In this document: positions 1 through 64,000 of the stretch, one piece after another
Layout of the letters: the number at the start of each line of letters is the position of its first letter
Position numbering within the stretch: position 1 is the stretch's first letter
Source: Synechococcus sp. PROS-7-1
GTDB lineage: Bacteria > Cyanobacteriota > Cyanobacteriia > PCC-6307 > Cyanobiaceae
Direction: 5' to 3'
Assembly (NCBI RefSeq): GCF_014279795.1
Contig: NZ_CP047945.1
Location: forward strand, 1,694,572-1,758,571
DNA: 64,000 nucleotides
Notes under the pieces: model-generated
The model's database searches: none
What the model was told of the DNA's origin: nothing
The model's input: only the letters and a program-made list of their open reading frames with translations
Program-made: the position numbers and the translations under genes

Positions 1-172
1 CAATGGAGCCCTCACCCATCTCGATCAGGTCATCGACGCCCTCGGCCATCACCCAAGGTTGGTGGTCGTGGAATTCAATGGCCTGATCCTTACTCCTGAA
101 CGCTGGGGGGGCCAACCCGTTCAGGACGGTGACAGCCTGGAGATCGTCACCATTGTGGGTGGTGGTTCCTAG
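1..172 (+). CDS. thiS: Sulfur carrier protein ThiS (3' part only)
   Basis: The frame starting at base 2 runs open to the TAG at 170-172 and ends in TIVGGGS. The C-terminal double glycine is the hallmark of ThiS, the ubiquitin-like sulfur carrier of thiazole synthesis in thiamine biosynthesis; its terminal glycine is adenylated and turned into a thiocarboxylate. The preceding VEFNGLIL and DGDSLEIV stretches also fit the ThiS fold. The 5' end lies outside the window, so a fusion or operon with thiE upstream, common in cyanobacteria, cannot be checked. Confidence 0.8.
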   Translation, partial: NGALTHLDQVIDALGHHPRLVVVEFNGLILTPERWGGQPVQDGDSLEIVTIVGGGS

Positions 173-257
173 GATCAGCTCAGTTTTTAACGTCGTTTTG
201 GCCCATTCGCCGAATCGCCTCTCCAACCGCGCAATCCACCGCTTGCTCTCGGGCTTG

Positions 258-1172
258 ATGGTGCCAGTGCTGCTGGTGGGTCTTCTCTTAATCCATCCGC
301 TTCCCAGCGATGCGGCCCGTGGTGGCCGAATTGGAGGCGGCAGCTTCAGGGCCCCAAGCATGCCCCGGAGCGGTGGCTATGGCGGTGGCGTCAGAGGGGG
401 ATACAACGGCGGCTACAACAGGGGCTACGGCGGCGGTTTCGGCTTCCCCTTCATCATTCCAATTTTCGGCTTCGGCGGTGGCGGACTGCTGGGATTCCTG
501 GTGTTGATGGCCATCGTCGGGGTGGTGGTGAATGCAGTCCGTGGAGGTGGCGGACGTCCTGCAATCGGCGGTGGCGTCGGTGGTTACGACGGCCCTCGGG
601 AAATCCCGATGGGTCCGGTGTCGCTGCTTCAACTGCAGATCGGCCTTCTGGCCAGCGCCAAGGATCTTCAGACGGATCTCCGTGCGCTTGCCTCATCGGC
701 CGACACCAGTTCCGCCAGTGGCCTTCAGCGGGTGCTGCAGGACACCACCTTGGCCCTCTTGCGCCAACCGGATCTTTGGGTTTACGCCAATGCCGAATCC
801 GGCAGCGTTCCCTTCAACGCGGCTGAATCCACCTTCAATCGCCTCTCCATGACCGAGCGCAGCAAACTGCGCGAAGAACTCACCACCAACGTGGGGGGTG
901 TCCGGTCGAACGTTGACACCATCGCGAGTCGCGGTGATGCCGATGCCACCAATGAATTCATCGTGGTGACGCTCCTGGTGGCCAGCCGCCGCCCCGTGAC
1001 CCTCAAGAAAGCCGACAACGGTGAAGATCTGCGAGAATCCCTGCGAATTCTGGGTTCGACAGCCTCCAGCGATCTCATTGCTCTCGAGGTGATCTGGCAA
1101 CCCGATGGTGCTGGCGACGTTCTCAGCGCCGATGAACTGGTGACGGCCTACCCCAACCTCCAACACCTCTGA
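258..1172 (+). CDS. DUF1517 family membrane protein
   Basis: A protein of about 304 residues. An N-terminal hydrophobic signal or anchor segment is followed by a Gly/Arg/Tyr-rich low-complexity stretch, a strongly hydrophobic segment around residues 60-95 (FPFIIPIFGFGGGGLLGFLV), and a soluble C-terminal half. This is the layout of the DUF1517 family of cyanobacteria and plastids, whose function is not settled. The frame is open back to 129, but that start would overlap thiS. The ATG at 258 places the hydrophobic segment at the N terminus and is preferred; TTG codons between 172 and 258 remain possible. Confidence 0.75.
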   Translation: MVPVLLVGLLLIHPLPSDAARGGRIGGGSFRAPSMPRSGGYGGGVRGGYNGGYNRGYGGGFGFPFIIPIFGFGGGGLLGFLVLMAIVGVVVNAVRGGGGRPAIGGGVGGYDGPREIPMGPVSLLQLQIGLLASAKDLQTDLRALASSADTSSASGLQRVLQDTTLALLRQPDLWVYANAESGSVPFNAAESTFNRLSMTERSKLREELTTNVGGVRSNVDTIASRGDADATNEFIVVTLLVASRRPVTLKKADNGEDLRESLRILGSTASSDLIALEVIWQPDGAGDVLSADELVTAYPNLQHL

Positions 1173-1302
1173 GCAGGTTTAAGAAAATCTTCCGCAGATT
1201 TGATGTCATGAAACGCGTAAAAAGCGCACGAGATCGATAGGTTGAAATCACTAGTAACGCATCAGTTCATTGGCCCCTGCATCCCGACCAGATCCAAGAT
1301 CA

Positions 1303-1685
1303 ATGCAGTGGCAGACGAACGGGGAGCTTGATCGCAACGATCTCTTTGAACTGGTGCGCACGCTCAGGGACGTCGAATCACCCAACCACAGCAATGAGCT
1401 TTGGCGATTGGGGACGAAATACGACCAAGCCTCCTAAACCGATTCCGGATCTCCAACCGTCCCTCTTGCCCGCTTGGGTGAGTCACTGCACCGTGCGGAT
1501 GCTGCTTTGGTTCGATGTCGGCCCGAACCCCGTCTTGGGTGAATTCCAGCGTGCTGATGGAAGCCATTCAGCGCTATCAACAAGATCGTCTACCCCGTTC
1601 CCTGCGTCTCTGGGTGGAGGCCACGCTGGAACTGGATCCCGAGGAGCCCGTTGCCAACCTCCTGCCCCACCCGTTGACGGATTAA
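1303..1685 (+). pseudogene. Decayed small conserved-type gene (one stop, one frameshift)
   Basis: From the ATG at 1303 the frame reads MQWQTNGELDRNDLFELVRT and meets an in-frame TAA at 1435-1437. The same frame continues after it with protein-like sequence (LARLGESLHRADAALVRC) to a TGA at 1540-1542. Coding character then resumes in the -1 frame (MEAIQRYQQDRLPRSLRLWV) to a TAA at 1683-1685. One nonsense change plus one single-base deletion would restore a protein of about 127 residues. The last 4 bases overlap the 3' end of larB. No function is recognised. Two sequencing errors are the alternative explanation. Confidence 0.6.
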
Positions 1686-2368
1686 CCCTTCAGACCTGAC
1701 CGTTCAGGATTGAACGCACGGCCCTGGAGAATGCGCAAAGCGGCCATCGCTGCGCCGTAGCCGTTGTCGATATTCACCACGGTGAGGCCGGGTGCGCAGC
1801 TCGCCAGCATGCCCTCGAGGGCGGCACGCCCACCTGCACTGACCCCATACCCCACGGACACAGGCACTCCGATCACCGGTTGGGGCACTAACCCAGCCAG
1901 CACCGTGGGCAGGGCCCCTTCCATCCCGGCGCAGGCAATCAACACATCCAAGGGCTGGAGCGATGGCAGCACCGCCAGGAGGCGATGCAGGCCTGCCACG
2001 CCCACATCCAGCAGCATCTTGGTGGCCACACCATGCACCTGCAGGGAGAGTTCCGCTTCAGCGGCAACGCGTCGATCGCTTGTGCCGCCACTGAGCACGC
2101 CTACCGCCACACCCTGGGACGGAGTCGGGAGCACTCCATCCGTAAGGCAACCTGCATCGCAGTGCCATCGCACGGTCGGCAAGGCCTCCATAACCGCGGC
2201 TGCCTTGGCAGGATTCACCCGGGTCACCAACGCCAACTCTCCCGCAGCCCGCATGCTGTGCAGGATGGCTGTGATCTGCTCAGCACTTTTGTGCTCGCCC
2301 CACACAGCCTCCACCATCCCCAGGCGCTGACGACGCTGAAGGTCGAGACGGGCTTCATCCACCGTCAC
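1682..2368 (-). CDS. larB: LarB-like nickel pincer cofactor biosynthesis protein
   Basis: 228 residues. The N-terminal part (LGMVEAVWGEHKSAEQI) and the C-terminal PurE-like domain (VLIACAGMEGALPTVLAGLV, GVPVSVGYG, NIDNGYGAA) match LarB, the enzyme that carboxylates and hydrolyses nicotinate adenine dinucleotide in the first step of the nickel-pincer cofactor of lactate racemase. No larC, larE or larA is in the window, so the physiological product here is open. Its start overlaps the stop of the upstream gene by 4 bases, indicating translational coupling. It converges on the decayed gene at 1303-1685. Confidence 0.85.
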   Translation of the reverse strand: MTVDEARLDLQRRQRLGMVEAVWGEHKSAEQITAILHSMRAAGELALVTRVNPAKAAAVMEALPTVRWHCDAGCLTDGVLPTPSQGVAVGVLSGGTSDRRVAAEAELSLQVHGVATKMLLDVGVAGLHRLLAVLPSLQPLDVLIACAGMEGALPTVLAGLVPQPVIGVPVSVGYGVSAGGRAALEGMLASCAPGLTVVNIDNGYGAAMAALRILQGRAFNPERSGLKG

Positions 2369-2820
2369 TGGGTTAGAAGTTCGCCTTCATACACCAGTGG
2401 GAAAGGATTCCCCTGGTCCTGCCCCAAGGCCTGAAGGGCGATCAGCTCGAACCGCTGTTGCACAGCCTCCACCTCCTCCTGAGGAATCGCCTTCCAAGCC
2501 TCCCGACTGCTCCAGCGGATCAACAACGTGCCCTCTTCTGTGCTGGGATCCCAAAGCAGATCCCGACCCAGAAAACCTTTCTGCTGAGCGAGCCACGGCT
2601 CCCAGCTCCCCCGTTCAGCCTCCATCCAGGCATCCCGCGCCTGTTCAGGCACCTGAATGCGCAGATGCTCCACCACGGCAACGTCATAACCACCTTCGGG
2701 GTCTGCGAAGGCGATCAGGCGAAGATCATCGTGACCAGCAAGAGCAATCAACAGAAAAAGAAGGGGGCCAATCACCCTAAACAGAGCGCGGCGCAGCCCA
2801 CTCTTCGGGGTCGTGATCAT
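2365..2820 (-). CDS. TIGR03792-like cyanobacterial protein with N-terminal anchor
   Basis: 151 residues. Residues about 11-28 ([17 protein letters not shown]) form a membrane or signal segment. The rest ([46 protein letters not shown]) has the pattern of the TIGR03792 family, a ferredoxin-like or monooxygenase-like fold specific to cyanobacteria, with no established function. It overlaps ispF by 4 bases upstream and larB by 4 bases downstream, so it lies in one leftward operon with ispF and larB. Confidence 0.7.
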
Positions 2821-3299
2821 TGGCTCAACAGGGCAACGGCATGACAGGCGATGCCCTCTTCGCGACCTTCCGGACCAAGGCGTTCATTGGTGGTGGCCTT
2901 CACTCCCACCTGCTCAGGCGCAATCCCCATCGCCGTGGCGATGGCGGTGCGCATGGCCTCGATGTGCGGCTTGAGTTTGGGGCGTTCAGCAATCACCACC
3001 GAATCCACATTCACCACCTGCCAGCCGCGCTGCTGGATCAGCGCCACAACCTGGCGTAGCAGCTCCAGGCTGTCAGCCCCCTTCCACTGGGGATCCGTGG
3101 GCGGAAAGTACAAGCCGATGTCCCCCAGGGACAAAGCCCCGAGGAGGGCATCCATGATCGCGTGCACCAGCACATCGGCATCGCTGTGGCCATCGAGCCC
3201 CACACCATCGGGGTGCTCAAGGCGCTGACCACCGAGAATCAGCGGCCGGCCGGCCACCAGCCGATGGATGTCGTAGCCGTTGCCGATGCGAAGCGTCAT
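2817..3299 (-). CDS. ispF: 2-C-methyl-D-erythritol 2,4-cyclodiphosphate synthase
   Basis: 160 residues, the usual IspF length. It catalyses cyclisation of CDP-methylerythritol 2-phosphate in the MEP isoprenoid pathway. The metal-binding DxH is seen in GNGYDIHRL near the N terminus and the [18 protein letters not shown] helix follows. The C-terminal [12 protein letters not shown] segment is also typical. The start codon directly abuts the trmD stop, so it is co-transcribed with trmD. Confidence 0.95.
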
Positions 3300-4028
3300 T
3301 CAGGCCCTGTTCTCTGGTTCATTGTCAGCGCCGACGCGCTGCTGCCAGCGTTGCATCAGATCCGGTCGGCGCGCCGCCGTTCGCTGCTCGCGCTGCTTCT
3401 GACGCCAGCGGGCAATGGCACCGTGATCCCCGCTGCGCAACACCTCGGGCACTCCCATCCCTCGAAACTCGGCTGGACGGGTGTAGTGCGGATGCTCCAG
3501 CAGGCCATCGCTGTGGCTTTCCTCCACGAGGGATTCAACGCTACCGACCGTCCCCGGTAGCAAGCGCACCACACCGTTGATGATCGTCATCGCCGGCAAC
3601 TCACCGCCGGTGAGCACAAAGTCGCCGAGGGACACCTCTTCATCAGCAAGGGATCGAATGCGCTCGTCAAACCCCTCGTAATGGCCGCAGAGCAGCACAA
3701 GCTGATCGTGATCAGTGCACCAACGCTGCAGATCGGCTTGCTGCAACGGATGCCCTTGGGGCGTCATCAGCAGCACCCGGCGACGCCCGCAAACTGGAAT
3801 CGCATCGAAGGCCGCAAACACCGGCTCAGGCTTGAGCACCATCCCCGCGCCACCGCCGTAGGGCTCATCGTCGACCTTGCGGTAGCGATCGTTGGCGTAA
3901 TCGCGCGGATTGTGGAGCACCAGCTCCGCGCGACCAGCGTTAAAAGCGCGCCCGATCACCCCCAGCTCGCCTAGAGGCGCGAAGGCCTGCGGGGCCAGGG
4001 TGACCACATCGAGCCGGTAGGGAGCCAT
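3300..4028 (-). CDS. trmD: tRNA (guanine-N1)-methyltransferase TrmD
   Basis: 242 residues. TrmD makes m1G37 in tRNAs from S-adenosylmethionine, preventing +1 frameshifts. Knot-fold signatures are visible: GGGAGMVLKPEP, LLCGHYEGFDERI and SLGDFVLTGGELPAM. It starts 6 bases downstream of the bilin lyase stop and ends against ispF, within the leftward run from era to larB. Confidence 0.95.
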   Translation of the reverse strand: MAPYRLDVVTLAPQAFAPLGELGVIGRAFNAGRAELVLHNPRDYANDRYRKVDDEPYGGGAGMVLKPEPVFAAFDAIPVCGRRRVLLMTPQGHPLQQADLQRWCTDHDQLVLLCGHYEGFDERIRSLADEEVSLGDFVLTGGELPAMTIINGVVRLLPGTVGSVESLVEESHSDGLLEHPHYTRPAEFRGMGVPEVLRSGDHGAIARWRQKQREQRTAARRPDLMQRWQQRVGADNEPENRA

Positions 4029-4034
4029 CGCGGA

Positions 4035-4517
4035 TCAGGGCTGGGGCGGTGACACGCGCCGAATCTCGGAACAGAAACGGGCTTGAACAGGGGTTCCCTC
4101 CGCCGCCGTGGCAGTGGTGCTGCGCAGCCGCAGGTTGGGCTTGATGAACCAGATGCGCTCGCGCACCCGGGTATCGCCTTCCATCACCTCCAGTTCCACA
4201 CTGGCGTCGGGACGAAACTGCCAGTGCCCTTGGCGTTGTGAGGCCTGCGAGCGCAGCATCAGCTCACCGTTCGCTGCAAACAGAAGCTCACTGGACGCGC
4301 CATCCGCCGCCTCCACCGTGAGCGTCAAGGCTGAATCCTGGAGCGCCGTCTTCACCGTGACTTCACCACGGTCGCTGGCATGCCATTCGTCCTCGGCACC
4401 TTTCAGATCAAATCGACTGCGCAGACTCATCCAGCGGCCTGCACACAACTGCAGGAAGGCCTCCAGATCGGCCGGGGGGAAAGCGGTTTCATCCATGGGC
4501 CCATTCTCGCAGGACAT
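4035..4517 (-). CDS. CpeS/CpcU-type phycobiliprotein lyase
   Basis: 160 residues. The family signature is near the C terminus: RERIWFIKPNLRLRSTT followed by ARFCSEIRRVS. The N-terminal FLQLCAGRWMSLRSRFDL is also characteristic. Members form a lipocalin-like barrel and attach bilins to a cysteine of phycobiliproteins. Whether this is CpcS, CpcU or CpeS cannot be told from sequence alone. ATG codons at 4517 and 4496 are both usable; the second gives a family-like N terminus (MDETAFPPADLEAFLQ). It lies between era and trmD, away from any phycobilisome rod gene in the window. Confidence 0.75.
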   Translation of the reverse strand: MSCENGPMDETAFPPADLEAFLQLCAGRWMSLRSRFDLKGAEDEWHASDRGEVTVKTALQDSALTLTVEAADGASSELLFAANGELMLRSQASQRQGHWQFRPDASVELEVMEGDTRVRERIWFIKPNLRLRSTTATAAEGTPVQARFCSEIRRVSPPQP

Positions 4518-4520
4518 GGT

Positions 4521-5459
4521 TCAGCGGCCTTCTTCGGCGTAGCCCAGCTCCGCGAGCCGCTGCGGCTTACTGCGCCAATCGGGGACCACCTTCACGAACA
4601 ACTCCAGATACACCGGACCATCAATCAGGGTTTGCATCTGTAGGCGCGCGCCCTGGCCGATGGTCTTGAGCATGGCGCCACCCTTGCCGATCAGAATTCC
4701 CTTCTGACTCTTGCGTTCCACAAGGACGGTGGCCAGCACAGCAGTTCGGCCCGATCCCTTCCCTTTGGATGGCATCTCCTCCACCCTGTCGATGCTGACC
4801 GCAACGCTGTGGGGCACTTCCTCCCGGGTGAGAAGCAGCACCTGCTCGCGAATCAGTTCTGCCATCAACAGCCGTTCAGGCTGGTCACTGACCATCTCCG
4901 GCGGATAAAGCTGGGGCCCCTCCGGCATCAAGGCAGTGACGGCCTGCACGAGCTCAGGGCAACCTTCACCAGTGAGCGCGCAGCAATGGTGGATGGGCCA
5001 CCCCGACTCCGCCAGCAGATCGCGGTAAGCAGCATCGGCCTCCGGTCGTCGCGCCGTGGGAACCTGATCCCATTTATTGAGGACGACCTGCACTGGCAGC
5101 CGTTGCTGGCGCAGGAGATTGACGATGAAGGCATCCCCCCTGCCCGGGGGTTCGCTTCCCTCCAGCAGCAGGAGCACCTGATCCACTTCACCGATGGCCG
5201 ACTTGGCGCTCTGCACCAGGCGTTCTCCAAGCAGGTGATGGGGCTTGTGGATCCCTGGAGTGTCCACCAGGATCAGTTGAGCCTCCTCTGTGGTGAGGAT
5301 CGCGCGCAGGCGGTTGCGGGTTGTCTGAGCCACCGGAGAGGTGATCGCCACCTTGTCGCCCACCAGCTGATTGACCAGCGTGGACTTACCGACATTGGGA
5401 CGCCCGATCAGGGCCACAAAGCCGGAGCGGTAACCCTCCGTTAAAGGAGTGACTTGCAT
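4521..5459 (-). CDS. era: GTPase Era
   Basis: 312 residues from the ATG at 5459, the standard Era length. An upstream ATG-like extension to 5525 is not family-like. G1 is GRPNVGKSTL, G3 is VDTPGIHKP, G4 is NKWD, and the C-terminal KH domain carries RKSQKGILIGKGGAMLKTIG. Era binds the 3' end of 16S rRNA and helps mature the 30S subunit. It opens the leftward gene run and diverges from the gene at 5532, with 72 bases between the two starts. Confidence 0.93.
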   Translation of the reverse strand: MQVTPLTEGYRSGFVALIGRPNVGKSTLVNQLVGDKVAITSPVAQTTRNRLRAILTTEEAQLILVDTPGIHKPHHLLGERLVQSAKSAIGEVDQVLLLLEGSEPPGRGDAFIVNLLRQQRLPVQVVLNKWDQVPTARRPEADAAYRDLLAESGWPIHHCCALTGEGCPELVQAVTALMPEGPQLYPPEMVSDQPERLLMAELIREQVLLLTREEVPHSVAVSIDRVEEMPSKGKGSGRTAVLATVLVERKSQKGILIGKGGAMLKTIGQGARLQMQTLIDGPVYLELFVKVVPDWRSKPQRLAELGYAEEGR

Positions 5460-5531
5460 GGTCCCAGTCTGCGGGGTCACGGCCCTGTCTGATTCAGAGA
5501 AATAGCCTGATGGTGCGGGCACCAATTGGCC

Positions 5532-6053
5532 ATGACAAATAGAACCCCCAGCTTTCAGGAGGCAATGGAGATCGCTGCCACCTGGTTGAAACAGTGGGAT
5601 GACGAAGAGATCAGCGATGAGGTGATGGCCGATCGCGCCTCAGAGCTGCTCGCAAGCCGCGATGGAGCCAGGGGATTCTTTGTGGTGAGCCTTGCCGGCG
5701 AAAGCACCTTGATGGACCGACTGCCGGAGCCTCTCGTGGTCAAGTTGCGTGAGGCGGGCGATGGGGTGGTGGATCTCACCGCACGCAATCTGGCCATGAG
5801 CGCGGCGATGGTGGTGCATCACCGCAACAACGGCGATGAAGCGCAAGCCATGGGATCCGAGCGGGTGAATCAACGCTGCACCGAATTGCTGCGCCAGCTC
5901 GACAGCCAACGAGTGAAGGAGCGACTGGAGACCCTGCTCGATGCAGCCAGCCACAGCCGTGGCGACGACCTCAGCTTTCTTGAGCGCTGGGGTTACGACG
6001 ATGAACAGAAGAATGCCATCGGCGAGGCCGTCGAAGCTGTTGCGGAGATATGA
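5532..6053 (+). CDS. Conserved-type hypothetical protein
   Basis: 173 residues from the ATG at 5532; a TTG two codons upstream is less likely. The protein is acidic and mostly helical, with no membrane segment or known motif. Segments such as WLKQWDDEEISDEVMADRAS and SFLERWGYDDEQKNAIGEAV look like a compact soluble protein typical of picocyanobacteria. It is divergent from era. The strong rightward terminator at 6314-6337 could end its transcript, leaving a long 3' untranslated region. Confidence 0.7.
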   Translation: MTNRTPSFQEAMEIAATWLKQWDDEEISDEVMADRASELLASRDGARGFFVVSLAGESTLMDRLPEPLVVKLREAGDGVVDLTARNLAMSAAMVVHHRNNGDEAQAMGSERVNQRCTELLRQLDSQRVKERLETLLDAASHSRGDDLSFLERWGYDDEQKNAIGEAVEAVAEI

Positions 6054-6097
6054 CAGCTGGCAAACCGGCCACGCCATATCTGGTGTGATCTGCCAAT

Positions 6098-6126
6098 AAA
6101 AAAGCCCAAAGCTGGAAGCTCTGGGC
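6098..6126 (-). terminator. Rho-independent terminator, leftward
   Basis: Read on the minus strand, GCCCAGAGC and GCTTTGGGC pair over nine bases (one G-U) around a 5-base loop, followed by six T. It lies beyond another leftward terminator (6380-6405), so no annotated gene needs it. It might end a small transcript made from 6127-6380. Confidence 0.6.
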
Positions 6127-6298
6127 CGGGTGATGGGGAAACCTGACCATAGCCAGAGATCAAACCAAAATCCAGCACCACATCTGGTGGCTGCGAACAT
6201 GAAGGAACGTGATGCAGCACTATTAGACCAATCTGAAGCTGAGACGCATCCTGTGATCAGCGCACTATCTTGATGGCTCGACGGCCGGGTGATGGGGA
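6124..6298. repeat. 16-bp direct repeat pair in the 6054-6440 gap
   Basis: GGCCGGGTGATGGGGA occurs exactly at 6124-6139 and 6283-6298, 159 bases apart. The first copy overlaps the stem of the leftward terminator and the second sits just before the rightward terminator. The rest of the 387-base gap holds no convincing gene; a 24-codon reading frame at 6199-6273 has no visible support. Confidence 0.6.
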
Positions 6299-6313
6299 TC
6301 AGTCGGCACAGTT

Positions 6314-6337
6314 CCCGGGAGGTGTCCCGGGTTTTTT
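6314..6337 (+). terminator. Strong Rho-independent terminator, rightward
   Basis: CCCGGGA (6314-6320), a GGTG loop, TCCCGGG (6325-6331) and six T. The only rightward gene before it ends at 6053, 260 bases upstream. Confidence 0.8.
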
Positions 6338-6379
6338 ATGGCCTGGAGACAGGACGCTCCGGCGAACTCGGCCCCAATC

Positions 6380-6405
6380 AAAAAGCCCCGGCGAATCGCC
6401 AGGGC
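6380..6405 (-). terminator. Terminator of the BI-1-like gene
   Basis: On the minus strand AGCCC and GGCG arms pair with CGCC and GGGCT around a 3-base loop, followed by a run of T (A-run at 6380-6384 on the plus strand). It lies 36 bases beyond the stop of the membrane protein gene at 6441. Confidence 0.75.
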
Positions 6406-6440
6406 TCAACATTCTGAAGCTCTCAGACAAGAGGTTGCCG

Positions 6441-7175
6441 TCAGTCGCGGCGACCACCGCCCTGGAGTGCGATCACCAAGCGAAGAATGAAGATGAACAG
6501 ATTGATGTAGGTGAGGTACATCCCCAGAGCACCGGCCAGGTACTGATCATCCCGGTAGGTGCGGGGCATGGTGTAGAAGTCCACAAAGGCCATGCCCACG
6601 AACAGAACCGTGCCCAGACCTGCAATCGCCAGGTTGGTGGCGGCGTAGATGCCAGGAATAAAGAAACCGGCCACGAAAATGCCGAGCATGGCGATGATCA
6701 GCCCCATCAAGCCGAGGCCCACCACAGCCGTGAGCGCCTGACCGACACTGTCGCTCATGCGCCGGCCGACCACAGAGGCGACCACGAAGGTGAGGCCAGT
6801 GGCCAGGGCTGCAATGCCGATGGAGGCCACCCCTGCAACGGCAATGGCCTGCACCACGAGACCGGTAAGCGTGAAACCTGTGAGCAGGCTGAACGCGGCC
6901 ATCAGAGGCAACGCAGTGCCGTTATTCCCCTTGCTGGCCGCGTTCTGGGCCACAAAGAACAGAATGAACCAGGGGATGATCGCCACAAGCGACAACCCGT
7001 TGAAGGCCTGAAAGCCGATGGAGGCCATCGTGGCCATACCGCCCACAACCCCAGCTGCTGTCAGGGCCATGCCGCCTCCCACATAGGGAAGGGCCTTGTT
7101 CACAACATTGGGACCAACGAGGGCGCTGGATTGCGCCTCGCGAATGGCGTCTTGAAAATTGCTGCTGGCTGGCAT
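6441..7175 (-). CDS. Bax inhibitor-1 / YccA family membrane protein
   Basis: 244 residues from the ATG at 7175; the frame is open further upstream but only with shadow sequence of phoH. About seven hydrophobic helices are seen, with GLGLMGLIIAMLGIFVAGFF, GLGTVLFVGMAFVDFYTM and the C-terminal YLTYINLFIFILRLV typical of the BI-1/YccA (TMBIM) family of pH-sensitive calcium-leak or stress-linked membrane proteins. Its role in cyanobacteria is not established. It follows phoH by 52 bases and ends at a clear terminator. Confidence 0.85.
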   Translation of the reverse strand: MPASSNFQDAIREAQSSALVGPNVVNKALPYVGGGMALTAAGVVGGMATMASIGFQAFNGLSLVAIIPWFILFFVAQNAASKGNNGTALPLMAAFSLLTGFTLTGLVVQAIAVAGVASIGIAALATGLTFVVASVVGRRMSDSVGQALTAVVGLGLMGLIIAMLGIFVAGFFIPGIYAATNLAIAGLGTVLFVGMAFVDFYTMPRTYRDDQYLAGALGMYLTYINLFIFILRLVIALQGGGRRD

Positions 7176-7227
7176 AACGCCCCAGATCACTGGGATCATC
7201 CTGCCAGCTGCAACAGGGTTGTGGGCA

Positions 7228-8259
7228 TTACCTCGGTGCGGATCTCCCCATCGAGCGGCGCGCGGGAGGCCCCTCCCGGCGGGGATGGGTTTTGTCACGA
7301 AGGGCATAGGCCTCCACCACCCGCTGGACGAGGGGGTGGCGCACCACATCGGCGGATGTAAGGCGGCAGACAGCCACACCTTCCACCCCATCGAGGACCT
7401 CGGAGGCTTCCACCAAACCACTCAGCTGACCTGGCGGCAGATCCACCTGGGTGATGTCACCGGTGACCACCATGCGCGATCGTTCCCCCAAACGGGTCAA
7501 CACCATGCGCATCTGAGCCGGCGTGGTGTTCTGTGCCTCATCAAGGATCACGAAGGATTCCGCCAGCGTGCGGCCGCGCATGTAAGCCAGCGGGGCCACT
7601 TCAATCACCCCTTTTTCCAGCATGGCGGCCGTTTTTTCGGGCCCCAGGAGCACGTGCAACGCGTCGTACAGAGGCCTCAGATAAGGATCCACCTTCTGCT
7701 GAAGGTCGCCGGGCAGAAAACCCAAGCGCTCGCCGGCTTCCACAGCAGGCCTGGTCAGCACCAATCGCTCCACTTTGCGCTCCGTGAGCATGCGCACGGC
7801 CAGAACCGTGGCCAGAAACGTCTTGCCCGTGCCTGCTGGTCCGAGAGCAAACGTGAGATCGTTGCGCTCCATCGCTTCCACGTAGGTCTTCTGACGCAAC
7901 GTGCGCGGACGCAAGAGCGAACCCCGTTGATTTTTGGCCAGCACCTGCTGACCCATGGCGTCGTGCTCGCGATCGCGCCCTGTGTCGAGGGCCTGCAAAG
8001 CGGATTGCAAATCCACCGGGGAGATCGACTCACCCTCCTGCCAAAATTTGCGCAGCAATTCCACCGTTGCAGCGGTCCGCTCCAACTGACTTGGACGGCC
8101 TTGGATCACCAGCTGCAATCCCCTTATGACAAGGGATGCCCCGGTCAGAGCCTCAAGTTGACGGAGGGTCTGACCAGAGGGGCCTCCAGCAAGTGCGAGA
8201 GCGGCTTCCGTGTGGGGTAAATCAAAGACGAAGCAACCGTCTGAGGCAGCCTCGGACAT
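7228..8259 (-). CDS. phoH: PhoH family ATPase
   Basis: 343 residues. Walker A is LGPAGTGKTFLA and Walker B is SFVILDEAQNTTP; GERSRMVVTGDITQVDLP is a further family block. The N-terminal domain is KH-like (TGASLVIRGLQLVIQG). PhoH/PhoL ATPases are linked to RNA processing and stress. It lies 8 bases after rpsP and before the BI-1-like gene, in the ffh-rpsP run. Confidence 0.9.
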   Translation of the reverse strand: MSEAASDGCFVFDLPHTEAALALAGGPSGQTLRQLEALTGASLVIRGLQLVIQGRPSQLERTAATVELLRKFWQEGESISPVDLQSALQALDTGRDREHDAMGQQVLAKNQRGSLLRPRTLRQKTYVEAMERNDLTFALGPAGTGKTFLATVLAVRMLTERKVERLVLTRPAVEAGERLGFLPGDLQQKVDPYLRPLYDALHVLLGPEKTAAMLEKGVIEVAPLAYMRGRTLAESFVILDEAQNTTPAQMRMVLTRLGERSRMVVTGDITQVDLPPGQLSGLVEASEVLDGVEGVAVCRLTSADVVRHPLVQRVVEAYALRDKTHPRREGPPARRSMGRSAPR

Positions 8260-8267
8260 GCTGCTGA

Positions 8268-8684
8268 TCAGGCTTCGGCAGGTGCTTCTTCAGCAGCCTC
8301 TTCGCCAGATTCGGCTTCAGCAGCAGCCTTGGCCTCGGCTTCCGCCGCAGCTTTGGCTTCAGCAGCCTCCTTGGCCGCTTGCTTGGCATCCGCTTCACGC
8401 TTCGCCGCCTGCTTGAGCTTGCCGACGACTTCAGCCGGACGCACGGTTTTCTCAATCAAGCCACCCTTCTCGAGAAGGGTGCGCACCGCATCGGTGGGCT
8501 GGGCACCCTGCCCCAGACGCTCACGCAGCGCTTCAGCGTCGAGGCGGGTCTCTTTGGTGCGGGGGTTGTAGTACCCGAGCTCCTGCAGGGGGCGTCCGTC
8601 GCGGCGGGAAGTGCTGTTGCACGCCACGAGGCGGAAGCTCGCTTCCCGCTTCTTACCGAACCGCTTCAGGCGGAGCTTGATCAT
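8268..8684 (-). CDS. rpsP: 30S ribosomal protein S16 with Ala/Glu-rich tail
   Basis: 138 residues from the ATG at 8684 ([20 protein letters not shown]); an upstream extension is not S16-like. The core ends near residue 80 and is followed by about 50 residues of low-complexity Ala, Glu and Lys ([20 protein letters not shown]), predicted to form a charged helix. Extended tails occur on S16 of some cyanobacteria. It lies 76 bases after the ffh stop, the ffh-rpsP order being common in bacteria. Confidence 0.93.
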
Positions 8685-8760
8685 CGTGGCGCTTGCTGAG
8701 GTGGAAACAATCGGCGCAGGTGAAACGAGCGCCAAACAACCAACTTACCTTGCCGGGGGA

Positions 8761-10248
8761 TCAAAGCTGCCCGAAGCCCTTTTTCTTCTTGACCGGACGC
8801 TGCCGGCGAGGGGTCCCGCCGCCGCGCCCAGCCCGGCCCGCCGGCATTCCCCCCGGCATCCCGGGCATGCCGCCACCCATGCCGGGGAATCCGCCCATTC
8901 CAGGCATGCCTCCGCCCATTCCAGGGAAGCCACCCATGCCCGGCATCCCTCCGCCTTGGGTCATCTGTTGCATGAAGCCACGCATCTTCTGGAAATCCGC
9001 CAGCACCTTGTCCACATCGGCGGGCTGGTGACCACTTCCCCGGGCAATCCGGCGTCGCCGGGAGGGCTGCCCCGCCAGCAGATCGGGATTCTCCCGCTCC
9101 TGCTGCGTCATCGACCCGATCATCGCTTCGATCTTCTTCAGCTGCTGCTCGCCCTGCTTGAGCATGCCGTCATCGATCTTGTTCATCCCCGGGATCATCT
9201 TCATCAAGCCACCGAGCGATCCCATGCGCTTGATCAGGCGCATTTGCTGCACGAAATCAGAGAAGTCGAACGTGGCTTCTTGCAGCTTTTTCTGCATCTT
9301 TTCGACATCAGCCAGCTCCACCTCCTTCTGAGCCTTCTCCACCAGGGTCAGCACATCGCCCATGCCGAGGATGCGGCTGGCCATCCGCTCCGGGTGGAAG
9401 GGCTGCAGAGCCTCCACCTTCTCGCCCGTTCCGATGAACTTGATCGGCTGGCCGCTCACCTTGCGGATCGACAGCGCTGCACCACCACGGGAGTCGCCAT
9501 CCAACTTGGTCAGCACCGCGCCTGTGATGCCGACCTGTTCATGGAAGGCACGGGTGAGCTCGGCCGCTTCCTGACCAATCATCGAATCCACCACCAGCAG
9601 CACTTCATCCGGCTGCACGGCGGTGCGAATCCGCACCATCTCCTCCATCATCTCGGTGTCGATTTGGAGGCGACCCGCTGTATCCACCAGCAGGGTGTCG
9701 AACCCCTCCTCCTTCGCCTTGGCCAAACCGGCAGCCGCAATGGCTTCGGGTTTGGCATCAGCGCCGAGACTGAAGACTTCCACACCGATCTGCCCACCGA
9801 GGGTCTTCAGCTGCTCAATGGCCGCCGGACGGTACACATCGGCGCCAACCATCAGAGCCCGGCGTCCCTGATCCTTGAGATGCAGGCCAAGCTTGGCCGT
9901 GGCAGTTGTTTTACCAGCCCCCTGCAGACCGGCCATCAACACAACGGTGGGTGCCTCCTCGGCCTGGGCCAGCGGAGCGTTACCGCCACCCATCACCTCA
10001 ACCAGCTGCTCGTGCACAACCTGGATGAACTTCTGATCCGGGCTGACGCCACGCACCACGTCGGAGCCAACGGCCTTCTCACGCACATCGGCCACAAAGT
10101 CCTTCACAACAGGAAGGCTCACGTCCGCTTCCAACAGGGCGCGACGCACATCTTTGAGGGCCCCCTCCACATTGCTGTCGGAGATCTTGTCCTGACCTCT
10201 CAGCCCCTTGACCGCATCTTCAAAGCGGGCTGACAGCTCATCGAACAT
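8761..10248 (-). CDS. ffh: Signal recognition particle protein Ffh
   Basis: 495 residues from the ATG at 10248 (MFDELSARFEDAVKGLRGQD). The N domain is followed by the G domain with GLQGAGKTTATAKL, DTAGRLQIDTEMM and TKLDGDSRGGAALS, and the M domain with the RNA-binding GSGHQPADVDKVL motif. The C-terminal tail is a Gly/Met/Pro repeat (GGMPGMGGFPGMGG repeated). It works with the SRP RNA encoded at 41994-42091. It is divergent from the SulP gene at 10334. Confidence 0.95.
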   Translation of the reverse strand: MFDELSARFEDAVKGLRGQDKISDSNVEGALKDVRRALLEADVSLPVVKDFVADVREKAVGSDVVRGVSPDQKFIQVVHEQLVEVMGGGNAPLAQAEEAPTVVLMAGLQGAGKTTATAKLGLHLKDQGRRALMVGADVYRPAAIEQLKTLGGQIGVEVFSLGADAKPEAIAAAGLAKAKEEGFDTLLVDTAGRLQIDTEMMEEMVRIRTAVQPDEVLLVVDSMIGQEAAELTRAFHEQVGITGAVLTKLDGDSRGGAALSIRKVSGQPIKFIGTGEKVEALQPFHPERMASRILGMGDVLTLVEKAQKEVELADVEKMQKKLQEATFDFSDFVQQMRLIKRMGSLGGLMKMIPGMNKIDDGMLKQGEQQLKKIEAMIGSMTQQERENPDLLAGQPSRRRRIARGSGHQPADVDKVLADFQKMRGFMQQMTQGGGMPGMGGFPGMGGGMPGMGGFPGMGGGMPGMPGGMPAGRAGRGGGTPRRQRPVKKKKGFGQL

Positions 10249-10333
10249 CGGTGACGTGGCGGTTGCAGATCTCTGATCGTAAAAGTGGCCGGGCTCGGCA
10301 GTGATTTCTAGGGTTGCAGCGGAGCGTGATGCC

Positions 10334-12025
10334 ATGCGACTCGCCTCATTGGCCCCAGGCCTTGTGGCCCTGCGGGGCTATCGCCCCTCTCAGGACCTGT
10401 TCCGCGATCTGCTTGCAGGCCTTTCGGTGGCAGCCGTGGCTCTTCCGGTGTCAATCGCCTACGCCGAACTGGCCGGGCTCGACCCCGTGACCGGTCTCTA
10501 CGCCAGCATTCTCCCCTTGCTGGCGTATGCCCTGTTCGGCACGTCCAGACAGCTGATGGTCAATCCTGACGCCGCGACCTGCGCCATGATCGCGGCAGCG
10601 GTGACACCTCTGGCAGGAGGAGATCCGGGGCTTTATGCCGCGATGGTGATGGTGCTCACCCTGTTCACCGGACTGTTCTGCATCCTGGCCAGCCTGTTCC
10701 GCCTCGGCGTGCTGGCCGACTTCCTCTCCCGTCCGATCCTGATCGGATTTCTCAACGGCATCGCTCTGAGCATTGTCCTGGGCCAGGTGGGCAAACTGCT
10801 GGGCTTCTCGGTGGACAGCGGAGGAATCATTCCCAGGCTGCTGGAGATCCTCCAGAAACTGCCGCAGACCCATGCACCCACCCTGTTGGTGGGACTGTTC
10901 AGCTTTGCCGTTCTGTTGCTGAGCCAGCGCCTGCTCCCGCGCATCCCCGCGGCCCTGCTGGTGCTGGTGCTCGGAGCGATCGCCGTCTGGTTGCTGGATC
11001 TCACCAGCTTGAACGTGGCGGTGCTGGCCCCGGTGCAAGCCGGCCTGCCGCCGCTGAAGCTGCCTTCGGCCCCGCTCAACGCCCTCCCGTCTCTGGCTGG
11101 ATCCTCGGCTGGTGTGGCCCTGGTGTTGTTCACCAGCGGCACGATCACCTGCCGGAGCTTCGCCTCCCGCGGCGGATATCGCATCGATGTCGATCGGGAA
11201 CTGGTGGCCTATGGGATTGCCAACGTGGCGTCGGCCCTATCCGGCGGTTTTGCCGTCACCGGAGCCGATTCGCGCACAGCCATGGCTGTGACCAGTGGGG
11301 GGCGAAGCCAGGTCACCGGCCTGGTGGCGGCGGCAGCTTTGGCGTCGATCTTGCTGTGGTTCACCGGGCCGATGCAATTTGTGCCGCTGGCGGCCCTCGG
11401 GGCGGTGCTGATGCTGGCGGCTTACTCCCTGTTCGATCTGGCCAGCCTGAAGCGTCTCTGGACACTCGATCGCAAGGAATTCGCCCTGTCCTTGATCACA
11501 TCCCTGGGGGTGGTGACCCTGGGTGCGATCAACGGAATTCTGATCGCTGTGGCGCTCGCAGTGATCCGTTTTGTTAAACACACGGCCCGCCCCCGAGTAG
11601 AGCTGCTCGGGCGGGTGAAAGGGCTTCAGGGATTCCATTCCCTGCAGACCCATCCGGATGGAAAGGCACTTCCCGGACTGCTGCTGTTCCGCTTCAACGC
11701 ACCCCTGGTGTTCTTCAACGCCGACCACTTCCTCGAGCAATCCCGCCGAGCCATTGCCGAAGCGGATTCCAAGCCGCAGTGGTTCGTGGTCGATGCCATC
11801 CCGATGGATCGCATCGACATCAGTGGCGTCAACGCCCTCCAACAGCTCAATCATGTGCTGGCCTCCGAGGGGATCCGCCTGGTGCTCGCCGGACGGCGGA
11901 CCGAAGTACTGAACGGATTGAAGGCCATGGGAATGAACAGCGACAGCATCGAGCCCTGGCTATTCCCCACGTTGCATCAAGCCATCAGGGCCTTTCGGAT
12001 GCATCCTGGTCAACCAGGGATGTAG
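10334..12025 (+). CDS. SulP family inorganic anion transporter
   Basis: 563 residues from the ATG at 10334. An N-terminal domain of about 11-12 hydrophobic helices starts with the SulP block LAGLSVAAVALPVSIAYAEL and GLYASILPLLAYALFGTS. A C-terminal STAS domain (about residues 430-555) includes LLLFRFNAPLVFFNADHF, PMDRIDISGVNALQQL and RTEVLNGLKAMG. The family includes the BicA bicarbonate carriers and sulfate carriers; the substrate is not decided by what I can see. Its 3' end overlaps ftn2 by 16 bases, tail to tail. Confidence 0.88.
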   Translation: MRLASLAPGLVALRGYRPSQDLFRDLLAGLSVAAVALPVSIAYAELAGLDPVTGLYASILPLLAYALFGTSRQLMVNPDAATCAMIAAAVTPLAGGDPGLYAAMVMVLTLFTGLFCILASLFRLGVLADFLSRPILIGFLNGIALSIVLGQVGKLLGFSVDSGGIIPRLLEILQKLPQTHAPTLLVGLFSFAVLLLSQRLLPRIPAALLVLVLGAIAVWLLDLTSLNVAVLAPVQAGLPPLKLPSAPLNALPSLAGSSAGVALVLFTSGTITCRSFASRGGYRIDVDRELVAYGIANVASALSGGFAVTGADSRTAMAVTSGGRSQVTGLVAAAALASILLWFTGPMQFVPLAALGAVLMLAAYSLFDLASLKRLWTLDRKEFALSLITSLGVVTLGAINGILIAVALAVIRFVKHTARPRVELLGRVKGLQGFHSLQTHPDGKALPGLLLFRFNAPLVFFNADHFLEQSRRAIAEADSKPQWFVVDAIPMDRIDISGVNALQQLNHVLASEGIRLVLAGRRTEVLNGLKAMGMNSDSIEPWLFPTLHQAIRAFRMHPGQPGM

Positions 12026-14091
12026 GCCTGCAGGCGCCATCCATCGGCATCCCGACCAAGGATGTAAGTCACACGAATCATCGAAGGCTCCGTCGTCGCC
12101 ACGACGCGGCCCGCTGTGGTGGTGGTCTGGTCGCGGTAATCGACCTCAGCCAGCAATTCAATGCGCTGCGGCGTTTCGCTCACAAGCTGCACCGACGTGA
12201 TCGAAGCCTGGATCGTTTGCTTCAACCCGCCGGCCTGATCGGCCGCCCGCTCCTGGCGGACCTGGCTGATCAATCCAGGCCTGGCGATCGCCTGCAACCG
12301 CGACTGGGCCGTGCCTTCACCCTGCAAAACAGCAGCTTTGCCATCCAACCAGCCCTGAACCAGGCGCTGCAGTTGCGCTGTCGTCGGCTGCTGGGCCTTC
12401 AGAGGGGCCAACGTCGCTGGCTTCGGAGGGTCAGACGCTGTTTGCTCCGGCTTGAGCGTGGCAATGGGAGAGGCGTCATTGGCCTGAGGCAGGGGTTCCT
12501 CCTTGGCTGGAGCCGACGCCTGACCATCAGCTGCACTGGGATCCGCTGCTTGACGCAAGCCGATCAGACTGCCGGCCGCCACCACTGCCACCAGCGCAGC
12601 GAACACACCCGAGCCAATGAGCACCGAGCGGCTTGGGCGCGGAATTTCAGGAACTGAGAGTGAAGGCCACGCTGGCCAGCTCAGTTGGGGCATGCGCAAC
12701 CCGGCGAACGGACGCGCAGCAGAACGCTCGGACGGGTCCGCCTGGGATTCGCTGCTGTCATCCGCCATCACCGGCGCTGGAATCGTCATCGGCAAGGTGC
12801 CATCAGGGTCGAGTCCCAAAGGGGGAAGATCGTCAGCCATGGCTGGCGTGAACGTTGCCTGCCTCGCCTGCTTCCGTTCCAGGCTCTCCACATAAGCCTG
12901 CACATCGCGATCAGCGAACCAGGTCTCGAGATCAACTGCGTCAGCATCCACATCCCGGTAACCCGGCAGCACATCACGCCCAAGCCAGGTGCGGCAGTAA
13001 TCGCAGAGAGCCGCCAGCACATCGCCTGGGTGGTCGTCCATCCAGGCTTTCAACGCCGGGTCAGAACTGGTGGAAAAGCGACGTTCGGCTCGATCCACAT
13101 CACCGAGCAGCAGATCCAGGCAACCCAGAAGAGGCTTCGTATCGAAGCCCTCGAGCACCAAAGCCTCAAGCTTGGTGCGGGCATCCTGAACCCGTTCAGG
13201 CTTGCGTTGGGAGAAACCAGCCGCGGCCAGCGCCATCACCCCAAGAAAGGACGCGTCGATCGAGCCGGCTTCCTGCAGATGGCCGAAAAGATCCACTTGC
13301 TCTTGAACCGTCAGGAAGCGGCGGATCTGCTGGAAGAACAGTTCAAAGGCACCCTGGTCCATGGCACCGATCGCCTCGCCGGGGCCTTCAGCATCCGCAG
13401 AAGCTCCCTCGAGTCCTCCACGCTCGAGAATGAAGGCTTCCAGCATGGCCAGACCTTCGCGGCGCGCGGATTGCTCGGCAAGATCGCGGCTGAGCAGATC
13501 CAGGATTCGATAGGGCCTGAGTTGGCGGAGTTCGCTTTCCAGCGTTTGGCGCTGATCCGGCAACTTCCCCATGCGCTGAAGCAGCTGCAATCCCTCCTGC
13601 AGCAGGGTCGCTGCCGATTCATAGCGGCGCTGATCCCTGTCCTGAGCGGCGGCATCCCGGCAGGCAAGCGCCGCCAGCAGCGACAAATCCGACTCGCGGC
13701 CGCTGCCCAGGGCCGGAGCCTGCGGCGGTTGCAGCGCCTGGCGGGCCATCTGAAAGGTTTCGTGGGGGGCATGGGCCTCCCAGAGCAACATCAAACCGGC
13801 AACCTCACGGTTGGAGGCGAGTTCCAAACCAGCCGTTTCCCCGGGGTGGTTGCGCCCCAGTTCCAGCAGCGTCGCCTCGTACTCCCCTCGACGCAAGGGA
13901 TCGCTGAGGAGATCCGCTGACAGCCTCAGAAGCTCAGCACGCTGGGTCAGAGCATCGTGAGTGAAGCCCTGGTCAGGAGCGCGATCCAGGCGCAGCTGAA
14001 GGGTCCTGAGGACCATTTCGGCTTCGGCGGTGGGACTGACACCCAGCAGCCGGAAATGGTCGATGGGCAGGTCCACCAGCAAACTCACCAT
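12010..14091 (-). CDS. ftn2: Cell division protein Ftn2/ZipN (ARC6-like)
   Basis: 693 residues from the ATG at 14091. The N terminus (MVSLLVDLPIDHFRLLGVSP) begins a DnaJ-like domain. A long helical region follows, one membrane segment (SVLIGSGVFAALVAVVAAGS, about residues 492-515), a low-complexity linker, then a C-terminal ARC6-type domain (LVQGWLDGKAAVLQGEG, LAEVDYRDQTTTTAG). In cyanobacteria Ftn2/ZipN anchors and assembles the FtsZ ring at the inner membrane. It is divergent from pdhA with 85 bases between the two starts. Confidence 0.88.
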   Translation of the reverse strand: MVSLLVDLPIDHFRLLGVSPTAEAEMVLRTLQLRLDRAPDQGFTHDALTQRAELLRLSADLLSDPLRRGEYEATLLELGRNHPGETAGLELASNREVAGLMLLWEAHAPHETFQMARQALQPPQAPALGSGRESDLSLLAALACRDAAAQDRDQRRYESAATLLQEGLQLLQRMGKLPDQRQTLESELRQLRPYRILDLLSRDLAEQSARREGLAMLEAFILERGGLEGASADAEGPGEAIGAMDQGAFELFFQQIRRFLTVQEQVDLFGHLQEAGSIDASFLGVMALAAAGFSQRKPERVQDARTKLEALVLEGFDTKPLLGCLDLLLGDVDRAERRFSTSSDPALKAWMDDHPGDVLAALCDYCRTWLGRDVLPGYRDVDADAVDLETWFADRDVQAYVESLERKQARQATFTPAMADDLPPLGLDPDGTLPMTIPAPVMADDSSESQADPSERSAARPFAGLRMPQLSWPAWPSLSVPEIPRPSRSVLIGSGVFAALVAVVAAGSLIGLRQAADPSAADGQASAPAKEEPLPQANDASPIATLKPEQTASDPPKPATLAPLKAQQPTTAQLQRLVQGWLDGKAAVLQGEGTAQSRLQAIARPGLISQVRQERAADQAGGLKQTIQASITSVQLVSETPQRIELLAEVDYRDQTTTTAGRVVATTEPSMIRVTYILGRDADGWRLQAYIPG

Positions 14092-14176
14092 TGGCTGCAG
14101 ACTGTAGACAGTGTCTGGGGTTTTGCCCATTGATTCACCGCTGCCCCCTAAAGTCGGTGGTCGATCACGCAGTGCC

Positions 14177-15271
14177 ATGAGCCAGGACATCGCAGTGGGC
14201 ACCGAATCACGAACCCAATCCCAGGGCGGTCTTGTCGGGGCCCACGCGGAGCGTTTATCCAGTCTGGTCACCGCCCAAAGAGCCTCGGTGGATCGCACGA
14301 CGGGTCTGGAGCTCTACCGGGACATGACCCTCGGACGACGCTTCGAAGACAAGTGCGCGGAGATGTATTACCGCGGCAAGATGTTTGGCTTCGTGCATTT
14401 GTACAACGGCCAGGAGGCAGTGAGCACGGGTGTCATCGGCGCCATGAAGCGCCAGCACGACTGGTTCTGCAGCACCTACCGCGACCACGTGCACGCCCTG
14501 AGCGCCGGTGTTCCGGCCCGTGAGGTCATGAGCGAGCTGTTCGGGAAGGAAACAGGTTGCAGCAAGGGTCGCGGTGGCTCGATGCACCTGTTCTCAAAGG
14601 AACACCATCTTCTGGGAGGTTTCGCCTTCATTGGCGAGGGAATTCCCGTTGCGCTTGGCGCCGCTTTCACCAGCCGCTACAAGCGTGATGCTCTTGGTGA
14701 TTCCAGCAGCAATGCAGTCACCGCGGCTTTCTTCGGCGATGGAACGTGCAACAACGGCCAGTTCTTTGAGTGCCTGAACATGGCACAACTCTGGAAGCTA
14801 CCCATCCTTTTCGTGGTGGAGAACAACAAGTGGGCCATCGGCATGGCCCACGATCGCGCCACGAGCGATCCCGAAATCTGGCGCAAGGCTGGTGCCTTCG
14901 GCATGGCTGGTGAAGAAGTGGATGGCATGGATGTGCTCGCTGTCCGCGCCGCAGCCCAGAGGGCGGTGGAACGGGCCAGGGCCGGAGAAGGCCCGACTGT
15001 CCTGGAATGCCTCACCTATCGATTCCGGGGCCACTCCCTCGCCGACCCGGACGAATTGAGGGCTGAGGAGGAAAAGCAGTTCTGGGCCAAACGCGACCCC
15101 TTAAAAGCGCTGGAGAGGGATCTGTTGGCCGCCAATCTGGTGTCTGCTGAGGAGCTTCGGGCGATCGAGAAGGAAATCGATGCCGAGGTACAGGATTGCG
15201 TGGACTTCGCGCTCAGCGCTCCAGAACCCGATGGGTCCGAACTGACCCGTTACATCTGGGCTGACGACTGA
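14177..15271 (+). CDS. pdhA: Pyruvate dehydrogenase E1 component, alpha subunit
   Basis: 364 residues from the ATG at 14177 ([18 protein letters not shown]); an upstream ATG at 14111 lies in the ftn2 leader. The thiamine-diphosphate motif GDG...NN is in [20 protein letters not shown] ending at [16 protein letters not shown], the conserved phosphorylation-loop-like region and [15 protein letters not shown] are present. It oxidatively decarboxylates pyruvate with a beta subunit not in the window and the E3 encoded at 24211-25659. Confidence 0.94.
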
Positions 15272-15272
15272 A

Positions 15273-16187
15273 TCACAGACCGTGCAACCGCGCCTGATCC
15301 GCAGCAGCGCGGAACACCAAGGCATGCCGTTTCACAAGGGGGATCATGGCGTCATATCCCCCACCGATGACAGTGGCCACTGGGATTCCGCGGCGCATGC
15401 AGGCATCGAGAACCAGATGATCCCGCTGGAGAAGGCCAAGATCCGTGAGGGCGAGACGTCCAAGCCGATCATCCCGGTGGGGATCGACTCCCGCGTTGTA
15501 GAGAACCAACTGAGGACGTAGACGATCCAGAACACCGGGGAGATGGTCGCCGATGGTTTCCAGATAGGACCTGTCTTCGAGTCCATCGCCTAGAGGCAGA
15601 TCGAGATCGCTGACCTGCTTTCGGGAAGGGAAGTTTGACGCGGCATGCGCTGAAAAGGTGAACACGCGTTCATCGCCGCGGAAGATCAGGGCGGTGGCAT
15701 CCCCTTGGTGCACATCCAGATCAACAACAAGCAGCCGCTGGAGGCCTTCCTGCTCGATCAGAACCCGCGAACAGACAGCCAGATCATTGAAGATGCAGAA
15801 GCCGCTGCCGAAATCAGGAAAGGCATGGTGGGTGCCACCAGCGAGATGACAGGCCAAGCCATGGCGCAAGGCAAGCCTGGCCGTGAGCACAGTTCCACCC
15901 ACAGCGAGCCAGGTGCGTTGAACCAGAGGCGTTGTGGCGGGCAAACCAATCCTTCGCTGCGCCTGCCGATCCAGGCGGTCTCTAGCGAAGGCTTCGTGGT
16001 ACTGCCTCTGATGCACAAGCTCAAGCCAGCGTCGCGGCACAGGCAGGGGGCGATGCATCTGGCTGGAATCCGCCAGTCCACAGTCGAACAGGCAGCGCTC
16101 GAGTTCCCGAAACTTCGCCATCGGAAACCGATGGCTACTGGGGAGCGGAGCGCTGTAGGCCTCGTGGTAGACGAGCGGTGGCTTCAA
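15273..16187 (-). CDS. Histone deacetylase-like (AcuC/HDAC superfamily) hydrolase
   Basis: About 304 residues if translated from the TTG at 16187; the frame is open to 16286 but that would overlap the sigma gene. Zinc-site motifs are present: HHAFPDFGSGFCIFNDLAV, DLDVHQGDA and YNAGVDPHRDDRLGRL. Bacterial members deacetylate acetylpolyamines, acetoin-related substrates or acetyl-lysine; the substrate is unknown here. It converges on pdhA with one base between stops and lies downstream of the sigma factor gene on the same strand. Confidence 0.8.
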   Translation of the reverse strand: MKPPLVYHEAYSAPLPSSHRFPMAKFRELERCLFDCGLADSSQMHRPLPVPRRWLELVHQRQYHEAFARDRLDRQAQRRIGLPATTPLVQRTWLAVGGTVLTARLALRHGLACHLAGGTHHAFPDFGSGFCIFNDLAVCSRVLIEQEGLQRLLVVDLDVHQGDATALIFRGDERVFTFSAHAASNFPSRKQVSDLDLPLGDGLEDRSYLETIGDHLPGVLDRLRPQLVLYNAGVDPHRDDRLGRLALTDLGLLQRDHLVLDACMRRGIPVATVIGGGYDAMIPLVKRHALVFRAAADQARLHGL

Positions 16188-16224
16188 CGAATCGATTCGG
16201 TCCGTGAAGTCTGCAAGATGAGAC

Positions 16225-17166
16225 TCAGAACGTGGGAGCCACCCGACGGGTGAGATTGCGGAGCTTGCGCAGGGCCTTGAGCTCAACCTGACGAACCCGC
16301 TCGCGTGACACGTCGAGGAGGCGCCCGATTTCCGCCAGCGTATGGCGTTCGTTGCCGTTCAAGCCGAAACGCAACGTGAGCACGTGCTGCTCCTGATCAC
16401 TGAGATGACTCATCCAGCGACCGAGCTGTTCGTGATGCATGCGCTGTTCCACCCTGTCGAGAGGCTCTTCAAGGGAGGAATCAGCAATCAGATCTCCCAA
16501 GAAACTGCGACCTTCCTCTCCGTTCACGGGTGCATCCAGGCTGCTGGTGGTGAGCGCCTGCCGTAGCAGGGAGTCAAGCTCCTCAACCGGCATATCCATC
16601 GCCTCGGCAATTTCGAGGCGGCTTGGCATGGCTCCCAGCTTGTGAGCCAAATCCAAACTGACCTTGCGGATGGTGGTAAGACGTTCGCTCAGGTGGACCG
16701 GCAAACGGATCGTGCGCGACTGACAAGCAATCGCCCGGGTCATGCTCTGACGAATCCACCAGAAGGCATAAGTGGAGAATTTGTAACCACGGGTCGGGTC
16801 AAATTTTTCAACAGCTCGCTCGAGACCCAAAGACCCTTCTTGTATCAAATCGAGAAGCTCTAGACCCTTGCCCTGATATTTCTTTGCGACGCTTACGACC
16901 AATCTCAGGTTGGCTTTCATCATCCGTTGCTTGGCACGCTGACCCACGCGAATCAAGCGGCGCTGCTTGCCGTCAAATTGATCGCTATCCGCGGCAATCG
17001 AACCATCTTCAGTGAGCTGCATCAGCTGCTGCACTTGATTTCCAAGCTCAATTTCCTCAGCGGGCGTCAGCAAAGGAATTCTTCCGATCGTTGCGAGATA
17101 CCAACTGATTGGATCACTGCTTCGTCGTCTCTGGGTTTCAGAAACCCCGGCTGCGGCTGAGGGCAT
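16225..17166 (-). CDS. Group 2 sigma-70 factor (RpoD-like)
   Basis: 313 residues. Region 1.2 is DPISWYLATIGRIPLLTPAEE, region 2 is LIQEGSLGLERAVEKFDPTR with KFSTYAFWWIRQSMTRAI, region 3 follows, and the region 4 helix-turn-helix is LAEIGRLLDVSRERVRQVE. It lacks the long acidic N terminus of a primary sigma factor, so it is one of the non-essential cyanobacterial group 2 factors, often used in stress or nutrient adaptation. The 140 bases upstream are AT-rich and likely hold its promoter. Confidence 0.9.
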   Translation of the reverse strand: MPSAAAGVSETQRRRSSDPISWYLATIGRIPLLTPAEEIELGNQVQQLMQLTEDGSIAADSDQFDGKQRRLIRVGQRAKQRMMKANLRLVVSVAKKYQGKGLELLDLIQEGSLGLERAVEKFDPTRGYKFSTYAFWWIRQSMTRAIACQSRTIRLPVHLSERLTTIRKVSLDLAHKLGAMPSRLEIAEAMDMPVEELDSLLRQALTTSSLDAPVNGEEGRSFLGDLIADSSLEEPLDRVEQRMHHEQLGRWMSHLSDQEQHVLTLRFGLNGNERHTLAEIGRLLDVSRERVRQVELKALRKLRNLTRRVAPTF

Positions 17167-17306
17167 GGGGATGGACTTATGACGTGGTGCGACTGTCCTA
17201 CGGAATTCACATAATTGGATGTGTTTTCAGCAACCCTTCAGATTCGTACGTGGAAAACGACACAAACCAATCGCAATTGCGTCATCAGGTGTTGAAACCT
17301 AAATAA

Positions 17307-18875
17307 TTACTTCAGCTCATCACTCAATTGTGTCAGTGATCGCACCAATTGCATGAGTTGATCAGCGATGGTGAGAGCCCCACTGCCACGGCTGCAGCGG
17401 CACGCGGCCTGAGCATGCAGCAATCCCGCCGCTGCCAGGCCCGCCCCATCCACAGGGCCAGCGGCAGCCTGCAGTCGTGCTCCCCAGCCCCCGGCCAGAC
17501 CTGCCAACAGATCCCCGAACCCGGTGCGAGCGACCTGGCGATCCGTACCCACCAACTGACGCACAGATCCCGAAGGGTCCGCGATCACGCTATGTGCACC
17601 CTTCAGCAACACCACCACACCGCTGCGCTCCGCAGCGGTGGCAGCGCGCTCCAGCGGAGAGTGCTGATCGCAGCAGGGGAAAAGACGTTCAAATTCCTGG
17701 GGGTGGGGGGTGATCCAAGTGGGTCCCATCCGCTTCAGGAACCAGCGCCAGCCATCAACCTCCCCGGACAGTTGATTGAGAGCATCGGCATCAAGCACCA
17801 AAAGGCCCCGGAAGGTCAACAAAGGTTCAGCCCAGCCTCGCCAGACCCCTTCCATCAATCCCAGACCGGGCCCCAGCAGCACGGCATCCAAGCGACTGAG
17901 ATCGCTTTGCTGCAAAGCAGGACCCCACAGCAGTGCACCACTGGCATCGCACTCCAGTGCAGGCTCTGAAACCACTTCCGGGGCCCATTGCCAGAGCTGT
18001 TGATCCACCGCTTTCGGGAGAGCGGCCCGCACACTGCCGGCACCACTGGCCAAGGCTCCTCGCACCGCAAGGTGAGCCGCACCGCGATAACGCTCGCTGC
18101 CAGCGATGAGCAGCAAGCGTCCACGCTCATACTTCATCGCAGTACCTCTCTCATCAGGGACCGGCAGGGTCTTGAGGTCTGGGGCCCCCACCTGAAGCAC
18201 GGGGGGAGACACCAGGGAAGCCATCAGCCCTGGTGGTACCCCTGGATCGATGCGATGCACGATGCCAGCCGAGGGCAGAGCCGCGTCCTGAACCAGTCCC
18301 TGCTTGATGAAAGCCACGGTAAGGGTGTCGGAGGCCACGGCGACCGCGGCTCCCAATGGAGCGCCTGAATCACTGTCCAGACCGGCTGGGCAATCCAGGC
18401 TGATCAACTGTCCGGGTGCGTAGAGCTGACGCTGCTGCAACAGCTGCGCCACCGGATCAGGCAGGGGTCGCGTCTGGCCGAGACCAAACAGCGCATCAAT
18501 CCACAGGGCTGGATCAGCGGGGTCAGGCTCGGACTCCTGCACATCCACCCCCAGCCAGAGCAAGTGCCGCCAGTGTTCGCGGGTGAGGGACTGCCGCAGA
18601 GGCAACGGGGCCCAAACACGCACGGTGATGCCGCTCTCCAGCAACTTTCGGCCCAGAACCAGGCCATCGCCTCCGTTATGGCCAGGCCCCACAAGCACCA
18701 AAACCCCTTGGGCCAGACGAGCGGGACGCTGCAGACACCACTCCGCCATCCTCTGGCCGACCGTTTCCATCAAGGCAGCGACGGGCAGCCCGCTGGCCAG
18801 CCACTGCTGCTCCAGCTCCAGCATCTGATCACTGCGAACCAGCAGATGATCAGCATCGACAGCTGGCCAAGGCAT
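17307..18875 (-). CDS. nnrD: Bifunctional NAD(P)H-hydrate epimerase/dehydratase
   Basis: 522 residues from the ATG at 18875; a GTG eight codons upstream is possible. The N-terminal YjeF epimerase domain has [19 protein letters not shown]. The C-terminal ribokinase-like ADP-dependent dehydratase domain has [37 protein letters not shown] and [16 protein letters not shown]. It repairs damaged NAD(P)H hydrates. It is divergent from mnmA, with 59 bases between the starts. Confidence 0.92.
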
Positions 18876-18934
18876 GGAGGGGGGCCCATGGGACCTCACT
18901 ATGGAGAGAGAAGCCCATTTCTGTCCGTCAGCCC

Positions 18935-20104
18935 ATGCCGGCCGCGTTTCCAGTTACCGCCGCCACACCCGCCGGAGCGGAAGCCCTGGATCGCTTGCGC
19001 CACTGGCCCGGAGAGCATCGTGTTGCCGTGGGGCTTTCCGGTGGTGTGGACAGCTCTCTCACCGCAGCCTTACTGGTTGAGGCCGGCTGGAAGGTGGAAG
19101 GCCTCACCCTTTGGTTGATGAGCGGGAAGGGAGCCTGCTGCGCAGAGGGACTGGTGGACGCCGCTGGGATCTGCGAGCAACTCGAGATTCCTCATCACGT
19201 TGTGGATTCACGCGACACCTTCCAGCGCGAGATCGTGAATGGCCTGATTGAGGGCTACCAGGCCGGCATCACACCCTTGCCCTGTTCGCGTTGCAACCGG
19301 GCCGTGAAGTTCTCGCCCATGCTGCAGTGGGCCCAGGAAGAACGCGGTCTCGCCCGGATTGCCACCGGCCATTACGCCCGACTCCGTTTTGACGAGACCA
19401 CGGGCCGATGGCGCCTGTTGCGCGGCCTTGATGCGCGCAAAGACCAGAGCTACTTCCTCTACGACCTCACCCAGGAGGTGCTCGCCCGCGTGGTGTTCCC
19501 CCTTGGAGAACTCACCAAGCCCGACACCCGATTGGAGGCCGCTCGCCATGGACTGCGCACGGCGGCCAAACCGGAAAGCCAAGACCTCTGCCTCGCCGAT
19601 CACCATGGATCCATGCGCGCCTTTCTGGATGCTTACCTGCCTCCGCGGGAAGGGGAAATCGTTCTTCAAGATGGAACGGTCGTGGGAGAACACGACGGCA
19701 TCGAGCACTTCACCATCGGGCAGCGCAAGGGACTGGGCGTCGCCTGGAGCGAGCCCCTGCACGTGGTGCGCCTGGATGCCGCGATGAACCGGGTCGTCGT
19801 CGCCACGCGCGATCAGGCGGGTCGCAGCCATTGCGTTGTGGGCGCCATCAACTGGGTCTCAATCGCTCCACCGCCACCAGGGCAGCGTCAAAAGGTGCAC
19901 GTGCAGGTGCGCTACCGCAGCGCTCCTGTTCCCGCCCAACTCACCACCATGGACGCGGAGGCAGCGGATGCTGCGGCCGACCGCCCCCACCGCTGCACAC
20001 TTGACTTTGACGAACCCCAGTTTTCGATCACGCCTGGCCAGGCGGCGGTGTTTTACGACGGTGACGCGGTTCTGGGGGGAGGACTGATCCAGACCTCAGC
20101 CTGA
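18935..20104 (+). CDS. mnmA: tRNA-specific 2-thiouridylase MnmA
   Basis: 389 residues. The PP-loop is [16 protein letters not shown]; the catalytic cysteines are in [13 protein letters not shown] and [22 protein letters not shown] begins the C-terminal beta domain. It makes the 2-thio group of wobble uridine 34 in tRNAs for Lys, Glu and Gln. Its last 77 bases overlap the 3' end of the convergent lnt gene. Confidence 0.95.
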
Positions 20105-21539
20105 GCAGCGTCGCGGCAGCGATCAACAAAAGACCCACCAGGGGCCACTCGCGCAGTCGTGCATAAGGGGTCACAACGGAGCTGGGCTGCACCTGCACGG
20201 TGAGCACGCCAGGGCGCATCGCTGTCAATCGAGACGTGACCTCTCCCTGGGCATTGATCGCAGCCGTGGGGCCCGTATTGGCTGCCGACACCAACGGTCG
20301 GGCCGTCTCCACACTGCGTAATTGCGCCAGAGCCAGAAACTGGTGCTGCAACAGCAAGGGATAAGGATCCAGATTGGCCGCGGTGAGAATCCATTGCCCC
20401 CCTCTTGCCGCCGCCTGGGCGAGGGCCGTGCCGTTGGAGATCTCGTAACAGATCGCGACCTGAACAGGAGGGCCTCCCCAGCGCCAGAGCCTGGACGCCT
20501 CCCCCGGTTCGAGACCACCCACTGCGGAAAGCCCCGCAAGGCCTGGCAAGGCCGGAGTCCATTCCCCCAGGGGGACCAGACGATGCTTGTCGATCACAGC
20601 GGCAGGAGTTGCATCATCCCCTTGCAGCAACAACAGAGCACTGCGCTGGCGGCCCGCAACCCAGCGAAAGCCACCGCTGATCAGAGGGACAGGCTCCACC
20701 AGCAGGTTCTCCCGATCCAGCGACAACGTTCCCTCCGGGGCGATCAGCAGATCAGCCCCATCAGCTTCAGCGCTGGTCAGTGCCGCGCGCAGCAGTCGGG
20801 GGAACTGACTCTGACGCTCAGCACTGAATTTCTCTCTGGTGGGAATCGCGGGCTGCCAGAGAGCCAGGTTCAGGGGTTGACTGAAGACATCGGGACGATC
20901 GATCCCGACCAGTGCCGCAACACCGAGAGCGTGTAGGAGCGCCAAGCCAAGCACTCCGATCCCCAGCAGCCGACAACGCTTGCGGTCGCGATCAGCGCTG
21001 GCCAGCAGCGTGCACAAGCACCAGCCCAAAAACACTTGCAAAGCCGCCAGACCTCCGGCGCCAAACCAGCGCGCCAATCCACCCAGGGCCGGGTCGGCGG
21101 GCAACACGCTCCCTCCCACACCGATCCAGAACAGTGGGCTTCGAGACAGCAGGGTTTCTCCAAGGCCCCAGACCAGGGACGCAACAAGCGCCTGCAACGC
21201 ACCACCCCGCCCTGGCAGCAGCCGAACCAACCCACTCCAGCCGCTCAACAACAACGCCGCGGCCAGCACACAGCCCAGCCAAACAGCAGCAGCCAGGGGA
21301 AGACTGAGCAGCTCTGGCACCCCTAACCAGGTGAGTGGGTGCAGGGCAAGAAGCCAGCGATGGCTAATCGCCACAGCGAGCCCCCCCCAGAGGGCTGCGG
21401 CCACAGGGTTCAACGCCACAGACCACAGCAAGGCCAGCGCAGGCAACATCCACCAAAGCCCCGACAGGCTCAAACCGGTGCCCGCAAGCAAACCTCCCAG
21501 AAGAGCCCGGAGCAGGATCTGGGATCGGTCATTGCCCAT
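20028..21539 (-). CDS. lnt: Apolipoprotein N-acyltransferase
   Basis: 503 residues. Several N-terminal membrane helices precede a periplasmic carbon-nitrogen hydrolase domain with the catalytic Glu in [12 protein letters not shown], Lys in [11 protein letters not shown] and Cys in [14 protein letters not shown] last membrane helix ([20 protein letters not shown]) follows. Lnt adds the third acyl chain to lipoproteins. The final 26 codons overlap mnmA on the other strand. Confidence 0.9.
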
Positions 21540-21592
21540 GGTGCCCCCCAGACGTTGACGTCATCCTGAAGTCACAACGCTCGACATCCGCG

Positions 21593-21922
21593 ATGGAGAA
21601 CGCCAACCCTCTCCAACAGATACTGCTCCGAGGTCTTGGCACCACCACCCTGGTGGCCGACCGCCTGCGTGGCGTCACCCAGGAGTGGGTGAGTAGTGGA
21701 CGTCTCGACGCCAGCCAAGCCTCGGCTCTGGTAGACGACGTCCTGAAAGCCCTGCGGGGGGAAACCCCTGAACTCGAGCAGCAGATGGGGCGCAATCTGG
21801 AGCGCAACCGCGACAATCTTCTGCAGGATCTGGGCCTTCCCAGCCAGAAGGAAGTTGATGAGCTGCGCGGCCGCATCGACCGACTGGAGCAACAACTCCG
21901 CCAGCGCGAACGCCAGGACTGA
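21593..21922 (+). CDS. Phasin-like small coiled-coil protein
   Basis: 109 residues, amphipathic helices throughout. The N-terminal half (ILLRGLGTTTLVADRLRGVT, DVLKALRGETPELE) and the C-terminal coiled coil (VDELRGRIDRLEQQLRQR) resemble cyanobacterial phasin-family or PHA-granule-like proteins. No PHA synthase is in the window, so the role is unknown. It is divergent from lnt with 53 bases between starts and is followed after 35 bases by the FKBP gene. Confidence 0.65.
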   Translation: MENANPLQQILLRGLGTTTLVADRLRGVTQEWVSSGRLDASQASALVDDVLKALRGETPELEQQMGRNLERNRDNLLQDLGLPSQKEVDELRGRIDRLEQQLRQRERQD

Positions 21923-21957
21923 ACCTGCCAGACTCATCCGGAACAAAGGGAGCTCCA

Positions 21958-22563
21958 GTGCGCGACATTCTGATCAGTTCTGCCGTGTGTGTGGCGTGCC
22001 TGATGGTGGCGCTGGTGAGTCAGATCGTGGCACCGTCCACTGTGATTGCAGCATCACCCTCCACCACCATTCAGGCCGCCGCCGCTCAGACGGCTGACGT
22101 GCAGGCCTCCTCGGCGATGGAACTGGACCCCGACGAGACCAACCCAACCCTCTTTGCTATGGCACCCGACACCAATCAGGCTGATGCGTCCGCTCTCGGA
22201 GGTGCAATGAGTGCCGAAAAGCCTGAAATCACAGCCAGCGGTCTGCGGATCACCGATCTCGTGGTGGGGACCGGCGCCGAAGCCTCCTCCGGCCAAACCG
22301 TGGTGGTGCATTACCGCGGCACCCTCGAGGACGGCCGTCAGTTCGACGCCAGCTACGACCGCGGGACCCCGTTCAGCTTCCCCCTCGGTGCTGGCCGGGT
22401 GATCAAGGGTTGGGACGAAGGTGTTCAAGGAATGAAAGTGGGCGGCAAGCGCAAGCTGGTGATTCCTCCCGATCTGGGATACGGAACCCGTGGAGCCGGT
22501 GGTGTCATTCCCCCCAACGCCACCCTGATCTTTGAAGTGGAGTTGCTTGAAGTGAAAGGTTGA
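21958..22563 (+). CDS. FKBP-type peptidyl-prolyl isomerase, exported
   Basis: 201 residues from the GTG at 21958, which has GGGAG seven bases upstream. The N terminus is a signal or anchor segment ([20 protein letters not shown]). The C-terminal FKBP domain (about residues 95-200) shows [40 protein letters not shown] and [10 protein letters not shown]. It likely catalyses proline isomerisation in the periplasm or thylakoid lumen. Confidence 0.92.
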
Positions 22564-22633
22564 GCCCGCTGCGAGGGCAACAGCTGAAGGTCACGCACTG
22601 TCGTTAGGATCCCGCTGCTCGGTTGCCCTCCCC

Positions 22634-23233
<600 letters not shown>

Positions 23234-23254
23234 TCAGACGCTGATCCAGCATCA

Positions 23255-23279
23255 AGCCCCCGCTCAGCGGGGGCTTTTT
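23255..23279 (+). terminator. Terminator of sodB
   Basis: AGCCCCCGC (23255-23263), a TCA loop, GCGGGGGCT (23267-23275) and a T run. The stem is also flanked by A on the left and can serve transcription of trpC only weakly, since trpC ends to its right. Confidence 0.85.
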
Positions 23280-23303
23280 AATGCAGCGATCAAAGGGAGG
23301 CCA

Positions 23304-24188
23304 TCAGCCTGCGATCAAATCGCGCAGACCCTGCTCCACGTTCTCTTGGCGCATCAGTGCTTCCCCGACGAGCACCGCACCCGCACCGCTGCGTTGAACG
23401 CGATTCAAATCGGAGCGAGTGAACAGACCCGACTCACTGACCAGAAGGGCATCTTGCGCGCGCAGGCGGTCACCAAACCGTTCCGAAAGTGACTCCGTTG
23501 TGGCCAGATCCGTCTCAAAGCTGGTGAGGTCGCGATTGTTAATGCCAATGAGAGGGAAGCCTCCAAGGGTGAGGATGCGCTCCATCTCCTCGGCATCGTG
23601 CACTTCCACCAGAACAGTGAGACCAAGGGTGGCCGCCACCTTCTGCAGATAGGCGAGATCCTGATCTGAAAGGATGGCTGCGATCAGCAGAGCTGCATCC
23701 GCACCAGCAGCGCGCGCCTGATACAGCTGATGCGGACTAAGAATGAAGTCCTTGCACAACAACGGCAGTTCCACGGCTTCACGCACAGCCACCAGCACAT
23801 CGAAACCGCCCTGAAAAAAGGTTCGATCCGTGAGCACCGACAGGCAACTGGCCCCTCCAGCGGCATAGGCCTTGGCAATGGCGACGGGATCGAAATCCTC
23901 ACGAATGACGCCTTTGCTGGGACTGGCCTTCTTGACTTCAGCAATGACGGCAGGAGCGCAAGGGGCTTGACGCAAAGCTCCCAGGAAATCCAGCGGTGGA
24001 GGCAGTTCTGCAACCCGTGCCTTCAGCTGCACAAGGGGCATGCGCTGACGGGACGTCTCAATCTCACGGTCCTTCTCCCAGACAATCTTCTCGAGAATGT
24101 TGCGAGGCTCACCGTCCTGGTGGGGGATGGCGTACTCGAGGTGGGCCACCTGAACCTTCGGGTTGGGCGGTCGACGACGGATCTCCAT
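23304..24188 (-). CDS. trpC: Indole-3-glycerol phosphate synthase
   Basis: 294 residues from the ATG at 24188 ([20 protein letters not shown]); the upstream open frame is shadow of lpd. TIM-barrel signatures are [65 protein letters not shown] and [12 protein letters not shown]. It acts in tryptophan synthesis. It lies 22 bases downstream of lpd on the same strand. Confidence 0.95.
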
Positions 24189-24210
24189 GGCAGATACGGG
24201 AAGAAAGGAA

Positions 24211-25659
24211 TCAGGCAGGTGTGAGAAGGGAGGCTGCCGCCTGCTTGTAAGCCACCTCCACCACTTCACTGAGGGTTGGATGGGTATGAACTTCAGTGGA
24301 GAGCTGACGCACGCTTTGTCGACGGGCCACAGCATTCGCCACCTCCTGAATCAGATCGGCGGCATGCAATCCATAGATGTGGGCTCCCAACACCTCTCCA
24401 GAGGCCTTGTTGAACAGAAGCTTCATCAGACCATCGCTGTCCAATTCAGCGAGCGCCTTGGAATTGGCCTTGAAGTAACTGCGCACCACGCCCAGCTCAA
24501 ACCCCTGATCGGCGGCCAACTGCTTGGCATCAGCCTCACTGAGCCCCACTGAACTGATCTCCGGATGGGTGAAGGTGGCAGCAGGAATGCTGCGGTAATC
24601 GATCTCGCGGCTGTGGCCAAGGATGTTGTCGATGGCCACCGTCCCCTGCGCAGCAGCCGTGTGCGCCAGCATCAGTTTTCCGGTGACGTCACCGACCGCC
24701 CAGAGATGGGGGACCGGCTGGCCGTTGGCCATCACCTGCATGCTGTCGTTGATCGGCACGAACCCGCGCTGGGTTTCAACGCCGAGCTTGTCCAGGTTGA
24801 GGTTGCGGCTCCTTGGGACCCGACCGGTGGCCACCAGAACAGCATCCACCTCAAGGGTCTCCACAGGCTCGCGGGTCTGCATATCGACCAGTTCAATCTG
24901 AACCGGAGCCCCCGGTTTGATCGATTGGGCCAGAACCCCTGACCGTGCATCAATATCCCGCCCATCAATCAAGTGACGCGCGGCGATTCTGGCGATGTCG
25001 GGGTCAAAGGTCGGCATCACCCGATCCAGAGCCTCAATCATCGTGACCTCGCAGCCGAGCGCCGTATAGACGTCTGCGAATTCCAGACCGATATAACCGC
25101 TGCCGATGATGGCGAGCCAGCGCGGGAGCCACTCCAGGCTGACCGCCTCATCGCTGGTGAACACACTGCGACCATCGGTCTCGATACCAGGCGGTACAAA
25201 GGGATCCGAACCTGTCGCCAGAATCACATCCTTAGCCGTGATCACCCTGTCCACACCACTGATCTCCCTCACGCCCACGGCTTGAGCCGACTCCAGCCGG
25301 CCCTGGCCACGAATGATGGTCACACCAGCCCTCTCCAATGTTTTGGTGAGGTTTCCGCGAATCGTGGCCACGAGTTGATTGGCGTGATCAGCGATTTTCT
25401 GGCGTTCGAAGCGCACTGGGGCGGCATGGATTCCGAAACCGGCAAGATGCTCGGCATCGGCCAGCTCGCGAACACGGCCTGAGGCAGCGAGCAGAGCCTT
25501 GGAGGGAACGCAGCCGCGGTTCACACAAGTCCCGCCCATATCGCGCGACTCGATAATCGCCACCTTCAGGCCATGCTCAGCCGCATGCTTCGCGGCATCG
25601 AAACCGCCATAACCGGCACCGATCACGATCACATCGAAGTCGAAACTGGCGTCGCTCAC
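24211..25659 (-). CDS. lpdA: Dihydrolipoamide dehydrogenase (E3)
   Basis: 482 residues. The FAD site is [20 protein letters not shown], the redox disulfide is [16 protein letters not shown], the NAD site is [17 protein letters not shown], and the C-terminal dimerisation domain carries [17 protein letters not shown]. It reoxidises lipoamide of pyruvate dehydrogenase (and glycine cleavage where present). Its start overlaps the stop of the RNA methylase gene by 4 bases. Confidence 0.94.
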
Positions 25660-26531
25660 CCGGACTGCTGCATGGGAGCCGTCATTGTCGCCCGTCGGCG
25701 TTCCAAGAGAAGGGGAACAGCCGCTGCTGCCACATTCAATGATTCCACCTTCCGACCGTGAGGGAGGGTCACGCCATGGCTGCAGCAGGCCAGCAGCCTG
25801 GGATGCAAGCCGGCCCCCTCATTACCAAGCACCAGCACGGTGGGGCGACACCAGTCCAACTGCCAATACGGCTGCACCTCGAGACCTGTTCCAGCATCAG
25901 GAACGAGGGTTGCCACCACCTGCAGTCCTCTGGCTCTTGCGTCCTGGAGGACGGTGGCCAGTTGTTCGACCCCCAGGGCGTCCGTAGGTCCGAAACGGCG
26001 GTAGGGCAACGCAAGGATCGCTCCAGCAGCAGACCGCACCACCTTCGAGCCCAGTGGATCAGCCCCAGCCCCCATCCAAACCTGTTCGACATCGGCTGCC
26101 AACGCTGTTCGCAGCAGGGTTCCGACATTGCCGGGATCCTGCAGGCGATCGAGCGCAAGAATGAAGTTCGGATGGGGATCTGGGGAGGGCAAGCGCTCGA
26201 GCGGCCACAGGCAAGCAACCCCATCGGGATGCACGGTGGACAAAGCAGCGCCGAGCGCTTCTGAACTCATCAATTGCAACCGAACCGGCCCAGGCAACGC
26301 GGCAAGCAAAGTTCGGTGGCGCTGAAACCACAGCGGTGTGGCCAGAACATGCAGAGGATCGATCCAAGCTTGGGCATGAACAAGAAGTTCTTGCACTTGG
26401 TGTGTTCCCTCGAGCAGAAGGCACTGCTCGTTCTCCCGGCCGGCTCTGCTTTGCAAAGAGCGAATCCGTTTGATCAGGGGATTGCGCCGACTCGAAATCG
26501 GCTCACCCTCAGCCCCTGAAATCGCCGACAC
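25656..26531 (-). CDS. SpoU/TrmH family RNA 2'-O-methyltransferase
   Basis: 291 residues. SPOUT motif 1 is LALDRLQDPGNVGTLLRTA, motif 2 is VLVLGNEGAGLHP and motif 3 is VESLNVAAAAVPLLLE. The N-terminal substrate-binding part (SSRRNPLIKRIRSLQSRAGR) is that of the RlmB/TsnR-like branch. The precise rRNA or tRNA target cannot be read from sequence. It is coupled to lpd and follows the 82-residue gene by one base. Confidence 0.88.
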   Translation of the reverse strand: MSAISGAEGEPISSRRNPLIKRIRSLQSRAGRENEQCLLLEGTHQVQELLVHAQAWIDPLHVLATPLWFQRHRTLLAALPGPVRLQLMSSEALGAALSTVHPDGVACLWPLERLPSPDPHPNFILALDRLQDPGNVGTLLRTALAADVEQVWMGAGADPLGSKVVRSAAGAILALPYRRFGPTDALGVEQLATVLQDARARGLQVVATLVPDAGTGLEVQPYWQLDWCRPTVLVLGNEGAGLHPRLLACCSHGVTLPHGRKVESLNVAAAAVPLLLERRRATMTAPMQQSG

Positions 26532-26532
26532 G

Positions 26533-26781
26533 TCAGAACGTGGTGTGCTTCCGCACCTTCAGTCCTTCGTGAATGGCCAGATCCGATCCATCGATATCCA
26601 GTCCATTGACTGAAGCGATCTCACCTTTGAGCCCCTCGGCGGCGAGGTTCTCGACCATTTTTTTGATCACCTGATCTTCCACCGCTGATTGATCAACGGA
26701 ATCGGGTGTCAAAAATTCGAGGAATTTGCCGACCTTCGACGCAACCACCTCAGAAGAGTTGGAAATCTTCAGCACGATCAT
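26533..26781 (-). CDS. Small conserved-type cyanobacterial protein (82 aa)
   Basis: 82 residues: MIVLKISNSSEVVASKVGKF at the start, an acidic helical middle, and a C terminus LAIHEGLKVRKHTTF. No known motif. It has the look of a structured soluble protein kept in picocyanobacteria. It starts 36 bases downstream of tRNA-Leu on the same strand and ends one base before the RNA methylase start codon, suggesting co-transcription. Confidence 0.7.
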   Translation of the reverse strand: MIVLKISNSSEVVASKVGKFLEFLTPDSVDQSAVEDQVIKKMVENLAAEGLKGEIASVNGLDIDGSDLAIHEGLKVRKHTTF

Positions 26782-26817
26782 GGTCAGCGATTAGAGGCGC
26801 AAGCTCTAACAACATAG

Positions 26818-26901
26818 TGCGGATGGGGAGACTTGAACTCCCACGACATTGCTGCCACTAGTACCTGAAACTAGCGCGTCTACCAATTCCGCCACATCCG
26901 C
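26818..26901 (-). tRNA. tRNA-Leu (anticodon CAG)
   Basis: Class II tRNA of 84 bases. The acceptor arms GCGGATG and CATCCGC pair. The anticodon stem CTAGT/ACTAG holds a TTCAGGT loop with CAG. A long variable arm and the GTTCAAG T-loop are present. CCA is not encoded. Confidence 0.93.
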
Positions 26902-26987
26902 TGGCGTGTGTCGCGTAGGCGACTTAGCGACCATAGGTCATCGAAGGGCCGACTCCCCAGGTGCTGTCAAGCCAGTTTGAGCGCCGG

Positions 26988-26999
26988 CCGTCTAGACGG
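26988..26999. promoter_or_regulatory. 12-bp perfect palindrome upstream of murA
   Basis: CCGTCTAGACGG reads the same on both strands, 48 bases before the murA start and 86 bases beyond the tRNA-Leu 5' end. It may be an operator for either transcript or chance. Confidence 0.3.
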
Positions 27000-27047
27000 T
27001 CTCAAGCGATCTCGTCAAGATGGGCAGACTTCTGTTGAAAGCGAGGA

Positions 27048-28346
27048 ATGACAACCGCGGCGCCTCCGTCTCAGGACATTCTCAAGCCGCATCTCGCCAT
27101 TGATGGGGGGCACAAGCTTCAGGGAGAGCTAAGGGTCAGCGGAGCCAAGAATTCGGCTCTGGTACTGATGACAGCATCACTTCTGACCTCCGAGCGTCTC
27201 ACGCTCCACAACGTCCCCCCCCTGACCGACATCGATGGGATGGAAAATATTTTGGTGTCGCTTGGGGTGAAGGTTCGTCGCCGCTCAGAAACCGTGGAGT
27301 TGCAGGCGTCGAGTCTCACAAGCGCAGAACCTCCCTACGAACTGGTGAATGGTCTTAGGGCCAGCTTTTTTGCGATCGGATCGATTCTCGCGAGGATGGG
27401 ATACGCCAAAGTGCCCCTTCCTGGTGGATGCCGCATCGGTGCACGACCGGTGGTTGAGCACATCCGGGGATTGAAAGCCTTAGGTGCTTCGGTGACTGTG
27501 GAACACGGTGTCGTGACAGCGGCAGTTCCCGGTGAGAGCAAGCGCCTGAAAGGTGCCTCGATCGTGTTGGACTGCCCGAGCGTGGGCGCCACGGAAACGA
27601 TCCTGATGGCCGCAACCCTGGCAGAAGGAACCAGCGTGATCGAAAACGCTGCGCAGGAGCCCGAGGTTCAGGATCTTGCCAACCTGCTCAATGCCATGGG
27701 GGCACGCATCACCGGAGCTGGTGGTCCCACGATCACGATCCATGGAGTGGACAGCTTGCATGGTTGTGAATATTCCGTGATTCCTGATCGCATCGAGGCT
27801 GGAACCTTTCTGCTCGCAGCAGCAATCACCCGTTCTCCCCTTCGGATTGCACCGGTTATTCCCGACCATCTGAACGCCGTGTTGCAGAAACTGCGCGACT
27901 GTGGCTGTGCGCTCGAGATCGACGGAGATGGCATCACCATCACCCCTGGAGAGATCAAGGGCGTCGACATCACCACCCAGCCATTTCCTGGTTTCCCTAC
28001 CGATCTGCAAGCTCCTTTCATGGCTCTGCTGGCAACAGCCAACGGCACGAGCGTGATTACGGAGAAGATCTACGAGAACAGGATGCAACACGTGGCTGAG
28101 CTGCAGAGGATGGGGGCAGCCATTCGCATTCAGGGGAACACGGCCGTCGTTGAGGGTGTCTCAAACCTGAGTGCTGCCCCGGTGAACGGCACGGATTTAA
28201 GGGCTGCAGCCGCCATGGTTCTTGCCGGCCTCGTCGCCCGAGGCAACAGTCAGGTGTGTGGTCTTAACCATCTCGACCGGGGCTATGCCGGCATTGAAGA
28301 CAAGCTGCGTGCTTGCGGTGCCGTGCTTGAGCGGCACCTCCCCTGA
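27048..28346 (+). CDS. murA: UDP-N-acetylglucosamine 1-carboxyvinyltransferase
   Basis: 432 residues. First committed step of peptidoglycan synthesis, adding enolpyruvate to UDP-GlcNAc. The N-terminal GGHKLQGELRVSGAKNSAL, the catalytic-cysteine loop LPGGCRIGARPVVEHI and the C-terminal LDRGYAGIEDKLRACGA are diagnostic. The cysteine is present, so fosfomycin-type reactivity is expected. A SD-like GAGG precedes the ATG. Confidence 0.95.
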   Translation: MTTAAPPSQDILKPHLAIDGGHKLQGELRVSGAKNSALVLMTASLLTSERLTLHNVPPLTDIDGMENILVSLGVKVRRRSETVELQASSLTSAEPPYELVNGLRASFFAIGSILARMGYAKVPLPGGCRIGARPVVEHIRGLKALGASVTVEHGVVTAAVPGESKRLKGASIVLDCPSVGATETILMAATLAEGTSVIENAAQEPEVQDLANLLNAMGARITGAGGPTITIHGVDSLHGCEYSVIPDRIEAGTFLLAAAITRSPLRIAPVIPDHLNAVLQKLRDCGCALEIDGDGITITPGEIKGVDITTQPFPGFPTDLQAPFMALLATANGTSVITEKIYENRMQHVAELQRMGAAIRIQGNTAVVEGVSNLSAAPVNGTDLRAAAAMVLAGLVARGNSQVCGLNHLDRGYAGIEDKLRACGAVLERHLP

Positions 28347-28383
28347 TCAGGGGCTCGGGTTGGTCGCTTAATGTCGAGAGCGG

Positions 28384-28465
28384 GGGAGCGTGCCGGAATT
28401 GGTAGACGGACTCGACTCAAAATCGAGCGCCTTCGGGCATGTGGGTTCAAGTCCCACCGCTCCTA
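28384..28465 (+). tRNA. tRNA-Leu (anticodon CAA)
   Basis: Class II tRNA of 82 bases. Acceptor GGGAGCG pairs with CGCTCCT. The anticodon stem CTCGA/TCGAG encloses CTCAAAA with CAA. The variable arm GCGCCTTCGGGCAT and GTTCAAG T-loop follow. CCA is not encoded. It lies 37 bases after murA. Confidence 0.93.
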
Positions 28466-28545
28466 CTTCACCTCCAGCGGATCGCATCGAACACTGAGAG
28501 ACTGAATTTTCAATCTCCCCTACGGAGTACCGATCGCACAGCGTC

Positions 28546-29766
28546 ATGGTGGAGCCCAAAGCTGATTCGATGTCCTCAGCGGTGATGGGCACCTACAACC
28601 GCTTCCCTCTGTCCCTTGTGAAGGGTCGTGGGTGCTGGGTGTGGGACGACCAGAACCGACGACACCTCGATGCCGTCGCTGGGATCGCCACCTGCACACT
28701 CGGCCACAGCGATCGAATCCTTCGGCGTGCCCTCTCCCGCCAGCTGAAGACGCTTCAGCACGTCTCCAACCTTTACAAAATTCCTGAACAGGAACAACTG
28801 GCGCAGTGGCTGGTGGCCAACAGCTGCGCAGACAGCGTGTTCTTCTGCAATTCAGGAGCGGAGGCCAACGAAGCCGCCATCAAGCTGGCGCGAAAGCATG
28901 GCCACAAGCGCCGCGGGATCGAACGGCCGGTGATCATCACAGCCGCTGCCAGTTTTCATGGCCGAACGTTGGCAGCGGTGAGTGCCACCGGTCAACCCCG
29001 TTACCACCAGGGATTCGAGCCCATGGTGGAAGGATTCGAATTCTTCCCTTACAACGATGGCGATGCTTTCGAGCAGCTGCTAATGCAGCTGGAAGAGAAC
29101 GGCCCCAAGGTGGCTGCTGTTCTGATCGAACCACTCCAGGGCGAAGGCGGTGTGAATCCTGGCGATCCCGCTGTGATGCAGCGCATCCGCAGGCTTTGCA
29201 GCGAGCGCGACATTCTGCTGATCTTTGATGAAGTGCAAGTGGGGATGGGCCGCACGGGCACACTCTGGGGATATCAACAACTCGGCGTCACACCGGATGC
29301 CCTCACCCTGGCCAAAGGCCTTGGAGGAGGGCACGTGATCGGAGCCCTGCTGGTGAGTCAGCACGCTGACGTGTTCGAACCCGGTGATCACGCCAGCACC
29401 TTCGGCGGCAATCCCTTCGCTTGCCGTGCGGGTCTCACCGTGGCCAGCGAACTTCTGCGACGCGATCTGCTGAAGAACGTGCAGGCGCGGGGAGCGCAAC
29501 TGAATCAAGGACTGAACAACCTGGTGGAGCGTTATCCCGACCACCTAGCGGGGAGTCGCGGCTGGGGACTGCTGCAGGGTCTTGTTCTCCGGGACAGCTG
29601 CGAATTTTCAGCCGCCGATGTGGTGAAGGCCGCCCTTGAAGAGCAGCTGCTGCTGGTGCCTGCCGGTGCTGCGGTGGTGCGCATGGTGCCTCCCCTAGTG
29701 ATCGGGCCCAGGGAAATCCAGACCTTGCTCACCCGACTGGATCGGGCGCTCCAGCAGCTGATGTGA
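28546..29766 (+). CDS. argD: Acetylornithine aminotransferase
   Basis: 406 residues, a class III PLP aminotransferase. The N-terminal MGTYNRFPLSLVKGRGCWVW, the GAEANEAAIKLAR helix, the IFDEVQVGMGRTGTLWGY strand and the PLP lysine in DALTLAKGLGGGHVIGA are seen. It transaminates N-acetylglutamate semialdehyde in arginine synthesis and possibly the succinyl analogue in lysine synthesis. Its stop overlaps the folC start (GTGA). Confidence 0.92.
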   Translation: MVEPKADSMSSAVMGTYNRFPLSLVKGRGCWVWDDQNRRHLDAVAGIATCTLGHSDRILRRALSRQLKTLQHVSNLYKIPEQEQLAQWLVANSCADSVFFCNSGAEANEAAIKLARKHGHKRRGIERPVIITAAASFHGRTLAAVSATGQPRYHQGFEPMVEGFEFFPYNDGDAFEQLLMQLEENGPKVAAVLIEPLQGEGGVNPGDPAVMQRIRRLCSERDILLIFDEVQVGMGRTGTLWGYQQLGVTPDALTLAKGLGGGHVIGALLVSQHADVFEPGDHASTFGGNPFACRAGLTVASELLRRDLLKNVQARGAQLNQGLNNLVERYPDHLAGSRGWGLLQGLVLRDSCEFSAADVVKAALEEQLLLVPAGAAVVRMVPPLVIGPREIQTLLTRLDRALQQLM

Positions 29767-31007
29767 AACCACTTCACCCGGGATCCGGCAGAGATGATCT
29801 GGGTGATCTGCTGCCGCGCTTCGATCTCAGGGGGATGGACCTCTCCCTCGACCGCATGCAGGAGGCTCTAAGGGACCTGCAGCATCCGGCTGCTGGGATC
29901 CCCGCGGTGCAGGTGGTGGGGACCAATGGCAAGGGATCCATCGCCTGCTTCATTCACCATGGATTGATGGCCGCCGGGCTGCGCTCAGGCCTCACCATCT
30001 CGCCCCACCTGCTGAGCTGGTGCGAGCGCATCCGCGTGAACGAAAGACTGATCACCATCGAGGAGCTTCGCTGCCTGCTGCAGAGCTTGCAGCCGGTGGT
30101 GTCCACCTTCCGGCTCACCCCATTCGAACAGCTGATCTGTGCTGCCCTGGTGCATTTCGAAAGGGAGCGCCCCGACTGGTTAGTTCTGGAGGCCGGTTTG
30201 GGTGGCCGGCTGGACGCCACCACAGCCCATCCCCATCGCCGCCTGATCGCGGTGGGCTCCATTGGCCTGGACCACCGGGAACATCTTGGGGCCACCCTGG
30301 AGGAGATCGCAGCCGAGAAAGCCGCGGCCATTGCACCAGGAAGCCACGTGGTGAGTGCGGCGCAGCGCCCAGAGGTGCAGCGGGTGCTGGAGGGCAGAGC
30401 TGCAGCCATGGACGCCAGCCTTCACTGGGTGGAACCGCTCGCCAACGATTGGACACTCGGCCTGCCCGGAGATCTTCAGCGAAGCAATGCAGCTGTGGCC
30501 AGGGCTGCCCTGGAATGGATCGGTCGCGATATCAGCACGGGCATCACAGTGGATGCCATGCGCCATGGCTTTGCGAAGGCCCGCTGGCCAGGCCGGCTGC
30601 AGTGGATGCAGTGGCATGGGCGACCGGTGCGCGTTGATGGAGCCCACAATCCGCCAGCTGCTGCTGCCTTGGCCAAGGAGCGATGCCGCTGGTTGGCTAC
30701 CGATCAGGCGCAACGTTGGGTGCTGGCGATTCAGGCACACAAGCAAGCCCCAGCCATGCTGAAGCACCTGCTGCAGCCCAACGATCTGGCCTGGATCATT
30801 CCCGTTCCAGAGCACCGCAGCTGGAGCGTGGAGCAGCTGCAGCTTGACGTTCCTGAGCTTGCCCACCAGCTCAGGGGTGCCGCAGATGTCACTGGGGCGC
30901 TCACCCAGCTCGCGCAGGACGGGTGGCCCCAAGCCGCCCCAGTCATCGCCGGTTCGTTGTACCTAATCGGTCATCTGCTGGAGACGGATCAATTGCAGGC
31001 AGAGTGA
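29763..31007 (+). CDS. folC: Folylpolyglutamate / dihydrofolate synthase
   Basis: 414 residues from a GTG that overlaps the argD stop by 4 bases. The P-loop is VGTNGKGSIACFIHHGL, then SPHLLSWCERIRVN and VLEAGLGGRLDATTAH; the C-terminal domain has RVDGAHNPPAAAAL. It adds glutamate to folates, and may also make dihydrofolate. The coupling to argD is translational by position only. Confidence 0.92.
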   Translation: MKPLHPGSGRDDLGDLLPRFDLRGMDLSLDRMQEALRDLQHPAAGIPAVQVVGTNGKGSIACFIHHGLMAAGLRSGLTISPHLLSWCERIRVNERLITIEELRCLLQSLQPVVSTFRLTPFEQLICAALVHFERERPDWLVLEAGLGGRLDATTAHPHRRLIAVGSIGLDHREHLGATLEEIAAEKAAAIAPGSHVVSAAQRPEVQRVLEGRAAAMDASLHWVEPLANDWTLGLPGDLQRSNAAVARAALEWIGRDISTGITVDAMRHGFAKARWPGRLQWMQWHGRPVRVDGAHNPPAAAALAKERCRWLATDQAQRWVLAIQAHKQAPAMLKHLLQPNDLAWIIPVPEHRSWSVEQLQLDVPELAHQLRGAADVTGALTQLAQDGWPQAAPVIAGSLYLIGHLLETDQLQAE

Positions 31008-31011
31008 TCCA

Positions 31012-31554
31012 ATGCTGTGCCCGTCGATGATGCCTCCGCTGCTGAAACTCATCACCGCCATCACTCTGGTGATCACCGTCCTGTGCGACCCCGCAATGGC
31101 CCTCGACACCTCAGCCGGGGTGGGCCTGCAGGACAGAGCGTTGTTTCAGGAACGGGTGGACTACACCCTGACCAATCAAAACGGCGTTGATTTTCATGAT
31201 CAGGCCCTCAGCAACACCTCCTTTGCCGGCGCGGCGGGCAAGGGCGCTGATTTCAGCGGAGCCAATCTGCAAGGGGCGATCTTCACGCAGGGTGCGTTTG
31301 CCGATGCCAACTTCCATGGCGCCGACCTCAGTGATGCCCTGATGGATCGTGCGGATTTCACAGGAACGGATCTGCGAGATGCCGTCTTGATTGGCGTGAT
31401 CGCCTCTGGAAGCAGCTTCGCCGGGGCTCAGGTGGATGGCGCGGATTTCAGCGATGCCCTGCTGGACAGGGATGACCAGCGCAGGCTCTGCCAAGAGGCC
31501 GAGGGGGTAAACCCCACCACCGGTGTGCTGACCCGCGACAGCCTCAGCTGCTAA
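31012..31554 (+). CDS. Pentapeptide-repeat protein, likely thylakoid lumen or periplasm
   Basis: 180 residues. A signal peptide (LLKLITAITLVITVLCDPAM, cleavage near AMA) precedes a run of A(D/N)LxG-type pentapeptides: FSGANLQGAIF, ADANFHGADLSDALMDRADF, TGTDLRDAVL, VDGADFSDALLDR. These form a right-handed beta-helix. Cyanobacterial lumenal members are common but mostly without a known role. It follows folC by 4 bases and overlaps the convergent oxidase gene by 11 bases. Confidence 0.85.
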   Translation: MLCPSMMPPLLKLITAITLVITVLCDPAMALDTSAGVGLQDRALFQERVDYTLTNQNGVDFHDQALSNTSFAGAAGKGADFSGANLQGAIFTQGAFADANFHGADLSDALMDRADFTGTDLRDAVLIGVIASGSSFAGAQVDGADFSDALLDRDDQRRLCQEAEGVNPTTGVLTRDSLSC

Positions 31555-32875
31555 ACCCACCCAGCTTCCCGGGGTTCAGAAGACCCGCCGGATCCATCCG
31601 CTGCTTGGCGGCCACCTGGTCGCCATCAACGACGCCAAGCCCTCCGCCCTCAACGGTGATCACATGAGGGTTGAAGATCAGAGCCCCGAGGTCTCGGCAC
31701 TGCTGCATTAAACGCTCCAGCTCGTCAGCCCCACGCCAGCGCACCAGCGGTAGGGCCGCAAGCCGCTGCACACCCTGCTGACGCACCGCTTCCAGATGAA
31801 GAAGCACATCCCCTCCCCAGGTCTGCTTAAGCGCTTGCAGGCAGTCCAATTCAGGTTGCGGAAGCAGCATCTGCAGGTAAGTCCAACCCGGTTCGCTCTG
31901 GCGCATGTGCAGGGTGGTGTGATTCCAAGTCAGTTCCCGCAGACCATGACCGGCATGGTGCATCTCCGCACCGCAGTACACCACTGCCGCTCCGCAGTCG
32001 GCCGCCAACCGCTCCACCGTGCTCACCGCATCGGGAGCCGCCAGCAGGAGCACACGATTCGCCTTTGTGTCAGGGAAATCCCAGGCCGGCAACTGAGCCA
32101 CAACGTCACCCTCCAGCACAGTGCAGAGATGGAGGTCCAACGCCGAGCCACAGCAGCGTTGCGCTAGCTCCACAGCGGATGGCCAATCAAGGCAGTCGAT
32201 CACCACCTCCTGCCACTCCACTGTTGGCGCTGTGGCGAGCGTCAATGCGGTGATGATCCCGTTGGTCCCGTAGGCATGATTCAGCGCCTCCGCATCGGAG
32301 GCCTCCAACTGAAGCCGCTTTGGTTCCGGCTCCATCGTCACCACCTCGAGACCGAGTAAGTGGCCCGGATCGCGCAGAAACCCCCAGCGCACCGATCCGA
32401 TTCCACCGGACCCACCAGCGATGAAGCCGCCGATCGTGGCGCTGCGCCAGGTGCTGGGAAGCAGGCGCAGCTGACGACCGTGGCCACGCAGCGTCTGATC
32501 GAGATCCTTCAAGAGGCAGCCACATTCCACCGTGACGACACCGGTCGTCGCCTCGATCCTGCGGACGGCACGCAAGCGTCCCATCAGCATCACCACCCCT
32601 CCCTCGAGGGGGACGCTCTGTCCGTAATTGCCGGTGCCGGCGCCCCTCAGGGTGAGCGCAATGCCATGACGGCTACAGGCCGCAGCCACACCCACCACGG
32701 CATCCACCGTTTCGGGGCGCACCACCAACGCCGCCCGGCAAGGCGCCAGACGCTCCTCCAACACCGGTGAGTAGTCGTAGGCATCTTTGGAGTAACGATC
32801 CAGATCTTCTGAACGTTCAAGCAGGGTGAGGCCTGGCACTGCCGCCAGTTCCGCACGCAACATCTCAGGAACCAT
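31544..32875 (-). CDS. FAD-binding oxidase (GlcD/lactate dehydrogenase type)
   Basis: 443 residues from the ATG at 32875; a GTG three codons upstream is possible. The FAD-binding PCMH domain has LTLRGAGTGNYGQSVPLEGG and TIGGFIAGGSGGIGSVRWG. The C-terminal FAD-oxidase part includes LIFNPHVITVEGGGL. This is the family of glycolate oxidase GlcD and D-lactate dehydrogenases; a photorespiratory glycolate role is possible but other 2-hydroxyacids fit equally. It ends the leftward block that begins with the epimerase at 36835. Confidence 0.82.
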   Translation of the reverse strand: MVPEMLRAELAAVPGLTLLERSEDLDRYSKDAYDYSPVLEERLAPCRAALVVRPETVDAVVGVAAACSRHGIALTLRGAGTGNYGQSVPLEGGVVMLMGRLRAVRRIEATTGVVTVECGCLLKDLDQTLRGHGRQLRLLPSTWRSATIGGFIAGGSGGIGSVRWGFLRDPGHLLGLEVVTMEPEPKRLQLEASDAEALNHAYGTNGIITALTLATAPTVEWQEVVIDCLDWPSAVELAQRCCGSALDLHLCTVLEGDVVAQLPAWDFPDTKANRVLLLAAPDAVSTVERLAADCGAAVVYCGAEMHHAGHGLRELTWNHTTLHMRQSEPGWTYLQMLLPQPELDCLQALKQTWGGDVLLHLEAVRQQGVQRLAALPLVRWRGADELERLMQQCRDLGALIFNPHVITVEGGGLGVVDGDQVAAKQRMDPAGLLNPGKLGGFSS

Positions 32876-32902
32876 GGACGTCACGATCAGAGGAACGACC
32901 TT

Positions 32903-34132
32903 TCAATCCTGAACCCAAACGCCACCTGCCAGCACCTTGCGCTGGGGAGGAGTCGAGAGCAGTTCGGGCCAGCCGCCAGCGGGCAGATGGATCAGATCCG
33001 CAGGAGCACCGGGGCGCAGCACTCCATCCCAAGCAAGGCCCAGCAAACGGGCGGCATCCGTGCTGAATGGAGCCATCCCCTCCTCATCCCAAGGAGCCAG
33101 CTGAGCAAGGGGAACACTCATGGCCATCAAAGCCAGAGGGTCCAGGTTTCCTCCTGGAAACCAGGGATCCTGCACGTTGTCTCCCCCCACAGCCACACAC
33201 ACACCGCGATCACGGAGCTGGCGGATCGGAGCGAGGGGTCGTTGCACCGGTGTGGCCTGCCCTCGACGCCCAAGGAGCCATCCATTGGTGAGAGGCAGGG
33301 CTACGACCTGCAGATGATGCTCCGCCATCCGCTCCCCCAGACGCCGGAGCGAGCCTGGATTCAACAGCGAAAGGCTGCTGGCATGGCTGCAGGTTATTGG
33401 CACTGACACCTCCATCGTGCTGAGAACCCGAAGGAGTTGCCGAACCCCGGCCGCAGGATGCTCCGACGCCTCATCGATGTGCAGATCAACGGGGCATCCC
33501 AGGCGCTCCGCCAGCGCTAGGAGATGTCGCAGCGCTTGGCGGGGGGCCCTGCCGCGACAGGGGGGTTCGATCACACCACCGATCACGCCCTCGGCCGCTG
33601 CCACCTGAGAGGCCAGCTGCTCTCCCTCCGGAGTGGACCAATGGGCGATCGGTACGAGCGCCACCAGCTGGAGCTCAATGCGCTTTTTCCATTGCTGCCG
33701 CCTTTCCGTCAACACCTCCCAGCTGCAGGCGGCCCCTGGCCCCAGACTGTCGATGTGCGTGCGAATGGCCCGAAGGCCATGGCGCCAGGCCAATGCCAGC
33801 GCCCGCTCACTGCGTTCTTGGACCCGATCAGCGGTGCGGGTGCGATGTTCGCGCATGTTGGCCTCCATCGCTCCGGCATAGGTCCCCGAGCGATTGGGGT
33901 AGTCAGTCCAGGAGAACGCTTTATCGAGATGGGCATGGGGCTCGACCAACCGGGGCAGCACCATGCCCTGAGCGTCTGCAACAGGCAAGACGGACGTAAT
34001 CCTGCCGTCCATCCAGCGCAGCTCCACAGAGAGCAGGCCATCTGCAGGCCGCTCTGGTGCCACGCCAGGAGGCAAGTCAACAAGGCTGGTCGGGCAGCGG
34101 CCACGCAGAGTTCCAGCGTCTTGCGGCCTCAT
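32903..34132 (-). CDS. Amidohydrolase of the cytosine deaminase type
   Basis: 409 residues. Metal and catalytic motifs of the CodA-like branch are present in order: LVEPHAHLDKAFSWT, VDLHIDEASEHPAAG, ITCSHASSLSLL and VAVGGDNVQDPWFPGG. Substrates in this branch include cytosine, isoguanine and other cyclic amidines; which applies here is not decidable. The start overlaps the DUF4359 stop by 4 bases. Confidence 0.82.
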   Translation of the reverse strand: MRPQDAGTLRGRCPTSLVDLPPGVAPERPADGLLSVELRWMDGRITSVLPVADAQGMVLPRLVEPHAHLDKAFSWTDYPNRSGTYAGAMEANMREHRTRTADRVQERSERALALAWRHGLRAIRTHIDSLGPGAACSWEVLTERRQQWKKRIELQLVALVPIAHWSTPEGEQLASQVAAAEGVIGGVIEPPCRGRAPRQALRHLLALAERLGCPVDLHIDEASEHPAAGVRQLLRVLSTMEVSVPITCSHASSLSLLNPGSLRRLGERMAEHHLQVVALPLTNGWLLGRRGQATPVQRPLAPIRQLRDRGVCVAVGGDNVQDPWFPGGNLDPLALMAMSVPLAQLAPWDEEGMAPFSTDAARLLGLAWDGVLRPGAPADLIHLPAGGWPELLSTPPQRKVLAGGVWVQD

Positions 34133-34512
34133 TCCAACTGTCCAGCATCGGACTGGGTCTTCAGGACCAAAAACCGACCGGCAACCCCCAAGGTCGTGAC
34201 GGAGTAGCGAGGGAGACGCAACGTTGGCAGCAGATCCTGCCCCCCCACTGTGGTCACGTAGACGCTGGCCACGCCCAAATTCCAGCGCCGTGTGAACTGG
34301 GTGGCGAGCGACGCAAGCGTGGCCTCTTGGTCAGCGATCAACCGGGGGCAGTCCTTGATCCAGAGCTGCAACACCAGGGGCAGCGTGCGTTGAGAGCAGA
34401 GCTCGTCGGTCGCCAGACTGACCAATTGGGTACCGGCATGAGCGCTGTAGTCCTCCTTGGTGGGATTGGTGACTGCCAGGGCGGTGACGCTCCCCCCAAG
34501 CAAGAGAGCCAT
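34129..34512 (-). CDS. DUF4359 family protein
   Basis: 127 residues from the ATG at 34512. The frame stays open to 34695 but that would run antisense through tRNA-His. An N-terminal hydrophobic anchor (MALLLGGSVTALAVTNPTKE) leads to the family pattern TNPTKEDYSAHAGTQL, RRWNLGVASVYVT and RYSVTTLGVAGRFLVL. Function unknown. It is translationally coupled with the amidohydrolase downstream. Confidence 0.7.
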   Translation of the reverse strand: MALLLGGSVTALAVTNPTKEDYSAHAGTQLVSLATDELCSQRTLPLVLQLWIKDCPRLIADQEATLASLATQFTRRWNLGVASVYVTTVGGQDLLPTLRLPRYSVTTLGVAGRFLVLKTQSDAGQLE

Positions 34513-34600
34513 GGCGATCGCTGTCGCCGGAGACCAGCGCCGATGGGCGGGGGACGTACGCAGGGCCTGGGGGGCGGATTGGTAGATTCTTACCGACGCG

Positions 34601-34673
34601 GCGGGCGTCGCCAAGTGGTTAAGGCAGCGGCTTGTGGCGCCGCTATTCGGGGGTTCGAATCCCCTCGCTCGCC
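34601..34673 (+). tRNA. tRNA-His (anticodon GTG)
   Basis: GCGGGCG pairs with CGCTCGC (one G-T). The anticodon stem GCGGC/GCCGC encloses TTGTGGC with GTG. TTCGAAT T-loop. The base before the tRNA (34600) is G and faces discriminator C73, matching the extra G-1 of histidine tRNA. It lies between two leftward genes, on the opposite strand. Confidence 0.95.
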
Positions 34674-34691
34674 CTTCACATTTTTTGTGGC

Positions 34692-35753
34692 TCACGGAGC
34701 CATCAAGGCCTCGAGCAGAGCCTCCGCTCCATGCCTGATCGGATCAACGCAAGGGAGCGATAGTCTCTCACTGAGTTTTGCGCAGGAACGCGCGCACTCC
34801 TCAGCGCTCAGTCCTGCCGTATTCAGGGCCACCGCTCTAACCCGGGGTGGAGGTCCAGCGCCGTGCGGTCGGCCGATGGAAGCCAGCCCCTCACAGAGCT
34901 GAATCAGATCCTCCAGGGGAGGAAGGGCAATGTCTGGCAAACGATGAATGCAGCTCTGATCGGCGCGATGCACCATGAGCAAGGCTGTTGGCTGGGTGCC
35001 GCGCAGCAACGGAAGGGTGGCCGTCGAACCGGGGTGACAGAGCGATCCCTGTCCCTCCACCAGCAGCAGCGCATCATCCGCTACTGCGGACGCTGCGCTG
35101 AGGACCGCCGCCTCCACCGCACCTGCGGCGTAGTCGACCCGTACGGCGTCGAGAGGGACCCCCTGGCCGCTAATCAGAATTCCGGCCTGACCTGTGCCCA
35201 CGAAGGCCACGGGCACAGCGAGTCGCTGCGCCGCTTCTTGAACCGCCAGGCAGGCACTCATCTTGCCGACAGCCATATCAGTTCCAACAGCCAGAACGCG
35301 CTTGCAGGGCAAAGCGGCAGCCCTGGCCTGACCAACCCTGAGTCCCTTGGGCTCGCAGCGGAGATCCCAGATCCAGCATCCAGGCTGAACCGCCGCGCTG
35401 AGCTCCGGATCATCGGCCAGATGGGTGTGCAAGCCGCTGGCCACCGAAAGCCCCGCTTTCAGAGCAGACAACACATCCGACCGCAGAGCCGCTGGCAGCA
35501 CCCCACCGGAGGGAGCCAGGCCCACCACGGCCACAGACGGTCGAAAGGGAAGGGCCTCACCCAGATCCCTCACCACCGGAACAGACCTGGAAATCCCGGT
35601 CACGGTCTCCAAACGCTGGCCGGCATGGTCTGGGTCAATCACCGCCACGATCGGTCCGCGCCGATGCCGCAACATCGCCAGACCGGTCTTGCCGGTGAGG
35701 CTGTCGAGGCCTCCGTGCTGGAGAAGCACCACAGGATCCTGGTCAGAAAGCAT
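34692..35753 (-). CDS. DUF1611 family protein (DgcN-like)
   Basis: 353 residues. The N-terminal Rossmann-like half (AVVGLAPSGGVLPAALRSDV, LSVASGLHTHLADDP) and the P-loop-like C-terminal half (VLAVGTDMAVGKMSACLAVQ, LLVEGQGSLCHPGS) match DUF1611. In marine proteobacteria a DUF1611 protein, DgcN, was described as a D-glutamate N-acetyltransferase working with the epimerase DgcA. The start codon shares bases with the stop of an enolase-superfamily epimerase gene, the same pairing. Biochemical role here is inference. Confidence 0.78.
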   Translation of the reverse strand: MLSDQDPVVLLQHGGLDSLTGKTGLAMLRHRRGPIVAVIDPDHAGQRLETVTGISRSVPVVRDLGEALPFRPSVAVVGLAPSGGVLPAALRSDVLSALKAGLSVASGLHTHLADDPELSAAVQPGCWIWDLRCEPKGLRVGQARAAALPCKRVLAVGTDMAVGKMSACLAVQEAAQRLAVPVAFVGTGQAGILISGQGVPLDAVRVDYAAGAVEAAVLSAASAVADDALLLVEGQGSLCHPGSTATLPLLRGTQPTALLMVHRADQSCIHRLPDIALPPLEDLIQLCEGLASIGRPHGAGPPPRVRAVALNTAGLSAEECARSCAKLSERLSLPCVDPIRHGAEALLEALMAP

Positions 35754-36835
35754 CAGGAGGCCTCCAGTGGCGTAACACCCAAGCCGCTCCCTGGCGGTGG
35801 CAGCAGTCGATCCCCTTTGAGGGGCAAGCCCTCATAAGGATCGTCCAGCAGATTGAGGTGGCTGTCCAAGTCAGGCCAACGGATGCAGGCAAGCAACTGC
35901 GCCGCAGCTGCATTCAGCAAGGTGCTGTCGGAGTAACAGCCCACCATCAGATCCAGATCAAGCCGTTCAGCCAGCTGGGCCATCAGCCAGGCCTCCGAGA
36001 GACCACCGGTCTTGAGAAGTTTGAGATTCACACCGTCCACATGGGGCGCCAACCGAAGCAGATCCTTCAGATCCCAACAGCTCTCATCAGCAACCAAAGG
36101 GAGATTGCAAGTGGGGCGTAGCGCTGCAAATCCCTCCAGATCCTCCTCCGGATCAAGACGAGCGGGCAACGGTTGCTCGAGCAACACCACCCCCGCCTGC
36201 TCCAGGTCCACCTGCATCGCCTTGGCCTGCTCAAGCGTCCAACCTCCATTGGCATCCACCTGAAGTTCATGGGCCACCGCCATCCGCTGGGAGCGCTCCC
36301 GAAGAGCGATGGCCACCGCCTGCAACAGGGCGCGGTCGTGCTCCAGCCCCTCGGGGCTACCGAGTTTGAGCTTGATGCGCGTCGCCGGCATCTGACGCCA
36401 CCAGCGCTCAAGACGCTCCAGGACCTTCTCAACAGAGGCGAGACCAAGGGTGACGCTCGTGGCCACTTCGCTGGTCCCTGCCAACGACAACAACGTCCAG
36501 ATCGGTTGCCCCAGCTGCTTTCCCCACCAGCCCCAGAGGGCCAGATCCACAGCACACCGCGCCGGCGGAGAGAGGGGGGTCAACCAAGGTGCCAGGCCAT
36601 GACGGTCCTGAGGATTCAAGGACTCCAAGATCGGCAATAGAGCTTGAAGTTCAGCCTCAATGCCCTCCAGGGCATAGGCGCGATGGCCCGTATCCAGCCC
36701 ACCGGTTTCCCCTAACCCCACAGTCCCGCCGTGGTCGAGGCGGAGTTCCAGGCGTTCCACGACGGACGTGGTTCCCCTGCTGATCGCCAAAGGCACCGCC
36801 TTGGTAAGGGGAAATCGACGCAGACTCCAGCCCAT
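35753..36835 (-). CDS. Enolase-superfamily dipeptide/N-acyl amino acid epimerase (DgcA-like)
   Basis: 360 residues from the ATG at 36835, which leaves a normal divergent spacer to miaB. Active-site elements of the L-Ala-D/L-Glu epimerase branch are all present: KxK in [11 protein letters not shown], metal ligands in [15 protein letters not shown] and LVADESCWD, and the second lysine in [12 protein letters not shown]. It could epimerise murein-derived dipeptides or, with its DUF1611 partner, N-acetylglutamate. It overlaps the partner by one base. Confidence 0.82.
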
Positions 36836-36938
36836 AGCCCGCGAGCACCAATCCACAAGGTGGCACAGCACCGCCGTATCCGACACTGAAAGCAGCTTTC
36901 GACGCCGCCGATCCCTCGGACGGCTCTCTGCCTTGACC

Positions 36939-38327
36939 GTGACCGCCTCGCCCACCACCCAAACGCTGCCGAGCCGGGAGCGCGGCAGCTACTGGATCAC
37001 CACGTTCGGCTGCCAGATGAACAAGGCCGATTCCGAGCGCATGGCAGGGATTCTCGAATCCATGGGCTACCGGGAGGCAAGCGCCGAACTGGATGCCGAT
37101 CTGGTGCTCTACAACACCTGCACCATTCGCGACAACGCGGAGCAGAAGGTCTACAGCTATTTAGGACGCCAGGCCCAACGCAAACGCACGAACCCGAATC
37201 TCACCTTGGTGGTGGCGGGCTGTGTGGCGCAGCAGGAAGGTGAGTCGCTGCTCAGACGGGTGCCGGAGCTCGACCTGGTGATGGGGCCTCAGCACGCCAA
37301 CCGCCTCGAAACGCTGCTGCAGCAAGTGGACAGCGGCCAGCAAGTGGTTGCCACCGAAGAGCATCACATTCTCGAAGACATCACCACCGCCAGACGCGAC
37401 AGCAGCATCTGCGGTTGGGTGAATGTGATTTACGGCTGCAACGAGCGCTGCACCTACTGCGTGGTTCCTTCCGTCCGCGGCAAGGAGCAGTCACGGCTTC
37501 CAGATGCCATCAAGTTTGAGATGGAAGGGCTCGCGGCCCAGGGCTTCAAGGAGATCACCCTGCTGGGGCAGAACATCGATGCTTACGGACGTGACCTGCC
37601 GGGAATCACGCCCGAGGGCCGCCGGCAGCACACTCTCACCGATCTGCTCCATCACGTGCACTCCGTTGAGGGCATTGAGCGGATCCGCTTCGCCACCAGT
37701 CACCCCCGCTATTTCACTGAGCGCCTGATCGACGCTTGTGCCGACCTCCCCAAACTCTGCGAGCACTTCCACATCCCGTTCCAAAGCGGTGACAACGACG
37801 TGCTCCGGGCCATGGCCCGGGGCTACACCGTGGAGCGCTACAGGCGCATCATCGACAGAATCCGCGAGCGCATGCCCGATGCCTCATTGAGTGCGGATGT
37901 GATCGTGGCCTTCCCTGGTGAAACCGATGCCCAATACCGGCGGACCCTGGCGCTGATCGAAGAGATCGGTTTCGACCAAGTGAACACGGCCGCTTACTCA
38001 CCGCGCCCAAACACCCCCGCCGCAGACTGGGACAACCAGCTGCCTGAAGACATCAAGGTGGAGCGACTCAGAGAAATCAACGCTCTGGTGGAGCGCTGCG
38101 CGCGGGAACGCAACGGGCGCTACTCCGGCCGGGTGGAAGAGGTGCTTGCTGAGGGAATCAATCCCAAAGATCCATCCCAGTTGATGGGGCGCACCCGCAC
38201 CAACAGACTCACATTTTTCCGCTCTGAAAACGGAGAAGGTCGTCGCTTCAGTGCCGGTGACCTGGTTCAGGTGCGCATCGATGCCGTGCGCTCCTTCTCA
38301 CTCAGTGGCACTCCTCTGAACTGCTGA
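36939..38327 (+). CDS. miaB: tRNA-2-methylthio-N6-dimethylallyladenosine synthase MiaB
   Basis: 462 residues from the GTG at 36939 (TTG at 36933 is an alternative). The N-terminal UPF0004 domain has [20 protein letters not shown] with three cluster cysteines in total; the radical SAM CxxxCxxC is [19 protein letters not shown]; a TRAM domain closes the protein. It methylthiolates A37 of tRNAs reading UNN codons. It is divergent from the epimerase by about 100 bases. Confidence 0.94.
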
Positions 38328-38365
38328 TACGTTGCGGGGCAACCCGACGTACCGACAACGCCCCC

Positions 38366-39427
38366 ATGCCGACTTCCCCTCTCCGCGTTGGCGTGGTGTT
38401 CGGAGGAGCATCCGGCGAGCATGCCGTGTCGATCCGATCAGCCCTGACGGTGATCCAGGCGTTGAGGGCCACGGAGAATCAGGAGCGGTTCGAGGTGATC
38501 CCGCTCTACATCGATCGCGATGGTCGCTGGTGGGAGCCGACCGTTGCCCAGCGTGCGCTTGATCAGAACAGGGCCCTCGACGCCAACGACCTGCCCCAAC
38601 CTCTGCCGGCTCCTGGGCTCCGTCACTGGCCGGTCGATCCCGACACAGTGGATCTTTGGTATCCAGTTCTCCATGGTCCCAACGGTGAAGACGGGACGGT
38701 GCAGGGCCTGTTCACGCTGATGAACAAACCCTTCGTTGGCTCCGGGGTGCTCGGATCCGCTGTGGGAATGGACAAGCTGGCCATGAAAGCCGCCTTTGCC
38801 GCAGCTGGACTGTCTCAGGTTCCTTATGTGGGCCTGAATGCGACCGACCTCGAGGACCCGGAGCAACGCGAGCAGCTCCTCACCCGGCTGGAGCAGGAGC
38901 TGGGTTACCCCTGTTTTGTCAAACCCGCCAACCTGGGTTCATCGGTGGGCATCACCAAAGCGTGCAACAGGGATGAGCTGCTGGCCGGCTTGCACCAGGC
39001 GGCCGCACTCGACCCAAGGCTGCTTGTCGAACAAGGCGTCAAAGCCAGAGAACTGGAATGTGCCGTGCTGGGGCGGCGACATCTGCGGGCCTCTGTGGTG
39101 GGGGAGATCCGCTTTGACGCCGATTGGTATGACTACGAAACCAAGTACACCGAGGGACGCAGTCACACGCTGATTCCCGCTCCACTTCCAGCATCGGTGA
39201 GCCAGCAGATCCAGGCGATGGCGATTCGGGCTTGCCATGCCGTCAATGCCTTCGGCCAGGCCCGCGTGGATGTCTTCTACGACGAAACGTCCGGCCAGAT
39301 CTGGCTCAATGAAATCAACACCCTGCCTGGCTTTACCTCCCAGAGCATGTATCCCACGCTCTGGGAGGCCACAGGTATCCCATTGCCGCAATTGGTGGCG
39401 GAGCTGGTCGATACAGCGCAAGAATGA
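38366..39427 (+). CDS. ddl: D-alanine--D-alanine ligase
   Basis: 353 residues. The ATP-grasp fold shows [20 protein letters not shown] at the start, [35 protein letters not shown] and the [15 protein letters not shown] substrate loop. It makes the D-Ala-D-Ala terminus of peptidoglycan precursors. It opens a rightward division and wall run leading to ftsQ and ftsZ. Confidence 0.95.
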
Positions 39428-39452
39428 GTCGATTGATGCTGGTCACGCCGCG

Positions 39453-39863
39453 ATGATGCACGGACTGCTCTGGCTTCCACTGCTGCTGGTGTTCGTGTTG
39501 CTGGCCGCTTTGGGTTGGCTTGAACGCCGGAGACAGTCACTGTTCAGACAGTGGAGTCAGTCGTCGGAGCTCGCCAAACTGGATGGGTGTGGAGCGGCCC
39601 GCCTCAAGGAGGGTGAACTCAGTTGGAGCAGTTTTCACGCCGGAAGTTTCCGAGAAGAGGGGCGGTTTGTGATCAAGACCCTGGAACTGGTTGAGCTGAT
39701 GTCTCTTGCTTCGGGAGACACACCGCTCTCCGAGGAATCCCAGGGTCAGTGCCGTCTACGGCTGATCGGCGAAGGGCTGCAGATGGACGTTCCTTTTTCC
39801 GATGCGGAACGGGCCCGTCGCTGGATGGAGCAGCTGATGGCCAAGGCCCGCTGTGACCTCTGA
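39453..39863 (+). CDS. Membrane-anchored hypothetical protein between ddl and ftsQ
   Basis: 136 residues from ATG codons at 39453 or 39456. One N-terminal membrane helix (GLLWLPLLLVFVLLAALGWL) is followed by a soluble domain with SSFHAGSFREEGRFVIKTLE and MDVPFSDAERARRWMEQLM. No family recognised. Its stop overlaps the ftsQ start (TGATG), so it is coupled to ftsQ and may act at the division site or envelope. Confidence 0.7.
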   Translation: MMHGLLWLPLLLVFVLLAALGWLERRRQSLFRQWSQSSELAKLDGCGAARLKEGELSWSSFHAGSFREEGRFVIKTLELVELMSLASGDTPLSEESQGQCRLRLIGEGLQMDVPFSDAERARRWMEQLMAKARCDL

Positions 39864-40714
39864 TGCCCCGCAGTCAGACCCAATCCATCCAGCGTCGGGC
39901 TTCGAAATCCTCGGGTCCGCTGCCTCCAAGCGTTGAACGTCGCAGGCGGTTAAGGCGAGAGCGACGGCGCGACCAGTTGATTCAGGCCTGGCGGATCCTG
40001 GTCTTCACCGGATCGTCCACCGCGCTGGCCTGGATCCTTCTCAGTGCAGGCTGGACGCTGCGCTCCATCGACCAGCTCCAAGTCGTCGGTAGTGATCGCC
40101 TCGGCCCAGACAACGTCGCCAAAGCAGGGCGGCTGCGCTTTCCACTTCCGCTGCTGTCGTTGAAACCGAGCACGCTGGAACGTCGCCTGATGGCGGAATT
40201 GCCTGTGCAGTCGGTAACCGTGCAACGGCGGTTACTGCCACCAGGCCTCGAGGTGGAACTGCAAGACCGACGCCCCATCGCCGCAGCTACACGCAGTGGA
40301 GCTGGGGGAATGGAGCAAGGCATGGTGGATCGTGAAGGGCACTGGATGCCCCTAACCGTGGCGCGCCAGGGCGAGGCACCGGCGAGTGCCGTTCGTGTGC
40401 AGGGCTGGATCCCAAGCCGCCGCTCAACCATCGCCAAGCTGCTCGAGCAAAGAGATCAGCTGGGCAGCCCCTTGGAGGTGATCCATGTGGCTCCCGATGG
40501 AGATCTCAGCCTGCGCACGGCCTCTCTCGGACTCGTCAAACTCGGCTCCAATGGAGCCCTCCTCGACCAGCAGCTCAACACTGTGGTCCAGTTGACACGC
40601 AGCCTTCCAGCCCAGCTGCGAGGTCAGAGCGACACCAGCATTGATCTATCAGACCCGAGCAAGCCCGAACTGCAATTGCCGGCAAAAGCGGCAAAGAAAG
40701 CGAGCGAATCCTGA
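39863..40714 (+). CDS. ftsQ: Cell division protein FtsQ
   Basis: 283 residues. A basic N-terminal cytoplasmic part, one membrane helix ([20 protein letters not shown]) and a POTRA domain ([40 protein letters not shown]) fit FtsQ/DivIB, which links early and late division proteins in the periplasm. It lies between the small membrane protein gene and ftsZ. Confidence 0.85.
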
Positions 40715-40787
40715 CCACTGGTTGCGTTCTCTGAGAAGGAAACCGAGTGTGTCCTCACTGTCGGCGATCGTCACTCGCAGGGACATA

Positions 40788-41942
40788 ATGCAAACGCAGC
40801 TCAACGGGTCAGCGGTACCAATGGAGATGGTGAACGGTCAAATATCGTCGTCTCCTGCAGCCGAAGGGATTCTTCCCAGTCAGTCAGCCCGCATTGAGGT
40901 GATCGGCGTTGGCGGTGGTGGCAGCAATGCCGTTAATCGCATGATCATGAGCGATCTCGAAGGAGTTGCTTATCGGGTCCTCAATACGGATGCCCAAGCC
41001 CTGATTCAGTCATCCGCCGAACATCGGGTTCAACTCGGTCAAACCCTCACCAGGGGTCTTGGCGCTGGGGGCAATCCCAACATCGGTCAGAAAGCGGCTG
41101 AAGAATCCCGCGCTGATCTTCAGCAGGCCATCCAGGGTGCTGACCTGGTCTTCATCGCTGCCGGCATGGGAGGCGGAACCGGCACCGGCGCTGCACCCGT
41201 TGTTGCTGAGGTCGCCAAGGAAAGTGGCGCTCTCACCGTTGGCATCGTCACCAAACCCTTTGGATTTGAAGGTCGCCGGCGGATGCGCCAGGCCGATGAA
41301 GGGATCGCTCGCCTGGCGGAACATGTGGACACCCTGATTGTGATCCCCAATGACAGGCTCAGGGATGCCATCGCAGGTGCTCCCCTTCAAGAAGCATTCC
41401 GCAGCGCCGACGATGTGTTGCGCATGGGTGTGAAGGGAATCAGCGACATCATCACCTGCCCAGGCCTAGTGAATGTGGATTTTGCCGATGTGCGTTCGGT
41501 GATGACCGAAGCCGGCACGGCTCTTCTTGGCATCGGTGTTGGATCCGGACGCTCCCGTGCCATCGAAGCAGCTCAGACCGCGATCAACAGCCCACTGCTT
41601 GAAGCGGCCCGGATCGATGGCGCCAAAGGATGCGTGATCAACATCAGTGGCGGTCGTGACATGACCCTTGAAGACATGACCAGCGCGTCCGAAGTGATCT
41701 ACGACGTGGTGGATCCCGAAGCCAACATCATCGTGGGAGCTGTGGTGGATGAGGCTCTCGAAGGGGAAATTCACGTGACAGTGATTGCCACCGGGTTCGA
41801 AAACGGTCAGCCCTATCGCAGTGAGCGCAGCATTCCCAAAGCGGCACCTTCGGCGTATGTAGCCCCTGAAACGTCAGAGTCTGGAGCCAGAATTCCCGAG
41901 TTTTTGCGTCAGCGTCAATCCCGTCAGGATCAAGCGAACTGA
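40788..41942 (+). CDS. ftsZ: Cell division GTPase FtsZ
   Basis: 384 residues from the ATG at 40788. The tubulin-like GTPase has [16 protein letters not shown], the signature loop [37 protein letters not shown] and the T7 region [12 protein letters not shown]. The C-terminal linker is short and the end ([16 protein letters not shown]) carries the conserved IPEFLR peptide that binds partners such as Ftn2 or SepF. It assembles the division ring. Confidence 0.96.
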
Positions 41943-41993
41943 AGGTGATCCTCCGCTGAGCATGCGCTGCCGATCAGCAGGAGATGAAGAGGG

Positions 41994-42091
41994 GTGACCC
42001 GGAATCCACGCCTGTCCCGAGCATCCCGTGTGGCTGCTGCCTTCCGGATCTGACCAGGTTTGGGCGTCTGAACCGCATGGGTCCGAGTCAC
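41994..42091 (-). ncRNA. ffs: Signal recognition particle RNA (4.5S type)
   Basis: On the minus strand the conserved domain IV core is CTGGTCAGATCCGGAAGGC followed by AGCAGCC. The outer helix GTGACTCGGA/TCCGGGTCAC pairs over ten bases (one G-T), bounding a hairpin RNA of about 98 bases. A possible -10 (TAACAT) lies just upstream on the minus strand. It pairs functionally with Ffh (8761-10248). It runs against the flanking rightward genes. Confidence 0.88.
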
Positions 42092-42133
42092 TTCGGATGT
42101 TAGCAATGGACTCCCGCTGCCTAGAGGAAGAGG

Positions 42134-42952
42134 TTGAGAGCCTCTGATCTGATCCGGTTCAAACAATCCGGCCGCCCCATCACGATGCTCACGGCTTGGG
42201 ATGCCCTGAGCGCCTCAGTCGTCGAAGAAGCAGGAGCTGACATCGTGCTGGTCGGGGACTCGTTGGCGATGGTGAGCCTTGGGCACACCACCACGCTGCC
42301 TGTGACCCTTGAGCAGATGCTGCTTCACACCCAGGCGGTCTGCAGAGGGTTGCGCAAGCCTGCATCCGAGCAGCCTTTGGTGATCACCGATCTGCCCTTT
42401 CTCAGCTACCAGTGCGGTCTCGACCGTGCCGTGGCCGCTGCAGGGCACTTGCTGAAGCACTCCTCAGCAGCCGGCGTGAAGCTGGAAGGCGCCGAGCCGG
42501 AGGTGGTGGAGGTGATCGAGCGGCTGGTGAGGATGGGAATTCCCGTCATGGGCCACTTAGGTCTGACACCCCAATCCGTGCATCAGCTGGGGTACCGCCG
42601 CCAAGCGAAGGATCCAGTGAGCCAGGAGCGCTTACTACGCCAGGCCACCAGCCTCGAGACGGCCGGTTGTTTTGCGATGGTTCTGGAGCACGTGCCGGAG
42701 GCCCTTGCAGGCCGAATGCGCAGAAACCTTCAAATCCCTGTGATCGGAATCGGCGCTGGGCAGGACTGTGATGGCCAGGTCAGCGTGACGGCCGATCTCC
42801 TGGGGCTGACACCCAGGCAACCACCCTTCAGCCCCGCGCGCCTGGATGGGAGGACTCTGGGCATTGCAGCGCTTCGCTCCTGGCTGGAGGAGCAGCGTCA
42901 GCCGGCAGCAGATCCCACCACTGCACAACCTCCACCAGGATCTGATTGCTGA
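42134..42952 (+). CDS. panB: 3-methyl-2-oxobutanoate hydroxymethyltransferase
   Basis: 272 residues from a TTG at 42134, preceded by GAGGAAGAGG. Motifs: [77 protein letters not shown] and [20 protein letters not shown]. It makes ketopantoate in the pantothenate pathway. Its last 125 bases overlap the convergent hemW gene, an unusually long overlap. Confidence 0.92.
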
Positions 42953-44129
42953 GGGCCATGCCAAGGGGGTCTGTGAGTCGCCAGCGATGCCCCCGTTTCA
43001 CCATCAAGCCTTGCGTGAGGAACTCCTGCCAACGCTGTTCCAACGCAGGGAGATACAAGGAACAGCGCTGGGCCGTCCACCCACAGCACTGGGCTTGTTG
43101 CAGCAAATCCACCCCTTCCCGACGGCGTAGCCCCACCAACAGTCGGTCTTCGAGACTGAGCGGCTGCGCACTATCCAGCAGCAGCGAGGCATGGGGCCCT
43201 TCCCGCTGTTGCTGCTCGAGCCACAGGGCATAGGCCTCCCGAGTGCGCGGCCTGGCGAATCGCTCGCCCCAGGGGGCACTGGTGGCGCCGAGACCAAAGG
43301 CCCACCATCCCGCACCACTCCAATACACGCGGTTGTGGCGGGACGCATGCCCCGGCCTGGAGAAATTGGAAATCTCATAGCGGCAGTAGCCCGCATCGAA
43401 AAGGTGCTTCGTCGTGAAAGCGATTCGATCGGCGGCTCCGTCCTCATCGGGCAGCATGAGCGTGCCCTGCTGCTCGCGTCTGGCGAACACGGTGCCGGCC
43501 TCAATGCTGAGGTCGTAGATCGAGAGGTGAGGAGGGTGCAGCGCTACAGCTTCTGTCAACGCAGCAGACCAGGCCGCATCACTCTGATCGGGAAGATTGC
43601 GGATCAGATCCAGGCTCCAGCTACGAAGACGTCCCTCCTGCAGGAAGCGGTGCATCCAGCGGCAGGCCTCAAGCACGTCCGTCCGGCGATGCCGCCGCCC
43701 CAGAGCGGCAAGAACAGTGTCATCGAAGCTCTGCCCACCGAGGCTCACCCGGTTCACCCCATGACGGACCAGCGCCGTGAGTTCAGCGAGAGAGAAGCTG
43801 GCTGGATCCATTTCCAACGTGATCTCTGCCCCTTGCTGCAGGCCGAAACGATCCGCAAGGGCATCGAGTAGGCATCCCACCTGATCCGGTGTTAACAGAG
43901 ACGGGGTGCCGCCACCGATGTAGACCGTTGCCAGCGGAGGACCTGGTGGCGACGCACGGATCTCCTGAAGAATCTGGTCCAGATAGAGCGCAATGGAACG
44001 ACTGCCAGGACCATCCAGCGCATTGACGCGATCACCGAGAGGGACCACTGCGAAATCGCAGTAAAAGCAGCGGCGATGGCAAAAAGGAATATGGAGATAC
44101 GCGCTTCGGGGCGCGGGTGCGGACATCAT
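42828..44129 (-). CDS. hemW: HemW-like radical SAM protein
   Basis: 433 residues. The radical SAM cluster is [19 protein letters not shown], followed by [37 protein letters not shown] and [20 protein letters not shown]. The HemN C-terminal region ends near [20 protein letters not shown]. HemW members act as haem chaperones rather than coproporphyrinogen dehydrogenases. A tail of about 30 extra residues is encoded opposite panB. Confidence 0.88.
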
Positions 44130-44197
44130 CCCGAGCCAAACGATCGACGATGATGCATGCTGCCTTCAAACGGAGTGAGCAGCCGGAATCCAACACG

Positions 44198-45352
44198 ATG
44201 GTTGAAGCGCTCATTCTCATTCTGTTTCTCATCTCCGGTTCAGCCACCGGCTGGATGGGAGTGCACCTGCTGCCCCAGGAGCTTCTCGATGATGTGAATG
44301 CCCAGTGGGTGCGCTTCGGGCTCACGGCTGCCGGAGCGGGCATCGGCATCGTGGCAGGGCTGGTCTTCCGCAGGCTGCGGCAGCAATTGATGCGGCAGGT
44401 CCGCACCATGCCCACCGATCTCTTGGTGAGTCGGGCTGTGGGACTGATCCTCGGGCTTCTGGTGGCCAACCTGCTGCTAGCACCAATCCTGTTGCTGCCT
44501 TTGGCAGGAGCCAGCTCCTTGGTGAAACCCCTGGCAGCCATCCTCAGCAACGGATTCTTCGGCGTCTTGGGATACAACCTGGCCGAAGTTCACGGACGGA
44601 CCCTTCTGAGGCTTTTCAATCCGACCTCAACGGAAGCGTTGCTGGTGGCTGATGGTGTTCTGACACCAGCAACGGCCAAGATTCTTGACACCAGCGTGAT
44701 CATCGACGGACGCATCCGGGGAATGGTCGGCTGCGGCCTGCTTGAAGGCAAGGTGATCGTGGCGCAGACCGTGATTGATGAGATGCAGCAGCTTGCTGAC
44801 TCCAACAACCTGGAGAAGCGCGGCAAAGGGCGCCGTGGACTCAAGTTGCTCAATGAATTGCGAGAGGCCTACGAGCGCCGCCTGGTGATTAACACCACCC
44901 GCTACGACGGTGCTGGCACCGATGACCGTCTGCTTCAGCTCACTGAAGACACCGGTGGCACCCTGGTAACCGCAGATTTCAACCTGGCCCAGGTCGCCCG
45001 CCTGAAGGATCTGAAGGTGATGAATCTCAGCGAACTCGTGATTGCGTTGCGTCCCGAAGTGCAGCCCGGCGATGAACTCAATCTAAAAATCGTGCGAGAG
45101 GGCAAAGAGGATCACCAAGGTGTGGCCTACCTGGAGGACGGCACGATGGTGGTGGTGGAAAATGCCCGCTCGGCGATTGGAGAACGCCGCCCTGTGGTGA
45201 TCACTGGTGCCCTCCAGAATCCCAGCGGACGCATGGTGTTCGCCCGTTTGGATCAAGATCGTGCCCCAAGCGTGGTGGGCAAGGAGAGCAAGGCGTCCAA
45301 AGCACCCCGGAAGTCCAAAAGCAATGAGCGTCCGGCGCCGGAATCCCGCTAG
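44198..45352 (+). CDS. PIN/TRAM domain membrane protein (YacL-like)
   Basis: 384 residues from the ATG at 44198 (MVEALILILFLISGSATGWM). About four N-terminal membrane helices are followed by a PIN nuclease-like domain (AKILDTSVIIDGRIRGMVG, VIDEMQQLADSNN, GTLVTADFNLAQVARLK) with the expected acidic residues, and a TRAM RNA-binding domain. The C-terminal tail is Lys/Ser-rich. The family is widespread in Gram-positives and cyanobacteria with unclear function. It diverges from hemW by about 68 bases. Confidence 0.82.
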   Translation: MVEALILILFLISGSATGWMGVHLLPQELLDDVNAQWVRFGLTAAGAGIGIVAGLVFRRLRQQLMRQVRTMPTDLLVSRAVGLILGLLVANLLLAPILLLPLAGASSLVKPLAAILSNGFFGVLGYNLAEVHGRTLLRLFNPTSTEALLVADGVLTPATAKILDTSVIIDGRIRGMVGCGLLEGKVIVAQTVIDEMQQLADSNNLEKRGKGRRGLKLLNELREAYERRLVINTTRYDGAGTDDRLLQLTEDTGGTLVTADFNLAQVARLKDLKVMNLSELVIALRPEVQPGDELNLKIVREGKEDHQGVAYLEDGTMVVVENARSAIGERRPVVITGALQNPSGRMVFARLDQDRAPSVVGKESKASKAPRKSKSNERPAPESR

Positions 45353-45382
45353 GCTCCTGCCACGACAGGAGATGAGAAGCGG

Positions 45383-46054
45383 ATGACCACGTCAGCCCCG
45401 TATTACGGCGACTCGTCGGTGATGAGAACGCCACCGCCGGATCTGCCGTCGCTGCTGCTCAAGGAAAGAATCGTCTACCTCGGGCTTCCTCTCTTTTCAG
45501 ATGACGACACCAAGCGTCAGGTGGGCATCGATGTCACAGAGCTGATCATCGCCCAACTCCTGTATCTGGAGTTCGACAATCCCGATAAGCCGATTTACTT
45601 CTATATCAACTCCACTGGCACCAGCTGGTACACCGGTGACGCCATCGGCTTTGAAACCGAGGCCTTCGCGATCTGCGACACCCTTCGTTACGTGAAACCG
45701 CCTGTTCACACCATCTGCATCGGCCAGGCGATGGGAACGGCGGCAGTGATCCTTTCAGCCGGCACGAAAGGGCAGCGCGCAGCTCTTCCCCACGCTTCAA
45801 TCGTGCTGCACCAACCCCGTAGTGGTGCCCGCGGCCAAGCCACCGACATTCAGATCCGCGCGCAAGAGGTTCTCCATAACAAGCGCGCCATGCTTGAAAT
45901 CCTTTCCACTAACACCGGGCGCTCAGTGGAGGAACTGTCGAAAGATTCCGACCGCATGAGCTATCTCACCCCTGAGCAAGCCAAGGACTACGGACTGATC
46001 GATCGCGTCCTCACCAGTCGTAAGGATCTTCCGGCGCCGGTTCCCGCCGCCTGA
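45383..46054 (+). CDS. clpR: ClpR, inactive Clp protease subunit
   Basis: 223 residues of ClpP fold. The catalytic serine position is Ala116 in [14 protein letters not shown], and the oxyanion glycine strand of ClpP is replaced by [10 protein letters not shown]. The histidine (His143 in VLHQPRSG) is kept. This fits cyanobacterial ClpR, which forms mixed rings with ClpP3 that work with ClpC. It is followed after 46 bases by an active clpP. Confidence 0.88.
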
Positions 46055-46100
46055 ACACCTTTCATCCCCACCCTCTCCCACACGTCATCCCCCAGGAACC

Positions 46101-46703
46101 ATGCCCATCGGAACCCCAAGCGTCCCTTACCGCCTTCCCGGCAGCCAGATGGAGCGCTGGGTCGACATCTACACCCGCCTGGGAGTGGAGAGGATCTTGT
46201 TTCTTGGCTCAGAAGTCAATGATGCCGTCGCCAACAGCCTCGTCGCTCAGATGCTGTATCTCGATTCCGAGGACAGCGGCAAGCCGATTTACCTCTACAT
46301 CAATTCCCCCGGCGGCTCGGTAACAGCAGGCTTGGCCATCTACGACACGATGCAGTACGTCAAGAGTGACGTGGTCACCATCTGTGTCGGCCTGGCCGCC
46401 TCGATGGGCGCGTTTCTGCTTGCAGCCGGTACCAAAGGAAAGCGCCTGGCACTGCCTCACAGCCGGATCATGATCCACCAACCCCTGGGCGGAACGGCGC
46501 AGCGGCAGGCCAGCGACATCGAGATCGAAGCCCAGGAAATTTTGCGCATGAAAGAGATGCTCAACCGCTCCATGGCAGAGATGAGCGGCCAAAGCTTCGA
46601 GAAAGTCGAGAAGGACACCGATCGTGACTACTTCCTCAGCAGCCAGGAGGCCAAGGACTATGGCCTCATCGATCGCGTGATCGCTCATCCGAACGAGGCC
46701 TGA
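46101..46703 (+). CDS. clpP: ATP-dependent Clp protease proteolytic subunit (ClpP3-type by position)
   Basis: 200 residues. Catalytic Ser101 in [12 protein letters not shown], His126 in [10 protein letters not shown] and an Asp near 176 in [13 protein letters not shown] are intact, as is the [10 protein letters not shown] strand. Placement right after clpR suggests it is the ClpP3 partner of the ClpP3/R core. Cytoplasmic protein quality control. Confidence 0.93.
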
Positions 46704-46723
46704 GCCACCCGGCGCTTGCGTAA

Positions 46724-47755
<1,032 letters not shown>

Positions 47756-47783
47756 GCCAGGGACCATTCAGCCCATCGTCCTG

Positions 47784-48779
47784 GTGATCGCCGCTGCCGG
47801 TCTCGACTGGTTGATCGGAGATCCCCGGTGGTTGCCCCATCCCGTGGTGTGGATGGGGCAAGCCATCCGCTATCTCAGGCAACGGCTGGAACCTTGGGCG
47901 GGAGATCGTCCCAGGGAACTGCGCTTGAGTGGTGGTCTGATTACGACGGCGCTGGTGTTGACCAGCGTTGGCGCTGGATGGCTGATCGAGCGTTTTTGGC
48001 TGCAGTCCAGCGGACTTTGGCAGTGGGCTGCTGGTTTGATCCTCGTGATGGCGCTGGCCAGTGCTCTGGCGGCACGAAGCCTTCACGACAGTGTCATCGC
48101 CGTGGTGAAGGCCCTCCCAGACCAGGACGACGCAGAGCCGACCCTTGCACGGGAGCGACTGAGCTGGATTGTGGGCCGGGAGACGAACCAGCTCTGCGGC
48201 AATGAGATTTTGCGCGCAGCAGCGGAAACGGCCAGTGAAAATGCCGTTGATGGCGTCTTCGCGCCCCTGTTCTGGATGCTCGTTGGCGTTGTTCTCTGGA
48301 GAGCAGGCTGGCTCCAGGGTCCTGGCCCTCTCGCGCTCGCCTGGGGTTTCAAGGCCAGCAGCACCCTTGATTCCATGCTGGGCTACAAGCGCGGAAGATT
48401 GCGCTGGCTGGGGACAGCAGGCGCCCGTTTGGACGACGCCCTCACCTGGCTGCCGTGCCGATTGGTGATGGTGACGCTGCCCCTGATCAGCCGCAGCTGG
48501 TGGATGTGGCCCTCATTGGTACGGGCGGCGGAACGGGATGGATCCCTGGATCCCTCACCGAACGCTGGACGGTCGGAAGCGATCTACGCCCATTGCGCCG
48601 ATGTTCAGCTTGGAGGCAGCAACCGCTATGGGGACACGTGGATCGACAAACCCCTTCTGAAGGCTGGAGGCGCTGAAGCCGACCCGCACGGAGTACGAAC
48701 CATCCTCAATCTGTCGGCGCGACTGGAATCGCTGTGGCTATTTGCAGCGGGAGGACTGAGCCTGCTCACGAAGCAATGA
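47784..48779 (+). CDS. cobD: Adenosylcobinamide-phosphate synthase CbiB/CobD
   Basis: 331 residues from a GTG at 47784. A membrane protein with LDWLIGDPRWLPHPVVWMGQ near the start, TASENAVDGVFAPLFWMLVG and GFKASSTLDSMLGYKRGR in the middle, and SPNAGRSEAIYAHCADVQLG towards the end, all CbiB signatures. It attaches aminopropanol (or a variant) to adenosylcobyric acid in cobamide synthesis, here presumably pseudocobalamin. Confidence 0.92.
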   Translation: MIAAAGLDWLIGDPRWLPHPVVWMGQAIRYLRQRLEPWAGDRPRELRLSGGLITTALVLTSVGAGWLIERFWLQSSGLWQWAAGLILVMALASALAARSLHDSVIAVVKALPDQDDAEPTLARERLSWIVGRETNQLCGNEILRAAAETASENAVDGVFAPLFWMLVGVVLWRAGWLQGPGPLALAWGFKASSTLDSMLGYKRGRLRWLGTAGARLDDALTWLPCRLVMVTLPLISRSWWMWPSLVRAAERDGSLDPSPNAGRSEAIYAHCADVQLGGSNRYGDTWIDKPLLKAGGAEADPHGVRTILNLSARLESLWLFAAGGLSLLTKQ

Positions 48780-48780
48780 C

Positions 48781-49509
48781 TTAGCGGGTGTGAAAACGTC
48801 CCAAGATCAGGGCAATGAGAATGGCCACATACAGCTGGCCACTCACAGTGATCACCGTGACGATGACTTGGGACGTGACATCAGCAGAGTTCATCACTCC
48901 GGATCCAACAGTGGTGAGCAGGTTGAACGAGGCCGCCATCAGCACCGGGGCGTAACGCTCCACAGCCAGCGCCCCGCCCCCTGTGAGAGACGCATGATCA
49001 CCCTGGGTCAATACGGACAGATCAAAGGCCGATGGATGCAGCTCGAGAGCTGCAGTCAGCAGAACTCCACCCGCAATCCCAATCAGGAGGTACCCCTGCG
49101 CAGCCCCCATCACCACAGCCACAGTCACAAACGGCTCTCGGATCAGCGACCGAATCATCCACAAAACATTCACGAAGAAAAAAACAGTCCAGACGAGCAC
49201 ATGCGGCAGCGTGAGCCAATGACCAAAAGCCGGCAGAAAAAACAAGGCCAAGTGCCAGATCACTTCGAGTGCAATCGCTAGAAATCCGAGAACGTAGATC
49301 GACCTGATTTGACGCTTGATTCGGCTGTAACGCACAACAAATCCCATCAGCACGACTGCCAAGGAGATCAGAAGAGCCGACAGAAAAAACGGATATTGAA
49401 CCGCAAACGGGAGCAAAAGCAGAAACAGCAACTTATTGACCAGGAGTAGGAAGTAACCCCTATGACGGAAGCGGAGACGCTGGATCTGCTCTTTCGAGTA
49501 ATGCCTCAT
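48781..49509 (-). CDS. Ion channel-like protein with altered pore filter
   Basis: 242 residues with about six hydrophobic segments. The last part has the two-helix pore layout of the Ion_trans_2 family: a pore loop FNLLTTVGSGVMNSADV (TTVGSG at 199-204) then GQLYVAILIALILGRFH, which is typical of the inner helix. The canonical potassium filter TVGYG is TVGSG here and the aspartate after it is absent, so potassium selectivity is uncertain. It converges on cobD with one base between. Confidence 0.7.
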   Translation of the reverse strand: MRHYSKEQIQRLRFRHRGYFLLLVNKLLFLLLLPFAVQYPFFLSALLISLAVVLMGFVVRYSRIKRQIRSIYVLGFLAIALEVIWHLALFFLPAFGHWLTLPHVLVWTVFFFVNVLWMIRSLIREPFVTVAVVMGAAQGYLLIGIAGGVLLTAALELHPSAFDLSVLTQGDHASLTGGGALAVERYAPVLMAASFNLLTTVGSGVMNSADVTSQVIVTVITVSGQLYVAILIALILGRFHTR

Positions 49510-49518
49510 TCCTATGGA

Positions 49519-50298
49519 TCAGTAAGCGCCACGATCCATCGGCAACAGAAGAACTCCAAATGTGCGCAAAATGATGGCGGAATCCAGAAAGAATGAACGA
49601 CCTCTGGCATACGCCAGATCCAGTCGAACCCGTTTTGCGTAACTGAGGTTATTGCGACCGCTTACCTGCCAAAGCCCAGTCAGTCCTGGGCGGACGGCCA
49701 GGACCTCGTCCATGTAGTCGGAGTAGCGCTCAATTTCCTTATCGACGATCGGTCTGGGCCCCACCACGCTCATCTCTCCACGCAACACATTGAGGAACTG
49801 GGGAAGTTCATCGAGGCTTGATCGCCTGAGGAAACGGCCAATCGGCGTAATCCGCGGATCTTCCCGCAGCTTGAAATCACGCTCAAACTCAGCACGCATG
49901 GCTGGCGATCGCTCCAACACCTGAGCCAGCACGGCATCCGCATCGGCTCGCATGGTGCGGAATTTGATGCAGCCAAAGCGACGGTATCCCCGGCCAACGC
50001 GTTTCTGCACATAAAACACCGGTCCCGGAGAGCTGAGCTTCACCAGTGCTGCCAACAAGCCAAACAACGGTGCTCCCAACGCGAGAACGGCGAGTGAAAA
50101 GAGCACATCACCACTGCGCTTGATGGTTCTCCCCACTCGGCTTTGACGGCGAACGAGGGTGAGGGCTGTCAGGCTCGAGGCAGGAGCGGAAATCAGCTCG
50201 AGATGCCGTCGAGAAGCACGGCGGCTCATCCCGGAAGCCGAAGGCTTCAGCACGGATTTCCGGGATGAACCGACCAATCCCTGTCCCTTGCGTCTCAT
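49519..50298 (-). CDS. Polyprenyl-phosphate sugar-1-phosphate transferase
   Basis: 259 residues from the ATG at 50298. A basic N terminus, one membrane helix (GDVLFSLAVLALGAPLFGLL) and the bacterial sugar transferase domain: SSPGPVFYVQKRVGRGYRRF, KFRTMRADADA, FLRRSSLDELPQFLNVLRGE, MSVVGPRPIV and VRPGLTGLWQVSGRNNL, ending in RGAY. It starts exopolysaccharide or O-antigen-like synthesis by loading a sugar phosphate on undecaprenyl phosphate. No other glycan genes are in the window. It lies 9 bases upstream of the channel gene. Confidence 0.9.
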   Translation of the reverse strand: MRRKGQGLVGSSRKSVLKPSASGMSRRASRRHLELISAPASSLTALTLVRRQSRVGRTIKRSGDVLFSLAVLALGAPLFGLLAALVKLSSPGPVFYVQKRVGRGYRRFGCIKFRTMRADADAVLAQVLERSPAMRAEFERDFKLREDPRITPIGRFLRRSSLDELPQFLNVLRGEMSVVGPRPIVDKEIERYSDYMDEVLAVRPGLTGLWQVSGRNNLSYAKRVRLDLAYARGRSFFLDSAIILRTFGVLLLPMDRGAY

Positions 50299-50473
50299 CC
50301 CAATCAACCGCAAAGACAACGATCCGTCAGCCGTGCGGGGCCAGTAGCAGCAACGGCACAGAACCAATGCACACGACCTTGACTCCGCATCAAGCCGTCT
50401 CACAACGCGACAGATTCATCACGAAGTCTCTCAGGCAATTGCCGCCGAGGCGACTTGTCCCGAAGCTTGGGGC

Positions 50474-50731
50474 ATGGCAACGACCAGCACCCCTCTCAAC
50501 AGCCTGCTCGAGGAGTCCCTCAAGGAGCCCTCAATCGGTGAAACCGGCAACTTTCGATGGCATGCCACGCCTGTGGGCATCGCCGCGCTCTGGCAATCCA
50601 ACAACCAGCCTCTCACCCCTCCCTTTGACGATGCCCTCAAAGAGGGACTGGAAGTCGGACTCGATCTCACTCGCGAAGAACGCGAATTTCATCAGGTCAG
50701 CCTTGGGCTCGTTCTGCTGTTTCATTCCTAA
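50474..50731 (+). CDS. Small hypothetical protein (85 aa)
   Basis: 85 residues, soluble, with no recognised domain: NFRWHATPVGIAALWQSNNQ and LTREEREFHQVSLGLVLLFH. GGGG five bases ahead of the ATG may serve as ribosome site. It stands alone between divergent sugar transferase and convergent DUF1345 genes, its stop touching the DUF1345 stop. Confidence 0.55.
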   Translation: MATTSTPLNSLLEESLKEPSIGETGNFRWHATPVGIAALWQSNNQPLTPPFDDALKEGLEVGLDLTREEREFHQVSLGLVLLFHS

Positions 50732-51457
50732 TCAGGCACTAGTGACCAGGTTGAGCACAGCAGAAATCACCGTTGAATAAAAAAGAAAGCTCACAATGGA
50801 GTGAAACCACACCACTCTACGAATCCTTGAATCTTCAAGTGTTACATCACTCATGGCATAGGTGAGGCCTACCGCGAAAGCGACGTAAAGAAAATCGGTA
50901 AAAATTGGTTCATTTCCTTCGAAGATCAATCCCTGAGGGGACTCACCGCTCTCGCCACTGCGAGGGTTGAGCTGAAAATAACTCTTGGCATAGTGGATGC
51001 CAAAACCATTGTGCAATTGCATCCACGTAGCGAACATAGACAGAAAGTAAACAACAATTCTCAACCATTCCGGCAAGAAACTCTGACCAGAATGAATGTC
51101 GCTAATGCTTAAGCTCAACAGGGCAATACTCATAAATGTAAACAAAACCGTCCTGAGAATCAGTCGCATGCGACGAGCTCTTTCATGGCCGAAGAGCGTT
51201 CGTGTCTGCGGAAGATTCAATCGTGATGCACAAACATTGAAACGGACAAGGTCGAGCAACATAGCGCTGAGAAACCCAACAGAAAAGGCTTCATCAAGCA
51301 CATTCCAGCGCGCCCCCATCAAGCAGAAGATGATCAGGGCAACAACAACACCAATCGAGCCAGCGATCTTGGCGCGCTCTAGATCATGAAACGCACTGAA
51401 CAGCCGATGGGGAAAAGGGGAGGCCGTCAGAACCACCTGTTCACGATTCAAATCCAT
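50732..51457 (-). CDS. DUF1345 family membrane protein
   Basis: 241 residues with about five membrane helices. The family pattern is the C-terminal FTDFLYVAFAVGLTYAMSDV followed by RVVWFHSIVSFLFYSTVISA. Function unknown. The gene is visibly richer in A and T than its neighbours, which would fit recent gain, but no mobile element borders it. Confidence 0.8.
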   Translation of the reverse strand: MDLNREQVVLTASPFPHRLFSAFHDLERAKIAGSIGVVVALIIFCLMGARWNVLDEAFSVGFLSAMLLDLVRFNVCASRLNLPQTRTLFGHERARRMRLILRTVLFTFMSIALLSLSISDIHSGQSFLPEWLRIVVYFLSMFATWMQLHNGFGIHYAKSYFQLNPRSGESGESPQGLIFEGNEPIFTDFLYVAFAVGLTYAMSDVTLEDSRIRRVVWFHSIVSFLFYSTVISAVLNLVTSA

Positions 51458-51532
51458 TCAGAGGTCAGGAACCGGTTCCAAACGAGTCTTTACTCCCAAT
51501 GCTTAAGTTAAGGGAGGTTTTTTGACACGGCC

Positions 51533-52033
51533 ATGAGCGTTGATGCGCATAAAACCACTCACTTTGGGGTGGAGCATCGACTCCATGCCAGAGCCCGCAT
51601 CCGCTTCAAGTCTGAGCCCAGCCCAGAGATGCTGCGGAGCGTGATCTGGCTGATTGAGCGTGATGAATCGGGCGTCATGGCTCGCTCCGCACTGGCGGGA
51701 CGAGGGCTCGTGCTCTGGTGTGTCGACAAGGAACAATCCATCGAGATTGGATTACAACTCCTCAAGAACGTGCTGCAAGCTCCCTGCGCGCACCTTGTCA
51801 TTCCCCCTGAACGCGGATTGGCCGGCGTGCTTCAGCGATCGCGTACGGGTGGTATCAAAGTTCTAATGGCCCTTGCTGTGGCGGGATGGGCGCTCCCTGT
51901 CCTACCTGGGACGCCTTTCTTTTTAATGGCCTGGTGGTTGGGATGGAGGCCAGAGCCATCGCCTACCTCTCAGCGGAATTCGATCTCGATGCAAACGCCT
52001 TTAACTCTTGCGGATAAAGGTGTGAATCCATGA
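51533..52033 (+). CDS. Small HMA-like protein with C-terminal membrane hairpin (copy 1)
   Basis: 166 residues. Residues 15-80 resemble the ferredoxin-like HMA_2-type domain seen on the nearby ATPases: a GRxRxRx-like first strand (HRLHARARIRF), a helix, then a hydrophobic strand (GRGLVLWCVD) and a second helix. The usual CxxC metal pair is absent. A membrane segment follows (107-138) with LPVLPGTPFFLMAWWLGW. The protein shares this layout with the one at 55854. Its end overlaps the ArsA-like gene by 64 bases. It opens the ATPase locus. Confidence 0.65.
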   Translation: MSVDAHKTTHFGVEHRLHARARIRFKSEPSPEMLRSVIWLIERDESGVMARSALAGRGLVLWCVDKEQSIEIGLQLLKNVLQAPCAHLVIPPERGLAGVLQRSRTGGIKVLMALAVAGWALPVLPGTPFFLMAWWLGWRPEPSPTSQRNSISMQTPLTLADKGVNP

Positions 52034-53049
52034 CATTCTTCGGGCAAGGGGATGTGCAGACGTTGTTCCAATGCGGAGATTTCCAGTTTTTGATCTCGGC
52101 AAGTGATGCGCAGATCCGCTTTTTCGACACCGGGAGCGAAAACACGGCAAGTGAGCGTCAATCGCCCCTGCTGATCCCCACGACCCCAGTGCACAGAAGG
52201 AGGCGGCGTCGATGCTGAGCCCCACCATTGTCGAATGGCATCCCGTTGATCCAATCCGTCGCGCGCAGTGATGAGGATGGGTAGTCCCGAATCTGACAAG
52301 GGGATCATGGTCCAGCCCTGACCCTGCAGAACGATGCGACTGAGTGGAAGGGAATTGAGCGGCATCAGGGCGCAGCGTCGTCTCAGAACAGGCCAGCGTG
52401 CGGCATCTCCAATCAGCGCCAGCACCAATTCGCTGTGAGCAGGGTTGTTCAAACAGGTGGAGAGTGTCTGCAACCGCCTTCTCCATACCTCGGGTGGTCT
52501 TAGAGCGTCAGCAGCAGGCAATTGCAAGCGCAGCATTCGGTCAAAATGTGAAAGCTTCCGCCGGGTCTCGGTCCACCAGGTCAACAGGGGGTCCCAAAGG
52601 GAATCGAGCAGCTCCGGGCCCTGACGAGCCAGTTGAAGCATGGCCAGAGCCTGGGTAGCCGGTGGAAGCACCACCGTCACAACCCCATCACCGCTGGAGT
52701 TGATCTTGTGATCCAGCTGTTCAGCTAGCCATAGCAAGGCCTGGAGATCCCGGAGTCCTGGAAGCAGCCAGGGAGGCTTGGGGTCAACATCCTCGAATCC
52801 CAGCATCAGAAGCCAAGGAGTAAGGGGCTGTTTCAGCTCACTCCAAAGCATGCGGGAATGCGCCTCGATCGCGAAGGGCTTCACGATGCGAGGAAAGTCG
52901 CTTGGAAGAACCAGCGACAAATCCCCGGCAAGGTCAAGCACCGGGCCCTCATCAGGTTGTGCAATCAACAGATCAGAGGCCATTTCCAAGTGATCAGCGC
53001 AAAGGAAGACCAGCGATGGCACTGTCTGTCCTTGCAATGTATTGACCAC
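51970..53049 (-). CDS. ArsA-like protein without P-loop, with Hsp20-like C terminus
   Basis: 359 residues from a GTG at 53049. The last 65 residues (GRLTLTCRVFAPGVEKADLR, LEISALEQRLHIPLP) look like the Hsp20-like domain attached to cyanobacterial ArsA-family ATPases. The middle (WWTETRRKLSHFDRMLRLQL) is compatible with a worn ArsA core, but the N terminus (PSLVFLCADHLEMASDLLIA) has no Walker A, so ATP hydrolysis is unlikely. The ArsA assignment is tentative. It diverges from the DUF5132 gene by about 80 bases, so both may share a control region. Confidence 0.5.
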   Translation of the reverse strand: MVNTLQGQTVPSLVFLCADHLEMASDLLIAQPDEGPVLDLAGDLSLVLPSDFPRIVKPFAIEAHSRMLWSELKQPLTPWLLMLGFEDVDPKPPWLLPGLRDLQALLWLAEQLDHKINSSGDGVVTVVLPPATQALAMLQLARQGPELLDSLWDPLLTWWTETRRKLSHFDRMLRLQLPAADALRPPEVWRRRLQTLSTCLNNPAHSELVLALIGDAARWPVLRRRCALMPLNSLPLSRIVLQGQGWTMIPLSDSGLPILITARDGLDQRDAIRQWWGSASTPPPSVHWGRGDQQGRLTLTCRVFAPGVEKADLRITCRDQKLEISALEQRLHIPLPEECHGFTPLSARVKGVCIEIEFR

Positions 53050-53131
53050 TACGTTTCAAGCCCTCCTATCAATTTTGACATCGCTGAATCGAAAAAAAGC
53101 AAGTAGGTTCCTCGAAAGAGTGGTTCATGCA

Positions 53132-53467
53132 ATGTTCGAGCTGGAGACCGTACTTGCCTTCGGTGTCGGTGCCGGACTAGTTGCATTGGCACCAATGGTG
53201 AAGCGTTTCGGCAATCCCCAACTGGGCGATTCGATGAACCAGACCGGGCGGTCCATGGCCAAAAGTGGAATCAAATTGGGGGTCACCGTGGCCAGTGCAG
53301 CTGGTGCTGCTGCCAAGGGAGTTGCGCGCGGAGCGGCGGAAGCAGCCGAGGGGCTTGGAGATCTGGTTGCTGAAGCCAAGCATGAAATGGAGTCCTCTGT
53401 AGGGACAGAGGAGCCTGCTGTTAAGTCGAGCAAATCCAAGAAAGTCACTGAAGTCACTGTCGAGTGA
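53132..53467 (+). CDS. DUF5132-type protein (copy 1)
   Basis: 111 residues from the ATG at 53132. One hydrophobic segment (VLAFGVGAGLVALAPMVK) opens the protein, then a Ser/Ala/Gly-rich amphipathic part (SGIKLGVTVASAAGAAAKGV) and a charged Lys-rich tail. It is a paralogue of the protein at 59807. Its stop overlaps the P-type ATPase start (GTGA), so the two are translationally coupled. Membership in DUF5132, a family often beside P-type ATPases, is from recollection. Confidence 0.7.
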   Translation: MFELETVLAFGVGAGLVALAPMVKRFGNPQLGDSMNQTGRSMAKSGIKLGVTVASAAGAAAKGVARGAAEAAEGLGDLVAEAKHEMESSVGTEEPAVKSSKSKKVTEVTVE

Positions 53468-55857
53468 CGCATTCCACCACCATCTCTGGTTGCTTCAACA
53501 TGAGGGAGGAGTCGCTTGGCTTTCAGCTCATTCATCGCAGTGATCAGCGACTCCGCTTGAGTCTTCCTCGCGATCGCAAGTCTCCTGAAGCGTTGAAGCA
53601 TTGGTTGATCGGTCAGCCTGAAATCCTCTCAGCCAGGGTCAACACCTGGGCTCAATCACTCATCATCACCCTGCCTCCATCCACCTCAGGATGGAGTGAC
53701 AATGACGTGATCAGCTGGATGAATTCCCTCCCCAGCGATGGGGAACTGATGCATCAATTCAACGCCTGCCCTCCGGTTCAGGACGTTGCCTTGAGGGATG
53801 GCGATGCGGAGGAGCCCTTCGTCCCCTCCCGGATCATTCTTCCCGTCAGTTCCTTGGCACTGGCACTGCTCGCCGGCCCCTTATCGCTGCCACCTCTGGG
53901 CGTGGCGATCTTCATTCTCATCGCGGCCCGCCTGAGCTTCCGTCGGGCATGGGAAGGCCTTCGGGATGAACGCCGCATCAACGTCGATGCTCTCGACGCT
54001 TTGGCCGTGGGTATTCACAGTCTCGAGGGGTTCCTTGTTGGCCCGGCGTTGATGATCAGCATGATCGAGGGCGGTGAAGCGGTTCGTGATGCCACCCAAC
54101 GGATCGCGCATTCAGCTAGCTCCGATCTCCTGGCCGGCCTTGAGGCGGATGTCCGCCGTATTGATGATGCTGGCAACGAAACGATCGTGCCCAGCTCTGA
54201 ACTCAGATCAAATGACAGAGCCATTTTTTATCCAGGGGACAGCATTCCCTGCGATGGAATCGTTGAAAAAGGCGAAGTCAGCTTCGATGTTGTGAAGCTC
54301 ACCGGTGAATCTGTCCCCCGACACGCTGAGGCAGGTGATGAAGTTTTGGCTGGATTCATCCTGCTTGAAGGAACCATGATCATGCGCATCACGGCTGTGG
54401 GCTGTGACACCCGCATCGGTCAAATCACAGCGCTGATCGACTCAGCTCCTGTTTTCGACACTCGGGTGGGCAATGTCGCAGCAAGGGTTGCCAACCGCTT
54501 TGTGTTGCCGACTCTTGCGTTGGCAGGAGTCTCACTGCTTCTAAGCGCAGGCAATCTCGCCCAGGCGGCCTCCCTGCTGATGTTCGACCTAGGCACCGGC
54601 CTCAGGGTTTCTGTGCCAACGGCGATCATGGCTGCCCTGACACGCGCAGGTAGCCAAGGACTCCTGATCCGTAGTGGACGTGCGCTCGAACTCCTCGATG
54701 AGATCGACGTTGTTGTCTTCGATAAGACAGGCACACTCACCAAAGGGCACCCCTCGGTGGTTCATTTCGATGTGCTCGACCCATCGTTCGAGCCCGAGAC
54801 ACTGATGCATTTGGCGGCATCCGCCGAACAGGGACTGAACCATCCGATTGCAGAGGCCATCGTTCAATACGCGGCACTCTCAGAACAGCATCCTGCCACT
54901 CCTGATGCCTGGGATTACAAGATTGGGCGTGGAGTCTCCGCTGTGATCGAAGGCCATTCCGTGTTGATCGGTAACTCCCGATTGCTGCGCGAAGAAGGCT
55001 TGACTGAGCCAGAACTACCGATTCGCCCAGAGCTGGACACAGCAACACCTGTCTTTCTCGCCGTCGACGGTGCCATCGTCGGTGTTTTCCACGCCGCCGA
55101 TACCCTGCGTCCCGACAGCCACGCCCTGGTGCAAGAACTGCACCGCCGCGGCATCCAAGCGCACATGCTCACCGGCGACATCGCAACCGTTGCTCACGCT
55201 GTGGCCGCACGGCTTGGTCTACATCCAGATGAAGTGCACGCGGAAGCGCTACCCGATCAGAAAGCAGATCTGGTGAAAGCGTTCAAAGACCAAGGCAAGC
55301 GGGTGGTGTTCGTGGGAGATGGCATCAATGACTCAGCGGCTCTGGCCTACGCCGATGTGTCTGTTTCATTCGCTTCTGGCAGCGACCTGGCCAGGGAAAC
55401 CGCTGACATCGTGCTCACGAACGATCGTGTTTCCGATCTAATCGCTGCACAGGATCTGTCTCGGCTCACCTTCAAACTCATCCGCGAGAACATCGGCATC
55501 GTTGGCGTTCCCAACCTCAGCGCACTGCTCATCGGAACCTTCTTCCCCCTGGGACCGATCACAGCGGTGCTGATCAACAACGGGTCCTCCTTGGTCGCTG
55601 CTGGTAATGCCATGCGCACGCTCAGATTCCGTCCTTCCCCCCTATCAGAACCGCAAAGCTGCGACCTGCCTGCACCGTTGCGCGCCAGTGATCTTGCCAA
55701 GCGCTTGGGAACAACCCATCAAAGGATTAGCTCGATGCGCAAGAAAGGGGGACTTCCCTCTTGGAGCCGCCTCCAAGATCCTGACGGACACAGCTGGCGC
55801 TACTGCGAAACAACGCAGATCTACCACCCGCTGGAGATCGCTGAGGCGGTGGCTTGA
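53464..55857 (+). CDS. P-type ATPase, P1B-like, without CPC motif, with C-terminal HTH-like extension
   Basis: 797 residues from a GTG coupled to the DUF5132 gene (ATG at 53500 also possible). In order: HMA-like N domain (SDQRLRLSL at 26-34), membrane helices, actuator TGES (280-283), membrane helix with FDLGTGLRVSVPT (Asp375) where transition-metal ATPases have CPC, phosphorylation site DKTGTLT (Asp420), hinge GDGINDSAAL (618-627), and a last helix pair. The catalytic set is complete, so it should pump. The missing CPC leaves the substrate open. Residues about 740-790 (RASDLAKRLGTTHQRISSMR) look like a helix-turn-helix, very unusual on a transporter. Confidence 0.85.
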   Translation: MTHSTTISGCFNMREESLGFQLIHRSDQRLRLSLPRDRKSPEALKHWLIGQPEILSARVNTWAQSLIITLPPSTSGWSDNDVISWMNSLPSDGELMHQFNACPPVQDVALRDGDAEEPFVPSRIILPVSSLALALLAGPLSLPPLGVAIFILIAARLSFRRAWEGLRDERRINVDALDALAVGIHSLEGFLVGPALMISMIEGGEAVRDATQRIAHSASSDLLAGLEADVRRIDDAGNETIVPSSELRSNDRAIFYPGDSIPCDGIVEKGEVSFDVVKLTGESVPRHAEAGDEVLAGFILLEGTMIMRITAVGCDTRIGQITALIDSAPVFDTRVGNVAARVANRFVLPTLALAGVSLLLSAGNLAQAASLLMFDLGTGLRVSVPTAIMAALTRAGSQGLLIRSGRALELLDEIDVVVFDKTGTLTKGHPSVVHFDVLDPSFEPETLMHLAASAEQGLNHPIAEAIVQYAALSEQHPATPDAWDYKIGRGVSAVIEGHSVLIGNSRLLREEGLTEPELPIRPELDTATPVFLAVDGAIVGVFHAADTLRPDSHALVQELHRRGIQAHMLTGDIATVAHAVAARLGLHPDEVHAEALPDQKADLVKAFKDQGKRVVFVGDGINDSAALAYADVSVSFASGSDLARETADIVLTNDRVSDLIAAQDLSRLTFKLIRENIGIVGVPNLSALLIGTFFPLGPITAVLINNGSSLVAAGNAMRTLRFRPSPLSEPQSCDLPAPLRASDLAKRLGTTHQRISSMRKKGGLPSWSRLQDPDGHSWRYCETTQIYHPLEIAEAVA

Positions 55858-56357
55858 GCAGCAGCGACTGCCTGACCTTGCGCCACCGCAACGCCCTGCG
55901 TTGCCGCTACACGATTGATTCGGCGACCACCATGTGCTGGAGTCAACTCGAACGGGAACTCTCCAAACGCCTCACCAACCACAGCATTCAGTTCCGTTGC
56001 AACAGGCTGGCCGGTTCGATTTCGTTCCACACCACAGCAGCTCAGGGTGAACTGAATTGGCACGTCGCAACCCACGCCCTGGTGGCGTCCCTCGATGCTT
56101 TGGGAGTCACGCCTCCTCCTCCCAAGGTGTTGGCGATTTCCGTAAAAACGATCAGATCCCCATTGCCACCCATTGGCAATGTCATCACGTTGGCACTCAG
56201 TTTGATTCTCGCCCTAATGGCCTTTCTGCTTCTACTGATCGGCCTACCAGCGCACCTGCTGCCATTGTCCCCGGGTTCTGTTCTGATTCTTCTGGCGACT
56301 TGGTGTCTTGAACTCTCACTGCTGATGCGACGTCCCTTCGTTCAATCCGCCCCCTGA
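55854..56357 (+). CDS. Small HMA-like protein with C-terminal membrane hairpin (copy 2)
   Basis: 167 residues from a TTG whose bases overlap the ATPase stop (TTGA). The N-terminal half has the same RNALRCRYTI first strand and helix-strand pattern as the HMA-like domains around it, again without CxxC. Two membrane segments (110-132, 136-156) include LPAHLLPLSPGSVLILLATW, matching the LPVLPGTPF hairpin of the protein at 51533. It is coupled to the active ATPase and 5 bases before the first pseudo-ATPase, so all three are probably made together. Confidence 0.65.
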   Translation: MSSSDCLTLRHRNALRCRYTIDSATTMCWSQLERELSKRLTNHSIQFRCNRLAGSISFHTTAAQGELNWHVATHALVASLDALGVTPPPPKVLAISVKTIRSPLPPIGNVITLALSLILALMAFLLLLIGLPAHLLPLSPGSVLILLATWCLELSLLMRRPFVQSAP

Positions 56358-56362
56358 TTGCC

Positions 56363-58528
56363 ATGACAACCATGGTTTCGATCACCTCAGATGTCCAACC
56401 CTGGACAGTGGTCAGTGACCTTCCCGGCAGAGTCAGGGTTCGCTGGAACCCTTCACTCTTCAACGTTGAGACACTACGCCACACCCGATTGGTGTTGGGT
56501 GGTTGTCCCTGGCTGCTGGGATTCCGCATCAACCCCCTTGCCGGAAGTCTCTGCATTCATGTGAGCTCCGACCACCGCCCGAAGCTGGAGGAGCTGCTTG
56601 CTCTGGCACTCGATCCAGGTGGCACGCAACTCGAACCGGATTGCGAGGCTTTGGTGCGGTCAAAACGCGCAAGCCGCGTGTTGTTGCACGGTGGAGTCTG
56701 CACAGGGATCTTGCTGTTTGATCTCTTGATCCCTCTGCCGCTCACCCTGCTGGTCGGCCTGTCGTCGGTGATGATTTGGCCAAGGGTTCTTGCAGGATTG
56801 CGATCTCTCTTCAAGGGGGAGACCGATTACGACTTAATGGAGCTTGGACTCTCCGGGCTCATGCTCATTCAAGGACTTCCCGAGGAAGTTCTCGTGGATC
56901 TCAGCATTCACGATGGAACGGGCTTGATGCAGCAATCCATGCTGCCCTCCGACGAAACCGGAAGCCCAAAACGCTTGTTGCAGCGACTCGAAGAGCGAAT
57001 TCATCTCACGTCGCCGGATCCCGATCAACAGCCCATCTGCCTTTCCGATGCGAAACGCGGGCAAAAGTATCGAATTCATGCCGAACAAATGTGTCCCTTG
57101 CGTTCGCGCGTGGAGTGCGGGGATCTGCTTGTCATTGATAAACGCATTAATGGAGACTGGCAACCACGCTGGTTGAAGCAAGGCGATGGCGTCAAAGCCG
57201 GGGCGCTGGTGATTAAAGGCCAGGGAGTCCTGAGCCTGCAGACGGAACTCGACAACGACCCCACTTATGCCTTATTGCAAGAACAGCAGACACACAGCTG
57301 CCTCGAGGACAACGTTTTAGCGGGCGATCTCGCAACCATCGGTCGCTGGATGAATCCTTTTCTGCTGCTAAGCAGCGGTGCTTTGATTGCCACTGGTGCC
57401 GGCCATGCTGCGTTCGCGCCCCTGCAATTCACCCCCCTGCACAACTGGGAACAGAGCGTGAGTGGTGCCAGGTTGACAGCGGTAGCTGATCTGAAGCTGC
57501 ATAACGTCACTCTTCACAACCCCAACACGCTGAGCAGTTTTGGCAAGATCAAGCATCTTGTGGTGACCTTCAGCAGCCTGAACCACCACCGTGGGATCAA
57601 CCTTGAGGAGCACAGGATCGAGGATGGCTTAGCAGAAGGAAGCCTAGTGAGACTTCTCGCGGGAATCCAATCCTGGTTAGTAGAAGAGGGAGGCCCCTCG
57701 ATCTGGGCCGATCAGCTACGCGAGATCGACAAGCCCACAGCAATTGACTCGGTAACGATCGAGTCAGCAACCCGACGCTTCAATGTGGTGACCGCCGATG
57801 GCCAGCGCTACTTGGTAGAGCCCGATGTGACGGAATCGCCTTCCTCCTCAGATGCCATTGAGATCCTGCATCCCCTAACCATTCGTCGTGATGGCAACGC
57901 AATCGGCAGGATCACCATGACGATGTGTCCTGATGATCATTGGATTCAAGCGTCATCTTTGCTCAAGAGACAAGGCATCAAGCTCCATGTGGTCTCCACC
58001 CTTCCGTCGAAACAACTGAAAGCCAGCGTTCACAGCCTGGGACTTCCTGATGGCCAAATCCATGGAGGTTGCGACGGAGCCAAGCGGGTCGCACTGGTGA
58101 GACGCCTTCAAGGACAATCCCAAACTGGGGTGGCGTATCTGGGGTACCTGATCCAGGACCTCGCAGCCCTTGAATTGGCCGATGTCTCAATCGGCATGCG
58201 CGTCGAAGACGACAGCCTCTTCATCTCTGAACTCTGCGATCTGACGATTCCCACGAACGCCGGATGGATTCCCAGACTGATCGAGCTGAGCCGCAGATTG
58301 CAGTCCACAGAGAACAGCAACTTTGGACTGATCACCACCACACAACTCATTTCGACCCTGGCAACGGTTGTGGGTTGGATCCCGCCGCTTCAGACCATCC
58401 TTCTTGCCGACCTACCGATGTTGATTGCTGAGCTGCACAACATCCTGAGCGTTGAACGGGTGGGTTACCCCGCTGGGGATGCAAGACCTCAGCTGGCAGC
58501 CTTCACAAGTCGCCATGAGGATCGCTGA
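56363..58528 (+). CDS. Catalytically dead P-type ATPase-like protein (pseudo-ATPase 1)
   Basis: 721 residues with an unbroken frame. The N domain has LPGRVRVRW (20-28). The P-type layout can be followed throughout, but the phosphorylated Asp is Ser404 (VVTFSSLNHHRG in place of VVFDKTGTLT), GDGxND is GYLIQD (594-599) ahead of LAALELADVSIGM, and TGES is gone. The helix before the phosphorylation site reads LQFTPLHNWEQS and the last helix ends LLADLPMLIAELHN; both motifs recur in the protein at 60129. A structural or regulatory partner of the intact ATPase is inferred. Confidence 0.75.
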   Translation: MTTMVSITSDVQPWTVVSDLPGRVRVRWNPSLFNVETLRHTRLVLGGCPWLLGFRINPLAGSLCIHVSSDHRPKLEELLALALDPGGTQLEPDCEALVRSKRASRVLLHGGVCTGILLFDLLIPLPLTLLVGLSSVMIWPRVLAGLRSLFKGETDYDLMELGLSGLMLIQGLPEEVLVDLSIHDGTGLMQQSMLPSDETGSPKRLLQRLEERIHLTSPDPDQQPICLSDAKRGQKYRIHAEQMCPLRSRVECGDLLVIDKRINGDWQPRWLKQGDGVKAGALVIKGQGVLSLQTELDNDPTYALLQEQQTHSCLEDNVLAGDLATIGRWMNPFLLLSSGALIATGAGHAAFAPLQFTPLHNWEQSVSGARLTAVADLKLHNVTLHNPNTLSSFGKIKHLVVTFSSLNHHRGINLEEHRIEDGLAEGSLVRLLAGIQSWLVEEGGPSIWADQLREIDKPTAIDSVTIESATRRFNVVTADGQRYLVEPDVTESPSSSDAIEILHPLTIRRDGNAIGRITMTMCPDDHWIQASSLLKRQGIKLHVVSTLPSKQLKASVHSLGLPDGQIHGGCDGAKRVALVRRLQGQSQTGVAYLGYLIQDLAALELADVSIGMRVEDDSLFISELCDLTIPTNAGWIPRLIELSRRLQSTENSNFGLITTTQLISTLATVVGWIPPLQTILLADLPMLIAELHNILSVERVGYPAGDARPQLAAFTSRHEDR

Positions 58529-58989
58529 CCCGACCGCTGGATCCGCAGACAACGAAGTCCTCGTCTCTCAAAGCCTTTCCCATCGTCGAGATCCTGCAAA
58601 GGAGGTAGGCGCCTGAGCTGAAGAAGATCCGCCAGCTCGCGGCTGTCCACTTCGATGCCAGTTCGCACAAGCTGTTCAAGGATCTCGAGACGCTCCCTGA
58701 ACAGCCTCAGATCTGCGAACTGCTCAGCTTTCATCCAATTGGAATCGCCACTGACGACCGGCAAAGACGACGCATCACCCTCGCCATGGGCCTGAACCAG
58801 CTCAAGCTCGGTCGGTACAAGCTCCCCACCATCGCTGGTGACTGCAGCTCTCAAACGTGAAACGTCACTCGCCCGCAGGAATGTACGCAGCCCTCGACGC
58901 TCAGGACTGATGCCAATCCGCTGAGCCAAGACAAGAATCTCAGCGCGCGAGAGTCCCAGCTCGGATTCGAGTCTCGACAGGGTCAGCAT
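58489..58989 (-). CDS. Helix-turn-helix-like regulatory protein
   Basis: 166 residues from the ATG at 58989 (a GTG ten codons upstream is possible). The N-terminal part (LSRLESELGLSRAEILVLAQ, then RRGLRTFLRASDVSRL) is like a MerR-type winged helix. A middle helix is followed by a second part (VDSRELADLLQLRRLPPLQD ... SSWRLVKA) that resembles the C-terminal extension of the P-type ATPase (RASDLAKRLGTT ... HSWRY). It may regulate the locus or bind the ATPases. Its 3' end overlaps the pseudo-ATPase by 40 bases. Confidence 0.55.
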   Translation of the reverse strand: MLTLSRLESELGLSRAEILVLAQRIGISPERRGLRTFLRASDVSRLRAAVTSDGGELVPTELELVQAHGEGDASSLPVVSGDSNWMKAEQFADLRLFRERLEILEQLVRTGIEVDSRELADLLQLRRLPPLQDLDDGKGFERRGLRCLRIQRSGQRSSWRLVKAAS

Positions 58990-59133
58990 CTCATCAGCCA
59001 CGGGCAAGCAACGGACCACCGCGTCATGTTGGTCGTGAACGACTCAGAACGGGGTGGTCATGACGACACCGTGTCCAGAACAACGAGACAATTCATGGCA
59101 CCCTGCGGCCAAAATCCTTCTACGAGAACAGAC

Positions 59134-59721
59134 ATGACGATGACGCCGGAGCAGAGTCTTCAAGCTTTGAAGGCGGGGCATGATCGATTTATGGCGGGAG
59201 AGTCCCGACACCCCCACTCCTCTGCTCACAGGCTCAAGCAGCTGGTGGATGGGCAACGCCCGATGGCCGCCATCTTGAGTTGTTCCGACTCGCGCGTTCC
59301 CGTTGAGCTGCTCTTTGATGCAGGATTTGGGGATCTTTACGTGGTCCGCACCGCAGGGAATACAAGTTACAGCGACACCATTGGCTCTCTCGACTACGGC
59401 GTGCTGTCGCTGGGCATCCATCTCATTGTGGTGATGGGGCACGAACGCTGCGGAGCCGTAACAGCAGCCTGCACTCCAGAGGAAACGCTCACTCCAGCAC
59501 TCAGCGATCTGGTTGGCACCATCCGCTCCAATCTCAAACGCGTTGGTATCGCCAATGATGTGGGGGCAGCCTGCCGAGCCAACAGCATGGAATCGGCTCG
59601 CAGCTTGGTTCATGGCAGTGCGTTAATGCAGGAGCGCGTGAAGCAAGGAACTCTTCGGATCGAAGCGGCTTGTTACACCCTCGAAGAGGGAGCCATCGAG
59701 TGGCTCGGTGCTGTCTCCTGA
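59134..59721 (+). CDS. Beta-class carbonic anhydrase
   Basis: 195 residues from the ATG at 59134; ATGs at 59095 and 59140 are alternatives. Zinc ligands are in LSCSDSRVPVELLFD (Cys, with the Asp/Arg dyad) and VVMGHERCGAV (His, Cys). It hydrates carbon dioxide in the cytoplasm. It is not the carboxysomal CsoSCA. Whether it belongs functionally to the surrounding ATPase locus is unclear; it sits between the HTH-like gene and the second DUF5132 gene. Confidence 0.9.
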   Translation: MTMTPEQSLQALKAGHDRFMAGESRHPHSSAHRLKQLVDGQRPMAAILSCSDSRVPVELLFDAGFGDLYVVRTAGNTSYSDTIGSLDYGVLSLGIHLIVVMGHERCGAVTAACTPEETLTPALSDLVGTIRSNLKRVGIANDVGAACRANSMESARSLVHGSALMQERVKQGTLRIEAACYTLEEGAIEWLGAVS

Positions 59722-59806
59722 TGAGCACAAGTCGCCGCTATTTCGGCATAAAGCAGTAATTTTCAATGGATGTTCATCGGCCTTTCCTTCCGGCCCCTTC
59801 ACCACG

Positions 59807-60124
59807 ATGTTCGAACTCGAATTTCTCCTGGCCATGGGCGTCGGCGCTGCGCTTGTTGCTGTAGCACCTGCCGTCAAGGCCGTTAGTGGAAAGGAAACCG
59901 ACTGGAGCCGCTCGGTTAGCAACAGCGGCCGCACCATTACCAAGCAGGGGCTCAAGCTTGGAATTCGTCTGGCCGACACGACAGGAGCACTCTTGAAAGG
60001 AGTGGGACACGGCTTTTCAGAGGTCAGCGAAACCTTCACGGACCTTCTCGCTGAAGCTCGTGCGGACCTTGAAACCAACAAGCCAACCCAACCTGCCGTG
60101 ACCGTGACATCCAAACGCGGTTGA
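59807..60124 (+). CDS. DUF5132-type protein (copy 2)
   Basis: 105 residues from the ATG at 59807. It begins MFELEFLLAMGVGAALVAVA, closely like copy 1 (MFELETVLAFGVGAGLVALA), and shares the SGRTITKQGLKLGIRLADTT and FTDLLAEARADLE pattern. One membrane segment and an amphipathic helix follow. It converges on pseudo-ATPase 2 with 4 bases between stops. The duplication ties the two halves of the locus together. Confidence 0.7.
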   Translation: MFELEFLLAMGVGAALVAVAPAVKAVSGKETDWSRSVSNSGRTITKQGLKLGIRLADTTGALLKGVGHGFSEVSETFTDLLAEARADLETNKPTQPAVTVTSKRG

Positions 60125-60128
60125 ACTC

Positions 60129-62390
60129 TTAAGCCCTCTTGCCAAGCGTGAGGCATGCACCAGAACGGGAATTGAAGATATCCGCGGTGAGAATGGGGAG
60201 ATCCACAAGAATCACTGCAATCAAAGGGTTGAGTGGGATCACAAGGTTCACCAACACCACAAACAAGTGAGGCATGAGCACCCAAACCACTTGCTCTGTC
60301 TGCCGTCTCTGGAACCGTTGGCAAAGATTGACCAGCACAGGGAGCTGATCAATACAGCGAGTTGCGATCAGAACATCGGCAAGCTCCTGGGAGAACGCCT
60401 GATCCAGGTCAGAGATCCGCATCCCCACATCAGCAGCTGCGATCAAGGGAATATCGGCATCCTCTCCTGCAAGCAGCATCACCGGTCCCTGGGAGCGAGC
60501 CTGCTCAAGCAAGGACAACTGCTTGGACACATCAGGCTCAAACACAACATTCTGCTCGGGAAGATCGAGCCGTTGGCGCAACAGATTGGCGAACTGCATG
60601 TCCCAACGCATCATGAGCGTGATCTGCACACCATTGCGTTCCAGTCTTCGCAAAGCTCTTAAAACCCGTCGCGATTGACTCACCTTGAAGGCCACCCCTC
60701 CAATCAATTGACCGGAGCGAATCACATACATCCAGGTCCAGTGACCAATAGGACCGAGATCCCCTGAATGCTGGAGCTGACGGGCACGCAAAAGATTCGG
60801 GCCTCCAATCTCAATCCGCTCACCCAACACCAGACCACGCCATCCGAGAGAACCATTCATTTCGATCTCTTCCACGCTGCATGGATCCAGATCCATGGCT
60901 TGAAGAAGCGTGGTGTAAGCCGTGAGTCCGAATGGTCGTTGCTTGCAACGGAACCCGGCCAGGATCTGCACCAGTTCGTCGGCACTCGCATCCATTAATG
61001 GGTGAAGGCTTTCCAGTTCCATCGACATGAAACGGCCAAGCACCGATTCCGTGATCAACAACTGATGGCTGGCCGCTATCGCTGCACAGGTCTCAGGTCT
61101 TTGCAGAACCATGCCCAGATTCAAGGCATCCCGTTGGAGAGCGCCTAACTGCAATGAACAGCTCAACTCCCAGTCGCTTAGGGGATCAAACTGAAGCAGT
61201 CCTGCCGCACGGCTGGACTGTCCGGACAGAAGTAAACCACCTCCCGCCATCAGGATCAGAGGGACGGTGCGCGAGTGCAGACGTCGTGATGCCTCAATGA
61301 TTGGAGGTGGAGCGACCTCCGAGGCCATGACTTGGGTGCAGTGATCCTCTGGTTGCAAGGGATCTTCTGTTGCGATCACCCGGATCACAAGATCACCACT
61401 AACCAGCCGGATCCCAGCAGGCAGCTGTTGAAAAGGCCTGACTGGGATCTGCACAGAGCGACCATCGGCCCAGAGCGAAGCAACGGTTCCTGCACCTTGC
61501 ACCACCTGTCCGTGACAGGGCAATCGCTCGCCTTTCAACAGACGCAGATGATCACCAGCCCTGAGGCTGGAACTGGGAATCTCTGCCACGGACCCATCGG
61601 ATGCCTGCAGCCTCACCGAACAACGCTGGCGAAAGTCCTCGAGACGCTCCCGAAGCAACGTGCACTGCTCAGGGCCAGGCGTCCAACGCTTGAGCGAATG
61701 ATTGCCAAGTTCAATCCCCCACTCCAACAGCAATGCCTGACCATGACCGCGAAAAGCGAGGGAGCCGTACCAAAGAAGATCCAGGGTCTTGGCTGGAATC
61801 TGCCCTGCACGCCGTTCGGACCAAAAGGCCCGCAACAACGGCAGGAATAAAAGCGGACCCACTGGAAGCAACAGCAGCAGCATCGGCAGGTCAAGAAGCG
61901 CATTGACACCGAACAGGGCCAGCACAAAAGACAGTCGACGCAGTGCCTGCGCATTGACAGACGGCGCTATGGACAGGGACAGAGCCACCTCTTGCTGCGC
62001 CGACTGCTGCAGGAGCATGAGGACTGCTCGTTTGTGCGTGAGACGACGCGGGTCTCCCTCCAACGTGAGGCTGCCGGCCATGGCATTGGCCCGAACACGG
62101 CGGACCCAACGACGCTGGAGTGCCTGATGGATGAGTGCCTGCACCTGAGAAGGGTCTAGGGAACAGTCCACACGACGCAGTCGCAGTCGGCCTGGAATGG
62201 AGTGCATCACCTGCCAGTGCATGCCGCTGGCTGGACAGAGCAGAACCTGACCGACACACAAATGCTTCATGACCACAGCGTGGCGTGGTGAAGGCATCAG
62301 CCAGGTGTCGCCCGCAACCTTCAAACAGCATTGGCATGGAACTGAGGCCATTCCGGTGAGGAACGGGGGCACTCGCCCTCGAAAACTCAT
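60129..62390 (-). CDS. Catalytically dead P-type ATPase-like protein (pseudo-ATPase 2)
   Basis: 753 residues; the ATG at 62390 has GGAG four bases ahead. A Cys cluster CQCC (19-22) precedes an HMA-like domain (HSIPGRLRLRR). The P-type scaffold is complete but the phosphorylation site is LLITESVLG (Glu448 at the Asp position), the hinge is GEDADIP (642-648) before AAADVGMRI, and TGES is WADGRS-like. LLQFDPLSDWELS and ILVDLPILTADIFNS match the replacement motifs of the protein at 56363. Starts at 62351, 62297, 62270 or 62222 would drop the Cys cluster or more. Confidence 0.72.
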   Translation of the reverse strand: MSFRGRVPPFLTGMASVPCQCCLKVAGDTWLMPSPRHAVVMKHLCVGQVLLCPASGMHWQVMHSIPGRLRLRRVDCSLDPSQVQALIHQALQRRWVRRVRANAMAGSLTLEGDPRRLTHKRAVLMLLQQSAQQEVALSLSIAPSVNAQALRRLSFVLALFGVNALLDLPMLLLLLPVGPLLFLPLLRAFWSERRAGQIPAKTLDLLWYGSLAFRGHGQALLLEWGIELGNHSLKRWTPGPEQCTLLRERLEDFRQRCSVRLQASDGSVAEIPSSSLRAGDHLRLLKGERLPCHGQVVQGAGTVASLWADGRSVQIPVRPFQQLPAGIRLVSGDLVIRVIATEDPLQPEDHCTQVMASEVAPPPIIEASRRLHSRTVPLILMAGGGLLLSGQSSRAAGLLQFDPLSDWELSCSLQLGALQRDALNLGMVLQRPETCAAIAASHQLLITESVLGRFMSMELESLHPLMDASADELVQILAGFRCKQRPFGLTAYTTLLQAMDLDPCSVEEIEMNGSLGWRGLVLGERIEIGGPNLLRARQLQHSGDLGPIGHWTWMYVIRSGQLIGGVAFKVSQSRRVLRALRRLERNGVQITLMMRWDMQFANLLRQRLDLPEQNVVFEPDVSKQLSLLEQARSQGPVMLLAGEDADIPLIAAADVGMRISDLDQAFSQELADVLIATRCIDQLPVLVNLCQRFQRRQTEQVVWVLMPHLFVVLVNLVIPLNPLIAVILVDLPILTADIFNSRSGACLTLGKRA

Positions 62391-62427
62391 CTGGCTCCGA
62401 AAAACTTCTAACCCCAGAGGTTCTCAA

Positions 62428-62547
62428 ATGTTTTTGCCATCATCTTTAAAGACAAAAGCCACAGAATTACCTGCGGCAGGTCGAATTCAACTTGAGCCTA
62501 TTAACAATCACTGGCTATTAACGACGATAGACCCAAGAACACTCTGA
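62428..62547 (+). CDS. Possible small protein (39 aa)
   Basis: MFLPSSLKTKATELPAAGRI then QLEPINNHWLLTTIDPRTL. AGAGG stands 7 bases before the ATG, a good ribosome site. No family recognised; the sequence is AT-richer than the surroundings. It diverges from pseudo-ATPase 2 by 37 bases. Could be chance. Confidence 0.3.
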   Translation: MFLPSSLKTKATELPAAGRIQLEPINNHWLLTTIDPRTL

Positions 62548-62566
62548 GCATCGATCACCCCGACTA

Positions 62567-62746
62567 ATGCACAGTCGTAAATTCATCAAAACAAAGATTC
62601 CTTCGTTCTTCAAACGCATTTTTCGGATCATGACCAACCTGAAGGCACTCAAGCAAAAGCACCAAACACCGACAGGCCATTCCAACAAGTTGAGTCAGCC
62701 AAAAACAAATCGTTCAGCGCTGATGTCTCAACAGTCGTTTCATTAA
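62567..62746 (+). CDS. Possible small basic protein (59 aa)
   Basis: Starts MHSRKFIKTKIPSFFKRIFR and ends SALMSQQSFH, with many Lys, Arg and His residues and an amphipathic N-terminal helix. No good ribosome site is seen. The stop is two bases from the tRNA-Ser 3' end on the other strand. No family recognised. Low GC matches the preceding small frame, so the 358-base gap may hold a short rightward transcript. Confidence 0.3.
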   Translation: MHSRKFIKTKIPSFFKRIFRIMTNLKALKQKHQTPTGHSNKLSQPKTNRSALMSQQSFH

Positions 62747-62748
62747 AA

Positions 62749-62835
62749 CGGAGAGGGTGGGATTCGAACCCACGAGGGTGTGACCCCTACACGATTTCGA
62801 GTCGTGCGCAATCAACCGGACTCTGCCACCTCTCC
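62749..62835 (-). tRNA. tRNA-Ser (anticodon CGA)
   Basis: Class II tRNA of 87 bases. GGAGAGG pairs with CCTCTCC; the anticodon stem CACGA/TCGTG encloses CTCGAAA with CGA; a long variable arm and GTTCGAA T-loop follow. CCA is not encoded. It borders the accessory region on its 3' side. Confidence 0.93.
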
Positions 62836-62860
62836 CTGCGCAGTGATGCGCTCAATCACT

Positions 62861-64000
62861 TTAGAGCTCCGCCCCACGCCCCACCCAAGCCACCTCGCCA
62901 CGTGGGGGTAACAGATCTCTGCGACGCAGAGCAAACACCCGCTGTCCCACCTGAACCTGCAGGTGTCGACCTCTGGCACCCGTCACGCGCAAACCGAGGC
63001 CTGCACTTGTCAACGTCTGCCCGGACCGCAGAGGCAGCTGCCCCTGGTGCTCCGCCACAACGGTATGTGCCAGGGGACTCCAACACTTGGACTGGTCCAT
63101 GGCCACAGGGTCCATCACCGCCACCCAATCAAAACGGGAATGGCCAAGCCCCTCGCCCAGTTGCCTAGCCACATGGCAACTCAGGCCATCGCCATGGCTG
63201 CTCAACAAAGCCGCACGGCCGCGATGCCGCAGCACCAGCCACTGGCGTCCCCACTGCTCCACCCTGATCAGGTCATCACTGAACTGCACCCACCCCTGCA
63301 CCACCACGGCCAACAGAGCCAGAGGAATGGCGTGGCAACGCCAACGCCGAAGCGCGGGTAACCACCAGGGGATCAAGGCAAGGGCGAACGCAAGCACCAC
63401 CAGCGGTTGGGGACGGCCGGTGAGCAACTGGGCCCATGGCCAGCCACTGATCCAGTGCACCACGGCGATCAGCACGCCTGCCAACTGCTGAACGGGCCAG
63501 ATCAGCCAGGGCAGAACAAAGGCGGTGATCGGCGCCGGCGCTACCAGCACAAGCAGGGCCAACGCCATCGCCGACAGGGTGAGCGGAGCGAGCAACGGAG
63601 CCGCCAGCAGATTGCTGACCAGGGCGTAGAGGGGGGCCGAACCGAAGTGGAGCAACTGCAAGGGCAGGGTCCAGGCCAGGGCCGCCAGGGGAACGGACAG
63701 GGCAGGGGCGAAAGGGCGCAGCCACCCCGGCCCATGGGTGCAAAGCCACTGTTCCAGGGAGGCCGCCGACAAGACCAAACCAGCGGTTGCTGCAGCGCTG
63801 AGTTGAAATCCCACGGAACGGGCCCAGGCTGGATGCATCAGCAGCATGAGCAGCAGGGTGAGCACCAGCACGCCGATAGGGCGACTGCGCTGCCCCCCTT
63901 CACGAATCAGGAGAGCGGCGGCCCCCATCAGCACGGCCCGCACCACCGAGGGCTGGGCACCGGCCAACGCCAGAAACAAGCCCATGGCACTCCCCCCGGC
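62861..64000 (-). CDS. comEC: ComEC/Rec2-type competence membrane protein (C-terminal part)
   Basis: About 380 residues up to the window edge; the 5' end lies beyond 64000. The competence domain (ALAGAQPSVVRAVLMGAAAL, GFQLSAAATAGLVLSAASLE) with many membrane helices is followed by a short beta-lactamase-like C-terminal part that here looks reduced. ComEC forms the channel for single-stranded DNA uptake. Confidence 0.85.
   Translation of the reverse strand, partial: AGGSAMGLFLALAGAQPSVVRAVLMGAAALLIREGGQRSRPIGVLVLTLLLMLLMHPAWARSVGFQLSAAATAGLVLSAASLEQWLCTHGPGWLRPFAPALSVPLAALAWTLPLQLLHFGSAPLYALVSNLLAAPLLAPLTLSAMALALLVLVAPAPITAFVLPWLIWPVQQLAGVLIAVVHWISGWPWAQLLTGRPQPLVVLAFALALIPWWLPALRRWRCHAIPLALLAVVVQGWVQFSDDLIRVEQWGRQWLVLRHRGRAALLSSHGDGLSCHVARQLGEGLGHSRFDWVAVMDPVAMDQSKCWSPLAHTVVAEHQGQLPLRSGQTLTSAGLGLRVTGARGRHLQVQVGQRVFALRRRDLLPPRGEVAWVGRGAEL

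Follow-up and report, generated by a model that had tools for sequence, protein, structure and literature searches.

The window, that is, the whole 64,000-nucleotide stretch of the Synechococcus sp. PROS-7-1 genome analysed here, carries one active P-type ATPase gene together with genes for two catalytically dead paralogues, small partner proteins and a carbonic anhydrase (coordinates are positions in the window):

50732–51457, minus strand: DUF1345 membrane protein (PF07077, 108 bits), a homologue of which belongs to the cluster in all 15 locus-bearing genomes
51533–52033, plus strand: hmaH1, HMA-like N-terminal domain and C-terminal membrane hairpin (weak DUF454 match)
51970–53049, minus strand: Get3d-like pseudo-ATPase, ArsA/Get3 fold with an HSP20-like C-terminal domain and no P-loop (predicted model and Foldseek)
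53132–53467, plus strand: d5132a, DUF5132-like small protein, Gly/Ala-rich, one predicted membrane stretch; opens the tight gene run
53464–55857, plus strand: active P1B-like ATPase with HMA-like N-terminus and C-terminal HTH-like tail (TIGR01525, PF00122, PF00702)
55854–56357, plus strand: hmaH2, HMA-like domain and membrane hairpin (orthologue alignment, hhalign)
56363–58528, plus strand: pseudoA, catalytically dead P-type ATPase paralogue A (motif loss, predicted fold, co-occurrence, dN/dS)
58489–59019, minus strand: HTH-like protein, convergent to pseudoA (orthologue alignment; occurs in the same 15 of 200 genomes)
59134–59721, plus strand: beta-carbonic anhydrase (PF00484, 112.5 bits, gathering cut-off 25.7), part of the cluster in all 15 genomes
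59807–60124, plus strand: d5132b, second DUF5132-like protein (every one of the 15 clusters has two such genes)
60129–62390, minus strand: pseudoB, catalytically dead P-type ATPase paralogue B, accessory (PF00122 over its cut-off, TIGR01525 under)

All ten proteins of a preliminary description of this DNA are open frames lying approximately where it had placed them, so that the gene content it reported (active ATPase, dead pumps, small partners, carbonic anhydrase) is real, but the DUF1345 protein also belongs to the set. The tight packing described for the run 53132–56357 was likewise found: four-base overlaps join the stop of d5132a to the start of the ATPase (53464) and the stop of the ATPase to the start of hmaH2 (55854), and pseudoA begins at 56363, after the end of hmaH2 at 56357. 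By contrast, the starts first given for the carbonic anhydrase and d5132b were replaced by 59134 and 59807, which are our choice and more probable. A scan of the locus for promoters and terminators returned one promoter-like site (3.8 in shuffled sequences) and 14 terminator-like sites (11.2 in shuffles), figures that carry no information on transcription units.

Across 200 genomes of the order, the ATPase, full-length pseudoA and the HTH-like protein share one and the same set of 15 genomes; the Get3d-like protein was found in this set and, weakly, in one further genome. The ten components are clustered in 15 of 15 locus-bearing genomes, one of them being split over contigs. Identity of two such 15-genome sets by random draw has a probability of approximately 7e-23 (uncorrected for ancestry), and the conservation of the gene set across genomes argues against chance as the source of the grouping. 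Random loss of the other genes beside a retained ATPase, named beforehand as the pattern that would speak against a functional set, was not seen in the 15 locus-bearing genomes; outside these, a contig of Synechococcus sp. AG-670-F04 (L063) has no pseudoA between hmaH2 and the HTH-like gene and keeps the ATPase, the hairpin protein, a GDT1 gene and the HTH-like gene. Some picocyanobacteria thus keep the active pump, its dead copies and the carbonic anhydrase almost all-or-nothing. In a survey of 386 genomes of the phylum, pseudoA was matched nine times, in eight genomes.

The ATPase scores 460.8 bits against TIGR01525 (curated cut-off 346.25), matches PF00122 and PF00702, and presents the DKTGT, TGES, GDGxND and HP motifs; DKTG and GDGxND are kept in 14 of 14 aligned orthologues, the alignment covering 14 of the 15 genomes (the ATPase of G134, L045, lies in split frames and was left out). 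Its dN/dS values are 0.13 and 0.09. The family score, the sequence relatives of solved structure and the complete catalytic motifs are shared with the P1B heavy-metal ATPases CopA and ZntA. However, the CPx-type motif is absent from TM6, where the 15 aligned locus orthologues carry FDLGTGLRVSVPT instead, FDLGTG standing where CPx would be, and 14 ATPases have no CxxC within their first 120 residues, whereas a C-terminal HTH-like tail (visible in the tail alignment) and a steady dead paralogue are added. Lacking CPx in TM6, the protein is a divergent P1B relative and not a classical CPx pump. Heavy-metal efflux by such a classical pump, considered as a candidate function, is disfavoured by the loss of both motifs.

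In the dead pumps, the phosphorylated aspartate motif DKTG and GDGxND are found in none of 19 pseudoA and none of 8 pseudoB sequences aligned, and TGES is missing at its aligned position in all of them (3 of the 19 pseudoA and 1 of the 8 pseudoB sequences have the three letters TGE at some other position). TIGR01525 matches them weakly (31.4 bits, and 83.5 bits for pseudoB; cut-off 346.25), and pseudoB reaches 39.3 bits with PF00122. The predicted model of pseudoA is a P1B fold (ZntA 4umw, E = 3e-28), pseudoB probably keeps the P-type fold, judging from its sequence, and both retain F-x-P in the helix of the ion site. A phylogenetic tree with long branches gives pseudoA, pseudoB and the locus ATPases a group of their own each and leaves the branching order between the groups unsure; one added row of this tree (L080) is probably a wrong, unrelated frame. 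Two dead pumps are indeed present in the window, but are not a general rule, since a full-length pseudoB was found in just 8 of the 200 genomes, each of them one of the 15, and outside the genus of the window it does not lie next to the cluster.

The 359-residue Get3d-like protein was modelled with a pLDDT of 84, and its best Foldseek match is NosGet3d (8egk, E = 1e-15); the Walker A (P-loop) pattern is present in 0 of 15 orthologues. The protein first called ArsA-like thus lacks a P-loop as described, but is better regarded as Get3d-like, and it, too, looks dead. It shares its fold and an HSP20-like C-terminus with Get3d of Nostoc (All4481), from which the missing P-loop pattern, in 15 of 15, sets it apart. 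The DUF5132 assignment could not be upheld at the Pfam gathering cut-off of 25 (11.3 bits for d5132a, no score listed for d5132b, 15.8 in an orthologue), and DUF5132 was not mentioned in the open-access literature searched. Two frames (C10 and C20) look like shadow frames of these genes. hmaH1 matches DUF454 at 25.6 bits (cut-off 35.1), and a GWxLPxxPGTPFFxxAW motif is invariant in its 12 aligned orthologues. Its N-domain aligns with the other N-domains of the locus at hhalign probabilities of only 3–63%; that of hmaH2 aligns with the ATPase N-domain at 92%. hmaH2 is under weaker constraint (dN/dS 0.45 and 0.20; the L039 copy, cut by a contig end, was left out of its alignment). The HMA-like domain of these proteins is presumably the one called ‘CoBaHMA’, a name not found in the open-access literature searched. 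No Pfam or NCBIfam HTH profile matched the HTH-like protein, so its label reflects the look of the sequence (10 of 14 called orthologues aligned; L035, L036, L037 and L051, with overlong starts, left out).

Calcyanin (CcyA), with three C-terminal glycine zippers and a variable N-terminus, is a known marker of bacteria forming intracellular calcium carbonate. A protein of this architecture (HMA-like domain and glycine zippers) was strongly matched in 8 of the 200 genomes, each of which belongs to the 15 (uncorrected P of about 1e-10), with its gene inside the cluster in six of the eight; among the genomes devoid of the locus there were no more than four matches, weak and partial. Such a gene was also found on 8 of 19 named contigs retrieved through the ATPase, three being the same genomes as in the 200. 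These proteins, which we take to be calcyanin-like from the description of calcyanin, display glycine-spaced C-terminal blocks and a variable N-terminus, and no NCBIfam or Pfam calcyanin model matched those tried. Homologues from cyanobacteria of other families, in which full-length pseudoA did not turn up, keep both traits (proteins read from seven of nine such genomes; the conserved columns come from seven proteins of these families). The window genome yielded no calcyanin-like match at E <= 1e-3 among the 11 of 17 first-look candidates scored, and none at 1e-6 with a second profile (6 of 18 scored); ccyA, the marker of cyanobacteria with intracellular amorphous CaCO3 (iACC), was thus not found among the candidates scored from this genome. 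Its nearest relative (G065) and five g9 genomes also had no calcyanin-like gene at E <= 1e-3. The link between a calcyanin-like gene and the pump locus is new here. The HMA-like domain is common to CcyA and the locus proteins. Accessible parts of PMC11773610 and PMC12836880 do not describe a P-type pump accompanied by dead pumps for the CcyA system.

Antiporters form a second link. In three genomes (G045, G138, G139), pseudoA paralogues start at most 25 bases past the end of a Ca2+/H+-exchanger gene, taking longest-frame starts; this exchanger exceeds the PF01699 cut-off and reaches 181 bits with TIGR00378 (cut-off 211). All 23 genomes tested have Na_Ca_ex exchangers, whether they carry the locus or not, and the family counts do not separate the two groups, so that only the adjacency in those three genomes counts. 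In each of the five g9 genomes, a GDT1 gene separates pseudoA from the HTH-like gene, and G046 has one next to pseudoB. Locus-bearing genomes outside the genus of the window give 4–6 GDT1 repeat matches (11 of 11) versus two in locus-less ones (4 of 4); within that genus there are two in eight of eight genomes, with or without the locus, hence no extra GDT1.

Beside what is observed (the gene set and its co-occurrence, the lost motifs, the folds predicted for pseudoA and for the Get3d-like protein, the purifying selection and the gene linkage in relatives), we infer complex formation, transport direction, the ion and every subunit role. The interpretation given in the preliminary description, a putative hetero-oligomeric membrane machine, is partly supported. 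Its substrate, left unspecified there, would be a divalent cation, in all likelihood Ca2+ before any other, because a calcyanin-like gene, a Ca2+/H+ exchanger and GDT1 antiporters are tied to the module in relatives. Our favoured reading, for which we see nearly even chances, is a multi-protein membrane machine for this cation, serving intracellular calcium/carbonate handling. The sole active ATPase would power it and carry the ion from the cytosol to an internal membrane or the periplasm; pseudoA, like pseudoB in the genomes that have it, would be structural or regulatory partners with a P-type fold that cannot be phosphorylated. Related cysteine-free HMA-like domains (in the ATPase, both dead pumps, both hairpin proteins and the calcyanin-like protein) may dock the parts to one another or to the membrane, the DUF5132-like proteins may act as membrane scaffolds in a PacL-like manner, and the Get3d-like protein may aid membrane protein assembly. 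The carbonic anhydrase would set the local bicarbonate/carbonate, with the HTH-like protein as a regulator. Several of the results above weigh against this reading: no calcyanin-like match in the window genome, G065 and the g9 genomes, no extra GDT1 in the genus of the window, the L063 contig without pseudoA, the low match probabilities of the hmaH1 N-domain, the weaker constraint on hmaH2, the general presence of Na_Ca_ex exchangers, and calcyanin-like genes in families in which no full-length pseudoA appeared.

Mn2+ or some other transition metal could instead be the ion of the same machine, to which calcyanin and carbonic anhydrase would be linked for general ion homeostasis. GDT1 proteins also move Mn2+, and cyanobacterial relatives are reported Mn2+ exporters; this fits the GDT1 gene adjoining the locus in g9 genomes, as does the placement of the ATPase in a heavy-metal P1B family by TIGR01525. 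However, the missing CxxC, the FDLGTG in place of CPx and the linked exchanger and calcyanin-like genes make such an ion unlikely. Alternatively, the dead pumps could work apart in a new function, as an ion sensor or a receptor, never touching the ATPase and grouped with it for co-regulation only. In agreement with this, pseudoA is much less conserved across genera than the ATPase (identities to the protein of the window of 22–35% versus 58–65%), pseudoB is remote from the other locus genes in G045 and G134 and sits on different contigs from them in G046 and G165, and pseudoA paralogues pair with an exchanger rather than a pump; we nevertheless hold it unlikely, given the exact co-occurrence of pseudoA with the ATPase and their nearly overlapping genes. 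Decay of functionless duplicates, suggested by the lost catalytic motifs, is largely ruled out, as the dead pumps are intact (open frames of 684–807 residues in 15 of 15 genomes, many invariant residues) and under purifying selection (dN/dS 0.14 and 0.17 for pseudoA, 0.24 and 0.05 for pseudoB).

To our knowledge, no separately encoded dead partner subunit of a P-type pump is known, and no paper on dead P-type ATPases was found in the open-access literature searched. ABC transporters often have dead partner subunits, and the giant mycobacterial CtpH/CtpI fuse a degenerate P-type half to an active one in a single chain, whereas the locus uses separate genes. Extending the calcium machine proposed above, we tentatively suggest, as a rather doubtful possibility, a heteromeric P-type ATPase in which an active Ca2+ pump needs dead paralogue subunits on a scaffold of calcyanin-type HMA domains, P-loop-less Get3d and carbonic anhydrase, loading calcium for intracellular carbonate in picocyanobacteria, with a dead subunit that also serves a Ca2+/H+ exchanger. 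According to the accessible part of PMC11773610 (2025), no functional counterpart of the Achromatium Ca2+-ATPase has been identified in Cyanobacteriota that form carbonate; the pump module, linked in relatives to a calcyanin-like gene, is a concrete candidate for that role. A further parallel is offered by the mycobacterial PacL/CtpC metal efflux platforms: in the portion of PMC9374683 available, a small protein with a single membrane stretch, made with a P-ATPase, is proposed to build membrane platforms. That system differs by its zinc substrate, metal-binding tail and small-protein family (DUF1490), dead pumps not being mentioned in that portion, and the DUF5132-like proteins are likened to DUF1490/PacL by their architecture.

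The locus is best accounted for as a putative many-part divalent-cation machine in which a dead pump is a conserved partner. The genes listed in the preliminary description are indeed present in the window (the genome being a single contig of 2.57 Mb), and so is their tight run: the first DUF5132-like gene overlaps the ATPase gene by 4 bases, the ATPase gene overlaps by another 4 bases hmaH2 (an HMA-like domain followed by a membrane hairpin), and pseudoA, the first motif-less relative of P-type ATPases, lies 5 bases downstream of hmaH2. The one complete P-type ATPase proved, from family profiles, to be a full P1B-like pump. It ends in a conserved HTH-like tail (window 55645-55857; LxLSALSKRLGVSHQxISARRRRGDF...W in the tail alignment A11), odd for a P-type ATPase, with only weak Pfam matches to HTH_17 and Phage_Cox. 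In G134, the ATPase frame (L045:9786-12244) is broken near the C-terminus into 61 + 765 aa, owing either to a frameshift or to an assembly error.

Co-occurrence was evaluated in an order sample of 200 genomes, drawn evenly from a larger group and used alike for the pseudoA, ATPase, HTH-like and Get3d-like searches, which score only the best first-look candidates per genome. At E <= 1e-3, pseudoA matches were detected in 49 genomes, of which 15 were full-length and 34 partial only, the latter being taken for ordinary pumps. The ATPase (E <= 1e-100) and HTH-like profiles each retrieved 15 genomes, identical to the 15 with full-length pseudoA, and the Get3d-like profile retrieved these plus G185 (16 in all), the additional match being weak and interrupted by one stop. 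This lone weaker homologue (G185:C12:3199-4200) occurs in a genome with no ATPase, full-length pseudoA or HTH matches. The 15 genomes comprise four of the window's genus (22 sampled) and five, five and one of the genera g9, g8 and g13, respectively. In a six-frame profile scan, the genes for DUF1345, carbonic anhydrase, both DUF5132-like proteins, hmaH1 (a second HMA-hairpin protein), the Get3d-like protein, ATPase, hmaH2, pseudoA and the HTH-like protein were clustered in 15/15, with the G046 cluster spread over two contigs. P values for this co-occurrence are uncorrected for shared ancestry. PseudoB, the second motif-less relative, was found full-length in 8/200 genomes, all among the 15; outside the window's genus it does not adjoin the cluster.

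No genome among these 15 keeps the ATPase without the nine other clustered components. Nineteen named contigs were found through the ATPase, a count that omits two more distant matches; 14 extend beyond hmaH2, and 13 of these carry pseudoA directly after it (two truncated by the contig end). The exception, L063:12397-14270 (Synechococcus sp. AG-670-F04), has hmaH2, GDT1 and HTH genes without pseudoA. In a draw from the phylum, full-length pseudoA was detected in at least 8 of 386 genomes (9 matches; a lower bound, since scoring was limited to the top two candidates in each genome), all from the window's family. Three contigs that carry the cluster (L065, L076, L069) bear the labels Rhodopirellula MED697 and Deltaproteobacteria UBA6967 and are probably misbinned picocyanobacterial DNA.

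The absence of catalytic motifs from two P-type-like proteins extends well beyond the window: the phosphorylated aspartate, TGES and GDGxND are missing from every aligned orthologue (19 pseudoA, 8 pseudoB). The predicted pseudoA model (pLDDT 74.6, pTM 0.66) matches ZntA, CopA and ATP7B structures (4umw, E 3e-28), and its ion-site helix carries an invariant F-x-P versus FDL in the active pump. In two close pairs, dN/dS came to 0.14 and 0.17 (pseudoA), 0.24 and 0.05 (pseudoB), 0.13 and 0.09 (ATPase), 0.25 and 0.25 (Get3d-like protein) and 0.45 and 0.20 (hmaH2); for hmaH1, the first DUF5132-like protein, the HTH-like protein and carbonic anhydrase, one pair each was compared, with values of 0.12, 0.09, 0.17 and 0.07, respectively. 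The proteins measured are maintained. A precedent appears in PMC9374683, where a small membrane protein organises P-ATPases in mycobacterial PacL platforms.

The protein first described as ArsA-like without a P-loop does lack it (no Walker A pattern in 15/15 sequences), but its fold calls for another name: the model (pLDDT 84, pTM 0.84) matches NosGet3d and Arabidopsis Get3d, the C-terminal domain being the sole significant match to them by sequence. Counting the two motif-less pumps, there are thus three dead NTPase-like proteins in the locus, with two folds among them.

In g8 and g13, an additional gene between those for carbonic anhydrase and the second DUF5132-like protein encodes 302-333 aa, with an N-terminal HMA-like domain followed by long glycine zippers. 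Zippers behind a variable N-terminus define calcyanin, and this family is termed calcyanin-like here. By hhalign, its N-domain matches those of the ATPase (96%), pseudoB (96%), pseudoA (92%), hmaH2 (90%) and hmaH1 (88%), whereas the hmaH1 N-domain, compared with those of the other locus proteins, reaches only 3-63%. All six sets share an invariant R-x-R pair; upstream of it, four of them (ATPase, hmaH2, hmaH1, calcyanin-like; A3, A5, A8, A10) also have an invariant histidine. Within the first 120 residues, CxxC is absent from 14 ATPases, 19 pseudoA, 14 hmaH2, 12 hmaH1 and 7 calcyanin-like sequences, and present in 1/8 pseudoB.

Gloeomargarita, Thermosynechococcus and Microcystis are among the known calcyanin carriers. 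Strong calcyanin-like matches (288-582 bits) occur in 8/200 genomes, all within the 15; six genes lie in the cluster and two (G055, G056, window's genus) elsewhere. Matches in four genomes lacking the locus were weak and partial (18-22 bits). The gene is also in 8/19 named clusters, three of which (L064, L074, L078) apparently equal genomes already counted (G139, G165, G046). In a phylum draw of 367, nine genomes of other families (about 3.0 Mb, two; 2.5-2.6 Mb, three; 4.5-4.7 Mb, three; 3.3 Mb, one) have zipper-part homologues and two more match by the HMA-like part only; of the nine zipper-part homologues, the seven read all show glycine-spaced blocks, with differing N-termini.

Several neighbours bear on the ion. 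In G045, G138 and G139, a Ca2+/H+-exchanger gene is followed immediately by extra pseudoA paralogues, which form one clade in the tree; the gaps, computed from longest-frame starts, are 1, -1 and 24 bases, and G138 has two such paralogues in tandem.

Coordinates of the exchanger-linked pseudoA paralogues
L044:7631-12233
L041:8528-10918
L050:7964-10228

GDT1, of a Ca2+/Mn2+:H+ antiporter family, stands between pseudoA and the HTH-like gene in 5/5 g9 genomes, whose clusters also hold an Na+/H+ exchanger, and adjoins pseudoB in G046. Outside the window's genus, GDT1 repeat matches number 4-6 with the locus (11/11) versus 2 without it (4/4); inside it, there are 2 in 8/8 tested, with or without the locus. 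Exchanger family counts did not differ between locus-bearing and locus-less genomes. Mn2+, compatible with GDT1, is the main rival; the exchanger-linked pseudoA, together with GDT1, carbonic anhydrase and the g9 Na+/H+ exchanger, favours Ca2+.

Calcyanin is cited as associated with intracellular carbonate in PMC11773610 and PMC12836880, and PMC6087745 describes granules of known carbonate-forming strains in a compartment whose envelope, about 2.5 nm, is not a bilayer. For the window organism the calcyanin link is indirect, because no calcyanin-like gene was found in its genome (11 of 17 first-look candidates scored; 6 of 18 in a second search). Accordingly, a Ca2+ machine may serve there for efflux, or the mineral-forming part may have been lost.

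Where genomes of other families carry a calcyanin-like gene, DKTGT is retained in their nearest ATPase relative, but GEG(I/F)ND stands in place of GDGxND and, in two genomes, SGEV in place of TGES.

ATPase relatives examined in other families, contigs (genomes)
L093, L096, L102 (G423, G368, G288)
L100, L104 (G418, G284)
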